Shown: positions 1-64,000 of the stretch, one piece after another
Layout: the number at the start of each line of letters is the position of its first letter
Position numbering within the stretch: position 1 is the stretch's first letter
NCBI GenBank assembly: GCA_029553295.1
Contig: JAKPCK010000090.1
Coordinates: 1-64,000 of the forward strand
DNA from: Deltaproteobacteria bacterium
Lineage (GTDB): Bacteria > Desulfobacterota > Syntrophorhabdia > Syntrophorhabdales > Syntrophorhabdaceae
Length of the DNA stretch: 64,000 nucleotides
Reading direction: 5' to 3'
Notes under the pieces: model-generated
What the model saw: only the letters and a program-made list of their open reading frames with translations
What the model was told of the DNA's origin: nothing
Database searches by the model: none
Program-made: the position numbers and the translations under genes

Positions 1-2334
1 TTTTATAATCCCGTAGACCGTTGAGAGCCCGAGCCCTGACCCCTTATCCACATCCTTTGTGGTGAAAAAGGGTTCGAATATATGGGCAAGTACCTCTTTA
101 TCCATGCCTGCCCCGTTATCGCTTATGGCCAGCATCACAAATTCACCTGGATAAAACCCCAGATGGTTCCTGCAGCATACCTCATCAAGGACAACATTCT
201 CTGTCTCTATGGTTATAGCCCCCACATCTTCAATGGCATCCCTTGCATTTACAATGAGATTCATAATAACCTGATTTAGTTGGGCAGGGTCAAATCTCAC
301 AGGCCATATATCCTCCCCGGGGAACCATCTCAACTCTATATTTTCACCTATAAGCCTTTTTAACATCTTGAGCATGTCTTCTATAATGTCGTTGAAATTT
401 AATGTCTTCGGTGATATGGGCTGTTTTCTCGCAAAGGCGAGGAGGTTTCTTGTAAGCTCAGCAGAACGTCTTGCAGCATTCTCTATCTCCACAAATCTAT
501 TGTAGATTGGGTTGAGTGGGTCAAGGTTCATCAATCCAAGCTGGGCATGACCTAATATAACAGTGAGCATGTTGTTAAAATCATGGGCAATACCTCCGGC
601 GAGTCTACCTATGGCCTCCATCTTCTGGGCCTGGAGAAATTGCTCCTCTGTCTGTTTTTGCTCTGTAATATCATGGGCTGTAGTTATTAGGTTGTTTTCC
701 AGAAGGACTGTGATATAGCTTATTATCTTGACAGTCCCATCCTTGCATACCACATTGAATACCCTTGGTCTTCTTTCACCTATTCGGATATCTGCCATAT
801 CTTTTATCCAGGCGTCCAATACAGTCTTTCTGTATTCATGGTCAGGATATGCTTTTTTAAACCATGTCTTTCCATCGGGAATCTCATCACGTTCATATCC
901 GAACATCTCTACCCATTTGTTGTTCACATATACAAACCTCCCTTCTTTATCCACCAAAATTACGCCATATGGGAAGTTTTCTACAAGGAATGCATATCTC
1001 TCTCTTTCAAATCTTATCAGCTCCTCTGCCTTTTTTCTCTCTGTTATATCCCGCACTAATGCCTGTAAATATATTTCTTTTTCTATAATTAAACTGTTTA
1101 GGCTTACCTCTGTATAAAAAGGCGTTCCATCCAGGGTGCAGTGGGTCCATTCAAAAGATTGGGGGTTACCTTTTAATGCAAGCCTGATCTTTTCAATGGC
1201 TTTTTCATTGGAATGCCTGCCGTTTGTCTGAACAGGGGGTGAAAATTCATAAGGTGTTTTTCCTATAATATCTTCTTTCTTGCATTTAAAAATTTCGAGT
1301 GTCTTAGAGTTACAGTCGATAAAGATGTTATCTTTTAGAAGAAAAATTGCATCATTTGCATTTTCGAATAGACTCCTGTATTTTAGCTCGCTCTCACGGA
1401 GATTTCTTTGAACCTTATCAAGGGTCGTAAAATTCCAGAAACCCTGCAATAATAATTTGACATGCATTACATCGCTTTCATCATAAGGCTCCTCTTTATT
1501 GGCAAAACACCCCAACATCACAACCCTATCTTTATCGAATATGGGAATACCCATGAATCTCTTTATGGGTATATGGTCATTGGGTAAGTATTTTTTTAAG
1601 GTGCTCTGCTCTTCATAGTTATTTACAATAATTGCCCTTTTCTGTCTTACTGGTTCAGCCCATAGACCTCCTTTTTTAATATCAAATTCTAATGAACCAT
1701 GGTTTAACCTGCATATATCAAGGATATTTTCTGACATAGTTGTTTTCAAAACTGTCTCATCTTCATTTACAAAACCTATATAGGTTAATTTGCTGCCAGT
1801 TATCTCAATTAATTTTTCTACAATAAACTTCTTGATATCTTTGATTGATTCATGTGACATTTGATACAAATCAAGGAGGGCCTGCAGGATTAATATATTT
1901 ATCTTGTTCCTTCTCTCCTCAGAAACCTTTTCTGTTATATCCTCCAGGGTGCTTACAAAATAAATAATCCTACCTTCATCGTCCTTTATAGCACTTGAAT
2001 CTATTCTAAACCAGAATGGGGTGCCGTCTTTCTTTTTGCCTTTAATTCTATAGTCATTTAATCCACCCTTCTCCTCCATAAGCTTAAGCCATATCTTCCT
2101 ATCTTCAGGGTCATAATACAGGTCACTACCTATTGATACCACAGCCTCAATCATCTCTTCAGGAGATTCAAAGCCAAACATCCTTGCCAGGGATGGATTT
2201 GCAGCAATTAATCTCCCGTCCGGTGTTGTCTGGGATATGCCGTCTTTTACATTGTTGAAGATGGAATAATATAGCTGTTCTGTTATGTTTTTTGCCTTTA
2301 CCTGTTCATCAATCTTTGTGTCTTTTTCCTTCAT
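1..2334 (-). CDS. Multi-sensor histidine kinase (PAS-GAF-PAS-PAS-HisKA-HATPase), 3' end cut by window
   Basis: The reverse strand stays open from an ATG at 2334 to the window edge (778 codons). I translated it by hand. A PAS domain lies near residues 20-140, a GAF-like domain near 150-310 and two further PAS domains near 325-450 and 450-565. The dimerisation/phosphoacceptor motif [17 protein letters not shown] follows, with His584 as the predicted phosphorylated residue. The N box [10 protein letters not shown] and the G boxes DNGAGMD and [11 protein letters not shown] follow that. There is no obvious membrane segment, so it is probably a cytosolic sensor. The protein is truncated just after the last G box, so a C-terminal receiver domain cannot be excluded. 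A GAGG sequence precedes the ATG at slightly long spacing. The ligands are unknown and no partner regulator lies beside it. Confidence 0.93.
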
Positions 2335-2826
2335 TGTTTATAGTACCTCAATTTTACTAACTCTGACCTTTAAATGCCACACTGCCGACCAGCTCACATG
2401 TAGACATCTTAAAACCTCTGCAAAACCCATGAAAGGTTCAAAATTCATGGAAGATGAATCTATGTATCCTAATGAATACAAATAGTCACCAATAAAGACT
2501 TGGGATATGCCCAAGGGTATGTGACCTTTTTCACGGGTCTTATTTTTTAAATTTTATCGCATTGAAAGGTCATTACTTAAAAAAATCTACTCCACTATAT
2601 ACAAAATCTTTTTTTAAACCCCATGAACCTTTGCCTCAATTTTTGTATGTTGAATACATAAAATAAAAAGGCAGGTCTTGGATTACTGCAAACACATAAG
2701 TTGTTATTCTACAAAGAAAATAAATCCATTTCAATAGTTATTTTTGATTTTTTTTAAAAGGTCTCACAGATATTAAGACAGATTTTTGATGGGCTTACAG
2801 CTTTAAACAAAATTTTTACATAGCTT
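2335..2826. other. Intergenic region, about 490 bp, no gene seen
   Basis: This AT-rich stretch separates the kinase start from the end of tyrS. No reading frame with family-like sequence is visible on either strand. A small perfect hairpin, CTTGGG-ATATG-CCCAAG, sits at 2499-2515 but has no adjacent T-run. The kinase promoter should lie in the first 100 bases, but I found no convincing -35/-10 pair. Confidence 0.6.
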
Positions 2827-4032
2827 TTAGACGAGTTTTATCTTCTTGAATCTCCTTTTTCCTATCTTTATGATAAGTTCATCACCCATGGGTGTTGTCT
2901 CTTCTTTTATCTTTTCACCATTTATGGTTACTGCACCCTGGGCTATCATCCTTTTCCCCTCTGTTGTGGAAGGAACCATGCCGATATTCTGGAGGAATTT
3001 GGGTAGCCACCTCTCCATTTCATGTTTTTTTATCTCTATGGTCTCTATGTCTTCCGGTATCTCCTTTTCCCTGAAGACCTTTTCAAAATTTATATGGGCA
3101 GACTCTGCTGCGTCTCTGCTGTGGAACCTCGTGATTATCTCCTTGGCAAATCTGACCTTTGCATCCCTTGGATGGATTGTGCCATTTTTTATGCCGTCTT
3201 TGAGGGATTTCAACTCCTCTATGGTTATATCGCTTAATAGCTCATAGTATTTGAGCATGAGCTCATCAGAGATGGACATGAGTTTTCCGAACATGACATC
3301 CGGGGGCTCGTCTATACCTACGTAGTTGCCATAGCTCTTGCTCATCTTGTTTATGCCGTCTGTCCCTTCAAGGAGTGGGACAGTGACTATAATCTGTGAT
3401 TCCTGGCCATAGGACCTCTGGAGGTCTCTGCCCACATAGAGGTTGAATATCTGGTCATGTCCGCCGAGCTCTACATCTGCCTTAAGGGCCACTGAATCAT
3501 AACCCTGGACAAGGGGATACAAAAATTCATGGATGCTTATGGGTATATTATTCTGAAAACGGTTCCTGAAGTCCTCTCGCTCCATCATCCTCGCCATGGT
3601 GTATTTTGCACATAGCCTTATCATATCCGAGGCATTCATAGCCTCAAACCACTCGCTGTTGAAACGTATCTCTGTCTTTTCAGGGTCAAGTATCTTAAAG
3701 ACCTGTTTTTTATAGGTCTCTGCGTTGGCAAGGAGTTCCTCCCTGGACAGGGCCGGTCTTGTCTCTATCCTCCCGGTTGGGTCACCTATCATGCCTGTAA
3801 AATCCCCTATCAGGAATATTGCAGTATGACCGAGTTCCTGGAATTGTTTTAATTTCTGTAAGACAACCGTGTGACCGAGATGCAGATCCGGTGCAGTAGG
3901 GTCGAGACCGAGTTTGACCCTCAAGGGTCTTTTTTCTTCTTCTGCCCTCTTAAGTCTGTCTCGTAACTCCTCCTCGCTTATGAGGTCTACTGCCCCCCTT
4001 TTTATTATCTCCATCTGTTTCTCTATATCCAT
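2827..4032 (-). CDS. tyrS: Tyrosyl-tRNA synthetase
   Basis: This class I aminoacyl-tRNA synthetase charges tRNA-Tyr in the cytosol. The 401-residue protein carries the HIGH-type motif HLGH at residues 51-54 and KMSKS at 229-233 ([11 protein letters not shown]). A C-terminal S4-like RNA-binding segment ends the protein, including [14 protein letters not shown]. The length and the HLGH form fit the TyrZ-like bacterial subgroup rather than the E. coli type. It starts 12 bp after the ymdB stop and is probably the last gene of an rny-ymdB-tyrS transcript. No T-box leader is seen and none is expected with so short a spacer. Confidence 0.97.
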
Positions 4033-4044
4033 GATCCCCCTACC

Positions 4045-4827
4045 TTATATCTTTTCTCTTATAGCCTCTATCTTAAGGCATTTTTTTGTCTTGATGTCTA
4101 TTGTCAAGGAGACCCCCTGGATCTCCACATCATCTTTTCCCACCTCGTATTTTTGTGGGAGGAGGGTTATGAACTTTTCAAGGACAGCCTTTTTATCCAT
4201 ACCTATTACAGAGTTAATACTCCCTGTCATGCCTGCATCTGTAATATATCCTGTCCCATTGGGCAGGACCCTTGAGTCTGATGTCTGGACATGGGTATGT
4301 GTCCCGATCACAGCGGACACCTTTCCGTCGAGAAACCAGCCCATGGCAATCTTCTCCGATGTGGCCTCTGCATGGAAATCAACGAAAATAGGGGCATCAA
4401 TTTCTGACCCTATCTCATCGAGAAGGTCCTCCATAGACCTAAAAGGACACTCAAGGTGGTTCATAAAGACCCTGCCCTCTATATTGACCACATACAGGGA
4501 TTTATTGTTTTTTCTAAATAATCCGTATCCAAAGCCTGGTGTCCCTCTTGGATAATTAAGGGGTCTCAAGACCCTTTTCTCTTCCATGAGAAAGGGTATA
4601 ATCTCCTTTTTTTTCCATACGTGGTTGCCTGTGGTGATGGCATCAACACCGTATGACAGTATCTCAAGGGCTGTCTTGGGTGTTATACCTATGCCCCCTG
4701 CGAGGTTTTCACCGTTTATTATGAAGAAATCTGAATCGGATTTTTTTATGAATTGCTCTACTGCCTTCCTCCCCGGTTTTCCTATGACATCACCGAGGAA
4801 AAAGACCCTAACCTCATTATCTTGCAT
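4045..4827 (-). CDS. ymdB: YmdB-family metallophosphoesterase
   Basis: The protein has 260 residues, typical for the TIGR00282/YmdB family of dinuclear-metal phosphodiesterases, whose Bacillus member hydrolyses 2',3'-cyclic nucleotides and affects biofilm and motility genes. Visible metal-site motifs in order are [45 protein letters not shown] and [10 protein letters not shown]. The start overlaps the end of rny by 11 bp. This rny-ymdB pairing is widespread and suggests a shared role in RNA turnover. Family assignment is secure; the physiological substrate here is inferred. Confidence 0.93.
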
Positions 4828-6367
4828 ATTCTACAGCCCTGGTCTCTCTAATGACAACTATCTTTATCTGACCGGGGTAAGACAGATCCGTCTCTATCTT
4901 CTTTGCTATCTCCTTTGAGAGGATATAGATGTTTTCGTCTGTGACCTTATCGCTACTTACAACAATCCTTATCTCTCTCCCTGCCTGGATGGCATAGGAC
5001 TTCTCCACCCCGCTGAAGCTATTGGCAATACGCTCAAGTTCCTCAAGCCTCTTAATATATGTCTCAAGCATCTCCCTTCTGGCACCTGGTCTTGCACCGG
5101 AGAGGGCATCTGCTGCCTGGACAATGACATCCAGGATGCCTGTTGCCTCAACATCCTCATGGTGTGCCATAATGGCATGGATTATCTCGTCGTCCTCACC
5201 GTATTTCTTGGCAAGGTCAGCACCTATAAAGGCATGGGAACCCTCTATCTCGTGGTCAACAGCCTTGCCTATATCATGGAGTAATCCTGCCCTCTTGGCG
5301 AGCTTTACATTAAGCCTTAACTCAGAGGCTATGATGCCGCAGATAAACGCCACCTCCAGTGAGTGCTGGTAGACATTCTGGGCATAACTGCTCCTGAATT
5401 TCAGCCTCCCTATGAGCTTTACTATCTCCGGGTGGACATTATGTATACCGAGGTCGAATACAGCCTGCTCGCCTGCCTCCTTTATCTTTACCTCCATCTC
5501 CTCTGCCACCTTGGAGACTATCTCTTCTATCCTTGCCGGGTGTATCCTGCCGTCGCTTATCAATCTCTCTATGGCAATCCTTGCCACCTCACGCCTTATA
5601 GGGTTAAAGCAGGACAGGATAACAGCCTCTGGTGTGTCGTCTATGATAATATCCACCCCTGTAGCTACCTCAAGGGCCCTTATGTTTCTGCCCTCTCTGC
5701 CTATTATCCTACCCTTCATCTCCTCATTGGGTAGAGATACAACAGACACAGTGCTCTCGCCAACATATTCCCCGGCGTATCTCTGGATGGATGTGGCTAT
5801 AATCTCCTTTGCCTTTTTATCTGCCTTCTCCCTGGCCTCTTCCTCTATCTTTTTGCAGATTTTAATGGCCTCGTATCGTGCCTCATCCTCCATCATCTGC
5901 ATGAGTATCTTCTTTGCCTCTTCACAGGTGAGCCCGGATATCTTCTCCAGCTTCTCCCTCTCACGGACAAGGAGGTTTTCGTATTCCCTTATTTTATTGT
6001 CAAGGCTCGACTGCCTGTTGGCGAGTTCTCTCTCCTTTTTAGACAGCTCCTCTTCTTTCTTGTCTAAGGCATCTATCTTTCTGTCTATGCTGGATTCTTT
6101 CTGGGCGAGTCGCTTTTCTGCATTCTGGAGCTCAAGACGTCTTGCCTTAATCTCCTGTTCCAGCTCATTTCTTGCCTGCAGGGCCACATCCTTTGCCTGG
6201 ATGGTTGCCTCCCTGATGGCAACATCAGCCTCTTTTTTGGCGTCTTCAAGGATCTTTTTGCCTATCTTCTCGTATTCACCGATCTTTTTCTTCTGGATTA
6301 CCCTTGCTAAGACAAGACCGATAAAAAAGGCAACAACAAAAATTACAATATAGATAATTATGTTCAA
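4817..6367 (-). CDS. rny: Ribonuclease Y
   Basis: This is a membrane-anchored endoribonuclease that initiates mRNA decay. The 516 residues show an N-terminal transmembrane helix (about 3-22), a long charged coiled coil (about 25-200), a KH RNA-binding domain with [15 protein letters not shown], and an HD domain with the metal motif [10 protein letters not shown]. The start is TTG, chosen because AAGGGGG lies four bases upstream and the membrane helix begins immediately. It follows the 6S RNA gene after a short spacer and overlaps ymdB by 11 bp. RNase Y instead of an RNase E-centred system is usual in Firmicutes and many Desulfobacterota. Confidence 0.97.
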
Positions 6368-6510
6368 AGTGCCCCCTTGTATATAAAAGGGGTCTACATA
6401 GAGAGGAAAGCTTAATTATTTTCTATAGATAAGGCGGTTAATACCTCCAGTAATTCGAAACTGTTTATATCAAATTTCTGTTTCCTCTACTACTACCCCT
6501 TAAAAATAAA

Positions 6511-6686
6511 AACCCCGCGGATGCCGTGTAAACAGTATTTCTTGAACCTCTAGTTAAAGTGGGTGTCTATTTGCCGGTTCAGGCTTCCCGCTTATCGAGC
6601 GGGCTTGCACACTCCAGCAGGGGAAGACCCCCAAAAAAGAGGTGTTGGCTCTAAGATTACCATTTATCACGAACATCGCAGGGAAC
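6511..6686 (-). ncRNA. ssrS: 6S RNA (ssrS), 5' end inside zapA
   Basis: Read on the minus strand, this region lines up well from memory with E. coli 6S RNA. The shared block GATGTTCG is in the 5' strand (6670-6677). GAGCC follows, then a terminal hairpin CCCGCTCGATAAGCGGG leading into GAAGCCTGAACC. GACACCCACTT is followed by GGTTCAAG, and CGGCATCCGCGGGG is the 3' strand. The 5' CCCTGCGATG pairs with the 3' CATCCGCGGGG to close the long rod with one bulge. TTTTTATTTTTAA follows directly, so the closing stem also acts as terminator. zapA-ssrS synteny is conserved in proteobacteria. 6S RNA binds the sigma-70 holoenzyme as an open-promoter mimic. Exact ends are estimates. The remaining 6368-6510 is spacer before rny with nothing else recognised. 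Confidence 0.88.
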
Positions 6687-6947
6687 CTCAAACTCTTCTA
6701 CCTTTCTTAAAAGTTTTAGGGCCTTTCCTTCAAACCTTTCGGCCTGTTCCCTAAACTCGAGATACTCATCAGTCAATTCCATCATAGCCATTATTACCGC
6801 ATTCAAGGTGTTGACGATACCGTAATCAGTTATTACGTGATTTACCTTTTCATCAACAAACTTGGCTAATCTTTTTATCCTCTCCTCGTCCTGGCCAATA
6901 AAAACAAATGGTTGATTCAGTATGTTTACCTCAACCCTTTTTTCCAT
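6657..6947 (-). CDS. zapA: Cell division protein ZapA
   Basis: ZapA binds and bundles FtsZ filaments at the division ring. The 96-residue product begins MEKRVEVNILNQPFVFIG, typical of the ZapA N-terminal globular part. It continues into the coiled-coil C terminus (ALKLLRKVEEFE). It lies 8 bp after the ZapB-like gene, and the two are probably co-transcribed with prfB. Its last eight or so codons double as the 5' strand of the 6S RNA. Confidence 0.93.
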   Translation of the reverse strand: MEKRVEVNILNQPFVFIGQDEERIKRLAKFVDEKVNHVITDYGIVNTLNAVIMAMMELTDEYLEFREQAERFEGKALKLLRKVEEFEVPCDVRDKW

Positions 6948-6955
6948 TTATATCC

Positions 6956-7189
6956 TTAAAAATCCACTGACTCGACCTTTTCGAGGATACCCATAACCTT
7001 CTCCAGCACCAGCTTTCTCTCATTGGCAGTCTCATCAAGCCTCTTTTTCAGTTCCCTGTTTTCACTTTCCATGGCCTGTATTTTTGCTGAAAGCTGTTCC
7101 TTTTCTTCCTTAAAGGTCTTATAATTTTTAATGAGCATCTCAATCTTTTTTTCAAGTTCATCTATTTTATTGTCACTAAAAAGTTCCAT
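6956..7189 (-). CDS. zapB: ZapB-like small coiled-coil division protein
   Basis: This 77-residue protein is almost entirely heptad-patterned, charged and leucine-rich (IDELEKKIEMLIKNYKTF and following), as in the ZapB/DUF904 family. Family members link ZapA-decorated FtsZ rings to other division factors. The assignment rests on length, coiled-coil character and position directly before zapA. Sequence alone cannot separate it from other short coiled coils. It starts 10 bp after the prfB stop, so it is likely translated from the same message. Confidence 0.72.
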   Translation of the reverse strand: MELFSDNKIDELEKKIEMLIKNYKTFKEEKEQLSAKIQAMESENRELKKRLDETANERKLVLEKVMGILEKVESVDF

Positions 7190-7199
7190 AAACTATTAA

Positions 7200-8313
7200 T
7201 TAATCCATTTTTTGTTGAAAAGTCAAGAATAAAAGGTATGCCTTGATAAACTCATCTATTGACCCATCAAGGACTGCCTCTGCATTATGCATCTCTATTT
7301 TTGTCCTGTGGTCTTTTATGAGTTTGTATGGATGGAGGACATAAGAACGAATCTGGCTGCCCCAGGCTATATCCTTTTTTTCTTTGTTGAGACTGCTCAG
7401 CTTTTCCTCCTGTTTCTTTTTTTCCAGCTCATATAGCCTTGCCTTTAAGATAGACATGGCTATTGCCTTGTTTTTGTGCTGTGACCTCTCATTCTGGCAC
7501 TGGACTACAATCCCTGTAGGTATGTGGGTGATCCTTATGGCAGACTCTGTCCTGTTCACATGCTGACCACCTGGCCCGCTGGACCTGAATGTATCTATCC
7601 TCAGATCCTCTTCCTTTATGTCTATCTGGATATCTTCCGGGACCTCGGGATAGGTATATACCGAGGCAAAAGAGGTATGCCTCCTGTTATTGGCATCAAA
7701 AGGTGAGATACGGACAAGCCTGTGTATCCCTGATTCGCATTTCATATACCCGTATGCATACTTGCCCTTTATGATAAAGGTCACATTCTTGATGCCTGCC
7801 TCCTCCCCCGGGAGCATGTCCACTATCTGCGTCTCAAAACCCTTTTTTTCCGCCCATTTTAAATACATCCTCAAAAGCATCTCTACCCAGTCCTGGGCCT
7901 CTGTTCCCCCGGCACCTGAATTTATATAGACGATGGCGTTCTCGCTGTCGTTCTCACCGGAGAGCATCCTCTCTATCTCATAGCTGTCTATGAGGTCCTC
8001 AAGGGTCTCTATCCTTTTTGTAAGCTCTTTTACATCCTCAGGGTCTTCAGTAGATTTGGCTATCTCCCAGAGTATCTCTATCTCCTCAAGGTCCTTTTCC
8101 CTTTTTTGCCACTCCTCTATCTCTTCTTTCAGCCGAGACCTCTGTCTTAATATGGACTGGGCCTTCTCCTGGTCTTCCCATAGGGTCTGTTTTGCTATCT
8201 CGTTATCCAGTTTGTTGATTTTTTCCTGGATAGAAGGCAGGTCAAAGATAACCTCTGAGGGAGCTTATCCTCTCTGTGAGGTTTTCTATCTTCTGTTTTA
8301 TCTCTTCAAACAT
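7200..8313 (-). CDS. prfB: Peptide chain release factor 2, expressed through a +1 programmed frameshift
   Basis: RF2 terminates translation at UGA and UAA. Zero-frame translation starts at the ATG at 8313, reads 23 codons and meets TGA at 8242-8244. The +1 frame then continues (DLPSIQEKI...) to the stop at 7200, giving about 370 residues, the normal RF2 length. The codon-recognition tripeptide SPF (RISPFDANN) and the catalytic GGQ (SSGPGGQHVNRT) are both present. The junction reads RGYLDL, the conserved RF2 recoding site. A downstream-only start would remove the N-terminal domain, so the split frame is not a pseudogene. It lies 22 bp after icd. Confidence 0.96.
8241..8256 (-). promoter_or_regulatory. 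RF2 recoding site: internal SD-like AGAGG, then CTT TGA C
   Basis: On the minus strand, AGAGGTTATCTTTGAC places a Shine-Dalgarno-like AGAGG four bases before the slippery CUU, followed by the in-frame UGA and C. This is the classical layout in which low RF2 lets the ribosome slip +1, giving autoregulation. The internal SD is weaker than the AGGGGG of E. coli. Confidence 0.9.
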
Positions 8314-8335
8314 ATATCACCTTTTTTTGATGTTT

Positions 8336-9505
8336 TTAATGGAGGTTATTCTCACCTATCCTCTTTGCCACCTCTTCACCGAATATAGAGCACCTCACAG
8401 GCCTTACCCCTTCCAGGTGCCTTGCCAGGTCATAGGTCACAATCATATCCTGGATTGTCTTTTCTATGGCATCTTCTATAAGCCTCGATGCCCTATCAAG
8501 CCCCATATGCCTGAACATAATAGCACCGGAGAGCATAAAAGATGTGGGGTTTATAACATCCTTTCCTGCGTATTTCGGTGCACTCCCGTGGGTAGGTTCG
8601 AATATGGCAACATCATCGCCTATATTGGCACCTGGGGCAACGCCAAGACCGCCGATAAGGGCAGCGCAGGCATCGGATAGATAATCACCGTTTAAGTTGG
8701 GACATAAAAGGAGGTCATAATCCTCAGGCCTTAATATTACCTGCATGAACATGTTATCTGCTATCCTGTCGTTGAAGAGGATCTTAGTGTCATCCCCTTT
8801 ATCGGGTTTATCGAATACGATATGCTCGGGGTATCCCCTTGCCACATCATAGGCCCACTTCATGAATGCGCCCTCTGTATATTTCATTATATTGCCCTTA
8901 TGGACTACAGTGATGGCCTTCCTTTTGTTTTTAATGGCATAGTCTATAACCCATCTGGTAAATTTTACTGTCCTGCTTTTGCTTATGGGTTTTACACCAA
9001 CACCAGAGTCCTCTGAGATGGCTATACCCATTCTATCCTTTAGAAACCCTATAAAATTTAAGGCATCTTCTGTCCCTTCCTCCCACTCTATGCCCTTATA
9101 GAGGTCCTCTGTATTCTCCCTGAAGATTATAAAATCAACCTTTTCAGGCATCTTGAGGGGGCTTGGGAGTCCGTGGAAATACCTGACTGGCCTCATGGAG
9201 ACATAAAGGTCAAAGACATGCCTGAGATATACATTCACACTCCTGAACCCTCCCCCTACTGGGGTGGTAAGGGGACCTTTTATGGCTATTTTGTATTTTT
9301 TTACAGTATTAAGGGTCTCTTCAGGGAGTAGTTCCCCTGTCTTATCCAGTGCCTTCTGGCCTGCGATAAGATATATCCACCTTATAGCCCTTTCCCCATT
9401 ATAAGCCTTATTTACAGCCTCTTCAAAGACACCCCTCGAGGCATTCCATATATCCTCGCCGGAGCCATCACCCTCTATGTATGGTATATCGACATATTCA
9501 ATCAA
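8336..9505 (-). CDS. icd: NADP-dependent isocitrate dehydrogenase
   Basis: The enzyme oxidises isocitrate to 2-oxoglutarate and CO2. The 389-residue protein aligns by eye with E. coli Icd: GPLTTPVGGGFRSVNVYLR around the substrate serine, IIFRENTEDLYKGIEW, and HGSAPKYAGKDVINP. The Lys-Tyr of APKYAG and the Tyr/Arg of VTYDLARHLEG match the four residues that select NADP over NAD in E. coli. The start is TTG, overlapping the stop of the preceding small aconitase subunit (TTGA). It completes a citrate-to-2-oxoglutarate unit with the three upstream genes. Confidence 0.93.
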   Translation of the reverse strand: MIEYVDIPYIEGDGSGEDIWNASRGVFEEAVNKAYNGERAIRWIYLIAGQKALDKTGELLPEETLNTVKKYKIAIKGPLTTPVGGGFRSVNVYLRHVFDLYVSMRPVRYFHGLPSPLKMPEKVDFIIFRENTEDLYKGIEWEEGTEDALNFIGFLKDRMGIAISEDSGVGVKPISKSRTVKFTRWVIDYAIKNKRKAITVVHKGNIMKYTEGAFMKWAYDVARGYPEHIVFDKPDKGDDTKILFNDRIADNMFMQVILRPEDYDLLLCPNLNGDYLSDACAALIGGLGVAPGANIGDDVAIFEPTHGSAPKYAGKDVINPTSFMLSGAIMFRHMGLDRASRLIEDAIEKTIQDMIVTYDLARHLEGVRPVRCSIFGEEVAKRIGENNLH

Positions 9506-9999
9506 ACCCTGAATCCCCCATGTTTTATTATATAGTTGTGGAGCCCTTGCTCTTTTAAGATATCCATCATAATAGGAGGAAGCGGCGAGAACTTCTTTTC
9601 TATGCCCTTTGTGGCATTATACAGGAGGCCTTCGTCTACCTTTATCTCCAGGACATCCCCCTCCTCTGTATCATCCATATTGCATATGATGGCAGCCAGA
9701 CCTACATTTATGGCATTTCTGTAAAATATGCGGGCAAAAGAGTTTGCCACTATGGCGTCTATCCCTGCCATCTTTATTATGAGCGGTGCGTGTTCCCTGC
9801 TTGAGCCGAGCCCAAAGTTATTCCCGGCAACTATTATATCACCCTTTTTTATCTTGTTGTAGAACCCCGGTGCTATATCATCGAATACATGTTTTTTCAG
9901 CTCATCGAGGTTTGACCTTAAGTGATAGAAACGTCCCGGTATAATATGGTCTGTGGAGATATTATTGCCAAAGCGCCATGAACTGCCTTTAATTACCAT
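9502..9999 (-). CDS. LeuD-type small subunit of a two-subunit aconitase/hydro-lyase
   Basis: This 165-residue swivelling-domain subunit of the isopropylmalate isomerase/homoaconitase family has [19 protein letters not shown] and [18 protein letters not shown]. The GSSRE motif contributes the active-site serine and arginine. The loop after the first motif carries Leu-Arg, an arginine being typical of IPM- or citrate-type members rather than homoaconitases. It overlaps the large subunit by 11 bp and icd by 4 bp. No leuA or leuB lies nearby, so I infer that it works on citrate/isocitrate. The alternative is 3-isopropylmalate dehydratase. Confidence 0.82.
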
Positions 10000-11257
10000 G
10001 TATAACCTCCCTGGGGTCTGTGAGCCTGCCTGTTAAAGCGCTTGCTGCAGCTGTTGCCGGGGATGCAAGGATTATCTGCGAGTTAGGATTACCCATCCTA
10101 CCGAGGAAGTTCCTGTTCGATGTGGATACACATACCTCATTGTCCCCGAGCACGCCAAGATGAAGACCTATACAGGGACCACAGCCCGGTGCAAGTATTA
10201 CTGCCCCTGACTCAAAAAGCGTTGTCAATATGCCTTCTTTAAGTGCCTCATAATAGATTTCCCTTGATGCAGGGCATACGAGGAGCCTGACATCATCGTG
10301 TCGTCTCTTGCCTTTTAGGATCTGTGATGCAATCCTCAAGTCCTTGATACGGCCGTTTGTGCATGAGCCTATAAATACCTGATTGATTTTTATTTCTTTT
10401 AGTCCGGGATCCCTTAAATCCATCACATTGTCCACCTGGTGGGGCATGCTTACACAGGGATTTAGACTTTCTAAATCAATCTCAAAGGTCTTTTCATAAT
10501 ATGCATCGTCATCCGGTTTTATCTCTATGAATGATTCACCCCTGCCGTGATTTTTTAGATATTCATATGTTATGCTGTCTGAGGGGAAGAGGCCGCATTT
10601 TGCCCCTGCCTCCACTGCCATATTGGCAATGGTCATCCTGTCCTCTATATCCAGTGTCTTCAGGGCACTGCCTGTAAACTCCATGGATTTATATGTTGCC
10701 CCGTCTGCGCCAAGCATACCTATGACCTTTAATATCAGGTCTTTTGGACCCACACCCCTCTGAAATGAACCATTTATAGAGAATTTGTATGATTCAGGGA
10801 CCCTCATCCATGTCTTTCCAAGACCCATGGCCACTGCTATATCTGTAGAGCCCATGCCTGTGGCAAATGCACCTATGGCGCCCCCTGTGCATGTATGGGA
10901 GTCAGCACCCACAAGGACCTCAGAGGGGCACAGAATCTGTTCTGTCATTATCTGATGGCATATGCCTTCCCCTACCTTGAATACATTTGCCCTGTATGTC
11001 CTGGCAAACTCTTTTATTGTTATATGGTCATTGGACAGTTCCATCCTTGGGCTTGGAGACCCATGGTCTATAAAAAAGTTTACCCTGCCTCCATTAAAGA
11101 GGGATTTAAACCCCATCTCTCTGAATCTCCTTATGGCAAGGGGTGCTGTCCCATCCTGGAGCAATACCCTGTCTACACTTACGGTTATATAATCTCCCTG
11201 TTTCACGTCCTTTTTTGTATTTATACTGAGTATCTTTTCTGCAATAGTCTTAGCCAT
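9989..11257 (-). CDS. LeuC-type large subunit, predicted aconitase
   Basis: This 422-residue 4Fe-4S hydro-lyase subunit shows [33 protein letters not shown] and [16 protein letters not shown]. These carry the three cluster-ligating cysteines and the active-site residues of the aconitase superfamily. It pairs with the adjoining small subunit. It starts 2 bp after a citrate synthase-like gene and is followed by icd. That order makes reversible citrate-to-isocitrate isomerisation the best inferred reaction, although 3-isopropylmalate and homocitrate enzymes share all visible motifs. Confidence 0.85.
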
Positions 11258-11259
11258 AA

Positions 11260-13068
11260 TCAGCCCTCTGCCTTTGTAAGGTCTTCAAACTTTATATCAA
11301 GGCCCAGGACACCCACAATATCACCGTATTCATCCCTTATAGGGCCTGAGACTGTGACGCACAGGGCACCTGTAATCCTTGATGAATAAAGGTTGGTCAC
11401 GCTGATTTTACCTGTTTTCATGGGGTTTATGAACCATTCCCTGTCAGAGAAGTCGTCGTGGAGACCTATCTTGTAATATTTTGCCCTGTCCACGACCTGG
11501 GTGATATTCTTTGTTATCTTAATGCCCTCGCTGTTGACCACATAGGCAAACTGGATAAAGGGGTATTCCTCAACAATGTCTTTGAGTGCCTCCTCCTGCA
11601 GTTCCGGGGACATGCTCTTTATCTTTGTATCTTCTATGTACTGTTCAATGAGATGGGCTGCCATATCATATGCCCTCTTCTTGAGGAGTTCAAACTCAGA
11701 TACAAATATCTCCGGCATGTACCTGCGGACAAGGTGTTCCATCTCCTCATCGGATATGGATGTAACCCTGCCCTCATCGTATTGTTTCAGTATCCACTTG
11801 TTTATCTTTGCGATGCCTGGGTGTGTTTTTTCAACCCTCTCATTGCCTGTAAGGGCAAAATGGGAGTTTACCCAGTGGGCTATCCCTGCAAGGCCTGATT
11901 TGTCTGTTATGTTTATTGCAATGGGTCTGTTTAGGATCCTCTTTGTATCAAAGGGTATATATATCTCTTCATTCTTTGCTATGCCGTCTATGTGTATCCC
12001 TGCTGAGGTGGCATTGAAGTCTGCACCTATAAAAGGCTGCTGCTTGGGTATATGATAGCCTATCTCCTTTTCAAAATAGTTTCTTATCTCGGTTATGACG
12101 TGGGGTTGTGTGCCGTTGTCATTGCCGGTGAGGGATATATACTCCATTACAAGGCTTTCTATGGGTGCATTACCTGTCCTCTCCCCTATACCCAGGAGTG
12201 TGCCGTTGACATATGCACATCCATAGAGCCATGCACTTATACTGTTTATAACTACCTTGTGAAAGTCATTGTGGCCGTGCCATTCAAGGTATTCTGAAGG
12301 CACACCTGCCTCATCTATCATTGCCCTTATTATCTTGCCCACCGACCTTGGTATGGCTGCCCCGGGATATGTTATACCTATGCCAAGGGTGTCGCATAGC
12401 CTTATCTTAACAGGGATTTTTGCCTGTGCAGAGAGCTCCATGAGTGCCTGGGCAAAGGGTACACAGAATCCGTATATATCCGCCCTTGTTACATCCTCAA
12501 AGTGACACCTCGGTATTATCCCGTATTCAAGGGCATTCTCCACAATCTTAAGATAGCTTTTATATGCCTGGGTGCGGTTTTTTTTCAATTTCAGGAATAT
12601 GTGGTAGTCTGATACACTGGTAAGTATCCCTGTCTCCCTGATCCCCATATCCTTGACGAGTTTCAGGTCTTCTCTGTTTGCCCTAACCCAGCCTGTTATC
12701 TCAGGGTAGCGATAGCCCTTCTCAAGGCACCTCAAAACCGCATCCCTGTCTTTATCTGTATATAGAAAAAACTCACTTTGTCTTATTACACCGTTTGGCC
12801 CGCTGAGCTGGTGGATTAGGTCAAAGAGGTCTTCTATCTGTTTTACTGTGAATGGTGGCCTCGACTGCTGGCCGTCCCTGAATGTCGTATCGGTTATGTA
12901 GATATCCTCAGGGGGGTCAATTAGTTCTATCTTGTTGTCGAACTTTACCTTGCAGACCTCTGTAAAGGGAAAAACGTCCTTAAATAATTCAGGCTGTTCC
13001 ACCTCTACAAGGGGGTATCTTACAAATTTTTGCTGATTTTTAAATATAAAACCCTTTTTCTTTTTCAT
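11260..13068 (-). CDS. (Re)-citrate synthase-like enzyme of the homocitrate/isopropylmalate synthase family with C-terminal Cache-like domain
   Basis: The 602-residue protein has a DRE-TIM metallolyase barrel (about 50-330). Its acetyl-CoA aldol-condensation motif is [14 protein letters not shown] (60-73) and its metal motif is HGHND (264-268), followed by [10 protein letters not shown]. Residues 350-490 resemble the communication region of the family. The last 100 residues (about 500-598, with [16 protein letters not shown]) look like a Cache/PAS-type ligand-sensing domain instead of the leucine-binding LeuA domain. Next to two-subunit aconitase and icd, and with no leucine or lysine genes, the predicted reaction is acetyl-CoA plus oxaloacetate to citrate. 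(Re)-citrate synthases of anaerobes such as Clostridium kluyveri and Syntrophus belong to this family. Homocitrate synthase remains possible. Confidence 0.75.
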
Positions 13069-13118
13069 CTTTACCTGCCTTATTGAAAATATAAAGTTTT
13101 AGAGATTTAAGAATGCCC

Positions 13119-14870
13119 TTACTTGTCCGACGCAAGCCTTATCTTAAGTTCATTGAGCTGTTTCTGTGCAACTTTAGATGGCGCATCCGTAAGAAGACAC
13201 ACACCTTTCTGCGTCTTTGGGAAAGGTATTACATCCCTTATACTGTCAAGACCCATGAGCATCATAAGAAGTCTGTCAAAACCAAAGGCAATGCCGCCAT
13301 GAGGTGGTGCACCCATCTCCAGGGCCTCAAGGAGAAACCCGAACTTTTCCTGTGCCTCCTGTTCGCCAATATTGAGGAGCTTAAACATCTCGAACTGATC
13401 TTCCTTCCTGTGTATCCTTATGCTCCCGCCACCTATCTCAACACCATTCAATACAAGGTCGTATGCCTTTGATTTCAGAGACTCGTAATCACCGTTAAAC
13501 CCCCTTATATCTGTCTTAGATGCTGTAAAGGGGTGATGTCTTGCCACATATCTTTTCTGTTCCTCGCTGTATTCAAAAAGGGGAAAATCAACAACCCACA
13601 GAAATTTATAGAGGTTTTTGTCAATGAGGTCAAACCTCTCACCTATATAGAGACGGAATCTCCCCATAAGCTCATTTACCTTCTGTCGGTTTCCTGTCAT
13701 TATAAATACGATATCACCGTCTTGTAGGCCAAGCCTCTGGGACATCATGGATTTTTCTTCCTCTTTCAGATATTTTGCTATGGGTGACTGGAAGGCATTG
13801 TTTTCATTTCGTATCCAGATAAGGCCCTCTGCGCCCATCTGCTTTGCCGTATCTACCGAGACATCCAGGTCCTTTCTCGATAGGGTCTTACCCTTCAGGA
13901 CAATACACTTTACCGTGCCCTTCTCTGCCAGTGCCTTCTTAAACACCCCGAACTCTGTATTGGCAAATATATCTGTAAGCTCTATAATAGGGAGTTCAAA
14001 CCTCAGGTCAGGCTTGTCTGTCCCGTATCTCTCCATGGCCTCGTCATAGCTCATCCTGGGAAAAGGCATATCCCATGGGTGACCCTTTACAGTCCTGTAT
14101 ACCTCTTTAACAAGGCCTTCCCCCATCCTGAGGATATCCTCTACATCCACAAAGCTCATCTCTATATCTATCTGGGTAAATTCAGGCTGTCTGTCTGCCC
14201 TCAGGTCCTCATCCCTGAAGCACCTCACAATCTGGAAGTAGCGGTCAAACCCTGCAATCATGAGTATCTGTTTGAATAGCTGGGGTGACTGGGGTAGGGC
14301 ATAGAACATCCCGGGGTTCAGCCTGCTGGGGACTATAAAATCCCTTGCCCCTTCCGGTGTGCTCTTTGTGAGCATGGGTGTCTCAAACTCATTAAAGCCA
14401 TCACTGGTGAGATAGTCCCTTACCGCCTTATAGACCCTGCTCCTTGTTATAAAGACCTTTTGGACCTCCGGCCTTCTCATATCAAGGTATCTGTATCTGA
14501 GTTTTATTGCCTCATTGGGCTCATCTTCATCAAGCTGGAATGGCAGTGCCCTGGAGGTATTGAGTATCTTAAGGGAATATACCAGTATCTCTAACATGCC
14601 AGTTGGTATGTTTGGGTTCTCTGTGCCCTCAGGCCTTCTTTCCACACGGCCTTTTATCTGTATTACAAACTCCTGTTTTAATTCACCGGCCATACTATGG
14701 GCATCAGGGGATATCTCCGGGGAGAAAACTATCTGCACTATCCCTGTAATATCACGGAGGTCTATAAATATCAACCCACCGTGGTCCCTTCTCCTGAATA
14801 CCCATCCTGAAAGGAGTATCTGCTTTCCTATATCATTACTATCCACTGCCCCGCAGTATTTATCTCTCAA
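13119..14870 (-). CDS. aspS: Aspartyl-tRNA synthetase
   Basis: This class IIb synthetase attaches aspartate to tRNA-Asp. The 583 residues match the bacterial form with an N-terminal OB anticodon-binding domain, a GAD insertion and class II motifs, including FRDEDLRADRQPEFTQ, VEIGGGSIRIH and GIAFGFDRLLMML. The start is TTG, supported by GGAGG seven bases upstream. The gene is 50 bp ahead of the citrate synthase-like gene and has its own promoter. Whether it is discriminating or also charges tRNA-Asn cannot be told from what I see. Confidence 0.97.
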   Translation of the reverse strand: MRDKYCGAVDSNDIGKQILLSGWVFRRRDHGGLIFIDLRDITGIVQIVFSPEISPDAHSMAGELKQEFVIQIKGRVERRPEGTENPNIPTGMLEILVYSLKILNTSRALPFQLDEDEPNEAIKLRYRYLDMRRPEVQKVFITRSRVYKAVRDYLTSDGFNEFETPMLTKSTPEGARDFIVPSRLNPGMFYALPQSPQLFKQILMIAGFDRYFQIVRCFRDEDLRADRQPEFTQIDIEMSFVDVEDILRMGEGLVKEVYRTVKGHPWDMPFPRMSYDEAMERYGTDKPDLRFELPIIELTDIFANTEFGVFKKALAEKGTVKCIVLKGKTLSRKDLDVSVDTAKQMGAEGLIWIRNENNAFQSPIAKYLKEEEKSMMSQRLGLQDGDIVFIMTGNRQKVNELMGRFRLYIGERFDLIDKNLYKFLWVVDFPLFEYSEEQKRYVARHHPFTASKTDIRGFNGDYESLKSKAYDLVLNGVEIGGGSIRIHRKEDQFEMFKLLNIGEQEAQEKFGFLLEALEMGAPPHGGIAFGFDRLLMMLMGLDSIRDVIPFPKTQKGVCLLTDAPSKVAQKQLNELKIRLASDK

Positions 14871-14897
14871 AATTCAACCTCCATCAAAAAGTCACTA

Positions 14898-14927
14898 ATT
14901 ATATATGCTTACATGATGTTAAGTCAA
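14898..14927 (-). promoter_or_regulatory. Predicted sigma-70 promoter of aspS
   Basis: On the minus strand, TTGACT (14922-14927) and TATAAT (14898-14903) are separated by 18 bp. This lies 28 bp before the aspS TTG start and would drive the run through the citrate genes and possibly beyond. Confidence 0.75.
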
Positions 14928-15017
14928 GGGCTAACATAAATGCACAGATGCCTATAGAGGTAGTTCAGGTTTATTAATCCTGTTACCTGTTGGTAAAACC
15001 TATTGCCATATGGCCTA

Positions 15018-15046
15018 TTGACTTGAGGCTATGGCTGTCTTAATTT
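15018..15046 (+). promoter_or_regulatory. Candidate promoter of htpG
   Basis: TTGACT (15018-15023) and TAATTT (15041-15046) have 17-bp spacing and sit 55 bp before the htpG ATG. The -10 is imperfect. No clear sigma-32 or CIRCE element is visible. Confidence 0.45.
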
Positions 15047-15101
15047 TTATAGGAAAATATTTTTAAATAGCCAATTTATATAGATAATTAAGGAGAAGGA
15101 T

Positions 15102-17003
15102 ATGGAGACTTTTGAATTCAAGACAGAGGTAAAACAACTACTCGACCTTATGGTCCACTCGCTGTATTCCCATAAAGAGGTATTTTTAAGGGAGCTTGTC
15201 TCGAATGCCTCGGATGCCATAGACAGGGCAAGATATGAATCCCTTACAAACAGTGCAATCCTTGAAGACGACGGGGGTTGGAAGATTAAGATATCTGTAG
15301 ATAAGGATTTAGGGACACTCACTGTCAGTGATAATGGTATAGGCATGACAAGGCAGGAGATAGTAGAGGCATTGGGTACAATAGCCCACTCAGGGACAAA
15401 GGAATTCCTGATGGCCTTACAGAGCAAAGAGGTAAAGGATAATCCTGAACTCATAGGCCAGTTCGGCGTAGGTTTTTATTCCTCCTTTATGGTGGCAGAT
15501 AAGATAACAGTCCTTTCCAGAAAGGCAGGAGAGAAAGGCAAAAAGGGTGTCCGCTGGGAGTCCACCGGGGACGGGACATTCAGCGTAGAAGAGATTTATA
15601 AACCAGGCAAAGGCACAGATGTTATCCTCCATCTTAAGGATGAAGAGAGACATTATCTCAATGAATGGGAGATAAAAGGCATAATAAAGAGATATTCGGA
15701 CTTTATAGAACACCCCATTGTCATGGAGGTGGAGAGGGAAAAGGATAGTGAGTTGGAAAAGGGAAAGAAGTTCAAGGTGAAAGAGGAAGAGACATTAAAT
15801 TCCATGAAGGCCATCTGGCTCAAGGACAAGTCAGAGATAACAGAGGAAGAGTATAATGAATTCTACAAACACATATCCCATGACTTCAAGTCCCCTGCAA
15901 AGGTTATACACTTCAAGGCAGAAGGGACATCTGAATTTACCGCACTCCTGTATATACCATCTAAGGCACCTTTTAACATACTCTTCAAGGACTTTCAGAT
16001 AGGGCCCATGCTCTATGTAAAGCGTGTGCAGATTATGGAACACTGCGAGGAACTCATCCCCCCATATCTGCGTTTTATAAGGGGTGTTGTGGATTCATCT
16101 GATCTGCCCCTTAATGTCTCCCGTGAGATACTCCAGAACAACAGACAGGTGGATATAATAAAGAACAATATTACGAAAAAGGTTTTGGACACCCTGGAGG
16201 AGATGAAAAAGGAGGAATACGATAATTATCTCAATTTCCACAAGGAATTCAGCAGGGTATTGAAAGAGGGTCTCCATTATGATTTTGCCAGGAGGGAGCA
16301 GATAGCAGACCTCTTACTATTTAACTCCACAAAGGCCAAGGACAGCAGGTTGAGGACACTGGATGAGTATGTAAAGGATATGAAGGAGGACCAGAAGGAG
16401 ATATATTATATTGCAGCCCCTACTATCCAGGAGGCGCTTATGTCCCCTTATCTTGAGGCATTCAGGGAAAAGGACTATGAGGTCCTCATATTCACAGACG
16501 ATATAGATGAATTTGTCCTGAGCAATTTTGAATATAAGGGTAAGGCACTGAAATCAGTAACAAAAGGTGATTTGGAGATAGACGAATCAAAGAAGGAGAA
16601 GAAGGAGAAGGCGAGGAAGGAATACAGGAGGCTCATTGAGCTTATAAAAGACCAGTTAAAAGACGATGTGAAGGATGTGCGGTTCTCAGGGAGACTAAAA
16701 GATTCCCCATGCTGTCTTGTGGCAGACGAGGGCGACCTGGACACCCAGATGGAGAGGCTCCTTAAGGCAATGGGTCAGGAGGTGCCACAGCAGAAGAGGA
16801 TACTGGAACTAAATCCTGAACACCCGCTTTTTGCATCCATGAATGTCCTGTTTGAAAAAGACAAAGAAAGCCCAATCCTTAAGGAATATATAGATATGCT
16901 CTATGACCAGGCACTGATATTAGAGGGGTCGAGGCCAAAGGACCCATCGAGATTTTCACAGACAGTGGCAAGGCTCATGGCTGAGACAATAACAACAAAA
17001 TAG
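15102..17003 (+). CDS. htpG: Molecular chaperone HtpG (Hsp90)
   Basis: HtpG is the bacterial Hsp90 dimer that remodels client proteins using ATP. The 633-residue protein has the N-terminal GHKL ATPase domain with LVSNASDAIDRARYES, DNGIGMTRQEIVEALG and GQFGVGFYSSFMVADK. The middle domain (about 230-500) includes GVVDSSDLPLNVSREILQ, with the catalytic arginine region. The C-terminal dimerisation domain ends the protein. GGAGAAGG precedes the ATG. It is divergent from aspS. Confidence 0.98.
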   Translation: METFEFKTEVKQLLDLMVHSLYSHKEVFLRELVSNASDAIDRARYESLTNSAILEDDGGWKIKISVDKDLGTLTVSDNGIGMTRQEIVEALGTIAHSGTKEFLMALQSKEVKDNPELIGQFGVGFYSSFMVADKITVLSRKAGEKGKKGVRWESTGDGTFSVEEIYKPGKGTDVILHLKDEERHYLNEWEIKGIIKRYSDFIEHPIVMEVEREKDSELEKGKKFKVKEEETLNSMKAIWLKDKSEITEEEYNEFYKHISHDFKSPAKVIHFKAEGTSEFTALLYIPSKAPFNILFKDFQIGPMLYVKRVQIMEHCEELIPPYLRFIRGVVDSSDLPLNVSREILQNNRQVDIIKNNITKKVLDTLEEMKKEEYDNYLNFHKEFSRVLKEGLHYDFARREQIADLLLFNSTKAKDSRLRTLDEYVKDMKEDQKEIYYIAAPTIQEALMSPYLEAFREKDYEVLIFTDDIDEFVLSNFEYKGKALKSVTKGDLEIDESKKEKKEKARKEYRRLIELIKDQLKDDVKDVRFSGRLKDSPCCLVADEGDLDTQMERLLKAMGQEVPQQKRILELNPEHPLFASMNVLFEKDKESPILKEYIDMLYDQALILEGSRPKDPSRFSQTVARLMAETITTK

Positions 17004-17016
17004 ATAAGGACAAAAA

Positions 17017-17688
17017 GTGGATAGGAAAAGCAAAAGGTTAACCTATCATGCAACAATGGTCGTTTGCATAATATTTACATGCCTAATATGCCTGACTGTA
17101 TATGGTGAACAGCCTGCTTATACATTCAAATTAGATAGACAGGCTTCACAATTTCTAAAAAATGCCCGATATTCCTGGGATTATTTAAATGTGTCCTATG
17201 AAGACGGGGAGATACTTCATAATCTTGTGGTGGATGGCAGGTTTAAAAACATACTGGAGATTGGTACCTCAACAGGGCACTCAACAATATGGCTTGCATG
17301 GGCAGCAGCAAAAAATGGGGGCAAGGTAACTACAATCGAGATAAACAAGAAACGATATAGCACTGCCATAGAAAACTTCAAAAAGGCTGGCGTGGATAAG
17401 TATATTGAGGCTCTGTATGGTGATGCACACCTTGTAGTCCGTGAATTAAAAGGCCCCTTTGATTTTGTATTTTGTGATGCAGATAAGGAATGGTATCCCC
17501 AGTATTTCCTCGATCTTGAATCAAAGATAGGTGTTGGGGGATGCTATGCTGCCCACAATGTTATAGGTAGCTATAGTAGCGAGGTCAGCAGGTTCCTCGA
17601 TTATGTTAAAAAACACCCCAAATTCAAAACCACTATAATAAAAGGTAGCGGTGAGGGCATATCAGTAAGCTGCAGGACAGTATGGTAG
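17017..17688 (+). CDS. Exported or membrane-anchored O-methyltransferase-like protein
   Basis: This 223-residue protein has a class I SAM-methyltransferase fold of the Methyltransf_3/24 type. Its motif I is ILEIGTSTGHSTIW, the acidic motif II is VTTIEINKKR, and FVFCDADKEWYPQYF resembles the metal-binding Asp region of catechol-type O-methyltransferases. Unusually, residues 12-30 (TMVVCIIFTCLICLTVYG) form a signal peptide or membrane anchor, and no later start would remove it while keeping the domain. The start is GTG with AAGGA upstream, 13 bp after htpG, so the two may be co-transcribed. The substrate is unknown. Confidence 0.75.
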   Translation: MDRKSKRLTYHATMVVCIIFTCLICLTVYGEQPAYTFKLDRQASQFLKNARYSWDYLNVSYEDGEILHNLVVDGRFKNILEIGTSTGHSTIWLAWAAAKNGGKVTTIEINKKRYSTAIENFKKAGVDKYIEALYGDAHLVVRELKGPFDFVFCDADKEWYPQYFLDLESKIGVGGCYAAHNVIGSYSSEVSRFLDYVKKHPKFKTTIIKGSGEGISVSCRTVW

Positions 17689-17956
17689 CCTGAATAATTT
17701 TAACCCGTTTATGGCTCTGATTCGAGGCCTATTGCCCTGCATGAGTGCTTGCTGTCTGTCTCACCTGCCTTATATGTATATTCCCTTTCAAATGATTTTA
17801 CCTCTCCTTTACAGGGAATAACGAGAAAGGCAAGAGAAACTGTTATAAATATTATTGTTTAAATATCTGCTTGTCAATAAATATAATTTTTTATAATCTG
17901 CATTAATGATTGTAATTGACATTCCATTTCCTTAGAATGTAGTTTTTTATAAGGGT

Positions 17957-19309
17957 ATGAAAGGACAGACGCAGAGCTTTCTTGAAGACCTCCACGGTCT
18001 ATTTTATTTTAATGCCCAGGACGCAAGGGATATTATGTTGCGTTTTCACAGTGAGATGGGGCTCGGTCTAACAGGTAAAGAAAGCTCCCTCAAGATGATT
18101 CCATCCTTTGTCAGACGACCAAAGGGAAAGGAAAAGGGCAGTTTCCTCGCCATAGATTTGGGTGGCACCAATATAAGGGTTTTGGCTGTGAGCCTGGATG
18201 GTAAGGGAAGGGCAGAGCCTCTTGCAATCAGCCGTTATCCTATAAGCCATGAGGCAATGACAGGCACAGGTGATATGTTCTTTGATTTCATAGCAGAATC
18301 TATGGAGTCATTTTTCAAGGAACATCAAATAGATGCAAAGAGATTGCAAGGCCTTGGTTTTACATTCTCATTCCCTGTGGTCCAGTCCTCTATAGCCAGC
18401 GGCAGGCTAATATCCTGGACAAAGGGGTTTTCTGCCTCCGGTGTGGAGGGTGAGGATGTGGTAGAACTCCTAACCCGTGCCCTGAGAAGAAGAAATATGG
18501 GTTTTATAGAGGTGGCAGCCCTGATTAATGACACTGTAGGGACGCTTGTAGCAAAAAGCTATGCTAACCCTGCCTGTGATATGGGGGTGATACTGGGGAC
18601 AGGGACTAATGCAGCCTATCCTGAGAAAACAGGGCGTATTACAAAATATAAAGGCCCGAGGCATCCTGATGAGATGATTATCAATATAGAGTGGGGGGGA
18701 TTCAATAAGATAAGGAGAAATATATACGATGAGACACTGGATAGAGGTTCATTTAATCCCGGGGAACAGAGGATGGAGAAGATGGTCTCAGGTATGTATC
18801 TCGGAGAGATTGCAAGGCTTATTATCATGGATATGGTAAAGGAGGGGCTGCTTTTAAATCCCCATATTCACCATGCCTTCTCTGAGCCCTATAGACTCAC
18901 AGCAGAGCATCTGTCCCTTGCTGAACAGGGCCATTTTTTTGATGATTTTGGTCTTATCCAGGTGCCACAGGAAGATAGGGAGATAATCCTTGAGGTGTTT
19001 CGCTTAGTCTCTGGCCGCTCTGCCAGGATAGCTGCTACAGCCATCTCAGCGGTGATTACCTGGATGGACAAAAAGATGGATTCAAGCCATGTTATTGCCA
19101 TAGATGGCTCTCTCTTTGAAAAATATCCTAATTATAGAGAGAATATGGAGGCCATGCTTAGAGAGATTTTTGGTGATTCAGCAGGGAAGATAAAATTGGA
19201 AAAGGAAATGGACGGCTCAGGGATAGGGGCTGCCATAACTGCTGCTATTGCCTCTTCCCCCTGGGATAAGAGTCTCATCGCCAGGCTATCCAGTTTAAGA
19301 TGTAGATAA
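17957..19309 (+). CDS. Eukaryotic-type hexokinase
   Basis: This 450-residue protein has the length of a single eukaryotic hexokinase domain, not the roughly 320 residues of bacterial glucokinases. Motifs are LAIDLGGTNIRV (phosphate-1, about 65-74), LGFTFSFPVVQ...WTKGF (136-158, the hexokinase-family sugar-binding signature), LINDTVGTL with catalytic Asp192, and GVILGTGTNAAY. It should phosphorylate glucose or a related hexose with ATP. The 268-bp upstream gap holds TTGTCA (17871) and TATAAT (17892) at 15-bp spacing and a TTGACA at 17916, so promoter choice is unclear. AAGGG lies only two bases from the ATG. Confidence 0.9.
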   Translation: MKGQTQSFLEDLHGLFYFNAQDARDIMLRFHSEMGLGLTGKESSLKMIPSFVRRPKGKEKGSFLAIDLGGTNIRVLAVSLDGKGRAEPLAISRYPISHEAMTGTGDMFFDFIAESMESFFKEHQIDAKRLQGLGFTFSFPVVQSSIASGRLISWTKGFSASGVEGEDVVELLTRALRRRNMGFIEVAALINDTVGTLVAKSYANPACDMGVILGTGTNAAYPEKTGRITKYKGPRHPDEMIINIEWGGFNKIRRNIYDETLDRGSFNPGEQRMEKMVSGMYLGEIARLIIMDMVKEGLLLNPHIHHAFSEPYRLTAEHLSLAEQGHFFDDFGLIQVPQEDREIILEVFRLVSGRSARIAATAISAVITWMDKKMDSSHVIAIDGSLFEKYPNYRENMEAMLREIFGDSAGKIKLEKEMDGSGIGAAITAAIASSPWDKSLIARLSSLRCR

Positions 19310-19359
19310 ATGCATCTACAGGATAGGATGATTAATTTGTTTTAAAAAAAATATGTTAT

Positions 19360-20313
19360 GTGTTTATATATAAAAGTGTGAAGAAGACAGAAGACGATAT
19401 GATGCTTGCCGTTAAGGTAAGCCTGTTTTCAAATATAGCCCTTTTTGCCATAAAGGCCATTGCCTTTATCATTGTTAACTCCCTTGCCATAGCTGCTGAT
19501 TTAGGTATCTCTATTATTGCACTGGGCGTCTCTATATTTCTATACTATGTGATGAGGGTCTCTCAGAGGCCTGCAGACTATTTCCACAACTATGGGTATG
19601 GCAAGATAGAGAATGTGGCCGAGGCAATGGAGGGCGTGATACTCATAGGCCTTGCCATAGCTATGTCATTTCAGGCTATTATGAACATCATAAGACCCAG
19701 TGCTGTCCATGCACCCTTTATAGGACTGGTTGCCAGTATCCTTGGTATTGGCATAAACTTCTGGGGTGCCAGTTTTATATTAAAACTTGCAGAAAAACAC
19801 AGGTCACCGGCATTAAAGGCAGAGGGTATCCATTTTCGTCTTGAGGGCTTTATATCACTGGCCATCACCATATCCTTTGGCCTTGTATTGATAGCCAATT
19901 ATAAAGGTTTGACGAGATTAGCCAAATATATTGACCCGTTTGCAGCCCTTGTTGTAAGTGTTTTCATAGCAGTGCCCTCTTTTAGATTACTAAAAGAGGC
20001 ATTTATGAAACTCCTCGATGCCTCCATAGAGGAATCAAGCCAGTTAGATGTAGTCAAGGCCCTTGCGAGGCACTATCATAATTATTGTAATTTTAAGGAT
20101 ATAAAGACAAGGACAGCAGGGAGAAAAAAGTTTGTAAACATCCACCTTGTCATGCCAGAGCATCTGTCCCTGAACCGTGTCCATAGGGTAGCAAGGGAAC
20201 TCAAACATGACCTGGCCGGTGTCTTATCTGAAGGGGAGGTTGTAATCCATATAGAGCCATGCAATAGAGACTGTGTCCATGTAAGGGATAACAAAAAATG
20301 CCCCTATGAATGA
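19360..20313 (+). CDS. CDF-family cation transporter with altered metal site
   Basis: The 317 residues show about six transmembrane helices and a C-terminal cytosolic domain (about 215-317) like FieF/YiiP. The QRPADYFHNYGYGKIE segment is a clear landmark shared with FieF. Two metal-ligand changes are visible when the helices are aligned from that landmark: both TM2 aspartates of the FieF transport site are hydrophobic or Ala here, and the TM5 HxxxD is HFRLE (His158, Glu162). His75 of FieF is Tyr80. The tail is Cys/His-rich (PCNRDCVHVRDNKKCPYE). The start is GTG and uncertain. It may export a metal other than zinc or iron, or be non-canonical. Confidence 0.82.
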   Translation: MFIYKSVKKTEDDMMLAVKVSLFSNIALFAIKAIAFIIVNSLAIAADLGISIIALGVSIFLYYVMRVSQRPADYFHNYGYGKIENVAEAMEGVILIGLAIAMSFQAIMNIIRPSAVHAPFIGLVASILGIGINFWGASFILKLAEKHRSPALKAEGIHFRLEGFISLAITISFGLVLIANYKGLTRLAKYIDPFAALVVSVFIAVPSFRLLKEAFMKLLDASIEESSQLDVVKALARHYHNYCNFKDIKTRTAGRKKFVNIHLVMPEHLSLNRVHRVARELKHDLAGVLSEGEVVIHIEPCNRDCVHVRDNKKCPYE

Positions 20314-20330
20314 TTTCGAGTGCCTTAATG

Positions 20331-20358
20331 GATTATGGATTCACGATTAACGATTTTT
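20331..20358 (+). repeat. Heptad tandem repeat, four units beginning GATT
   Basis: Four contiguous 7-mers, GATTATG GATTCAC GATTAAC GATTTTT, lie between the convergent ends of the CDF gene and the GH13-like gene. The 7-bp period is seen directly; its function is unknown. Confidence 0.6.
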
Positions 20359-20394
20359 GGCTATTAAAGGGGCTGTTGACCAAGAGCAAGACCT

Positions 20395-23300
20395 TTAGGT
20401 CTCAATAATATTTTCTAATAGCCCTATAAAACCCTCAAATTGGTATCCAGACTTTTGGGATGCCTCCATTATTTTTTCTATGATACCATCGGTCTCTTTT
20501 AAATAGACCTCCATGGATTTTTTAGCCTCCAGGATGCCTCTATATGCCACCAGGGCAACCACCATATGGAGCCACCACAAAAACTCCTCCAGCCTCTCTT
20601 TGCTAAACCACAGGACATCTCTGTATAGATTTACACCTATAAAACCCTTGACAGCATTGTCTTTAATCAGGGTCTTCAAAAGATAGACAGGCCCCTTTTG
20701 AACCTCATGTTCAAGGAATTTTATATATCTGGCAAAGATGTCAATGATAGTCATGGAGTCTGACATATAGCCTTCTTCAACCCCGAGGTCTCTTAGATTG
20801 TCCGACAGGATTTTTTCAAGACCCAATCTCTGAATAAGTAGATAATCGAGCCTCCAGGAAAGAATAAGGCTCAACAGGGTATAAAGTCGGGTTTCAATGG
20901 GCAGGGTTACATCTCTTTTAAATCTCCATACCTCAGATAGATTCACAAGATCCCTTACCACCACCTCAACGAGCCCATCCTGGATGGATTCTACACCTTC
21001 TCTTTCTTTTACATACCCTTTCAGGCTATCGATAAAATAGACATATCCACGCCTTATGGTATCTGTAATGCCTGTTAAATCCTCGGGGACGAGCTTTTCT
21101 TCTGATGCCTTTAATGTACTGGCTAATTCTTCAAAGACTTTTGTATTTATAACCTCCCTGAAGATGTGACAAATGTCCTCTTTTCTCAACTCGTCCATGG
21201 CCTCGTATAGGTTGTGGACGCCTCTTCCCCCAAGATATGCATTTAATCTCGAAAAACTTATCTCATCATTGTCATGGGCCTCGTAGAAATCAAGGAAAAC
21301 AAGGCAGGTATAAGGGCCGAGCTCCACATAAAGACCCTTTTCATCAATCTCCCTGCTCGTTTTTATATATGTTAAGCCTGTGACATGTTCGGTGAAGACT
21401 ATAAAACTGCTGTCTTCAGGTTTAAACATAAGGCCGTCAATTAAGTTTCTCTGGACGAGTTTTTTACTGTCCCCTGTCTTTTGGGAAAAGGCTGCCGATG
21501 TCTTTATCCAGCCTTTTGTTGAATTGTATCTATTATTGTATATGACAAGAGCCCTCTGACTGCCCTGCCTGTTGGAGTAAGCGAATACATCCTCATTCAC
21601 ATGCCCTTCCTCTGTAAAAAAATCATATAACAGGAAATTCTCCACACCTGCAAATATATGGCGCCTGTGCATAAGGGGGAATATCTGCCTTTCATGTCTT
21701 TCGATGAGGTATGTATCCGGTTTTTCATCTATATAGGCCCTTTTATACTCCATACCATATTTTTCTGTGTAGCCTTCTATCTGGCCGTGACCGAACATGG
21801 GCAGCCCAGGCATGGTGACCATCAATGTGCATATGCCAAAGTATTTGTCCTCCTTGCCAAACTGGTCTACTGCTGTCCTCTCATCAGGGTTGTTCATAAA
21901 ATTTACAAGGCGTCTCAATATCTCCGGGTCAAACTCGAGGATATTCTTCATTACTGTCCTGTATTTTCCATTCTCCTCATCCCTTAACATATTCATAAAT
22001 GCACTGTTATAGACCCTGTGCATACCCAGTGTCCTGACAAAATAACCCTCAAGGAGCCAGAATGCCTCGGCAAGTAAAAGGGTATCAGGGGCATCCTGGG
22101 CAACCCTATCTACAACCTCACGCCAGAATTCATTGGGCATGTGTTTATTGAATTCCTCCTGTGTCATGCCGTATTCTGCCCTTGTAGGTATTGCCCCCCC
22201 ACCCCCTGGTTCTGGGAACCAGAGCCTCTGATAGTGTTTTTTTGTCAGTGTCATGGCAGCATCGAATCTTATTATGGGGAATTTCCTTGCCACATACAGG
22301 ATGGTCTCTATCATGGCCTCCCTGACCTGGGGATTGAGGTAGTTTAGCTGGGCTGTATCATTCCAGGGCATACTCGTCCCATCATTTCCATGATATATAA
22401 AGCCCTCTTTACCTGTTGCCTTATCAAGGCGTTTGAATACTACCGCAGCATCTGTTTTTGTGTAGTAGTGGTCCTCAATCTGTATGCATATCCTATCGTC
22501 ATGGGACAGGTCAGGACCGCTGAAGGAGTACCAGGGGAATGGATTATAATCAAGGGATATAAACCAGTTAGGGTGTTCTATTACCCACTTTGAATATATA
22601 CCCACATGGTTTGGCACCATATCGCTTGCAAGCCTTATCCCCCTGGACCATGCCCTTTCTCTAAGATTGTTGTATGCCTCTTCACCGCCCAAATCAGATG
22701 CTATCTGGTAGTCAAAGAGGGAATAGGCAGAGGCAACTGCCTCAGGATTGCCGCATAGCTGTTTTATCCTCTGGGACGCAGGGCTCCTCTCCCATATCCC
22801 TATGAGCCACAGGCCAGAAAAGCCCTGATTTTTTAGAATATCCAGCTCCTCATCCGGTATCTCGTTTATTTTTGTTATGGGGTATCCGTATTTCTTTGAA
22901 AGCTGGTCGAGCCACACATATATGTTTTTTGCAATGAGCACAAGCTTTGGCATCCAGTCCTTATCAGGGGTAAAACTCTCTGCCTCCATTTCTGCTGTCT
23001 TAAAATCATATATCTGTGCCTTGCCTGGACCCATAAATGTTATCTTGGATTCCTCTGTAATAAGGTCTATGGTTCCAAGGAGCCTCCTTGCATATCTTTT
23101 CAATAAAAATCCCCAGTGTTCCCTTATATAGTCGAGCTGTCCCTTCAGGGAATAGGGGACGAGTATAGCAGGACTCCTGAGCATATCAATGAGATTCTGA
23201 TTGTAAGGTCCAAAGCGGGGTTTTTTATCCAGGAGTTCCCTTAATGCGGCTATTATGTATAGATAGACAGTTTCTTTCTTGAGTCTTGTATCATCGAAGA

Positions 23301-23796
23301 ATTCTGCAAAGGGGGAGAAAGCAGGGTTCATGTTGGCAAGCCACAAAAGAAGCATCTCCTCGAGGATAATCTCCCTGTTGGGCACACCAGATGTTACGCC
23401 TTTTAAATACTCCTCAACGGTTATATTATTTCTGTATACATCAACAACAGGGAACTCCTCTGTAAAGGTGTACAGGGCCTTATCAACCCTGTCCTTTGTA
23501 AAAATATTATCCAGGTGCAAAAGGGCATCCCTTGTAATGTTTCCATCTATCTGTTCCCTATAGGAAAGGAACACAAAGTGGAGTATCTCATCTATAAGCC
23601 CCATAGAGGCTATATCCCCTGCCTTTACAACCTTATCTGGATGGCCTGAACGTATACGGTTCTGGTTTATCTTCTGGGCGAGGATACGGGCAGCCCTTAT
23701 ATTAGGTATGATGACATCTCCCCTAATTGTAAATATACTGTCGTCGAATTTGTATTTATCCCTAATAGCTCTGGATATATGGAACTCATATTCCAT
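20395..23796 (-). CDS. Large GH13-like (alpha-amylase family) protein
   Basis: This 1,133-residue protein has a central (beta/alpha)8 glycosidase domain (about 290-760). All GH13 regions are visible: DMVPNHVG (392-399), IIRFDAAM with nucleophile Asp502, LLLAEAFW with acid/base Glu577, and NNPDERTA with Asp638. There is a 290-residue helical N-terminal part and a helical C-terminal part of about 300 residues that I do not recognise. No signal peptide is present, so it should act on cytosolic alpha-glucans such as glycogen. A candidate promoter, TTGACT-N17-TAGCAT, lies in the 85-bp gap after hflX. The exact subfamily and reaction are unresolved. Confidence 0.85.
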   Translation of the reverse strand: MEYEFHISRAIRDKYKFDDSIFTIRGDVIIPNIRAARILAQKINQNRIRSGHPDKVVKAGDIASMGLIDEILHFVFLSYREQIDGNITRDALLHLDNIFTKDRVDKALYTFTEEFPVVDVYRNNITVEEYLKGVTSGVPNREIILEEMLLLWLANMNPAFSPFAEFFDDTRLKKETVYLYIIAALRELLDKKPRFGPYNQNLIDMLRSPAILVPYSLKGQLDYIREHWGFLLKRYARRLLGTIDLITEESKITFMGPGKAQIYDFKTAEMEAESFTPDKDWMPKLVLIAKNIYVWLDQLSKKYGYPITKINEIPDEELDILKNQGFSGLWLIGIWERSPASQRIKQLCGNPEAVASAYSLFDYQIASDLGGEEAYNNLRERAWSRGIRLASDMVPNHVGIYSKWVIEHPNWFISLDYNPFPWYSFSGPDLSHDDRICIQIEDHYYTKTDAAVVFKRLDKATGKEGFIYHGNDGTSMPWNDTAQLNYLNPQVREAMIETILYVARKFPIIRFDAAMTLTKKHYQRLWFPEPGGGGAIPTRAEYGMTQEEFNKHMPNEFWREVVDRVAQDAPDTLLLAEAFWLLEGYFVRTLGMHRVYNSAFMNMLRDEENGKYRTVMKNILEFDPEILRRLVNFMNNPDERTAVDQFGKEDKYFGICTLMVTMPGLPMFGHGQIEGYTEKYGMEYKRAYIDEKPDTYLIERHERQIFPLMHRRHIFAGVENFLLYDFFTEEGHVNEDVFAYSNRQGSQRALVIYNNRYNSTKGWIKTSAAFSQKTGDSKKLVQRNLIDGLMFKPEDSSFIVFTEHVTGLTYIKTSREIDEKGLYVELGPYTCLVFLDFYEAHDNDEISFSRLNAYLGGRGVHNLYEAMDELRKEDICHIFREVINTKVFEELASTLKASEEKLVPEDLTGITDTIRRGYVYFIDSLKGYVKEREGVESIQDGLVEVVVRDLVNLSEVWRFKRDVTLPIETRLYTLLSLILSWRLDYLLIQRLGLEKILSDNLRDLGVEEGYMSDSMTIIDIFARYIKFLEHEVQKGPVYLLKTLIKDNAVKGFIGVNLYRDVLWFSKERLEEFLWWLHMVVALVAYRGILEAKKSMEVYLKETDGIIEKIMEASQKSGYQFEGFIGLLENIIET

Positions 23797-23881
23797 TATA
23801 GACCACCATTTTGTTATTTTAGATTTTTACACATGCTAACACAGGGATTGCATTCAGTCAACAGACATTGAAGAGGTCTCT

Positions 23882-25507
23882 TTAGACCTTAATCCTTTTT
23901 TCTATGGCCTCCAGGAGCCTTTCAATCCCCTCTTTCTTCAGGCATGATATGGATATGGCATTGTATCTGTCCTCTATATTCTTTATAAAACCTCTGTCTA
24001 TCTTGTCTATCTTATTAAATACTGTCAACCTGTCTTTATTCTGGAGATTAAGGATCTTTAATGTCTCTTCAACAGCCCTTATCTTGTCCTCGAAATCAGG
24101 AGAACTTGCATCTACGAGGTGTAAAAGTAGATTAGCGTCCCTCAATTCCTCAAGGGTTGCTATAAATGCCTTGAGAAGGACATCGGGTAGGTTCTTTATA
24201 AACCCAACAGTGTCTGTGAGGATTATGTCTTTTCTCTCAGGGTATTTTATTGTCCTTGTTGTGGGGTTTAAGGTGCTGAATGCCATGTCTTTGACCTCTA
24301 CCCTGCTTTTAGTGAGGAGATTAAGGAGTGTTGATTTACCTGAATTTGTGTATCCAACTATGGAGACCACAGGTATACCTGATGCCTTTCTGCGCTCCCT
24401 CTTTCTGTCCCTTATCCCCTCTATCTCTGTAAGTTTTTTTTCAAGAAAAGCTATCTTGTCCCTTATCCGTCTCTTATCTACCTCAAGTTTTGTCTCGCCA
24501 GGCCCCCTGGTCCCGATACGGCCTGTAATCCTTGAAAATGCTTTGTTAACGCTGGCGAGCCTGGGGAGGATATATCTTAACTGCGCCAACTCCACCTGGA
24601 TCTTTGCCTCGTTTGTCTTTGCCATCTGGGCAAATATGTCCAGTATGAGCTGATTCCTATCTATGACATTTAGTTCTGTTATGGATGAAATATTGTTTAT
24701 CTGACCAGGTGTAAGCCCCTCGTCAAATACAAGGAGGTCTGCCCCTAATTGCTGACATTTCATTATAACCTCTTCTATCTTACCCTTACCTATGAGATAT
24801 GTGGGGTGGAGCTCCTTTGGCCTCTGTATCGCTGTATCCAGTACTGCTATCCCTGCAGAATAACACAGTTCTTTAAGCTCTGCTATATGGTCCTCCGGGA
24901 TCTTTTTTGAACCTGGCTGGACAACACACACAAGGACAGCCTTTTCTTTTTCTTGGTCCAGGAGATGGAGCCTGCCCCTCTCCCTTACAAACTCATTCTC
25001 AAGCTCTGTGATAAATTCAGTAAAATCAATATCCAGGGAATCTATTCCCTGTGGCCCAAGGAAAGACCATGCCTTTTGCCTTTTATTTTCAGGGACAAGA
25101 TAGCCTATATGGATTGAATTAGGGACAACACCTTTTATGTCTGTAAGGCACCCTATCAGGTCGAGCTGCAATAATGCGAGGTCTGTAAGGTCTTCTTTTG
25201 TGAGTAGTTCGTTGTTCAGGTGTGTATGTATGAACCTGAGCCCCCTGAACCTTGCCCTTCCTACACGCTCTGTAGAGAGCCTCGGTATCTCTATCCTGTT
25301 TCTGTCTCCAACTATGACGTACTCTACGACCCCCCTACGGTTTATAAGGATGCCCACCTGTCTGGATATCTCCACGGATATCATTGTGATAGTCAATGCA
25401 GTATCATAGGTGATAATTTTGGAAGGCTCTATTTTTTTACGGTATAGCTTGAGCAGTCTTCTTTTGATGAGGTGGTTCAGGCCACTTATGTTGCCATATA
25501 GTTCTAT
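23882..25507 (-). CDS. hflX: GTPase HflX, apparently starting at an AUA codon
   Basis: HflX is a ribosome-splitting GTPase. G1 GYTNSGKSTLLNLL, G3 DTVGFIKNLP and G4 NKID are present, as is the GLTPGQINNI region of the HflX N domain. The first ordinary start is TTG at 25396 (504 residues). The frame stays open upstream and encodes LYGNISGLNHLIKRRLLKLY, which matches the conserved HflX N terminus (YGNxSGL...LxxLYRR) as I know it. The only start with a Shine-Dalgarno is ATA at 25505-25507, preceded by AGAGG with 7-bp spacing and about 40 nt after a good promoter. This gives 541 residues. If a conventional start is used, the gene ends at 25396. Confidence 0.9.
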   Translation of the reverse strand: MELYGNISGLNHLIKRRLLKLYRKKIEPSKIITYDTALTITMISVEISRQVGILINRRGVVEYVIVGDRNRIEIPRLSTERVGRARFRGLRFIHTHLNNELLTKEDLTDLALLQLDLIGCLTDIKGVVPNSIHIGYLVPENKRQKAWSFLGPQGIDSLDIDFTEFITELENEFVRERGRLHLLDQEKEKAVLVCVVQPGSKKIPEDHIAELKELCYSAGIAVLDTAIQRPKELHPTYLIGKGKIEEVIMKCQQLGADLLVFDEGLTPGQINNISSITELNVIDRNQLILDIFAQMAKTNEAKIQVELAQLRYILPRLASVNKAFSRITGRIGTRGPGETKLEVDKRRIRDKIAFLEKKLTEIEGIRDRKRERRKASGIPVVSIVGYTNSGKSTLLNLLTKSRVEVKDMAFSTLNPTTRTIKYPERKDIILTDTVGFIKNLPDVLLKAFIATLEELRDANLLLHLVDASSPDFEDKIRAVEETLKILNLQNKDRLTVFNKIDKIDRGFIKNIEDRYNAISISCLKKEGIERLLEAIEKRIKV

Positions 25508-25553
25508 TGTATTACCTCTTTTTATGATAGGAGCTTTTTTATATAGGTTTCAT

Positions 25554-25582
25554 ATTATAAGATTTTTGTAATACTTTGTAAA
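25554..25582 (-). promoter_or_regulatory. Predicted sigma-70 promoter of hflX
   Basis: On the minus strand, TTTACA (25577-25582) and TATAAT (25554-25559) are 17 bp apart. Transcription would start near 25547, placing the AGAGG/AUA start within about 40 nt. Confidence 0.75.
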
Positions 25583-25667
25583 GGCACTGGAAATGCAATG
25601 AAAACCTCCCGTTGAAGCAATGATATATGTGACAATATTTTGCCCTCAAGTCTAAATATTTAAGGCC

Positions 25668-26723
25668 TCATAACATAGCTTTTTTTGATAAAAGATATGC
25701 CATACCGAGTTGCCCGCATGCTGCATTGACATCTGGCCCCCTGGAGTTTCTCACAATTGCTGTCATGCACTTATCTATCAGGTAGGCATGGAACTGGTCT
25801 ACAGTCTTTTTATCCGGTGTCCTGAACTGAGAATAGAGTGACTCATTAAAAGGTATGAGGTTAATCTTGCACCTTATGCCCTTTAATAGTTCGTATAGCA
25901 TCCTTGCGTCTTCAAGGGAATCGTTGAAATCCTTTAATAGGACATACTCAAAAGTTATACGCTCCCTTGGGCTACCTTTATAGTGCCTTACAAAATCTAA
26001 GATGTCCCTTATGGGATACATCCGGTTTATAGGCATTATCTCTGTCCTTTTTTGTTCGTCTGCCGCATTCAGTGATATGGCAAGGCCTGCTGTCCCGGGC
26101 TGAAGCCTCTTAAGACCCCCGATTAGACCCACTGTAGAAACCGTGATCCTTCTCCTTGAGAAATCGAGGCCAAGGGGTTCTTTCATGATCTCTATGGTCC
26201 TTACCACATTTTCAAAATTATCCATGGGCTCACCCATGCCCATAAAAACTATATTGGTTATCCTATCCCCTCCATTGATTGGTGACACATTAAGGTATTT
26301 TTTTGCCCCTATTATCTGTTCCACTATCTCATGGGTCTCAAGGTTCCTGATAAATCCTATCTTTCCCGTTACACAGAAGCTACAGGCCATCCTGCATCCT
26401 ATCTGACTGGATACACAGAGGGTAAGCCTGTTCTTCTCCGGTATAAGGACACTCTCTATAATATTGTCATCTTTTGTCATAAAGGAGAGCTTAACAGACC
26501 CATCCATGGATGCAGTGGGTTCAAGGGGCTTTATGGTCTCCATATCCAGCATATCCCTGAATAAGGTTCGTAGGCCCTTGGGGATATTATCCATCATGGA
26601 AAAATCATAAACCCCTTTATTATAGACCCATCTGTAGAGTTGCCTTGCCCTGTATCTCTCTTTACCTGTCCCGCCTATGACATCTTCAAGTTCTTTAAGT
26701 GTCAATCCAAAAAAACACAGCAT
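25668..26723 (-). CDS. rlmN: 23S rRNA A2503 / tRNA A37 C2-methyltransferase RlmN
   Basis: This radical-SAM methyltransferase modifies C2 of A2503 in 23S rRNA and of A37 in some tRNAs. The 351-residue protein has an N-terminal RNA-binding part (GTGKERYRARQLYRWVYNKG) and the cluster motif CRMACSFC. It also has FMGMGEPMDNFENV and a late cysteine in NAACGQLGMAY, the methyl-carrying cysteine of the family. The start ATG has only weak SD-like AGG. It is on the opposite strand to the ATPase operon. Confidence 0.96.
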   Translation of the reverse strand: MLCFFGLTLKELEDVIGGTGKERYRARQLYRWVYNKGVYDFSMMDNIPKGLRTLFRDMLDMETIKPLEPTASMDGSVKLSFMTKDDNIIESVLIPEKNRLTLCVSSQIGCRMACSFCVTGKIGFIRNLETHEIVEQIIGAKKYLNVSPINGGDRITNIVFMGMGEPMDNFENVVRTIEIMKEPLGLDFSRRRITVSTVGLIGGLKRLQPGTAGLAISLNAADEQKRTEIMPINRMYPIRDILDFVRHYKGSPRERITFEYVLLKDFNDSLEDARMLYELLKGIRCKINLIPFNESLYSQFRTPDKKTVDQFHAYLIDKCMTAIVRNSRGPDVNAACGQLGMAYLLSKKAML

Positions 26724-27086
26724 AATTAAACCTGTCTTATATATTTAATTAAGACCCTTGCAGTGGTTTGCACAGGCCTTAAAATCCATCCTGCTATTAT
26801 GGAACAGATCTCTATAATTACAATAAGTTACCAATTTACCCTCCAGCATTATACTGTCTATCAGTATAGCATCTTCAACCATATCAAGAAAGCTTAAAAA
26901 ATAAACTTACCTGCGGCAGACAGGGGGATATTAAAAAAAGTAAACCAGCGGCTTTCATGGTCATTTGCATTATCCTTGACAGGTTTTTTACTGTTTGCTA
27001 TATGATAGAGAGTCTTATAAAAGACAGTTAGTGATTATATCTAATTGAACTGTGTTTTAAAGTAGAAACAATCTTAAGGAGGGATA
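26724..27086 (+). other. Intergenic region carrying the ATPase operon promoter
   Basis: This 363-bp divergent gap contains the 5' regions of rlmN and the V/A-ATPase operon. A perfect 7-bp hairpin, TATACTG-TCTAT-CAGTATA, lies at 26850-26868 with no T-run. No reading frame is recognised. Confidence 0.6.
26976..27006 (+). promoter_or_regulatory. Predicted sigma-70 promoter of the V/A-ATPase operon
   Basis: A perfect TTGACA (26976-26981) is followed after 17 bp by TATATG (26999-27004), or after 19 bp by TATGAT (27001-27006). The leader would be about 75 nt, ending in AAGGAGG before the first gene. Confidence 0.75.
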
Positions 27087-27398
27087 ATGTCGTCGCTTAT
27101 AACGGATGTCTTAACTGTCGAAAAAAAGGCCGATTCAATAATAGAAGACGCACGAAACCAGGCAAGGCAGATAGAAAAAAAATGCGAAGAAGAGATAGAG
27201 GCATATCGTAAGCAGAAGGCTGCGGAGATGGATGATATGGTGGCAGCCTTTCAGAAAAAGGCAGAGGAAGATTATATGTCCACCCTCTCTCAATATGAAA
27301 ATGAGCTCAATGAGTCCATAAAACATATAGAGGGTATCTCAGAACAGGTCATTTCTTATCAGATAGAGCAGATACTGGCAAGATTATATAGATTATAA
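27087..27398 (+). CDS. V/A-type ATPase subunit H (G-like peripheral stalk)
   Basis: The 103-residue, highly charged, coiled-coil protein begins with the first strong SD (AAGGAGG) of the operon. The pattern (EKKADSIIEDARNQARQIEK) and the position before subunit I fit the H/G peripheral stalk chain, which pairs with subunit E. Sequence identity is always low in this family, so position carries much of the weight. Confidence 0.82.
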   Translation: MSSLITDVLTVEKKADSIIEDARNQARQIEKKCEEEIEAYRKQKAAEMDDMVAAFQKKAEEDYMSTLSQYENELNESIKHIEGISEQVISYQIEQILARLYRL

Positions 27399-27406
27399 GG
27401 CTGCTT

Positions 27407-29470
27407 ATGGCTATAGAACCCTTAAAAAAGGTAACAATTGTAAGCACAAAACAGGCAAACAGGCGGCTGATTAAATCAATCAATAAGCTTGGGGTTATGG
27501 AGGTCATAGACATCCAGGGCAGCCTAAAAGAGGACCTCCCCTTTAAAAACTACAGGGCAAATACTTCAGAGGCAGATAACAATATCAACAAGATAGATTT
27601 TATCCTGAACCTCATGAATATCTTTGCCCCGGAACAGGATAGCTTTATAAAGAGCCTTACACCACTCCCCATAGTAACTACCGAGGCGGAGGTTGACAGG
27701 ACACTAAAGGAATACAACCTCGATAAAAACTACCGTTATGCTGTGGAGCTCGATGAGATATACAGAAATTCTGAAAGGATAATAACTGAGATAGAGAATG
27801 AGATTGAAGAGCTAAAACCTGTTATGGATATCCCTGTGGACCTTGAAGAGTTTCATTCCACTAAACGTATCTCCATGGTAATAGGCTATGTCCCTGTAAA
27901 GAACCTCCATATAATAGACGATACAAAAGAACCCTGGGTCTGGGCAGCATGGGAGGAGCTCCCTGAGGTCAATGACAGCATAGATATATTAAAACAGAAA
28001 GAGGATGCAAAGGTGAGAATGGTCTTTGCATTTCTCAAGAGGGATGCAGAGGATATAAAAAGGGCGCTTGAGGACATAGGTTTTGACGAGATACAGTTGC
28101 CCAAGAGAAAGGAAAAGATAAAAGAGAGGGTCCTTGAGCTTGAGGCTGATATGGAGCATTATAGGGAAAAGATAGCAGATGTGGCAGATAAGGTAAGGCG
28201 GATGGCCCAGGGACAACAAGAAGGGGAGGGCAAAAGACCTCTTTTGATACTCAAGGCATACTGGACTAATATCAGAAACAGACAACTGGCAGCCATGAAG
28301 GGCCTGGAGGGCAGGTGGGTCTATATAATCAGCGGCTATATAAGGACAAAGGATGTAGGTATATTAACTGCCATGATGGAAAGGGAATTCCCTGAATCTG
28401 TGGTTACTGTAGAAGACCCGCCCCAGGACGAAGACCTGCCTGTAAGCATCTCTGTCCCGTATCTTTTCAGGCCTATCCAGCTTTTAACAGAGATGTTCGG
28501 GCTACCTCCTTATCGGAGTTTTGACCCAACGCCATTTATGCAGGTCAATTTTTATATGTTTTTTGGGATATGTTTCAGTGATGTCTGTTACGGGATAATG
28601 CTTGCCATATTAGGTGCATACCTCAATGCCAAGACAAAGGCATACAGGGGCGTAAATAATCTTGCCCGTATCCTTTTATACGGTGGCATAAGCAGTATCA
28701 TATTCGGTGCCCTCACAGGCTCTTGGTTCGGTGACCTTTATAAACCCGAATATCTCGGGGAAGGAAATATACTCCTGACACTCCAGCAGAGGTTTGTCTT
28801 GATTGACCCTATGGGGAAGACTATTGTGGCATTGATAATCGCCCTAGGTCTTGGTGTCCTGAATCAGTTTTTCGGGATAACCCTTAAGATGTATGGTGCA
28901 TATCAGAAAAAAGATTATATGGGTATATTCTCTGATGGTCTGTGCTGGATTATAACCTTGACAGGCCTCCTTATGATGGCAGGTAAGGTCTTTGCAGATA
29001 TACCACCTGCTATCCTCAATACAGGTTTAGCCCTTTTTGTTGCGGGCTCTCTCGGGCTCATATTTACACAGGGCAGGGCCATAAAGAGCATACCAGGGAG
29101 GATTGCCGGGGGTCTGGTGAGTTTATACGGGATTGTGGGCAGTTACGGTATTACATCTTTTATAGGCGATACACTTTCCTACTGCCGCTTGCTCGCCCTT
29201 GGTCTCACCACTTCCATTGTAGCCATGGCCTTTAATCTCATGGCAGGTATGCTAAAGGACATCCCGTATATAGGGTTTGTCTTATTTATTGTCGTCCTTG
29301 CCATAGGTCATATATTTAACTTTCTTATCAGTGCCCTCGGTGCCTTTGTCCACTCCATGAGGCTCATCTTTGTAGAGTTTTTCGGCAGGTTCTATGAGGG
29401 GGGGACGAGGCCTTTTCAGCCCCTTGGCTTTGATACAAACATGTGTGTAATAAAAAAGGCAGGTGAATAA
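27407..29470 (+). CDS. ntpI: V/A-type ATPase subunit I (a-type membrane stator)
   Basis: This 687-residue subunit forms the ion half-channels and the stator. The cytosolic N-terminal half (about 1-355) is charged and coiled; the second half holds about seven or eight membrane helices. Conserved segments include LFGITLKMYG-type and SYGITSFIGDTLSYCRLLALGL, the latter containing the essential arginine of the a-type subunit. HSMRLIFVEFFGRFYEGG is near the end. It lies 8 bp after subunit H. Confidence 0.95.
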   Translation: MAIEPLKKVTIVSTKQANRRLIKSINKLGVMEVIDIQGSLKEDLPFKNYRANTSEADNNINKIDFILNLMNIFAPEQDSFIKSLTPLPIVTTEAEVDRTLKEYNLDKNYRYAVELDEIYRNSERIITEIENEIEELKPVMDIPVDLEEFHSTKRISMVIGYVPVKNLHIIDDTKEPWVWAAWEELPEVNDSIDILKQKEDAKVRMVFAFLKRDAEDIKRALEDIGFDEIQLPKRKEKIKERVLELEADMEHYREKIADVADKVRRMAQGQQEGEGKRPLLILKAYWTNIRNRQLAAMKGLEGRWVYIISGYIRTKDVGILTAMMEREFPESVVTVEDPPQDEDLPVSISVPYLFRPIQLLTEMFGLPPYRSFDPTPFMQVNFYMFFGICFSDVCYGIMLAILGAYLNAKTKAYRGVNNLARILLYGGISSIIFGALTGSWFGDLYKPEYLGEGNILLTLQQRFVLIDPMGKTIVALIIALGLGVLNQFFGITLKMYGAYQKKDYMGIFSDGLCWIITLTGLLMMAGKVFADIPPAILNTGLALFVAGSLGLIFTQGRAIKSIPGRIAGGLVSLYGIVGSYGITSFIGDTLSYCRLLALGLTTSIVAMAFNLMAGMLKDIPYIGFVLFIVVLAIGHIFNFLISALGAFVHSMRLIFVEFFGRFYEGGTRPFQPLGFDTNMCVIKKAGE

Positions 29471-29506
29471 TGTTTTTTAAAAAAAATGAAAGATGGAGGA
29501 TAGAAG

Positions 29507-30022
29507 ATGTTACCTGAATGGATTGAACTGGGGAGAGGTCTTTGCTACGGTGGTGCTGGGCTGGCCTTTGGCCTGGCAGGTGCAGGTTCGGCATGGGGTA
29601 TCTCCATAGCTGTTCATCAGTGTGCAGGCGTTCTCCGTGAAAAACCAGAGCTCTTTGGAAGGATGCTTGTCATGATTGCCCTTCCCGGGACACAGGGGTT
29701 TTACGGTTTTATCGCCGCCATACTTATTATGACGCAGACAGGACTGATAGGTGGGTCAGCTATAAAGATTACCCTTGGCACAGGCCTTGCCATGTTCTTC
29801 GTAGGTCTTGGATGCGGTATTGCCCAGTTGGTATCTGCAATAAAGCAGGGTGAGGCCTCTGCAGCTGGCATCTCCCTAATAGCACGGAGACCTGAGGCAG
29901 CAGGGAGGGCAATACTATTTCCTGCATTTGTTGAGACCTATGCGGTTGTAGGGCTTCTTGCAACAGTTCTTTTTATTATATTTCTCACCCAGCCCCTTGC
30001 CCTCAAGTTTTTGGGGCAGTAA
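29507..30022 (+). CDS. ntpK: V/A-type ATPase rotor subunit K with sodium-site residues
   Basis: This is a double-hairpin proteolipid of 171 residues with four helices. Its ion site can be read against Enterococcus hirae NtpK: Leu59, Thr62 and Gln63 in ALPGTQGFYG, Tyr66, Gln114 in AIKQGEASAAG and the essential Glu143 in FVETYAVVG. These correspond to L61, T64, Q65, Y68, Q110 and E139 of the sodium-translocating enzyme. All sodium ligands are therefore conserved. GGAGG lies upstream. Sodium coupling is inferred from residues, not shown. Confidence 0.95.
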   Translation: MLPEWIELGRGLCYGGAGLAFGLAGAGSAWGISIAVHQCAGVLREKPELFGRMLVMIALPGTQGFYGFIAAILIMTQTGLIGGSAIKITLGTGLAMFFVGLGCGIAQLVSAIKQGEASAAGISLIARRPEAAGRAILFPAFVETYAVVGLLATVLFIIFLTQPLALKFLGQ

Positions 30023-30040
30023 AAAAGGTAAGGTAGTGCT

Positions 30041-30643
30041 ATGGGGATAGAGAAGATCAGTGAGGCAGTGCTGTCAGAGGCAGAGAAAGAGGCGAAAAAC
30101 ATTGTAGAGACAGCAAAAAAAAATGCCAGACTCCTTGTAGAGAAAAGAAAGAGGGAGATCGATGAAGAGATAGAAAGGCTTTATAAGGCCCGAACATCTT
30201 CCATCTCTGAGGATTTTAACCGTAAACTCATCCAGTACAGGGGGATGGCAGGCAAACAGATACTCGAAAAAAGAAATAAACTGGTAGATGCTATATTTGA
30301 AAAGGCAAAGGACAGGGTATTGAATCTACCTGCAGATAGGTATAAGTCCTTAATGGCATCAATCCTTGAGAAGATTGCAGGGGATTCTACTGGCAGGGTT
30401 TGTGTCCACAGGGATGATATGGCTATCTTTAGAGAAATTGTTTCACAGATTAATGAAAAAAGGACAGAAGGCAATAAGATCTCCCTTGATGAGTCCAGTA
30501 CCCTAACAGAGAGGGGCGGTTTTGTCTTTGTGGCTGATAATTATGAGGTAGACCAGACACTGGATATGCTTTTTAAAGATATTAAAAAGGATATGCTGCC
30601 ATCTATGGCAAAAGAATTGTTTTCCCATCAGGATATAAAATGA
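30041..30643 (+). CDS. ntpE: V/A-type ATPase subunit E (peripheral stalk)
   Basis: This 200-residue protein has a helical N-terminal half (EAEKEAKNIVETAKKNARLL) and a globular C-terminal half (about 95-200). It forms the peripheral stalk with subunit H. It overlaps the start of subunit C by 4 bp (ATGA), indicating translational coupling. The position between K and C is the usual bacterial order. Confidence 0.9.
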   Translation: MGIEKISEAVLSEAEKEAKNIVETAKKNARLLVEKRKREIDEEIERLYKARTSSISEDFNRKLIQYRGMAGKQILEKRNKLVDAIFEKAKDRVLNLPADRYKSLMASILEKIAGDSTGRVCVHRDDMAIFREIVSQINEKRTEGNKISLDESSTLTERGGFVFVADNYEVDQTLDMLFKDIKKDMLPSMAKELFSHQDIK

Positions 30644-31632
30644 TACCGAGAATAAAGAATATCTCAAAATGGGGATTTGTTTCCGGGAGGATAAGCGTCC
30701 TTGAGGCTGGTTTTATGACAAAGGACTTCCTGTTCAATATGTTAAACATGGAAAAGATAGATGATGTTATTGCCCTCCTCCAGGATACATTTCTAAGGGA
30801 CTATATATCACCGGGGGCTGTATGGCTGGGAGAGGATTTTGGGGCAATCTTTGATAGGTGTTTTTATGATATGGCTGTATCTCTAAAAGGTGATTGTCCA
30901 TCCACCCTGCCTGTAGATATCTTCCTCCTTCAGGGCGATTATCTAAATCTAAAGACTGCCTTAACAGGAAAAAAGACATTTCTATTTCCATCGGGTATAT
31001 TTTCCTATGAGATGTTATCTTCCATAGCAGATGGAGACTATGGAGACCTGCCCCTTCCGTTTAAGGAATCGCCGGAGTGGACAGGGACAGACATATTTAA
31101 TATAATGCCCGGCGACCTGGATATAATGCTTGACGGTTCATATCTGAGGCACCTCCTGTTGCTATCCAGACAGACAGAGTCGGAGATGATAAGAAGATAT
31201 ATCAGAAACAGGGTCCACTCATATCTTGTGATTATCCTCTGGAGGGCACTAAATCAGGGTATCTCCCTTAAGAGATACCAGCAGTACCTGCCACCTGTTG
31301 GTGATTTTACACCGCTTATAGACGAGCTGGCAGGTATAAGCAACTTAGAGAACTGGAGAGGTATAATAGGCGGGGAGATGGGCGAGATATTCTTCGAGTG
31401 CTGTGCCTATGAAGAGAAGGCCCATATAGCCATATTTGATACCAGGGTAATGAACTATCTTTTACGGATTGTCCATGATGGTGCATACCAGACTGCAGGG
31501 CCAGAGAGGGTTTTTGCATTTCTCTTGGGTCTCTATGTAGAGATGCAGAACCTTAAACTTGTTGTAACCGGGAGGCTCAATCGCATTGACCCAGGGTTTT
31601 TAAAAGAGAGGTTAAGGGACTGCTATGTTTAG
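30640..31632 (+). CDS. ntpC: V/A-type ATPase subunit C (d-like central adaptor)
   Basis: The 330-residue, largely helical protein corresponds to the funnel-shaped adaptor joining the rotor ring to the central stalk. N-terminal YxxGRISVLEAG-type sequence and repeated helical segments with RNRVHSYLVIILWRAL are seen. It overlaps E by 4 bp and F by 8 bp. Confidence 0.9.
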   Translation: MIPRIKNISKWGFVSGRISVLEAGFMTKDFLFNMLNMEKIDDVIALLQDTFLRDYISPGAVWLGEDFGAIFDRCFYDMAVSLKGDCPSTLPVDIFLLQGDYLNLKTALTGKKTFLFPSGIFSYEMLSSIADGDYGDLPLPFKESPEWTGTDIFNIMPGDLDIMLDGSYLRHLLLLSRQTESEMIRRYIRNRVHSYLVIILWRALNQGISLKRYQQYLPPVGDFTPLIDELAGISNLENWRGIIGGEMGEIFFECCAYEEKAHIAIFDTRVMNYLLRIVHDGAYQTAGPERVFAFLLGLYVEMQNLKLVVTGRLNRIDPGFLKERLRDCYV

Positions 31633-31966
31633 GGCAATAGCAGTAGGGGAGAAGCATTTGATAATGGGTTTTAAGGCCGTGGGTTTCGAGATAATTGAGC
31701 TGGATGACAGCTCAAAGCTCATGGAGACCCTTATAGATATATCCAGTGATCCAGACACAGGGCTTGTGTTTGTTACAGAGAGCATGGCAGAGGATAATTT
31801 AGAGGCCATTGAGGAGTTTCATAACAGGAGCAGTGCTGTTATCACCCTAATACCTACCCACGAAGGGAGCAAGCATACAAGTTTCCTTATGATGGCTAAG
31901 GCCATTGAGCGTTCTATAGGCATTGATGTCCTTGGAAAGGACATAAATAAACACATTAAGGATTGA
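31625..31966 (+). CDS. ntpF: V/A-type ATPase subunit F
   Basis: This small central-stalk subunit of 113 residues has a Rossmann-like start, MFRAIAVGEKHLIMGFKAVG. The segment GLVFVTESMAEDN matches the family pattern of a glycine-rich early loop and a LVFVTE-type strand. It overlaps ntpC and is followed 3 bp later by ntpA. Confidence 0.9.
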   Translation: MFRAIAVGEKHLIMGFKAVGFEIIELDDSSKLMETLIDISSDPDTGLVFVTESMAEDNLEAIEEFHNRSSAVITLIPTHEGSKHTSFLMMAKAIERSIGIDVLGKDINKHIKD

Positions 31967-31969
31967 GCT

Positions 31970-33727
31970 ATGAATGAGGTTAAAGGTGAGGTCATAAAGG
32001 TATCAGGACCACTTGTTATTGCCAGAGGGCTTACAGGCGCAAGGATGTATGAGATGGTCCGTGTAGGCGAAGGGAGGCTCTTCGGTGAGATAATAGAGAT
32101 AAAAGGGGACAGCTATTCCATTCAGGTATACGAAGAGACAGAGGGCATAGGACCTGGACAGCCTGTCTGGAGGACAGGGGAGCCCTTAAGCGTGGAACTA
32201 GGTCCAGGTCTTATCAGGTCTATCTATGATGGTGTCCAGAGACCACTGGATAAGTTGTCCTATGATTTCGGTGAATATATTGTCCGTGGTGCTGAGAGGC
32301 CCGCACTGGACAGGTCGATAAAATGGGAGTTTAACCCTGTGGCAAAGGAAGGAGACAGGGTAGAACCCGGGGATGTGCTGGGCACTGTCAAGGAGAGTAA
32401 TCTTGTTATCCACAAGATTATGGTCCCTCCTGGTATATGGGGGATAATAAAGAAGATAGGACCTTTAACTGGTAATGTGGATGAGGTGATAGCTGTTATA
32501 GAAGGCGAGGGCATACTCCATGATATAACCATGGTGCAGAGGTGGCCTGTAAGACAGCCCCGTCCTGTAAAGAGAAAGGTTGTTCCTGTTGAACCGATGG
32601 TAACAGGGCAGAGGGTTATAGATATGTTTTTTCCCATCACAAAGGGTGGGACAGCCTGTGTCCCAGGGCCTTTTGGAAGTGGAAAGACTGTTGTCCAGCA
32701 TCAGCTCGCCAAGTGGGCAGATGCACAGATAGTTGTTTATGTGGGTTGTGGAGAGAGGGGAAACGAGATGACAGATGTCCTTATGGAGTTCCCCCACCTT
32801 AAAGACCCTGCATCCGGTGAACCCCTGATGGAGAGGACAGTGCTTGTTGCCAATACATCAAATATGCCTGTTGCTGCAAGGGAGGCCAGTGTCTTTACCG
32901 GGATTGCCATTGCCGAATATTACAGGGACATGGGTTATTCAGTAGCCCTTATGGCGGATTCAACGAGCCGCTGGGCAGAGGCCATGAGGGAGATCTCCGG
33001 TCGTTTGGAGGAGATGCCGGGGGAGGAGGGCTATCCTGCCTATCTTGGCTCCCGCATTGCAAGCTTCTATGAGAGGGCAGGGAGTGTTGTATGCCTTGGC
33101 TCTGATGAGAGAAAGGGTGCAATTACTGTCATAGGTGCTGTTTCACCGCCTGGTGGAGACCTGTCTGAGCCTGTTGTCCAGGCTACATTAAGGGTGGTCA
33201 AGGTGTTCTGGGGGCTTGACGATAAGCTTGCATTCTCCAGACATTTTCCGGCCATAAATTGGCTCACATCCTATTCCCTTTATCAGGATGTGGTGGACGA
33301 ACATGCAGACACGAGGTTTGAAGGCCAGTGGTCTCGCAACAGAAAACAGGCTATGGAGATACTCCAGAGGGAGGCAGAGCTTGAAGAGCTTGTGAGATTG
33401 GTGGGTGTAGATGCACTCCCCCATGAGGACAGGCTACTACTTCAGGCAGCAAAGATGATAAGGGAGGATTTTCTCCATCAGAATGCCTTTGATGACATTG
33501 ATACATGCACCTCTATAGAGAAACAATACAGGCTCTTGAGGTTGATTTTGCATTATTATGACAGGATTAAAAAGGCTTTTAAAGACGGGGCAACACTGGT
33601 CGCCCTTACAGGTCTTGAGGTACTGGATGATATTGCCAGGGCAAAACTCATACCTGAAGACGACCTTGAACAGTTCAGCATTATCGAGAAGAGGATAGAC
33701 AATTCTATTGTTTCATTAACATGGTGA
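31970..33727 (+). CDS. ntpA: V/A-type ATPase catalytic subunit A
   Basis: The nucleotide-hydrolysing subunit, 585 residues. The P-loop [17 protein letters not shown], the A-subunit-specific bulge region between the N-terminal barrel and P-loop, the catalytic [11 protein letters not shown] with its glutamate, and [20 protein letters not shown] are all visible. The normal length indicates no intein. Start ATG, 3 bp after ntpF. Confidence 0.98.
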
Positions 33728-33734
33728 GGTTAAT

Positions 33735-35117
33735 ATGGCTGGGATTGCAAAGGAATATAAGACTGTAACAGAGATTGTAGGCCCCCTTATGATTGTGGAG
33801 GGTGTTGAGGGGGTGACCTATGGGGAACTGGCAGATATAAGGCTTCAGGATGGGTCCATGCGCAGGGGCCGTGTCCTTGAGGTGAGTGGTGACAGGGCAG
33901 TGGTTCAGGTGTTTGAGGGGACAAGTGGTTTATCCCCCCAGGATGTAAAGGTTAAGTTCCTTGCCAAGGGTATGGAACTCGGCGTATCCATGGAGATGCT
34001 GGGCAGGGTATTTGACGGCTTCGGGCGCCCCATTGATGAAGGTCCTGCCATAATACCAGAAAAATATCTCAATGTTAATGGCAGCCCCATGAATCCCTTT
34101 GCCAGGGACTACCCTAATGAGTTTATCCAGACAGGCATATCCACCATTGACCTTTTAAACACCCTTGTCAGAGGCCAGAAGCTACCCCTTTTCTCTGGCT
34201 CTGGATTACCCCATTCCAGGCTTGCTGTCCAGATTGCAAGGCAGGCAAAGGTCCTCAAGACTGGTGAGAAATTTGCCGTTGTCTTTGCAGCTATGGGTAT
34301 TACCTTTGAAGAGGCAGAGTTTTTTATTGCAGATTTCAGGAGAACAGGGGCGATTGAACGCTCTGTTGTCTTTGTCAACCTTGCCGATGACCCGCCTATA
34401 GAGAGGATTGCGCTACCGAGGATGGCCCTCACTGCAGCGGAATACCTTGCCTTTGAAAAGGATATGCATGTCCTTGTAATTATGACAGATATAACAAACT
34501 ACTGTGAGGCACTCAGAGAGATCTCTGCAGCCAGGAGGGAGGTGCCTGGCAGGCGTGGCTATCCAGGATATCTATACACTGATTTGTCCACAATATACGA
34601 GAGGGCGGGGAGGATTAAAGGAAAAAAAGGCTCTATAACCCAGATACCTGTCCTTACCATGCCTGAGGATGACAAGACCCATCCCATCCCGGACCTTACA
34701 GGCTACATAACAGAGGGCCAGATTATAATCCATAGGGGGCTGAATGCCAGGGGTATATACCCGCCTGTAGATGTCTTACCCTCGTTGTCCCGTCTAAAGG
34801 ACAAGGGTATAGGTGACGGCAAGACAAGGGAAGACCATGCAGACCTTATGAATCAGCTATACTCTGCCTATGCAAGGGGAAAGAATGCAAAAGAGCTGGC
34901 AGTGGTCCTGGGTGAATCTGCCTTAAGTGAGACAGACCTGCTCTTCGTCAAGTTCGCCGATACATTTGAGGATAGATTTGTCCGTCAGGGTGAAGATGAA
35001 AACCGTCCCATAGAGGAGAGCATGAGGATAGGTTGGGAACTCCTATCTATGCTACCTAAGGGTGAGCTCAAAAGGGTCAGGGATAAATACATAGAAAAAT
35101 ACCTACCCAAGGGATAG
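33735..35117 (+). CDS. ntpB: V/A-type ATPase regulatory subunit B
   Basis: The non-catalytic partner of subunit A, 460 residues. The degenerate P-loop region reads [20 protein letters not shown], and the family segments [17 protein letters not shown] and [20 protein letters not shown] are conserved. It lies 7 bp after ntpA. Confidence 0.98.
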
Positions 35118-35124
35118 ATAAGAT

Positions 35125-35787
35125 ATGGCAAGGCTCCCTGTTAACCCTACAAGGATGGAACTCCTAAGGCTACGCAAAAGGCTTGTAGTAGCCATAAGAG
35201 GTCATAAACTCTTGAAAGATAAGCTCGATGGCCTCATGAAGGAGTTTATGACGCTTGCAGAGAGATACAGGTCATATCGTCTCAAGGTGGACAGCAGGCT
35301 ACCAGATATTTTAAAGCTCTTTGTTGTATCTGAGATGACATCGTCGAGGCAGATTACAGAGGATGCACTGGAGAGCACAAGGCAGGACCTTGAGCTCAAT
35401 TTACAGAAAAAAAGGGTAATGGGTGTGGTTGTCCCGAGACTGGAGTTTACATTTGGAGAGGTCAAGGGTATGTATTCCTTTATCCATACATCCCCTGAGC
35501 TTGACAGGGCTATTATTACCCTCAAGGATTTTATGCCGGTGCTTATAGAGATGGCAGAGCTTGAAGAGTCGCTGAGGCTTATGAGCAGCGAGATAGAAAA
35601 GACGAGGCGGAGAGTAAATGCCCTGGAATATACTGTTATCCCTCGTATGCAGGAGACTGTCAAATATATAACAACAAAACTCGACGAGATGGAGAGGTCG
35701 AATACGAGCAGACTCATGAAGATAAAGGCACTGAGGCTTGCCCAGGAATCTCAGGTTAAGGTAGCTAAAAATAACCCCTCTCGGTAA
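35125..35787 (+). CDS. ntpD: V/A-type ATPase central shaft subunit D
   Basis: The long antiparallel coiled-coil rotor shaft, 220 residues. It begins MARLPVNPTRMELLRLRKRL, typical of the family, and has the second helix RVNALEYTVIPRMQETVKYI near the end. It closes the operon H-I-K-E-C-F-A-B-D, which is therefore complete. Confidence 0.97.
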   Translation: MARLPVNPTRMELLRLRKRLVVAIRGHKLLKDKLDGLMKEFMTLAERYRSYRLKVDSRLPDILKLFVVSEMTSSRQITEDALESTRQDLELNLQKKRVMGVVVPRLEFTFGEVKGMYSFIHTSPELDRAIITLKDFMPVLIEMAELEESLRLMSSEIEKTRRRVNALEYTVIPRMQETVKYITTKLDEMERSNTSRLMKIKALRLAQESQVKVAKNNPSR

Positions 35788-35807
35788 AGTAATATTTAGT
35801 TTTATAT

Positions 35808-35835
35808 GTCTATAGTCTATCGTCTATAGTCTAAA
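35808..35835 (+). repeat. Heptad tandem repeat, four units beginning GTCTA
   Basis: GTCTATA GTCTATC GTCTATA GTCTAAA runs without interruption between ntpD and queA. A 13-bp stretch of it (35822-35834) recurs inverted at 37038-37050 on the other side of queA. Confidence 0.65.
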
Positions 35836-35906
35836 TCTAAGACCCCAGTTGATTTAAATTGCTTATATTTTCACAATCTGTTATAAAATTAACCTGTTTC
35901 GGCTAT

Positions 35907-36929
35907 ATGAATATAGAGGATTTTGATTATTTTTTACCTGAGGGATTTGTCGCCCAGTATCCGGAAAAAGACAGAACATCCTCTCGTCTTCTTGTTTATG
36001 AAAGGGAAAGGGGTACTATTGAGCACAGGTTTTTCAGGGATATACTGGATTATCTTAATGAGGGCGATGTCCTTGTGTTGAATAACAGTAAGGTACTGCC
36101 TGCAAGATTAAAGGCAAAAAAGAACACAGGGGGAGAACTGCATATTACCCTTGTGGAGAGGATAGATAGAAATCGGTGGTTCTGCCTAACAAAAGGCATC
36201 AGGGGTAATATGTCAAGGCTAACGGTTGATATAGGGGATGTGAAGGCAGGGCTTGAAAGGGACAAAGAAACATCATTCTGGATTATTGAGTTTATGTATG
36301 AAGGCGATAGTATGGATATTATAAGAAGATATGGGATGATGCCCCTACCCCCATATATAAAAAGAAAAACCAGGGAAGACCTTGATTTTAATATGTATCA
36401 GACTGTATATGCCCATGAGCCTGGTTCTGTGGCAGCACCAACAGCAGGTCTGCACTTTACCGAAGAGCTTCTTGACAGGATAGAACAGAAGGGTATAAAT
36501 ATAGTGAAGATTACACTCCACATAGGGGTTGGGACATTTCTCCTCATTAAGAAAAAAAATGTTGAGGAACATGTAATGCACAGGGAGTATTACATAGTCC
36601 CTGAAGGTATAAAGGAGGCCATAAAGAAGGCAAGAAGAGATGGGAAAAGGGTTATAGCATGCGGTACAAGCTCTGTTAGAACCCTGGAGTCTGTGTTTTC
36701 CCAAAATGGTGATGCACCGTTACAGGGTTATACAGATATATTTATATATCCTGGATACAGGTTCAAGGTCGTGGATGCCCTTATAACTAATTTTCACCTG
36801 CCCAGGTCAACACCTTTAATGCTTGTTGCAGCATTTACAGGTAGAGATGCACTCCTTGGCTGTTATCAGGAGGCTATAGAAAAGAGATACAGGTTTTACA
36901 GCTATGGCGATGCCATGTTGATTGTTTGA
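35907..36929 (+). CDS. queA: S-adenosylmethionine:tRNA ribosyltransferase-isomerase
   Basis: QueA transfers the ribosyl group of SAM to preQ1 in tRNA, giving epoxyqueuosine. The frame is open from a TTG at 35859, but the family's N terminus (MNIEDFDYFLPEGFVAQYP) starts at the ATG at 35907. That choice gives the usual 340 residues. Also seen are VLPARLKAKKNTGGELHI, VAAPTAGLHFTEELLD and the late LPRSTPLMLVAAF. No strong Shine-Dalgarno precedes it. tgt follows after 133 bp. Confidence 0.95.
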   Translation: MNIEDFDYFLPEGFVAQYPEKDRTSSRLLVYERERGTIEHRFFRDILDYLNEGDVLVLNNSKVLPARLKAKKNTGGELHITLVERIDRNRWFCLTKGIRGNMSRLTVDIGDVKAGLERDKETSFWIIEFMYEGDSMDIIRRYGMMPLPPYIKRKTREDLDFNMYQTVYAHEPGSVAAPTAGLHFTEELLDRIEQKGINIVKITLHIGVGTFLLIKKKNVEEHVMHREYYIVPEGIKEAIKKARRDGKRVIACGTSSVRTLESVFSQNGDAPLQGYTDIFIYPGYRFKVVDALITNFHLPRSTPLMLVAAFTGRDALLGCYQEAIEKRYRFYSYGDAMLIV

Positions 36930-37037
36930 TGGTTTTAATATGGAGATGGTATGTTGTAAAAAATACATGTGGTTCATCAGGGTAATAAAACCTTGAAAGG
37001 ATTTTTTAGAGGTCTTTTCTATGGTCGTTCAGGCTTG

Positions 37038-37050
37038 TTAGACTATAGAC
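37038..37050 (-). repeat. Inverted copy of the heptad motif downstream of queA
   Basis: TTAGACTATAGAC is the exact reverse complement of the 13 bases at 35822-35834. It lies 13 bases before the tgt start. Confidence 0.6.
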
Positions 37051-37062
37051 AGAATTTTAGGT

Positions 37063-38178
37063 ATGAAGGTTATTGAGATAATAAAAAAAGACAAAAACGC
37101 AAGACTCGGTATCTTAAAGACACCCCATGGAGAGGTGGAGACCCCAGTATTTATGCCTGTGGGGACCCAGGGGACTATCAAGGCTGCAACCCATAAAGAC
37201 CTGAAGGAGATAGGGGTTCAGATGATACTGTCCAATGCCTATCACCTCTATCTTAGGCCAGGTGACGACCTCATAAAGGAGATGGGTGGTATACATAGGT
37301 TTTCAGGTTGGGATAACCCAATACTTACCGATAGCGGTGGTTATCAGATCTTCAGCCTCGGTGTATTAAGGAGATTGAGGTCTGATGGTGTAGAATTCCA
37401 GTCACACATAGACGGCTCAAGACACTTTCTTACACCGGAGAGGGTGGTGGAGATACAGAAGAATATAGGTTCAGATATCTGGATGTGCCTTGATGAATGC
37501 GTGCCTTATCCATCTACATATGAATATACTGAAAAATCTGTGGAACTTACATCAAGATGGGCAAAAAGGTGTAAAGATGCAAAGAAAAATGGAGATGGCA
37601 TATTATTTGGGATTATCCAGGGTGGTTTCTATGAAGACCTGAGGATAAAATCCGCAAGAGACCTTATTGATATGGATTTTGATGGCTATGCCCTTGGTGG
37701 TTTGAGTGTTGGAGAGCCAAAGAGCCTCATGTGGGAGATGGTAGATGCAGTTATCGGTCTTCTCCCTGAAGATAAGCCGAGGTATCTCATGGGATTAGGT
37801 TTCCCAGAGGATATTGTAGAGGGTGTAAAGAGGGGGATAGACATGTTTGACTGCATTATACCTACCCGGGTTGCAAGAAATGGTGGGCTTTTCACCTGGG
37901 AGGGCAAGATTAATATTAAAAATGCAAAGTATCAAAAAGACAAAAGACCAATAGATGAAAACTGTGGATGCTATACCTGTAGGGCATATTCAAGGGCATA
38001 CTTGAGGCATCTTATAGTATCCCATGAATTAACAAGCTTTTATCTGAATACACTGCATAATATATACTTTTACAATGAACTGCTGAAAAAGATAAGAGAG
38101 GCAATAAAGGAAGACAGGTTTGATAGATTTTATGAAGATTTTAAATTAAAATGGAAGGGAGGTGAATTTTGTGATTAA
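37063..38178 (+). CDS. tgt: tRNA-guanine(34) transglycosylase
   Basis: Exchanges guanine 34 for preQ1 in GUN-anticodon tRNAs, the step before QueA. The 371 residues show LTDSGGYQIFSLG (nucleophile/substrate region), FGIIQGGFYEDLR, ALGGLSVGEP and the zinc site CGCYTCRAYSRAYLRHL. It overlaps yajC by 8 bp. Confidence 0.98.
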   Translation: MKVIEIIKKDKNARLGILKTPHGEVETPVFMPVGTQGTIKAATHKDLKEIGVQMILSNAYHLYLRPGDDLIKEMGGIHRFSGWDNPILTDSGGYQIFSLGVLRRLRSDGVEFQSHIDGSRHFLTPERVVEIQKNIGSDIWMCLDECVPYPSTYEYTEKSVELTSRWAKRCKDAKKNGDGILFGIIQGGFYEDLRIKSARDLIDMDFDGYALGGLSVGEPKSLMWEMVDAVIGLLPEDKPRYLMGLGFPEDIVEGVKRGIDMFDCIIPTRVARNGGLFTWEGKINIKNAKYQKDKRPIDENCGCYTCRAYSRAYLRHLIVSHELTSFYLNTLHNIYFYNELLKKIREAIKEDRFDRFYEDFKLKWKGGEFCD

Positions 38179-38494
38179 TATAGCCTATGCCATGGGTAAT
38201 CAGGCAGCATCAGGAGGACAGGCAGGCGGTTCGCAGTGGATGGGTCTCTTGCCACTGGTGCTCCTGTTTGTTGTTTTTTATTTTTTACTCATAAGGCCTC
38301 AACAGAAGAAGGCAAAACAGCAAAAACAGTTTCTTGAGAACCTGAAAAAAGGTGATGATGTTGTGACTTCAGGGGGGATTTATGGTAAAATAACAGGCAT
38401 TACAAACGACACTGTTACCCTTGAAATTGCTGAAAAAATTAGGGTAAAGGTATTAAAATCTGCTGTAGTAATGATGGCACCGAAAGGAGAATAA
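38171..38494 (+). CDS. yajC: Preprotein translocase accessory subunit YajC
   Basis: A small membrane protein associated with SecDF-YidC. One transmembrane helix (WMGLLPLVLLFVVFYFLLIR) is followed by the family motif RPQQKKAKQQKQFLENLKKG and GDDVVTSGGIYGKI. The GTG at 38171 is chosen over that at 38162 because the latter lies inside the Shine-Dalgarno (GGGAGG). That gives 107 residues. secD and secF, its frequent neighbours, are absent here. Confidence 0.94.
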   Translation: MINIAYAMGNQAASGGQAGGSQWMGLLPLVLLFVVFYFLLIRPQQKKAKQQKQFLENLKKGDDVVTSGGIYGKITGITNDTVTLEIAEKIRVKVLKSAVVMMAPKGE

Positions 38495-38495
38495 T

Positions 38496-38849
38496 GTGGG
38501 AAGGTATGAAAATGTAATTATAATCAGTCCTGATCTGGGTAAGGAAGAAGAGGAAGAACTCCTCAAGAGGATAAGGACAAATATTGAAAAGGCTGGTGGT
38601 AATATCGTAAAGATGGATGACTGGCAGGTCAGACGTCTTGCATATTCCATAAAAAAGAAGGATAGGGGCCACTATTTCTTTATCCTGTTTGATATAGAAG
38701 AGGGGAACCTTACTGGCCTTGGTAAATTTTATAAAAACATTGATGCTGTCCTAAGGCATATGTTTGTCAGGGTAGATGACGATGAAAAAGGCCCTGATAA
38801 ACCACCGGAACAGGTTGTCTTTGATGAGCTGGAAGGTGAGTTTGCTTGA
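38496..38849 (+). CDS. rpsF: 30S ribosomal protein S6
   Basis: The 117-residue protein has the S6 pattern GRYENVIIISPDLGKEE and DDWQVRRLAYSIKKKDRGHYFFI. It binds 16S rRNA with S18. The start is GTG with AAAGGAG upstream, one base after the yajC stop. The acidic C-terminal tail is ordinary. Confidence 0.96.
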   Translation: MGRYENVIIISPDLGKEEEEELLKRIRTNIEKAGGNIVKMDDWQVRRLAYSIKKKDRGHYFFILFDIEEGNLTGLGKFYKNIDAVLRHMFVRVDDDEKGPDKPPEQVVFDELEGEFA

Positions 38850-39115
38850 ACAGGGTTTTCCTCTCAGGGATTATAGACTCTGATATAGAGGTTTATTTTT
38901 CACCTAAAGGGGATAAAATATTAATCTTTTCTCTTTTTATGGAGGAGGGGAGATTTTCTATCGAGGTCGTATATAAAGATAGAGGGACATCAGATGCACT
39001 GAACCTGAAGAGATCAGATAGGGTGATTGCATCGGGTGCCCTGATAAAGACAAAAAAAGGCAACCAGGATAAATTCAGGCTGGAGGCCAATAAATTATAT
39101 GTAACGGAGGTATAG
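38846..39115 (+). CDS. Small OB-fold, SSB/PriB-like protein
   Basis: This 89-residue protein lies exactly between rpsF and rpsR, where ssb or priB sits in many bacteria. The pattern NRVFLSGIIDSDIEV, then KILIFSLFMEE, then DRVIASGALIKTKKGNQDKFRLEAN, resembles the strands of an SSB-type OB fold. It lacks the acidic tail and DDDIPF-type tip of true SSB. The start is TTG, overlapping the rpsF stop by 4 bp, with GGAAGG upstream. It may be a PriB-like primosomal protein or a reduced SSB; I could not decide. Confidence 0.6.
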   Translation: MNRVFLSGIIDSDIEVYFSPKGDKILIFSLFMEEGRFSIEVVYKDRGTSDALNLKRSDRVIASGALIKTKKGNQDKFRLEANKLYVTEV

Positions 39116-39385
39116 ATGCCAAGATTAACAAGACCGGCAAGGTCACAGGATTCACAGAAAAAGAGGGTCTACATGAGAAAGAGGTTCTGCAGATTTTGTC
39201 AGGACCCAAACCTGGTCATTGATTATAAAGACCCTAAACTCCTTAAGAACTTTATAACTGAACGGGGAAAGATAGTGCCGAGAAGGATGACAGGGACATG
39301 CGCCAACCATCAGAGGAAACTCAGGGAATCAATAAATATAGCCCGACATATTGCCTTTCTTCCCTTTACAACACTCTCGAAATAG
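39116..39385 (+). CDS. rpsR: 30S ribosomal protein S18
   Basis: The 89-residue protein has the S18 core RFCRFCQDP...IDYKD and [11 protein letters not shown]. It retains a cysteine trio (CRFC plus CANH) that suits the zinc-binding form. It starts immediately after the OB-protein stop. Confidence 0.96.
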
Positions 39386-39396
39386 AGGAGGAGCCC

Positions 39397-39846
39397 ATGA
39401 AGGTAATACTGACAGAAGACTTGAAGGGAACAGGAAAGAAAGGCGATATCATAGATGTAAGGGACGGTTATGGCAGAAATTTTCTCCTGCCCAGGGGTCT
39501 TGCCCTGCCTGCTTCAGAGGGGAATATAAAAAGATTTGAACATATCCTTAAAGAACATGAAAAGAAAAAGGAGAGGAGCCTGAAGACAGCGGCTGAGATG
39601 AAGGTGAGGCTCGAAGAGACTACCTTGAGTATAAAGATGAAGGCAGGTCAGGATGGAAGGCTTTTTGGCTCTGTGACACCATCTGATCTGGCAGAGACAA
39701 TAAAAAAGTCCATTGGATTTGAGATAGACAGGAAGAATATAAAGATAGAAGAGCCCATAAAGTCTACCGGTATGCATACCTTCACGGTGCATCTGGAAAA
39801 GGATGTCAATGCCTTAGTAAAGATTGAGGTAGAAAAAGAAGACTGA
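39397..39846 (+). CDS. rplI: 50S ribosomal protein L9
   Basis: The frame is open from inside rpsR, but the conserved start MKVILTEDLKGTGKKGDIID and GAGGAG upstream place the ATG at 39397. This gives 149 residues. The N domain (GYGRNFLLPRGLALPA), the long connecting helix and the C domain are all present. Confidence 0.97.
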   Translation: MKVILTEDLKGTGKKGDIIDVRDGYGRNFLLPRGLALPASEGNIKRFEHILKEHEKKKERSLKTAAEMKVRLEETTLSIKMKAGQDGRLFGSVTPSDLAETIKKSIGFEIDRKNIKIEEPIKSTGMHTFTVHLEKDVNALVKIEVEKED

Positions 39847-39847
39847 T

Positions 39848-41215
39848 ATGCCCAAAGGTAAAAAGATTCAACAGGGACAACAGGGCAGGCTGCCTCCTCA
39901 GAATATAGAGGCGGAGCAGTCCCTCCTTGGGGGCCTCCTTGTTGATAATGATGCCATAAATAGGGTTATTGACATGGTCTCTCCTGAAGACTTTTACAGG
40001 GATGCCCATGCTAAGATCTACAAAATAATCTCAGATCTCTATGAACGTAATGAGGCAATAGATCTCATTACCGTGAGTAGTTTCGCTAAAGACAAGGGTC
40101 TCATAGACGATATAGGTGGTATTGCATACCTCAATGCCCTTGTTGACATGATGCCCACATCGGCAAATATAACCCAGTATGCCAAGATGATAAGGGAGAA
40201 GGCCCTTGTAAGGAACCTCATACAAGTTGCAACCCAGATAATTGAAAGGGGCTATGAGACCGATACTGATATAGATACATACATAGATGAATCAGAAAAG
40301 ATGATCTTTCAGGTGGCGGAGAAGAAACTGAAACCCGCATTCTTTCATGTCAAAGATATAGTTATGCAGAGTATAGAGACCATTGACAAGCTCTATCATA
40401 AAAAGCAGACAGTTACTGGGATACCAACGGGTTTTATAGAGCTTGATAAATTGACAAGCGGCCTCCAGCCATCAGACCTCATTGTAGTGGCCGGCAGGCC
40501 GAGTATGGGTAAGACAGCCTTTTGTATGAATATTGCCCAGAATGTGGCCACAATGGAAGAAAACCCCGTGCCTGTTGGTATCTTTTCACTGGAGATGTCT
40601 AAAGAACAGCTTGTTACAAGGCTTCTAAGTTCAGAATCAGAGATAGAGCATTCAAAATTGAGGACAGGGACATTTTCATTAAGTGAATGGCCCAAGCTTG
40701 TTCAGGCAACGGGTAAGTTATCTAAGGCCCCACTTTTTATAGACGATTCGCCCTCTATGGGTGTCCTGGAGCTAAGGGCAAGGGCAAGGAGGCTAAAGAA
40801 AGAGCACGGACTCGGGCTTATAATTGTTGACTATCTTCAGCTCATGAGAGGAAGGTCAAATGTAGAGAGAAGAGAGCAGGAGATATCAGAGATTTCAAGG
40901 TTTTTAAAGGCCTTGGCAAAGGAATTGAATATACCGGTTATTGCTATCTCCCAGCTAAACAGGGCGCCTGAGCAGCGTGAAAAAGATAATAAGAGACCAA
41001 GACTTGCAGATTTGAGGGAGTCCGGGGCAATAGAACAGGATGCAGATGTAATAATGTTTATATACAGGGATGAGGTATACAACAAAAATCCTGATAACCC
41101 CAACAAGGGTGTGGCAGAGGTGATAATAGGCAAACAGAGAAACGGACCAACAGATACTGTAGAGCTTGCCTTTCTTGACAGGTTTGCAACGTTTAAGAAT
41201 CTATACAGGGAATGA
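39848..41215 (+). CDS. dnaB: Replicative DNA helicase DnaB
   Basis: Hexameric 5'-3' helicase, 455 residues. N-terminal primase-interacting domain begins RLPPQNIEAEQSLLGGLL. The RecA-like domain carries the P-loop GRPSMGKTAFCMNIAQ, the Walker B IIVDYLQLM and DLRESGAIEQDADVIMF. Normal length shows no intein. It starts one base after rplI, the common rplI-dnaB order. Confidence 0.98.
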   Translation: MPKGKKIQQGQQGRLPPQNIEAEQSLLGGLLVDNDAINRVIDMVSPEDFYRDAHAKIYKIISDLYERNEAIDLITVSSFAKDKGLIDDIGGIAYLNALVDMMPTSANITQYAKMIREKALVRNLIQVATQIIERGYETDTDIDTYIDESEKMIFQVAEKKLKPAFFHVKDIVMQSIETIDKLYHKKQTVTGIPTGFIELDKLTSGLQPSDLIVVAGRPSMGKTAFCMNIAQNVATMEENPVPVGIFSLEMSKEQLVTRLLSSESEIEHSKLRTGTFSLSEWPKLVQATGKLSKAPLFIDDSPSMGVLELRARARRLKKEHGLGLIIVDYLQLMRGRSNVERREQEISEISRFLKALAKELNIPVIAISQLNRAPEQREKDNKRPRLADLRESGAIEQDADVIMFIYRDEVYNKNPDNPNKGVAEVIIGKQRNGPTDTVELAFLDRFATFKNLYRE

Positions 41216-41739
41216 ATATACCTAATCTTTTTTCCGTATTTCGTCTGTTTATAACAATATTCTTTATAATGGCCGTTAACCAGGGGAGATTCAATATAGC
41301 CCTCTGTCTATTTATTGCCCAGGGCTTAAGCGACCTCCTCGACGGTTTTCTTGCCCGTGTTATGAAGGCAAAGACATATCTCGGTGCTATACTTGACCCT
41401 TTGGCAGATAAGGTTATGCTTGCCTCTTCATATATAGTATTGTCTATCAAGGGATTTATACCATTATGGGTTACCTCGATTATAATAATGCGTGACTTCC
41501 TCATAGCAGCCGGCTTTCTTGTCTTATATATGCTTTCTTACAAGTCAAGACCATCACCGAGCATATTGAGCAAACTAACAACCCTGTTCCAGATAATGAC
41601 TATAATATATATCCTCTGGTCAGATAAAAGGGAGTATAGGGAATGGTTTTTTTATATCACCATTGTATTAACAGTTTTATCTGGTTTTCAATATATGGCA
41701 AGGGGATATAAGACCATAAAGGTAAAAGAAAACATTTGA
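41212..41739 (+). CDS. pgsA: CDP-diacylglycerol-glycerol-3-phosphate 3-phosphatidyltransferase
   Basis: Membrane enzyme making phosphatidylglycerol phosphate. The 175 residues contain the CDP-alcohol phosphatidyltransferase motif, here DLLDGFLARVMKAKTYLGAI followed by LDPLADK, and about five membrane helices. It overlaps dnaB by 4 bp. Confidence 0.94.
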   Translation: MNIPNLFSVFRLFITIFFIMAVNQGRFNIALCLFIAQGLSDLLDGFLARVMKAKTYLGAILDPLADKVMLASSYIVLSIKGFIPLWVTSIIIMRDFLIAAGFLVLYMLSYKSRPSPSILSKLTTLFQIMTIIYILWSDKREYREWFFYITIVLTVLSGFQYMARGYKTIKVKENI

Positions 41740-41792
41740 CAAGGCTGAGGCTTTCAAATTAGTATTAAGAATATATAAAAAAGGAGGGAGTT

Positions 41793-42791
41793 ATGTCTTA
41801 CAAAATTGCCATTAATGGTTTTGGAAGGATTGGGAGGCTTGTGTTGAGGGCAGGGTTTGCCAGCAAGGATATCGAATTTGTTGCTGTAAACGATATAACC
41901 GATTCTAAGACCCTGGCTCACCTACTTAAATATGATTCTGTCCACGGCATTATGAATGCTGATATTAAGGCAACAGACAACTCAATCATAATTAACGGCA
42001 AAGAGATTAAGGCATATTCCATAAGAGAGCCCGAATCCCTTCCGTGGAAGGACCTTGGGGTTGATGTTGTCCTTGAAAGCACAGGCAAGTTTACAGATAG
42101 GGCAGGCGCAGAGAAGCATATAAAGGCAGGTGCAAGGAAGGTTATTATATCTGCCCCTGCTAAAGGACCGGATGTAACCTTTGTCCTCGGTGTTAATGAA
42201 GAGGTCTATGACAAGTCTAAACACCATGTTATCTCTATGGGTTCTTGCACAACAAACTGTCTTGCACCTATAGCAAAGATACTCCAGAAGGAGTTTGGTA
42301 TAGAAAAAGGTCTTATGACTACCATACACGCATTTACAAACGACCAGGTGGTTCTTGATGAGCCCCATAAGGATTTAAGGCGTGCAAGGGCTGCTGCCCT
42401 CTCCATGATACCGACTACAACAGGGGCGGCAAAGGCAATGTCAGAGGTTATACCAGAGCTTAAGGGGAAGCTCGACGGCCTTGCCATAAGGGTGCCTACA
42501 CCCAATGTGTCTATAGTTGATTTTGTAGCCACACTCTCTAAGAATACCACCAAGGATGAGTTGATAGCCAAATTCAAGGAATATGCAGCAGGGCCCATGA
42601 AGGGCATACTATACTGCTCAGAAGAGCCCCTTGTATCCTGTGATTTTAACGGTAATCCACACTCATCTATAATAGATATACCCAATATTACTGTAATAGG
42701 CGGTAATATGGTAAAGATTTTATCCTGGTATGACAATGAGTGGGGTTTCTCCAACAGGATGGTGGAGCTCCTCTCGTTTATAATGAGATAA
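41793..42791 (+). CDS. gap: Glyceraldehyde-3-phosphate dehydrogenase, type I
   Basis: 332 residues; NAD-binding [13 protein letters not shown], catalytic cysteine in [12 protein letters not shown], and [12 protein letters not shown] at the end. GGAGGGAG precedes the ATG. It opens a gap-pgk-tpiA glycolytic block. Confidence 0.98.
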
Positions 42792-42847
42792 CACAATATT
42801 GAAGTAGAAACGTTTGTAAAAATGTTTCAAGAAAGGATAGGTGGAAG

Positions 42848-44041
42848 ATGAAATATATAGATCAGATAGACATAAAAGACAAGAGGGTTTTTATCCGTGT
42901 AGATTTTAATGTCCCCATGGATGATAAGGGTAACATAACCGATGATACAAGAATAAAGGCCCATCTTCCTACTATAAACTATGCCATCGAGAAAGGTGCT
43001 AAGGTAATAGTTGGTTCTCACCTTGGCAGACCCAAGGGAAAGAGGTCAGAGGCCTTTTCTCTTAAGGCTGCAGCAAAAAGGCTCTCTGAACTTATCAAAA
43101 AGGATGTGCTTTTCCTCGATGATTGCATAGGTGAGGCAGTGGAAAAGGCAGTATCCCAGATGAAAACCAGCGATGTGGTCCTCCTTGAGAACCTGAGATT
43201 CCATCTTGGAGAGGAGAAGAACGACCCTGAATTTGCAAAACAACTGGCAAGATTGTGCGATGTATATGTAGACGATGCCTTTGCCGTCTCCCATAGAAAG
43301 GCAGCCTCGAATACTGCAATTGTAGATTTTGTGGATGTATGTGCTGCCGGCTTCCTTCTGAAAGATGAGCTTGCATATTTTGACAAGGCCATGGGAAACC
43401 CTGTCAGGCCCCTTGTGGCAATAATAGGGGGTGCAAAGGTCTCTGACAAGATAGGTGTCCTTGAAAAATTGGTGGAGAAGGTAGATAAACTGATAGTCGG
43501 TGGTGGCATGGCATTCACATTCCTCAAGGCCCTTGGATATGAGATAGGCAATTCCATATGTGAAGAGAACATGCTTGACCTGGCAAGAGGTATAATGGAT
43601 AAGGCAAGGGCAAGGGATGTAAAGTTTTATCTACCCGTTGACTGCGTTGTAGCTGAAAAGGCATCGGCTGATGCAGAGACAAAGATTTGCACTGTCCAGG
43701 AGATACCAAAGGGTTGGATGGGTCTTGATATAGGCCCTGCCTCTGTCTCTCTGTTCTCATCTGCTATACAGAATGCGAAGACCATACTCTGGAACGGTCC
43801 GATGGGTATGTTCGAGCTCGACCCCTTTAGCAGGGGGACATTTGCTATGGTCACCTATGTAGCCAACTCCCACGCCCTTACCATTATAGGCGGAGGAGAT
43901 ACGGATGTTGCAGTCCATAGGGCAGGGGAGAGCGATAAAATATCATACATATCCACAGGTGGCGGTGCATTCCTTGAACTTCTTGAAGGCAAACCCATGC
44001 CTGCCATAGAGGCCCTTGAGGCATCGGGGGGTGCAAAATGA
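42848..44041 (+). CDS. pgk: Phosphoglycerate kinase
   Basis: 397 residues; [10 protein letters not shown] near the start, [11 protein letters not shown], the hinge/nucleotide region [13 protein letters not shown] and the end motif [15 protein letters not shown] 56-bp gap follows gap. It overlaps tpiA by ATGA. Confidence 0.98.
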
Positions 44042-44793
44042 GGGGGTGGATGGTAGCAGGAAACTGGAAGATGCACAATACACAAGATGAGGCAAGGACG
44101 CTCTCGAAATATATAGTAGATAATACAGTGAATATCCAGGGAGGGGAGATTGTCCTGGCGCCGCCCTTTACCTCCTTGTCTGTTGTATATGATGTTATAA
44201 AGGGCTCTCAGGTCAAACTTGCTGCCCAGAACATGTATTACGAGGATAAAGGCGCATATACCGGTGAGGTCTCACCTGCCATGCTTAAAGATACAGGCTG
44301 CAGTTATGTTATAATAGGTCACTCGGAGAGGAGAAAATATTTTCATGAGACTGATGAGGGTGTAAATCTCAAGACAAAAAAGGCCCTGTCGTCTGGCCTT
44401 ATGCCCATTGTATGTGTTGGCGAGACCCTGGAGGAGAGGGAAAAGGGTATAACTGAATATGTGGTAGGTATTCAGGTTAAAAAGGCACTTAATGGGATAG
44501 ATGGCATAGCGGATATAGTTATTGCATATGAGCCTGTTTGGGCTATCGGCACAGGAAAAAATGCAACACCGGAAGAGGCAGAGGCTGTGCAGAAGTTCAT
44601 AAGGGGTATTGTAAGGGACATATATGGCAGTGCTGCAGATAACCTGAAGATACTATACGGAGGGAGCGTAACAGCAGATAATATAGGCTCATTAATAGAG
44701 ATGGAGGATATTGACGGTGCACTTGTAGGCGGTGCATCCTTGAAAGGCGAGGGATTTGTTGGTATAATAAAACGGGTAGCGGAGAAAAGATAA
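44038..44793 (+). CDS. tpiA: Triosephosphate isomerase
   Basis: 251 residues; AGNWKMHNT (catalytic Asn/Lys), VIIGHSERR (catalytic His) and [17 protein letters not shown] (catalytic Glu and loop 6). The start is coupled to the pgk stop, and the stop overlaps secG by one base. Confidence 0.98.
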
Positions 44794-45089
44794 TGTTGAC
44801 TGTTATAGCGATTATACATATAATAATATCTGTTGCACTTATCCTTATAGTGCTTCTTCAGACAGGCAGGGGCTCTGAGATAGGCGCAGCATTTGGAAGC
44901 GGTTCGAGCCAGACACTGTTTGGGAGTTCAGGCTCGAGCAGCTTTATGACAAAGCTGACAACTGCTGCTGTTATTGTGTTCATGGTTACAAGTTTATTAC
45001 TTGCATATTTTTACAGCCATAAGGAATACACGATAAAGCAGGCAGTTCCTCAGACAGAGGAAAAGTTGCCAGCAAAGAGTAGTCAATAA
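44793..45089 (+). CDS. secG: Preprotein translocase subunit SecG
   Basis: 98 residues with two membrane helices separated by the family's glycine/serine-rich loop, [20 protein letters not shown]. It lies between tpiA and a tRNA-Leu gene, a common arrangement. Confidence 0.95.
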
Positions 45090-45091
45090 GT

Positions 45092-45173
45092 GCCGATGTG
45101 GTGGAACTGGTAGACACGCACGTTTGAGGGGCGTGTGGGGAAACCCGTGCGGGTTCAAGTCCCGCCGTCGGCA
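45092..45173 (+). tRNA. tRNA-Leu (anticodon GAG)
   Basis: An 82-nt cloverleaf with long variable arm. The acceptor GCCGATG pairs with CGTCGGC, the anticodon stem CACGT pairs with GCGTG, the loop is TTGAGGG with GAG at 45126-45128, and the T arm is CGGGTTCAAGTCCCG. CCA is not encoded. It is 2 bp after secG and probably processed from the same transcript. Confidence 0.96.
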
Positions 45174-45344
45174 TTCATAAATTATTAATATTACAGAATT
45201 TTATAGGCCTCAAAAATCATCCAGAGACATTTTGGGGACAGTTTTTTTTATTTATATATCTGGTATCCTGGAGGGGTCTCATATCTGGTTGTTCTGACCT
45301 TCCTATAAAGTCTCAAGGATATGTCCTAAGGTTAAAACATTTTT

Positions 45345-47963
45345 TCAAAGGGCTCTTTTTATCAGTTTTTCTATCTCCACTGCAAAAAATACTATAGAGG
45401 ATAAAACAAGCGTCCATATAAGTTCGTTAAATGTCAGAGGTACTGTTTTGAATATGGGGTTGAGAGATGGGATATATATTGTTGCCATTTGAAATATAAA
45501 TGTTAATATAACTGCGCCAAGGAGATATTTATTAGAAAATAGACCCATCTTAAAAAGAGATACCTTTTCCGACCTTATGGCAAGGACATGACCGAGTTGG
45601 GTTAGACAAAGCACTGTAAACACCATTGTCTGCCAGTGACTGTTTCCTGTCTTAATGGCAAAGGCCTGTGTAGAAAGTACGATTCCTGCCATCAAAAGAC
45701 CTACCCAGATGGCATGGACACCTAAACCATGGGCAGATATACTCTCTTTTGGATGCCTTGGGGGTCTATTCATAACATCTTCCTCTTCTGGTTCAACGGA
45801 CAGGGCAAGGGCAGGCAGCCCATCTGTCACAAGATTAATCCAGAGTATATGGATAGGAAGTAGTGGTATGGGTAAACCGAATATAGGGGCAAGAAAAAGG
45901 GTCCATATCTCCCCTGAGTTTGTAGTCAATAGATATTTGATGAATTTCCTGATATTGTCATATATCTTTCTACCTTCCTTGACTGCCTTTACTATTGTGG
46001 CAAAGTTGTCATCGAGGAGAATCATGTGGGCTGCCTCTTTTGATACATCAGTGCCTGTGATACCCATAGCAATACCTATGTCAGCCCTTTTTAAGGCCGG
46101 TGCATCGTTTACACCATCTCCTGTCATGGCTACAAAATGCCCTTTATCCTGTAATGCCCTTACAATCTTAAGCTTCTGCTCTGGTGCAACCCTTGCATAG
46201 ACCCTTATGTCTTCAACCTTTTCTTCAAATTCTTCCATTGTAAGACCTTCCAGTTCCCTGCCTGTGATAACAGCATCGTTATTATCCAGGATCCCAAGCC
46301 TTTTTGCTATTGTCCTGGCTGTTAGCTGGTGGTCACCGGTTATCATAACAGGCACAATGCCAGCATTTTTGCACATAGATACTGCCTCTTTTGCCTCTTC
46401 CCTTGGGGGGTCCATCATACCTGTGAGGCCAATGATTGTAAGGCCTGTCTCCACACTTTTGGGAGAAAAATCAGAAGGGATTTCATCCCATATCCTGTAT
46501 GCTATACATAAGACCCTGAGTCCATCCTGGGCCATCATCTCATTTATAGAGGCGAGCCTTTCAACATCTATATCTTTTAGCCCGTGAGATGTAAGGACAT
46601 TGACAGACCTTTCCATCAATGTGTCAATGGCACCCTTTGTAAAGGATATGTATCCTTGCTTCCATCTGTGAAACGTGGTCATACATTTTCTATCTGAATC
46701 AAAAGGGAGTTCTAATATCCTTGGGTATATCTTTTCGAGCTCTTTTTTATTATAGTTTTGGGTCTTTGCAATGCTATACAAGGCTGTCTCAGTAGGGTCA
46801 CCCATGATATCTCCCTCATTATCCATCTGGGCATCATTGCTTAATGCAAGGGCAGTCATAAAAAGCGCATTTACTTCTTCGGAGGACCCTCCTTTGGTTA
46901 AATCTGAGACAGGCACGAGTTTATCTTCAATAAAAACCTTTTCTACGGTCATTTTATTCAATGTGAGTGTGCCTGTCTTATCAGAACAGATATATGTCAC
47001 AGAACCAAGTGTCTCAACTGCAGGGAGTTTTCTTATAAGGGCATGGAGTTTTACAAGCTTTTTTGCACCAAGGGCAAGGGATATGGTTACAACTGCCGGC
47101 AGGGCCTCTGGTATGGCTGCTACTGCAAGAGAGATTGCCGTGAGCAACATTAATAAAATAGGTTCTCCACGGAACACCCCAAACCCAAAGACTATTGCGC
47201 ATATAACAAGCACTGCAATGGCAAGTCTTTTTCCAAATATTACAAGCCTTTTCTGGAGTGGTGTTTTAACCTCTTCCTCACCCTGGAGCATGGATGCAAT
47301 CTTGCCAAGTTCGGTGTCCATGCCTGTAGCCACCACTATGCCTAAACCACGGCCATATGAGACCACCGTGCCTTTAAAGGCCATATTTTTTCTATCCCCA
47401 AGGGGCAATGACTTATCTGAAAGGGCATCACATTGTTTTTCTACAGGTATAGATTCTCCGGTTAATGCTGCCTCCTCAACCTTTAGATTAAATGTCTCTA
47501 AGAGCCTCATGTCAGCAGGGACAATGCGGCCTGCCTCCAAAACCACAATATCACCAGGGACAAGTTCTGATGCAGCAATACTTGTATGAACCCCATCCCT
47601 TATAACAGTTGCCGTATACGCTGCCATCTTTTTTAGGGCATCCATTGCCTTTTCTGCCCTGTATTCCTGTATAAAACCAATGACGGCATTAATGACAACT
47701 ATGACAATAATTGCTATAGTATCGGATAATTCGCCTATGAAACCTGAGATGACGGCTGCTCCAATAAGGATGAGGATCATAAAATCCTTGAACTGATCAA
47801 GGAACATGGCAATAGCTGTCTTTTTCTTCTTTTCCATTAATTCATTTGGGCCATATTCATTCAGTCTTTTCCTTGCCTCATCATTGGTTAGACCATCAAG
47901 ACTTGAATTAAGTTGTTTCACAATATTGTCAGTTTCCAGTATATGGCAGTAAGGAATTGCCAT
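45345..47963 (-). CDS. P2-type cation-transporting ATPase, predicted Mn2+/Ca2+ exporter
   Basis: 872 residues. Actuator TGES (168-171), phosphorylated Asp328 in CSDKTGTLT, TM4 IPEALP (284-289), TGDGVNDAPALKRAD and TM6 ILWINLVTDGLPALALS are all present. The acidic/Asn residues in TM4, TM5 (NSGE) and TM6 (N, D) are those of SERCA/PMR1-like pumps, so Ca2+ or Mn2+ is expected. The leader carries a manganese riboswitch, which makes Mn2+ efflux the better prediction. Start ATG with GGGAGGAG. The convergent 170-bp gap to the tRNA holds nothing recognised. Confidence 0.93.
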   Translation of the reverse strand: MAIPYCHILETDNIVKQLNSSLDGLTNDEARKRLNEYGPNELMEKKKKTAIAMFLDQFKDFMILILIGAAVISGFIGELSDTIAIIVIVVINAVIGFIQEYRAEKAMDALKKMAAYTATVIRDGVHTSIAASELVPGDIVVLEAGRIVPADMRLLETFNLKVEEAALTGESIPVEKQCDALSDKSLPLGDRKNMAFKGTVVSYGRGLGIVVATGMDTELGKIASMLQGEEEVKTPLQKRLVIFGKRLAIAVLVICAIVFGFGVFRGEPILLMLLTAISLAVAAIPEALPAVVTISLALGAKKLVKLHALIRKLPAVETLGSVTYICSDKTGTLTLNKMTVEKVFIEDKLVPVSDLTKGGSSEEVNALFMTALALSNDAQMDNEGDIMGDPTETALYSIAKTQNYNKKELEKIYPRILELPFDSDRKCMTTFHRWKQGYISFTKGAIDTLMERSVNVLTSHGLKDIDVERLASINEMMAQDGLRVLCIAYRIWDEIPSDFSPKSVETGLTIIGLTGMMDPPREEAKEAVSMCKNAGIVPVMITGDHQLTARTIAKRLGILDNNDAVITGRELEGLTMEEFEEKVEDIRVYARVAPEQKLKIVRALQDKGHFVAMTGDGVNDAPALKRADIGIAMGITGTDVSKEAAHMILLDDNFATIVKAVKEGRKIYDNIRKFIKYLLTTNSGEIWTLFLAPIFGLPIPLLPIHILWINLVTDGLPALALSVEPEEEDVMNRPPRHPKESISAHGLGVHAIWVGLLMAGIVLSTQAFAIKTGNSHWQTMVFTVLCLTQLGHVLAIRSEKVSLFKMGLFSNKYLLGAVILTFIFQMATIYIPSLNPIFKTVPLTFNELIWTLVLSSIVFFAVEIEKLIKRAL

Positions 47964-47985
47964 TTTCTCCTCCCTTTTTAAAAAT

Positions 47986-48026
47986 AAAAAAGACCTTTGC
48001 CAGGATTTTATTCTCTGGTAAAGGTC
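47986..48026 (-). terminator. Intrinsic terminator of the manganese riboswitch
   Basis: On the minus strand GACCTTTACC pairs with GGCAAAGGTC (9 of 10) and is followed by six T. Its first arm contains the CCTTTA that forms the 3' side of aptamer stem P1, so the two structures exclude each other. Confidence 0.85.
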
Positions 48027-48111
48027 TCACTTGTTAGTTTCTCTAACCGACATACCGGTCGGCATCTACCGACGTATTGACGATTATGTCGCCTGAAGTT
48101 ACTCCCCTTTA
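48019..48111 (-). promoter_or_regulatory. yybP-ykoY manganese riboswitch aptamer
   Basis: On the minus strand the family's two conserved internal loops are present: TAAAGGGGAGTAAC at the 5' side and AAGTGAGACCTTTA at the 3' side. Stem P1 is TAAAGG/CCTTTA. Between them are hairpins GTCGG...CCGAC and GTTAG...CTAAC. Ligand binding would hold P1 and block the terminator that follows, turning the pump on when Mn2+ is high. The assignment is by recall of the consensus; no covariance search was run. Confidence 0.88.
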
Positions 48112-48395
48112 CTTTACCTTTAAAAAAGGTCTCAACACTGGGGCATATCTTTAGTGCCTTAATGCCCCTATCAATAATTACTTATATATTCAACAGTCAC
48201 AAAAAATCATCCCAGAAAAACGAGATGAATCTTAAGGCCTTTAAATGGTTTTGTAAAGACCTCCTTTTTATGGATATAATCTACAATCGACTTTGTATAA
48301 AGTCAATATTAATAAAACATGCCCTTTCAAGACAAAAAGACCTTGGTAGGAAATTAAACCTTGAAAAAAGCAAAGGATATATTAAAATAGATTTT
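48112..48395. other. Divergent intergenic region between riboswitch and marC
   Basis: This 284-bp stretch must hold the pump promoter on the minus strand and the marC promoter on the plus strand. Neither is convincing: TTGATA with AAGATA at 17 bp is the best minus-strand pair. An in-frame extension upstream of marC exists but reads as non-conserved sequence. Confidence 0.4.
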
Positions 48396-48965
48396 ATGAT
48401 TGACAAATTCCTCATGTCCTTTATCCCACTATTTGTTGCCTTTGATGTCCTTGGGATACTGCCCATATACATAAAATTTACAGCCCACCTTGACGCTAAA
48501 AAAAGGGGCAGGCAGCTCAGGGATTCTATCCTCACATCTTTTTTTACAACACTTCTATTTGTTGTAATAGGTAATCAGGTCCTTCAGTATCTTGGTATAG
48601 CCATCAGGGATTTCTTTATTGCCGGGGGTGTTGTTCTTTTTATTATAGCTGTTAAGGATATAGTTATGGGTCATTCAGAACCTATTATAGAGGATGATAT
48701 GTTTGGCGTTGTCCCTCTTGGGGTCCCCCTCCTTGCAGGTCCTGCTGTCCTTGCCACCTCTATTATAGTGAGAAATAACTATGGCTTTTATTTCTTTCTC
48801 ATATCACTCCTTACCAATCTTATAATATGCTGGATAATCCTTAAGTTCTCCGAATTTATCCTGAAATACCTTGGTAAGAAGTTTATAGAGGCATTATCCA
48901 AGGTCTTTGCCCTTGTCATTGCCAGCATTGCTGTTATGTTTATAAGAAAGGGTCTTACGGGATAG
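48396..48965 (+). CDS. MarC-family integral membrane protein
   Basis: About 189 residues with six predicted helices. It contains LMSFIPLFVAFDVLGILPIY, LRDSILTSFF and VVPLGVPLLAGPAVLATSII, all typical of MarC/UPF0056 proteins of unknown transport function. The frame opens at 48162, but family alignment supports the ATG at 48396. An AAAGGA lies about 20 bases upstream, so the start is not certain. Confidence 0.85.
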   Translation: MIDKFLMSFIPLFVAFDVLGILPIYIKFTAHLDAKKRGRQLRDSILTSFFTTLLFVVIGNQVLQYLGIAIRDFFIAGGVVLFIIAVKDIVMGHSEPIIEDDMFGVVPLGVPLLAGPAVLATSIIVRNNYGFYFFLISLLTNLIICWIILKFSEFILKYLGKKFIEALSKVFALVIASIAVMFIRKGLTG

Positions 48966-48973
48966 TATCTTTC

Positions 48974-49216
48974 TTAGTTGAGTATGCTATAGCTCCCCGG
49001 TATCCTCTTCTTACAAACAGGGCAAATAGGCTCTATCATGGTATAGGTCTTGCCGAACACATCCACGTTTCTTACGAATACGCCAGGGGCATTATATATC
49101 TCTTTCTCATCGAAGACCTTTCCGCAATCGCAAACAGGGAGGTGCTGGCGAAACAGTTTTCCATGAAAGGCCTGCTGTGCATATCTATCTATTAAATTTT
49201 TCTCTTTCTCTGTCAT
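48974..49216 (-). CDS. Small zinc-ribbon protein of unknown function
   Basis: 80 residues with CDCGKVF and CPVCKK, a likely four-cysteine zinc site, and a basic N-terminal helix. I do not recognise the family. It runs convergently toward marC, with an 8-bp gap. The start ATG lacks a clear Shine-Dalgarno. The paired cysteine motifs argue that it is real. Confidence 0.6.
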   Translation of the reverse strand: MTEKEKNLIDRYAQQAFHGKLFRQHLPVCDCGKVFDEKEIYNAPGVFVRNVDVFGKTYTMIEPICPVCKKRIPGSYSILN

Positions 49217-49280
49217 ATTAAAAATATAATTCAGCCCCTTTCATTCTTCAACCTTCAATATAAATATCGGCAATATTTTT

Positions 49281-49296
49281 AAAAAATTAATTTTTT
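49281..49296. repeat. 16-bp palindrome, copy 1
   Basis: AAAAAATTAATTTTTT is a perfect palindrome ending four bases before the TTGACA of the predicted promoter. Confidence 0.6.
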
Positions 49297-49299
49297 TCA

Positions 49300-49327
49300 T
49301 TGACATATGGAAATTAGAAGATAAAAT
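49300..49327 (+). promoter_or_regulatory. Candidate sigma-70 promoter of the ABC importer operon
   Basis: TTGACA (49300-49305), 16-bp spacer, TAAAAT (49322-49327); a perfect TATAAT at 49330 is too far for the same -35. The leader would be about 230 nt. Confidence 0.55.
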
Positions 49328-49369
49328 TATATAATTAATAGGGTTAAATATTTTTAAGAGAAGGGGTAT

Positions 49370-49385
49370 AAAAAATTAATTTTTT
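49370..49385. repeat. 16-bp palindrome, copy 2
   Basis: An exact second copy of AAAAAATTAATTTTTT, 89 bp after the first and downstream of the candidate promoter. Confidence 0.6.
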
Positions 49386-49565
49386 AGAAGATACTAAGGT
49401 CACCTTTATATTAAGGGGAGTCTATATAAAATCCATAAAAGATATAGATGGATAGATGGGGGGATAGAATAGGGCATATTTCTAACCGCATTTCTTTTGC
49501 ATAGACATAAAGACACAGTAGCGAATGGCTAAGTAAGAGTAATAATAAAAAATAAGGGGGGTTTT

Positions 49566-50819
49566 ATGAGAAGGATAATTTTATGCCTTTTTGTGTTATC
49601 AGCCGTTTCTCTTATCTTCGCTTCTCAGATTAAGGCACAGCAGTATATAACGCTTGGAGTCCCAACCTCTTTAAAACTCATTGAGGGTTACGAAGGCCAT
49701 AAGGCTGCCCAGCTTGCTGCGGAAGAGATAAATGCCAAGGGGGGCATTAAGGTAGGGAAAGATAAATTTCTTATCAAGATTGAGGCCCTTGATATAAGGG
49801 ATGGTGAGCCGGGCGTACCTGTCCAGGAGGCGCTTTTAGGCATAGAGAAACTCATCCTTGATAAAAAGATATATGCTGCTGTTGTGGGCAACTTCAGGTC
49901 AGAGGCGCTACTTGCTGCTATGGATATATACTCAAAGCACAAGGTAATAAACATAGGTACCATAGCCATGACACCCAAATTTCAGGAGAAAGTCCTGAGC
50001 AACCCAGAAAAATACAAATACTCTTTTAGAAACTGTCTCGATTCCAAATATCTTTCAGGTTATATACAGAATATGATGAAATTCATATCCAAGCAGTTCG
50101 GCTATAACAAGGTCTATATTGTTACCCAGGATGTGCTGTGGGCAACAGCGACAGGCTCTCTCATGGAGAAATGGTTCAAGGAAAACGGCTGGACTGTTGC
50201 AGGATTCGATAAATACCCTGTTGGTGCCACAGATTTTTCAGCAGGTCTTATGAAGGCAAAATCAGCAGGTGTCCAGGTCATAATGCCTATATTTGACATG
50301 CCTACAAGCGGAATCCTTGTAAAGCAGTGGAAGGGTATGAAGGTCCCTGCCCTTATGGCAGGCTTTATATCACCTCTGATGGGTAGTAAGTCATGGAAGA
50401 CCTTTGGCAGCGATATAGATGGACTCATGAACGTTGTCTTTGAGATAGGATACTTCCCCATCAAGGCATACCCACCTACAGTAAAATTCTCTGAGGCATA
50501 TCTAAAGAGGTGGAAAGAGGATATACAATCCGGCCACGGTGCAGCCCCCGGCTATGATACTGTGTATGTCCTTGCCAGTGCCATAGAAAAGGCAGGCACC
50601 CTTAACCCGGATAAAGTTGTCAGTGCCATAGAGGCAACGGATATGCAAGGCGTGGTAGGGAGGATAAGATTTGACAAGAGCCATCAACTTATATTCGGAG
50701 ACAACCCTAAAACCGCTGCTGTTGGCGCTGTTATGCAGTGGCAGAACGGAAAGATGGCAGTAGTATGGCCTGAATCCATTGCCAGCGATAAGATTGTAAG
50801 ACCCAGCTGGATGAAATAG
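49566..50819 (+). CDS. ABC importer substrate-binding protein, branched-chain amino acid (LivJ) family
   Basis: 417 residues. A signal peptide (about 1-24, MRRIILCLFVLSAVSLIFA) leads into a two-lobe type I periplasmic binding fold (ITLGVPTSLKLIEGYEGHKA, AQLAAEEINAKGGI). This family also binds aromatic and aliphatic carboxylates in degraders. The acyl-CoA ligase at the end of the operon makes an organic acid a plausible ligand; sequence alone cannot say which. Confidence 0.9.
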   Translation: MRRIILCLFVLSAVSLIFASQIKAQQYITLGVPTSLKLIEGYEGHKAAQLAAEEINAKGGIKVGKDKFLIKIEALDIRDGEPGVPVQEALLGIEKLILDKKIYAAVVGNFRSEALLAAMDIYSKHKVINIGTIAMTPKFQEKVLSNPEKYKYSFRNCLDSKYLSGYIQNMMKFISKQFGYNKVYIVTQDVLWATATGSLMEKWFKENGWTVAGFDKYPVGATDFSAGLMKAKSAGVQVIMPIFDMPTSGILVKQWKGMKVPALMAGFISPLMGSKSWKTFGSDIDGLMNVVFEIGYFPIKAYPPTVKFSEAYLKRWKEDIQSGHGAAPGYDTVYVLASAIEKAGTLNPDKVVSAIEATDMQGVVGRIRFDKSHQLIFGDNPKTAAVGAVMQWQNGKMAVVWPESIASDKIVRPSWMK

Positions 50820-50824
50820 GGATT

Positions 50825-51685
50825 ATGTTTGTATATGGCCTCATAAACAGTGCTGTCCTTGCCCTTATGGCAATAGGTTTTAACCTTACATTCGGGATCA
50901 GTGGGGTAGCAAACTTTGCCTATGGGGCCATATACGTTGTCTCGGGTTTTCTAACATGGAGCCTTATAAACAAGCTTAATATGCCCTATCCTGTCTCTGC
51001 CATATCAACCATTATAATTATAGGTATACTGGGTGCCTTGATATACAGGTTTATAATAAAGCGTATAAGAGGGCTTGTCATATCAGAGGTCATTGCCACA
51101 TTTGGTATATCCATAGTAATCCTTGAGTTTTTGAGATATGTGGGTTTTATCGGCTTTAAATACTCACTTCCCATGTTCATAACCGGGTCTGTAGAGATAT
51201 TTGATGCCTATGTGGATATACAGAGGCTCTTGATAATATGCTTTGTAATACTGCTTATTATAGCACTGTATATCTTTACCCATCATACAAAGATTGGGAG
51301 GGCATTCAGAGGGATTGCCCAGGAGGAGCATACATCCCTTTCCCTGGGTATAAACCCTGATTGGATAGCAAGCCTGAGTATGGGGCTTGGCTCTTCCCTG
51401 GGTGCCTTTGCTGCCATAGTAATATTACCCCTTGGGACAATCACTGTTGATGGGGGCTACGATGTCCTCATAAATGCCCTTTCTGTTTGTATTGTAGGTG
51501 GCCTTGGAAGTACCTTCGGGATAATAATTGCAAGCGTTATAATAGGATACGCCCAGACCTTAACAGCCACATATCTGGCACCGCACTGGACAATGATAGT
51601 AAGCCTCCTTGCCATACTCATTATCCTTGTTTTCAAACCATCAGGCATCCTGGGACATCAAAAAGAGCTGGAGGAGAGGGTGTAA
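50825..51685 (+). CDS. ABC importer permease, LivH family
   Basis: 286 residues, about eight membrane helices. The typical start GLINSAVLALMAIGFNLTFG and the EAA-like loop FRGIAQEEHTSLSLGINPDW are present. It starts 5 bp after the binding protein. Confidence 0.93.
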   Translation: MFVYGLINSAVLALMAIGFNLTFGISGVANFAYGAIYVVSGFLTWSLINKLNMPYPVSAISTIIIIGILGALIYRFIIKRIRGLVISEVIATFGISIVILEFLRYVGFIGFKYSLPMFITGSVEIFDAYVDIQRLLIICFVILLIIALYIFTHHTKIGRAFRGIAQEEHTSLSLGINPDWIASLSMGLGSSLGAFAAIVILPLGTITVDGGYDVLINALSVCIVGGLGSTFGIIIASVIIGYAQTLTATYLAPHWTMIVSLLAILIILVFKPSGILGHQKELEERV

Positions 51686-51777
51686 AAAAGGCAATAGTTC
51701 ACAGGGGATAAGGATAGTATCCGGCAGTATATTTGTTGGTAGCCGCAGGTCTCAACCTGCTAATAAAAAAGAGGGAT

Positions 51778-52788
51778 ATGGCCAAAGAAAACTACAGAAA
51801 GGAAAGGATAGACAGATGTATAAAGGCACGTTCTGATGATATATATGCCATATCTTCAAAGAACGAGATACTATATCTCTTATTCCCGAGGGTTATACCC
51901 ATAGCAGCCCTGGGAATAATCGCCTTGATTTCGCCTCTATACTGGCAGAAGGTCATTATAAGCGCATGTATATTTGCCATGCTTGCTGTTTCGTGGGATT
52001 TTCTGTCAAGCTGTGGCATGCTTTCCCTTGGCCAGGCATTATTTTTTGGTATAGGTTCATACATAGCAGGTATCCTTAACCATTACCTCAATTTACCTTT
52101 TTATATTACTATCCCTGTTGCCACTATATCTGGCGGGCTTTTATCAACTATACTACTTCTGCCTGTTGTGAGATTGAGGGGTATATACTTTGCCATGGTG
52201 ACACTTATCCTACCCCTTATGCTCATGAGGGGGATAGAGGCAACCCGCATATTCGGCGGCAATGAAGGTATAACAGGGCTGAGTCCTTTTCCAAATATAT
52301 GGGTTGAGCTTATTATAATCATTACTGCCATGTGGGTTACCCTTTTTGCCCTCCGGAGGTTCATTTCCTCTGATTATGGTCTCATATTTGTGAGTATAAG
52401 GGACAACGACAGGGCTACTATGGCATCGGGGATTAATATATATGCCTTTAAGGCCCAGGCGCTTTTTATAGGTAGCTGCATCTGTGCCTTCTGCGGTGCA
52501 TTTATGACACACTCTTACATGTTTACAGGTATACCGGTATTTACCATGGAGTTCTCCATATTGCCCATTGCAGCCTCTGCAATAGGTGGCATAGGTAGCC
52601 TTGCAGGCCCATTACTCGGTGCCTTTGTCCTCGTGCCTTTGTCGGAGATACTGAGGGAATTCGGGACCCTAAGGGTTGTATTTTATGGTCTCGTCCTTGT
52701 TATCTGCGTTGTTGCACTCCCGGAAGGTATCTTCCATTACCTCTCCAGAAAATATAATGAGATGGAAAGGTGGGTAAAGATAGAGTAA
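51778..52788 (+). CDS. ABC importer permease, LivM family
   Basis: About 336 residues from the ATG at 51778; a TTG at 51733 would add 15. Family landmarks are WDFLSSCGMLSLGQALFFGI and the EAA-like ISIRDNDRATMASGI-type loop (VSIRDNDRATMASGINIYAF). It has about nine helices after a charged cytosolic N terminus. A 92-bp gap from livH holds nothing clear. The stop abuts the next ATG. Confidence 0.9.
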   Translation: MAKENYRKERIDRCIKARSDDIYAISSKNEILYLLFPRVIPIAALGIIALISPLYWQKVIISACIFAMLAVSWDFLSSCGMLSLGQALFFGIGSYIAGILNHYLNLPFYITIPVATISGGLLSTILLLPVVRLRGIYFAMVTLILPLMLMRGIEATRIFGGNEGITGLSPFPNIWVELIIIITAMWVTLFALRRFISSDYGLIFVSIRDNDRATMASGINIYAFKAQALFIGSCICAFCGAFMTHSYMFTGIPVFTMEFSILPIAASAIGGIGSLAGPLLGAFVLVPLSEILREFGTLRVVFYGLVLVICVVALPEGIFHYLSRKYNEMERWVKIE

Positions 52789-53532
52789 ATGGCTATTCTT
52801 GAGATAAGGAACCTAACAAAGAGTTTCGGCGGGATAAAGGCAGTAGATGATGTGAGTGTTGATGTCCATGAAAACACACTCCTCGGGATAATAGGTCCAA
52901 ACGGCTCAGGCAAGACTACCTTTGTAAATATGATAACGGGTTTTATAAGACCTGATAAGGGGAGTGTAAGATTTAAGGGAAAGGAGCTTATAGGCCTGAC
53001 CCCATACAAGATTACAAATATGGGCATTGGTAGGGCATTCCAGATGGTAAAGCCGTTTTTTCACCTGCCGGCATTCAAGAATATCATAGTCCCTCTATCA
53101 TCGGATAGGGTAAAGGCAACAAAAGGTGGGGGGTTTGGAGATAAAGACGCCATTGCCCTTGATATACTGGAAGAGGTAGGCTTTGAGAGGGGTTCCTCTG
53201 TCCCATACAAGACAGCCAGTGTCCTGCCCCATGGTTATCTAAAGAGGCTTGAGCTTGCCCGCCTCATAGCACTCAAGGCAGAGGTCTTAATACTGGATGA
53301 GCTTTTCTCAGGGCTTTCCATTGCAGAGGTAACGAGCATTGTCCCGATAATAGAAAAACTCCTCGTAGAGGGAAAGACCATTATCATGATTGAACATAGG
53401 CTTAAAGAACTCTTCAGGATTGCAGATAATGTAATAGTCTTCAACTTCGGGAAAAAGATAAAAGAGGGTAAACCAAAGGAGATCCTGGAAGATGAAGAGG
53501 TAAAAAAGGCTTATCTCGGGGTGGAGGTCTGA
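52789..53532 (+). CDS. ABC importer ATP-binding protein, LivG family
   Basis: 247 residues. Walker A GPNGSGKTTF, Walker B EVLILDELFSGLS and the H-loop MIEHR are clear. The ABC signature is degenerate (LPHGYLKRLELAR instead of LSGGQ), a variation common in LivG. It directly follows livM. Confidence 0.93.
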   Translation: MAILEIRNLTKSFGGIKAVDDVSVDVHENTLLGIIGPNGSGKTTFVNMITGFIRPDKGSVRFKGKELIGLTPYKITNMGIGRAFQMVKPFFHLPAFKNIIVPLSSDRVKATKGGGFGDKDAIALDILEEVGFERGSSVPYKTASVLPHGYLKRLELARLIALKAEVLILDELFSGLSIAEVTSIVPIIEKLLVEGKTIIMIEHRLKELFRIADNVIVFNFGKKIKEGKPKEILEDEEVKKAYLGVEV

Positions 53533-53534
53533 AT

Positions 53535-54281
53535 TTGCTTAAGGTTGAAAACCTAATGGTTTTTTATGAAAATGCCCTTGCCATAAATGAGCTATCAATA
53601 CACGTCGAAGAGGGAGAGATAGTAGGGATTATCGGGTCAAACAGTGCAGGCAAGACCACACTTGTTAATACATTATCAGGGCTACTTTTGGATACCCAGT
53701 TGAAGGAGAAGAGGAAAGGTGGCGAGAGGATTACCATCTTTGGGAGGATAACCTTTCTTGGAAAGGACATAACAAACCTGTGGGCAGATGAAAGGGTAAA
53801 AATGGGGATTGTGCTTTCCAGGGAAAGACACCCAGTTTTTGTAGAGAGTGATGTGGAGGAGAACCTCAAGATAGCAGCTTATATAACCACAAAGAAAGAG
53901 ATGAAAGAAAATATAGCCTTTGTATATAAGGTATTTCCGAGCCTTGTCCCCTTGAGAAAGAGAAAGGCAGGATTCTTAAGTGGAGGTGAGCAGCAGATGC
54001 TTGCCATAGGTATGTCCCTTATGGCAAAACCAAGGCTTCTTCTTCTTGATGAACCACTCCTCGGGCTCTCCCCTACCATCCAGGTAAAACTCATAGAGTC
54101 CATTGTCCAGATAAGGAAGGATGCCAACGTAACTATACTCATATGCGAACAGTTTGCCAGACCAGTCCTGCCCATAATAGACAAGGGTTATGTCCTTGAA
54201 AACGGCATGCTTACCCTTGAGGGGACAGGTAAAGAACTCTACAATAATCCTGAGATAAAGGCTGCATATTTTGGGGTGTAA
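53535..54281 (+). CDS. ABC importer ATP-binding protein, LivF family
   Basis: 248 residues with Walker A GSNSAGKTTL, a full signature LSGGEQQMLAIGM and Walker B RLLLLDEPLLGLSP. The start is TTG, 2 bp after livG. It completes a five-gene importer. Confidence 0.93.
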   Translation: MLKVENLMVFYENALAINELSIHVEEGEIVGIIGSNSAGKTTLVNTLSGLLLDTQLKEKRKGGERITIFGRITFLGKDITNLWADERVKMGIVLSRERHPVFVESDVEENLKIAAYITTKKEMKENIAFVYKVFPSLVPLRKRKAGFLSGGEQQMLAIGMSLMAKPRLLLLDEPLLGLSPTIQVKLIESIVQIRKDANVTILICEQFARPVLPIIDKGYVLENGMLTLEGTGKELYNNPEIKAAYFGV

Positions 54282-54285
54282 CAGA

Positions 54286-55905
54286 ATGGATGTATACAGT
54301 GCATTTCTCGAGGTAGCTAAAAAAGACCCATACAAGCCTGCCCTGTATTTTCTCGGTGAAAAGATGACATTTCTTTTTATCAGGCAGGCAGTAGAACATT
54401 TTTCTTCCGGTCTTACATCCATAGGTGTAAAAGAGGGTGACAGGGTAATGATATATCTCCCTAACACGCCCCAGTGGATAATAAGCTGGCTCTCCATACA
54501 AAAGATAGGCGCTATAGCAGTCCCAATAACACCTATTTATACATCAAGGGATGTGAGATACATTGGCAGTGACTCTGGGGCAAGGACGATAATATGCGCT
54601 GATACAAATTTCGGCTATGTAAAGGAATTAAAAGAAGAGGGGCTCTTTGAATATGTTATTGTCTCTAACCTTGCCGACCTCCTCCCCAATTACAAAAAGT
54701 TTATAGGCATGATGTTTGACAGGATACCAACAGGTAAATCAGGGAAGGGTAAGGGCATATACACATTTTTAAAGATGATGGAGGAGAAAAGATACGATGT
54801 AAGACCGAGCATAGATGAAAAAAACCCCCTTGAGATATTATATACCGGCGGGACTACAAAAAATCCCAAGGGCGTGCCCATAAACCATGCCCTTTTCCTT
54901 GAATCAGTGAGGGCACAGATGGAGGTAAGCTATCCTATAATACCTCCTTCAGAGAATATAGTCCTACAGGGCGGACCACTGTTCCACATATTAGGTCAGG
55001 TATTCGGTCTTGGGCCTCTATGTATAACAGGCGATTGTGTTGTTATTATGCCGAAGGTGAATATCGATGCCTTTCTATCGTCCATTGAGACATACGGAAT
55101 CAAGACATTCTTTGCTGTCCCTGCCCTATACAGGATGATACTGGAACATGATAGGCTTGAATACTACAATCTCTCTTCCCTGAGATACTGTTTCAGTGGT
55201 GGCGATGTCCTTCCTATAGAGATAGCAAGGAGATGGAGGCAGCGCATAGGCAAGGAGATATATGAGGGTTACGGTGCAACAGAGACATGCGGCGGCATCA
55301 CCATGTCCCCTGTAGATATAGAAAGGCCGCCAGGCTCCATAGGTAAGGCATTATCAATAAAAAGGATAAAGATTGTAGATGAGCTTACAGGTGAGGAGGT
55401 AAAGGAGGGAGAGGCTGGGGAACTCCTTGTATCCTCTGAACACATGGTAGACAGATACTGGAACAAAGAAGAGGAGACAAAGGAGGCCTTTGTGGTCATG
55501 GACGGGTTTACCTGGTATAAGACAGGTGATATTGTTAGAAAGGATGAACAGGGCTTCTTCTATTTTGTTGACAGGACAGCCGATACCATAAAACACAAGG
55601 GCTATAGGGTATCATCCTCTGAGATAGAGGCAGCCCTCCAGGACCACCCTGCTGTACTTGCTGCATGTGCCGTTGGTATCCCGGATGAAAAGGTCGGGGA
55701 GAGGATAAAGGCATTTGTGGTCTTGAAGCAGGATGTAAAAGGCATTACAGGTTATGACCTCATCAGATGGTGCAGAGACAGGCTTGCATCATATAAGATA
55801 CCACACTACATAGAGTTTAGGGATATGTTGCCGAAATCAAAGGTGGGCAAGCTCTTAAGAAGGGAATTGAGGCGAGAGGAGAGAAAGCGTCATGAAGAGG
55901 AATAA
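54286..55905 (+). CDS. AMP-forming acyl-CoA ligase
   Basis: 539 residues from ATG 54286, the frame opening at a TTG 15 bases earlier. Adenylation motifs are YTGGTTKNPKGVPINHA, YEGYGATETCGG, YKTGDIV and the catalytic lysine of PKSKVGKLLRREL. It would activate a carboxylate to its CoA thioester. Its place as the last gene of the importer operon suggests uptake-coupled activation. Substrate is undetermined: medium or long fatty acids or an aromatic acid. Confidence 0.92.
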   Translation: MDVYSAFLEVAKKDPYKPALYFLGEKMTFLFIRQAVEHFSSGLTSIGVKEGDRVMIYLPNTPQWIISWLSIQKIGAIAVPITPIYTSRDVRYIGSDSGARTIICADTNFGYVKELKEEGLFEYVIVSNLADLLPNYKKFIGMMFDRIPTGKSGKGKGIYTFLKMMEEKRYDVRPSIDEKNPLEILYTGGTTKNPKGVPINHALFLESVRAQMEVSYPIIPPSENIVLQGGPLFHILGQVFGLGPLCITGDCVVIMPKVNIDAFLSSIETYGIKTFFAVPALYRMILEHDRLEYYNLSSLRYCFSGGDVLPIEIARRWRQRIGKEIYEGYGATETCGGITMSPVDIERPPGSIGKALSIKRIKIVDELTGEEVKEGEAGELLVSSEHMVDRYWNKEEETKEAFVVMDGFTWYKTGDIVRKDEQGFFYFVDRTADTIKHKGYRVSSSEIEAALQDHPAVLAACAVGIPDEKVGERIKAFVVLKQDVKGITGYDLIRWCRDRLASYKIPHYIEFRDMLPKSKVGKLLRRELRREERKRHEEE

Positions 55906-56080
55906 TATCATAAACGGCTATATGAATAATTATCTAACCTGCCCTGGCATAAGGGTTGTATCCAAAATAGAGACTATATAAAGATTCGAAGTTTTCTTAT
56001 AGATGTGGGATTTAGACTGTCAGGTAAAGATTGAAGATGAAAAAGTATTCAAGGTATCCTAAAAACAAGAGGGAAATATA

Positions 56081-56110
56081 TTGACTTTAACCATAAGTTT
56101 GGGTTTTAAT
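56081..56110 (+). promoter_or_regulatory. Candidate promoter of the rpsU-rpoD operon
   Basis: TTGACT (56081-56086) and TTTAAT (56105-56110) are 18 bp apart, about 70 bases before rpsU. The 277-bp gap after the ligase otherwise shows nothing recognisable. Confidence 0.5.
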
Positions 56111-56182
56111 AGTTTGTTTTTTTAAATATGGAGATAAGATATTTTAAATATAAATCTTTAATATGGAGGGAGGGAAAAATGA

Positions 56183-56392
56183 ATGCCAGCAGTTATAGTA
56201 AGGGATGGAGAATCGTTCGAAAGTGCCCTAAGAAGATTTAAAAAGCAGTGCGAGAAGACGGGTATACTCTCTGAGATCAAGAAGAGGGAACATTACGAAA
56301 AGCCCAGCGTAAAGAGGAAAAAAAAGATACTCGCTGCTAAAAAAAGGGCACTGAAGAAGATCAAAAGAACAATGGATAAGGGTCTTTATTAA
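56183..56392 (+). CDS. rpsU: 30S ribosomal protein S21
   Basis: 69 residues; [20 protein letters not shown] and the basic tail are characteristic. GGAGGGAGGG precedes the start. It is the first gene of the macromolecular-synthesis operon. Confidence 0.96.
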
Positions 56393-56394
56393 TA

Positions 56395-56844
56395 ATGGAA
56401 TTTAAGTCCAAGATAGAGCAGGGACTCAAAGATGCCATAAAAAACAGGGATACCACAAAGGTATCGACCTACAGGATGCTCCTTGCAGCTATTAAAAACA
56501 AAGAGGTGGAAAAGATAAGACCCATCACAGAGGAGGAGTTTTTTTCTATTGTAAGGTCCTCTGTAAAACAGAGGCTTGAGTCTATAGAGGGATTCAAAAA
56601 AGGCAACAGACAGGACCTTATAGAAAAGGAGGAGAAAGAACTGGAGCTCTTAAAAGAGCTTTTGCCCGCATCACTATCAGAGGAGCAACTCGTCAAGGAG
56701 ATAGACGAGGCTATTTTGAGCCTTGAGGTCACCGGAAAGAAGGATATGGGTAAGGTAATAAAATTTCTATTAGGGAAATACCCCGGGAGGATAGACGGTA
56801 AAGTGTTAAGCGAACTGGTGCTTAAAAGACTATCATCCAAATAG
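56395..56844 (+). CDS. yqeY: YqeY/GatB-domain protein
   Basis: 149 residues, helical; begins with KSKIEQGLKDAIKNRDTTKV and has LLPASLSEEQL and KKDMGKVIKFL, typical of the YqeY family related to the tail of GatB. It often follows rpsU. Suspected to act on tRNA-dependent amidation, but unproven. Confidence 0.92.
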   Translation: MEFKSKIEQGLKDAIKNRDTTKVSTYRMLLAAIKNKEVEKIRPITEEEFFSIVRSSVKQRLESIEGFKKGNRQDLIEKEEKELELLKELLPASLSEEQLVKEIDEAILSLEVTGKKDMGKVIKFLLGKYPGRIDGKVLSELVLKRLSSK

Positions 56845-56863
56845 GTAGTCATAAAAGCCCTTT

Positions 56864-59164
56864 ATGATTGATAAGACACTTTCATATATAGATTATACAA
56901 AGCTGATTGATTTTCTTCATACCTTCTCCACCACACCCTTTGTAAAAGAGACTTTATCTCAGATTAAACCCTTAAATAAAACAGAAGAGATAGCAGAGCG
57001 CCAGGATAAAATTGAGGCGGTTATAGAGGTTATGAAATGGGATGGAAAGATCCCCCTCTATAATGCCTCTGATATAAGGGATATACTCAAGAGGCTCTCT
57101 ATAAAGGATGCCCTCCTGGAGATTAGGGAACTGCTCCAGCTCTCTGATTTTTTAAGGTCATGTCAGGAGACCTTAAATTTCTTAAAAAAGACATTTAACA
57201 AGAAACAATTCATAGATGATATATTAGCTCGGATAAAACCGCTGCCGGCAGTATATCAGAAGATAACCAAGACAATAAACATTGAGGGTTTCATAGAGGA
57301 CACAGCCACCTATGAATTATCCAGGATAAGGACAGACCTGCATATAAACAGGGAGAGGATAAGAAAACTCCTTGAAAGGATAATGGAGAGGGAGGCAGTG
57401 AGGCCCATAATACAGGATGTCTATATATCCCTGAGAAACAGCAGATATGTCATACCATTAAAACCAAACTTTAATCAGGTGCTCAAGGGGATTGTCCATG
57501 ACTACTCCCATTCCCTAAAGACATCCTTTGTTGAGCCCATGGAATGCGTTGAGCTCAACAATGCGATAAATATCTTAGAAAATGAGGAAAAAGAAGAGGA
57601 AAAGAGGATATTGAAAGACCTAACTGCCTTTGCAGCGAGGTTTAAAGAGGAGATAGAGGCTAATCTTGAGGCAATAAAGGAGCTCGATATATACCAGACC
57701 CTTGCCTTATTCAGCATCCAGTTTAATTGCGTGAGGCCAGAGGTTTTGCCAGGTATCAGTCTTGACATAAAGGCTGCTGTCAATCCATTCATATACCTAT
57801 CCAGAAAAGACAAGACAGTCCCTATAGATATATTCATGGAGAAGGAAAAAAAGGCTATGATAATTAGCGGTCCAAACGCCGGGGGCAAGACTGCTGCCCT
57901 GAAGACCGCTGGATTGCTCTCGGCAATGGCGCTGGCAGGTCTATTTATCCCTGCTGCAGGCAGGCCCCAGGTTCCTCTGTTTTCCCATATCTTTGCCATT
58001 ATAGGGGATGAACAGGACATATCCATGGAACTGAGCAGTTTTACAGCCCACATGAAGACCATAACAGAACTCTACAACAGGGCAAGGGGGGATGAGCTCA
58101 TACTCATTGATGAGATAGGCGGTAATACAGAGCCTCAGGAGGCATCTGCCATATCCATGGCTGTGATAGATGCCTTTGTAGAGAAAGGCTCAAGGGTCAT
58201 AGTGACGACACATCTAAATCTCCTCAAGTCATACGGATACACAAAACCCTTTGCCATCAATGTGGCCACTGATTTTGACCCGGATACCATGAGACCGAGA
58301 TATAGGTTGACCTATGGACTTGCAGGATACAGCAATGCCATAAATGTAGCAAAGAATATATCTGTCCCTGAGAGGATAATAGAAAAGAGCTATGAATATC
58401 TGGGTTCCCAGGAACACATGCTCAATGAACTTATAAGCTCCCTTAAACAGAAAAAACACGAGGTGGAGCATGAACTGGAAGAGGCAAAAAAGATAAAGGA
58501 GGATTTGAGAAAGAGGTTATCCCTTCTCAAAGAAAAAAGGGATGAGTACCTCAGGTCTTTGGAGGAAAAATATCGCATAAGGCTTGATGAGCTGGAGCTG
58601 GAGATAGAGGAGATAAGAAAGGAGATTGCAAAAAGAGACAGGGCATCCCTTAAGTCTGCAAGACAAAAGGTTGCAACACTGAGGAGGGAGCATATAAGGG
58701 AGGCAGGGCCAGAACACGAGGATATAAAGATAGGAGACTATGTCCAGATAAAGAATCTCGGGATCAAGGGATATATTGCTGATTTAGATGAGGACGGTGA
58801 AACTGCTGAGGTTGTCATGGGCAATCTCAGGACAAAGATAAACAGGGGGTTTATCTCAAGGCTGCCGAAAAACGAAAAAAAATCTATGTTCAATGAAAAA
58901 CCTCAGGTGAGTGTAGAATATGAACATATAAGCGAGCCCCAGATAAATATCATGGGGATGAGGGTTGAGGAGGCGCTAGAGGAGCTTGACAGGTTTGTGG
59001 ACAGAGCTATTGTCCAGGGTGTTCAGAAGATTCGGGTGCTCCACGGTATAGGCACAGGCAGGCTCATGAATGCTGTTAGGAAACACTTTGCCGATACAAA
59101 ATACATAAAAGGCATAATAAGGGATGAGAAAAATACAGGCATAACGATTCTGGAGCTTATATGA
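56864..59164 (+). CDS. mutS2: MutS2 (ribosome-rescue/recombination ATPase)
   Basis: 766 residues: helical lever region, MutS-type ATPase with GPNAGGKTAALKTAG and LILIDEIGGNTEPQEASA, a long coiled coil (about 510-610), and a C-terminal Smr domain with LHGIGTGRLMNAVRKHF. The usual LDLR motif at the start of the Smr domain reads INIMG, which may cost it nuclease activity. It overlaps dnaG by 4 bp. Confidence 0.95.
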   Translation: MIDKTLSYIDYTKLIDFLHTFSTTPFVKETLSQIKPLNKTEEIAERQDKIEAVIEVMKWDGKIPLYNASDIRDILKRLSIKDALLEIRELLQLSDFLRSCQETLNFLKKTFNKKQFIDDILARIKPLPAVYQKITKTINIEGFIEDTATYELSRIRTDLHINRERIRKLLERIMEREAVRPIIQDVYISLRNSRYVIPLKPNFNQVLKGIVHDYSHSLKTSFVEPMECVELNNAINILENEEKEEEKRILKDLTAFAARFKEEIEANLEAIKELDIYQTLALFSIQFNCVRPEVLPGISLDIKAAVNPFIYLSRKDKTVPIDIFMEKEKKAMIISGPNAGGKTAALKTAGLLSAMALAGLFIPAAGRPQVPLFSHIFAIIGDEQDISMELSSFTAHMKTITELYNRARGDELILIDEIGGNTEPQEASAISMAVIDAFVEKGSRVIVTTHLNLLKSYGYTKPFAINVATDFDPDTMRPRYRLTYGLAGYSNAINVAKNISVPERIIEKSYEYLGSQEHMLNELISSLKQKKHEVEHELEEAKKIKEDLRKRLSLLKEKRDEYLRSLEEKYRIRLDELELEIEEIRKEIAKRDRASLKSARQKVATLRREHIREAGPEHEDIKIGDYVQIKNLGIKGYIADLDEDGETAEVVMGNLRTKINRGFISRLPKNEKKSMFNEKPQVSVEYEHISEPQINIMGMRVEEALEELDRFVDRAIVQGVQKIRVLHGIGTGRLMNAVRKHFADTKYIKGIIRDEKNTGITILELI

Positions 59165-60861
59165 CAGGCAATCTTGATGAGATACTTTCAAAGATAGATA
59201 TACTTGATGTTGTATCTCAGTATGTAAAGCTCAGGAAGGCAGGAAAGGATTATGTTGGACTATGCCCCTTTCATCAAGAGAAGACCCCGTCTTTCACCGT
59301 GAGTAGAGAGAAACAGATATTCTATTGTTTTGGCTGTCACGAAGGCGGAAATCTTGTGCACTTTGTCATGAAGTATGAAAACCTGAACTTTGGGGAGGCT
59401 ATTGAGGCATTAGCAAGACAATACGGTATAAAGCTATCAAGGGGTATGGGTTCTAAGAGGTCTAATCTCTTTGATGCCATGTGGAGGCTTTCAGAATACT
59501 ATGTAAAAAACCTCAAAGACTCTCCAAATGCCATGCAATATCTCTTAAAAAGGGGTATAAACAGGGATACTATAGAAGAATTCAGGATAGGGTTTAGCGA
59601 CAGGAAGATTGATTTCAAGAGATTTCTCAAGGACACAGGGATTTCATTGGATCTATTGATGGGAACAGGGATAATAAGGACATCTAACAGTGAGGTCTAT
59701 GACATATTCAGGGGCAGGATAATAATACCCATATTCGATATAAACAGGAGGATTATAGGCTTTGGCGGCAGGGCTATGGAAAAGGATGCCCTACCAAAAT
59801 ATATAAATTCCCCTGAGTCATCCATATATTCCAAGAGGACGTCCCTTTTTGGGCTCGATAAAACAAGAAAACATATAAGTGATGCAGATGAGGTGTATAT
59901 TGTAGAGGGATATTTTGATTTCATATCTCTCTATATAAATGGATTTAACAACATTGTGGCGACGCTTGGTACATCTATAACAAAAGAGCAGCTAACAAAA
60001 CTGAAAAACTATACTGAAAACATAACCCTCATGCTGGATGGAGACGAGGCAGGGGTCAAAAGCGCCCTCCGCTTGATAGGCCTCTTCTCGGAGATGGATA
60101 TAAATGCCAGGGTGGTTATACTCCCACAGGGACATGACCCTGATAGCTTTATAAGGCAGCAGGGCAAAGAGAGACTTATGGATATCTTAAAAGAAAAAAG
60201 GCCTATCCTTGACTTTTATCTTGATTTTCATATGAAAAAGAGCGGGGTTAATAGCCTTGAGGGGAGGCTGTCTTTTATAAGGAGTGTAATGCCCTATATA
60301 GAAAATATACAGAACGATTTAAAAAAGAGCATCTATATCAAAAGGGTCTCTGAGCTTACCCATGTGGAAGAGCATCTTTTCTGGGATGGAAAGAGGACAA
60401 AGGCATTACAGGAGGCCGATGGTTTTGAAAATACAAGGGATATCATAGGGAAAAAAGTAATAGGTATCCTTATGAATAATCCCAACCTAATTGTATTCTT
60501 TAAGGAAAAGGGGGTGATGAAGTTCATAAAAGAGGGCACCATTAAACAGGTTCTCCAGATGATACTGGACCATTATGAAAAATCCATGGGTTTTGAGGTG
60601 AATGCCTTTATCAACAGCATGGAGGACCAGCAATTAAAGACCATTGTATGTGAATCTGCCCTCGATAGATTTGAATGTACAGAAGAGGAGTTGGAGAGGA
60701 TACTCCTTGATTATCTGAGACATGTGGAAAAAAAATTTATAAAAGATGAACTGGTAAAGATAACGAAGAAACTTTCAGAGGCGGAAAAAAGGGGTGACGA
60801 TGTGGTTATTATGGGTCTGCTTAATGAAAAAAGGCAGGTCCTGGCACTTTTAAAAAAATAA
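59161..60861 (+). CDS. dnaG: DNA primase DnaG
   Basis: 566 residues. Zinc-binding domain [16 protein letters not shown]...[10 protein letters not shown], the RNAP-like core ([23 protein letters not shown] toprim motif) and a helicase-interacting C terminus are present. Coupled to mutS2 through an ATGA overlap and 16 bp before rpoD. Confidence 0.97.
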
Positions 60862-60877
60862 AATAAGTGAGGTAACC

Positions 60878-62413
60878 ATGCCTGACAAAGTGAAAGATTT
60901 TTTTGGTTTTGATGAAAACAAGGAACAAAAAGAGTTTTCATCTATATTGGTTAAGGCCGAAAGAAGCGAGACTATCTTTGATGAGATGGATATATTTGAG
61001 ATTAATGAAGACAATGGGACGATTATAGCAGGGAATGACAGATTTGAAGAGATATTCAGCGAAGAACTTGAGGGCTTTCATGAAGGTGATATTGGAAACC
61101 CTGTACGACACTACATAAGGGAGATGAGCAACCTGTCCCTTCTCACCAGGGAGGGTGAAAAAGAGATTGCAGTAAGGATGGAGGAGGCAAAGGAGGAGGT
61201 CAAGCAGATTATCCTCTCCTTCCCGGGTACTGTAAAGGAACTCATCAATGTCCTTTCTGCATTAAAGACATCTAAGATGTCTGCCAGGGATGTGACATTG
61301 GATATTGATGATGACGATTGTAATGATGTAGAGCTTGAATTTCAAAAGGATAGGCTCATAAAAAAGCTCGAGGCAATAAAGAGTATATATACAGGTAAGA
61401 AAAACCTCTCTAAAAAGGACTGGGATGAGATTAAGGGCATCATAACAGACCTTAATCTTACGAGAAAGATAATCGATAAGATTGTCTGGAGGATGAAAAG
61501 ATACATTGATAAGATAGAAAAAACAGAGAATGAGATAGAGAGATTAAGGAGAAAAGGCAAGAAAGACAATGACAAGAATATTATTATGCTCACCAAAAGG
61601 CTTGAGAAGATAGACCTTGAATCAGGTATATCCCCTGATGTCTTAAAAGACTATCTAAAAAAGATAGAGGACGCAGAAAAGAGGTGTCTTAGCGCAAAGA
61701 ACGAACTTGTTAAGTCGAATTTAAGGCTTGTTGTAAGTCTGGCAAAGAAATATACAAACAGGGGGCTGTCTCTATTAGACCTTATCCAGGAAGGCAATAT
61801 AGGGCTTATGAAGGCTGTTGACAGGTTTGAGTATAAAAGAGGATACAAATTTAGCACCTATGCCACATGGTGGATAAGGCAGTCTATAACCAGGGCTCTG
61901 GCTGACCAGTCAAGGACTATAAGGATACCTGTCCATATGATAGAGACGATAAACAAGATAATCAGGGTCTCCCGTGAACTTGTACAGGAACTGGGCAGGG
62001 AGCCGTTTCCCGATGAGATTGCTGAGAGGGTTGGTTTTTGTGTGGATAAGGTAAGAAAGGCATTAAGGATAACAAGAGAGCCCATATCTCTTGAGACCCC
62101 CATAGGGGACGATGAGGATACCCATCTTGCAGACTTTGTAGAGGATAAGGCATCGCCTACACCCCAGGATACTGCCATATATGGTGACCTCGTTAACCAG
62201 CTCAATGCAGTCCTGGCAACCCTTACACCGAGGGAGGAGAAGGTGATAAGGAAGCGATTCGGGATCGGGGAAAAATATGACCATACCCTTGAGGAGGTTG
62301 GCCAGATATTTGAGGTAACAAGGGAGCGGATCAGGCAGATAGAGGCAAAGGCCCTTAGAAAATTAAAACACCCTGTAAGGTCAACAAAATTGAGATGTTT
62401 TGTAGAAACTTGA
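60878..62413 (+). CDS. rpoD: RNA polymerase sigma factor RpoD (sigma-70)
   Basis: 511 residues. Region 1.2 includes [21 protein letters not shown], then a long charged non-conserved segment (about 140-265), region 2 with [19 protein letters not shown] and [17 protein letters not shown], region 3 and region 4 with [17 protein letters not shown]. There is no E. coli-like region 1.1 at the short acidic N terminus. It ends the operon. Confidence 0.98.
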
Positions 62414-62432
62414 AAAACAAGCTTAATTTTGC

Positions 62433-62461
62433 TTGACAAAAATTTTACATTAAAATATTGT
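62433..62461 (+). promoter_or_regulatory. Predicted promoter of the acyl-CoA dehydrogenase gene
   Basis: A perfect TTGACA (62433-62438) and TATTGT (62456-62461) are 17 bp apart. The -35 overlaps the arm of a CAAGC/GCTTG inverted repeat (62418-62435), which may be the weak rpoD terminator. Confidence 0.65.
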
Positions 62462-62467
62462 ATACAA
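62458..62467. promoter_or_regulatory. Possible GntR-type operator
   Basis: TTGTATACAA is a perfect 10-bp palindrome overlapping the -10. It is similar to sites bound by some FadR/VanR-like GntR regulators, so repression of fatty or aromatic acid genes is an inference. Confidence 0.45.
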
Positions 62468-62502
62468 AATTATCATCTACTTTCTTATAAGGAGGGGTTT
62501 TT

Positions 62503-63651
62503 ATGGATTTTGCCTTAACAGAACAGCAGGAGTTTTTTAAAAAGGTTATAGTTGATACAGTGGATAAAATGGTTGCCCCAAAGGCCCAGGAGATAGATGA
62601 AAAGGATGAATTTCCATGGGAGTTATGGAAAGAATTTACAGGTCTTGGATACCTTGGACTCCGGTATCCGGAAGAAATAGGGGGTATGAATGCAGATAAG
62701 ATAATGTGCATGACCTTTTATGAAGAGATTGCAAGGGGCTCTGTAGGGTTTGCCCAGAGCGTTATTATGAATATCCTTATGGGGACGTATTTTATATACA
62801 GATTCGGGAACGATTCTATAAAGGAGAGGTGCCTCTATCCTGCCATGAGGGGTGAGAAGATAGCCACCATGTGTTTCACTGAGGACCAGTCCGGCTCAGA
62901 CCTTGGTGCAACCAGGACAACTGCTGTAAAAGACGGAAACGGCTGGAGGATAAACGGCACTAAAATGTGGATTACAAATGGCCCTATCTGTGATTTCTGT
63001 ACTGTTTTAGCCACCACTGACCCTTCCAAGGGATTAAAAGGCCTGAATTTCTTCCTTGTAGAAAAGGGGACGCCCGGGTTTTCCAGCGGACAGGTTCTGA
63101 ATAAGCTCGGTTGTAGGGGGACTGTGACTGGTGAGCTTGTCTTTGATAATGTATGGGTGCCAGATGAAAATTTTCTTGGCGATGAGCTGGGAAAAGGGGT
63201 AATATATGTAGGCGATATACTCGATGAGGTAAGGCTGATGACAGGGGCTATGGCACTGGGTATAGCAAAAGGTGCATATAATGAGGGGCTTGAATTTGCC
63301 AAGAAACGTGTAGCCTTTGGGCAACCCATAGGAAACTATCAGCTTATAAGGGAGAAGTTCGCTGATATGGATACCCTTATGAATGCAGCAAGGCTTATGA
63401 TATATCATGGGGCATGGATGCTGGAAAACGGGATGGACAGCAGGCTTATTGCTGCTGAGGCAAAGATGTTTGCCACAGAGGTCTGTCTCAAGGTTGTCGA
63501 TGAGGTGACGAGGATATACGGTGCCAATGCCTTTGCCTATGAATACACACCGCAGAGATATTTCAGGGATGCAAGATTCCTCCTTTATGGAGGTGGCACC
63601 CATGAGGTATTAAAGGATTTTATAGGCAGGACCATTATAGGAAAGCTTTAA
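62503..63651 (+). CDS. Acyl-CoA dehydrogenase
   Basis: 382-residue flavoenzyme. CFTEDQSGSDLGATRTTAVK and GTKMWITNGPICDFC bind FAD and substrate. The short-chain-type catalytic glutamate (YEGT) is replaced: the end reads LYGGGTHEVLKDFIGR, like long-chain/isovaleryl-type enzymes. Glu242 in LDEVRLM is then the likely base. AAGGAGGGG precedes the ATG. etfB follows, giving its electron acceptor. Confidence 0.93.
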   Translation: MDFALTEQQEFFKKVIVDTVDKMVAPKAQEIDEKDEFPWELWKEFTGLGYLGLRYPEEIGGMNADKIMCMTFYEEIARGSVGFAQSVIMNILMGTYFIYRFGNDSIKERCLYPAMRGEKIATMCFTEDQSGSDLGATRTTAVKDGNGWRINGTKMWITNGPICDFCTVLATTDPSKGLKGLNFFLVEKGTPGFSSGQVLNKLGCRGTVTGELVFDNVWVPDENFLGDELGKGVIYVGDILDEVRLMTGAMALGIAKGAYNEGLEFAKKRVAFGQPIGNYQLIREKFADMDTLMNAARLMIYHGAWMLENGMDSRLIAAEAKMFATEVCLKVVDEVTRIYGANAFAYEYTPQRYFRDARFLLYGGGTHEVLKDFIGRTIIGKL

Positions 63652-63699
63652 TCTCATCGTAATCGGGTGTCTGATTTATAATGATAAGGAGGCAAAAAG

Positions 63700-64000
63700 G
63701 TGAATATACTCGTTTTTATTAAACAGGTAGCTGATACTGAGGCAAGGATACTTATAAAAGGAGATAACAGGTCTCTGGAGATAGAAAACAAATATAATCT
63801 CAATTTTTTTGACGAATTTGCAGTAGAAGAGGCCATAAGGTTTAAAGGTAAGGTCAAGGATTCAAAGATATCTGTATGCACCTATGGTGGTAAAAAGGCA
63901 GTGGAGGCATTAAGGACAGCCATTGCCATGGGTGCAGACCAGGCATACCTTATTGATAATACAGACCTTGATACAGATGACCCTCTAATCACAGCAAAAA
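63700..64000 (+). CDS. etfB: Electron transfer flavoprotein beta subunit (5' part)
   Basis: Starts GTG with AAGGAGG upstream, 48 bp after the dehydrogenase, and is open to the window edge (100 codons). VNILVFIKQVADTEARI and then AVEEAIRFKGK and AIAMGADQAYLI are typical of EtfB. It would pass electrons from the dehydrogenase. etfA presumably follows beyond the window. Confidence 0.92.
   Translation, partial: MNILVFIKQVADTEARILIKGDNRSLEIENKYNLNFFDEFAVEEAIRFKGKVKDSKISVCTYGGKKAVEALRTAIAMGADQAYLIDNTDLDTDDPLITAK

Follow-up and report, generated by a model that had tools for sequence, protein, structure and literature searches.

A predicted Re-type citrate synthase with a cytosolic C-terminal Cache domain in Syntrophorhabdaceae

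The Re-citrate synthase of Syntrophus aciditrophicus (SYN_02536), described by Kim et al. in 2013, is reportedly an active homotetramer with a tagged subunit of ~72.9 kDa. We expect the same reaction from the protein analysed here, which is encoded in a stretch of 64,000 nucleotides (the window), and the Re-citrate synthase of Clostridium kluyveri belongs to the same catalytic family. Bare homologues from Bacillota stop near residue 455, without the Cache domain that follows in the fused enzyme. 2-Isopropylmalate synthase (LeuA) has the same barrel, followed at the C-terminus by a regulatory domain whose ligand is the amino acid leucine; that domain, however, has the unrelated LeuA_dimer fold, whereas the fused enzyme carries a Cache domain. 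The Cache domains of PctA, Tlp3 and KinD share this fold and have in common the pocket residues R, W (F in KinD) and Y, with D in PctA. In these proteins the domain lies outside the membrane on signalling proteins, whereas here a single module sits on a soluble metabolic enzyme. YkuI_C, which gave a weak Pfam match as well as a fold match, is likewise an intracellular C-terminal Cache domain, but YkuI is an EAL cyclic-di-GMP signalling protein and not a metabolic enzyme.

Homologues from Syntrophaceae are 56–60% identical to our protein, are fused, and have predicted untagged masses of 71.1–72.1 kDa. Because these relatives are fused and their mass fits that of the tagged S. aciditrophicus subunit, the S. 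aciditrophicus enzyme probably has the Cache-fused architecture too; if so, assays of a Re-citrate synthase with the Cache fusion already exist. The enzyme class is known, and the Cache fusion is a new variant within it. In the literature searched, the scope of which excluded the primary Re-citrate synthase papers, we found neither a description of Cache fused to a citrate, homocitrate or isopropylmalate synthase nor any report of allosteric regulation of Re-citrate synthases.

Catalytic part and gene context

The ORF at 11260..13068 is real and lies on the minus strand, the plus-strand reading being interrupted by stops. The ORF itself, Pfam and its relatives identify the 602-aa product as a Re-citrate synthase-type DRE-TIM metallolyase with a C-terminal Cache domain. 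Residues 56–450 make up the metallolyase, of the Re-citrate synthase group. Its catalytic TIM barrel (residues 56–328; 12085..12903, minus) is HMGL-like (Pfam, 3.6e-29), carries the motifs [14 protein letters not shown] and GERTGN, and is supported by alignment to citramalate and isopropylmalate synthases and by its relatives. A post-barrel subdomain follows (residues 329–450; 11719..12084, minus), in which the AlphaFold model and the alignment show a conserved GIHIDG segment and helices. The signature motifs of DRE-TIM enzymes (TTxRDG, the HxH metal site and GERxGN) are intact, as [13 protein letters not shown] and GERTGN. R64, D65, H264, H266, E296, R297 and N300 are invariant among 77 members, and the motif residues are also invariant in 16 relatives.

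The gene belongs to a tight minus-strand run. It begins with aspS, encoding aspartyl-tRNA synthetase (13119..14870; NF001750, 3.5e-254), a conserved upstream neighbour by its linkage in relatives, and after a 50-bp gap comes the fused gene. Only 2 bp further downstream lies the large subunit of an aconitase/homoaconitase-family enzyme (9989..11257, minus; TIGR01343, 9e-169), overlapped by the small subunit (9502..9999, minus; NF040625, 4e-56; TIGR02087, 2.6e-53, the latter above its cut-off), which in turn overlaps an NADP-type isocitrate dehydrogenase gene (8336..9505, minus; NF005425, 501.6 bits against a cut-off of 490). Since aconitase and isocitrate dehydrogenase are encoded directly downstream, Re-citrate synthase is the natural assignment. 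From homology and context, we infer that the protein is a Re-type citrate synthase, which would form citrate from acetyl-CoA and oxaloacetate. The earlier note had proposed a citrate synthase-type metallolyase with a role in carbon entry; the analysis supports both points, the second through the downstream genes and the lack of a Si-citrate synthase in the genome.

It is very improbable that the catalytic part is instead a homocitrate, isopropylmalate or citramalate synthase. The nearest NCBIfam models are indeed nifV homocitrate synthase and LEU1_arch, homocitrate synthases are the top full-chain fold matches, and the aconitase pair looks like homoaconitase. However, none of the matches to the NCBIfam homocitrate, isopropylmalate and citramalate synthase models comes anywhere near its cut-off (nifV scores 141 bits where 463 are required, which leaves the protein outside the homocitrate synthase model), while the dehydrogenase of the operon passes the isocitrate dehydrogenase cut-off. 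Si-citrate synthase (PF00285) was absent from the genome, which is 97% complete, whereas 13 of the 14 controls have one, and the genome encodes a separate LeuA paralogue (L002) with its own LeuA_dimer domain (2.7e-37). Re-citrate synthases are also commonly misannotated as homocitrate or isopropylmalate synthases (PMC12016533).

In Syntrophorhabdaceae, Syntrophaceae and Desulfarculales, and in numerous other genomes of Deltaproteobacteria, aspS was found directly upstream of the Cache-fused gene (relatives L060–L091), a linkage not seen at the Desulfovibrio or Thermodesulfobacteria loci examined. Genes for malate dehydrogenase (mdh), fumarase, aconitase or isocitrate dehydrogenase likewise adjoin the gene in Elusimicrobia, Nitrospirae, Omnitrophota and Desulfovibrio. 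Scans of the operon for promoters and terminators gave nothing above chance; a sigma-70-like site (11/12) lies upstream of aspS, and such sites were no rarer in shuffled sequence.

A Cache domain in the cytosol

Residues ~456–600 form a Cache (PDC) domain. In the full protein, Pfam matched MCP-like_PDC_1 at residues 516–599 (8.7e-14; 52.3 bits against a cut-off of 27), as well as dCache_1 at residues 475–598 (1.6e-11, 44.6 bits, just under the cut-off of 45). When residues 452–602 were scanned alone, both cut-offs were exceeded, at 55.7 and 48.9 bits, respectively. No LeuA_dimer match was found in the full protein up to E=1. AlphaFold placed a long helical segment ahead of a PDC sheet, both in the whole chain (pLDDT 89) and in a separate model of residues 452–602 (pLDDT 86.5, pTM 0.83). 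With the latter model, the top Foldseek matches in the PDB were the Cache sensors KinD (6e-9), Tlp3 (2.5e-7) and YkuI (4e-7), and PctA and PctB were matched at ~1e-5. The protein thus has both a Cache profile match and a PDC fold with a long N-terminal helix. A chance match was ruled out, as all 64 of 64 fused relatives match both MCP-like_PDC_1 and dCache_1 and the separate tail model folds as Cache. Likewise rejected was a LeuA_dimer C-terminus, which gave no match to E=1 here whereas the LeuA paralogue has one.

These results uphold the call of a Cache domain, and not a LeuA regulatory domain, that had been made from pattern recognition, and they include the profile check and the structure prediction suggested with it. 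Both quoted stretches are present, VVNSEGIKI at residues 510–518 and [16 protein letters not shown] at residues 542–557. The domain starts ~35 residues before the residue 490 given there, because the AlphaFold helices 458–478 and 488–501, a long N-terminal segment typical of Cache, belong to it. The long helical segment (residues 456–501; 11566..11703, minus) links the catalytic part to the PDC/Cache core (residues 503–599; 11272..11562, minus), which is supported by Pfam, the tail scan, the tail model and Foldseek.

The domain is cytosolic, as had also been claimed: the protein has no signal peptide and no membrane span, and its best 19-residue Kyte-Doolittle mean is 1.08. The usual, though not universal, placement of Cache between membrane helices and outside the cytoplasm is therefore not that of the fused enzyme. 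In a survey of the superfamily by Upadhyay et al., 78% of Cache domains were confidently predicted to be extracellular and only two small families were mainly intracellular, while signalling outputs were known for all families but one (PMC4822843). A Cache domain on a soluble metabolic enzyme is unusual, since Cache domains are mostly extracellular and have signalling outputs.

The ligand pocket and a possible allosteric role

In PctA, D173 holds the amino group of the ligand. HMM alignments placed the motif R543-E-W545-F546 (11431..11442, minus) on PctA R126/W128/Y129, and R543 also on KinD R131; R543, W545 and F546 are conserved in 59/64, 64/64 and 63/64 fused members, respectively. Y561 and S563 (11380..11388, minus) align with PctA Y144 and D146 and are conserved in 54/64 and 64/64. 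D591 (11296..11298, minus), conserved in 64/64, aligns with PctA D173, a key residue of the amino-acid motif (PMC10104139). The ligand carboxylate in PctA is contacted by R126 and W128 (PMC6974571). Exactly the arginine that aligns with R543 is the one replaced in the R131A mutant chains of KinD. W545, S563, L569 and D591 are the sole invariant columns of the tail alignment of the 64 fused members, and three of these four positions (W545, S563 and D591) fall on PctA pocket positions. Overall, pocket positions are more conserved than the remaining tail (Mann-Whitney p 0.0013).

Because these pocket residues are conserved, direct control by a small molecule is well motivated. Our preferred reading, to which we assign a probability of roughly two in three, is that the protein is a Re-citrate synthase with a cytosolic single Cache domain whose ligand, a small carboxylate and probably an alpha-amino acid, adjusts citrate formation. 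In LeuA, it is the amino acid at the end of the pathway that the C-terminal domain senses; by analogy, the Cache module would take the place of a LeuA-type allosteric domain at the C-terminus, sensing a small carboxylate and altering catalysis. R543 and W545 would hold the carboxylate and D591 the amino group, with Y561 nearby; the binding signal would travel along the helical segment 456–501 and reach the oligomer's catalytic subdomains, and citrate formation would be adjusted. The simplest form of this would be feedback control of the pathway that leads to 2-oxoglutarate and glutamate.

An alternative that we consider improbable is that the Cache domain has lost its sensing function and serves as a structural or dimerisation module that stabilises the oligomer. 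In its favour, packing of the tail helices between subunits is conceivable, Bacillota commonly have bare homologues, and PAS and Cache domains are reported to act in dimerisation as well (PMC8694187). Against this, the pocket residues are among the most conserved of the domain, with W545, S563 and D591 invariant. A degenerate Cache domain was likewise considered unlikely, given a dN/dS of 0.026.

The nature of the ligand is less certain. The dCache_1AA motif (PctA Y121, R126, W128, Y129, Y144 and D173, in a double Cache) is not reproduced in full: R, W, an aromatic F, Y and D are conserved, the position of Y121 (residue 538) is variable, and the module is single, not double. With the Y121 position not conserved, the domain falls short of strict dCache_1AA membership. 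The variability at position 538, the loss of R543 in 5/64 fused members and the existence of domain-less homologues at 52–58% identity all count against the preferred reading. A KinD-like carboxylate, for instance pyruvate, has to be taken seriously as an alternative ligand. As in KinD, what the Cache domain senses might be pyruvate, acetate, oxaloacetate or a similar carboxylate that is not an amino acid, and the domain would gate the enzyme by precursor supply. We regard this explanation, which departs from the preferred one in the ligand only, as less likely. KinD, solved also with pyruvate (4jgp), is the nearest solved fold, and the local sequence is very similar (DRSFF..YSSRITG in KinD and DREWF..YSSRITG here). 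However, KinD lacks an equivalent of the aspartate D591, which is invariant here and key in amino-acid receptors.

Returning to an amino-acid ligand, glutamate and aspartate are first guesses, drawn from biology rather than from data: glutamate because it is the end product of the branch, and aspartate because it is made from the substrate oxaloacetate and aspS is a conserved neighbour. Both the identity of the ligand and the sign of its effect are inferred only. More broadly, our analysis suggests that in this anaerobe and many of its relatives a metabolite acts directly to tune the step that leads into the citric acid cycle, the probable candidates being amino acids and other small acids. 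We see about even odds that Cache has been recruited into the cytosol as an allosteric domain, such that an amino-acid sensor of the chemoreceptor type regulates citrate formation in many anaerobes, where LeuA has an unrelated domain. If true, the conserved Cache domain on the enzyme that opens the oxidative TCA branch would be a case of this fold doing classical allostery, and would hint at the way in which flux to glutamate is controlled in anaerobes that lack Si-citrate synthase. R543, W545 and D591 offer a concrete pocket to probe.

Distribution, evolution and surroundings of the fused gene

The gene was found in 146 of the 297 genomes of our phylum sample. Among the 145 gene-bearing genomes that could be decided, 141 carry the fused form and four the bare form; G196 was left out, its gene being cut by a contig edge. 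Beyond the phylum, the fused form turns up in at least seven others, in records labelled Nitrospirae, Omnitrophota, Spirochaetes, Elusimicrobia, Lentisphaerae, Fibrobacteres and Termititenax. This distribution, in the phylum and beyond it, rules out a frame artefact or a recent local fusion; the architecture is old and widely conserved, not the oddity of a single protein. In Lachnospiraceae and elsewhere in the Bacillota the enzyme is bare, and it is 52–58% identical over the catalytic part. Identities of the catalytic and Cache parts co-vary strongly (Mantel r 0.76), so that for the most part the Cache domain has moved together with the enzyme. A tree with the fused forms in one clade was not rejected (AU p 0.35), so the bare forms may be ancestral or may be secondary losses.

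Compared with the nearest relative, from its own genus, dN/dS was 0.026 for the Cache part and 0.035 for the catalytic part. Within the genus of the window, the Cache part is under purifying selection about as strong as that on the catalytic part; in other close pairs, its dN/dS ranged from lower than that of the catalytic part to ~3x higher.

The bare homologues in four genomes of the phylum are L043–L046, of which L046 is a long branch. L044 and L045 group with Lachnospiraceae or Eubacterium sequences, which suggests horizontal transfer or contamination. In genus g75 of the family that contains Syntrophaceae (f32), the gene is absent from 20/20 sampled genomes, whereas most genomes of the other six genera have it. 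The only plasmid homologues were two Deinococcus copies, 39% identical, with the match confined to the catalytic part.

Elsewhere in the window, a 6S RNA (Rfam RF00013, 100 bits) lies at 6508–6687 on the minus strand, between two minus-strand genes. An ORF at 7200–7967, also on the minus strand, resembles release factor 2 by sequence; its N-terminal part is missing in frame, possibly through the usual programmed frameshift of prfB.
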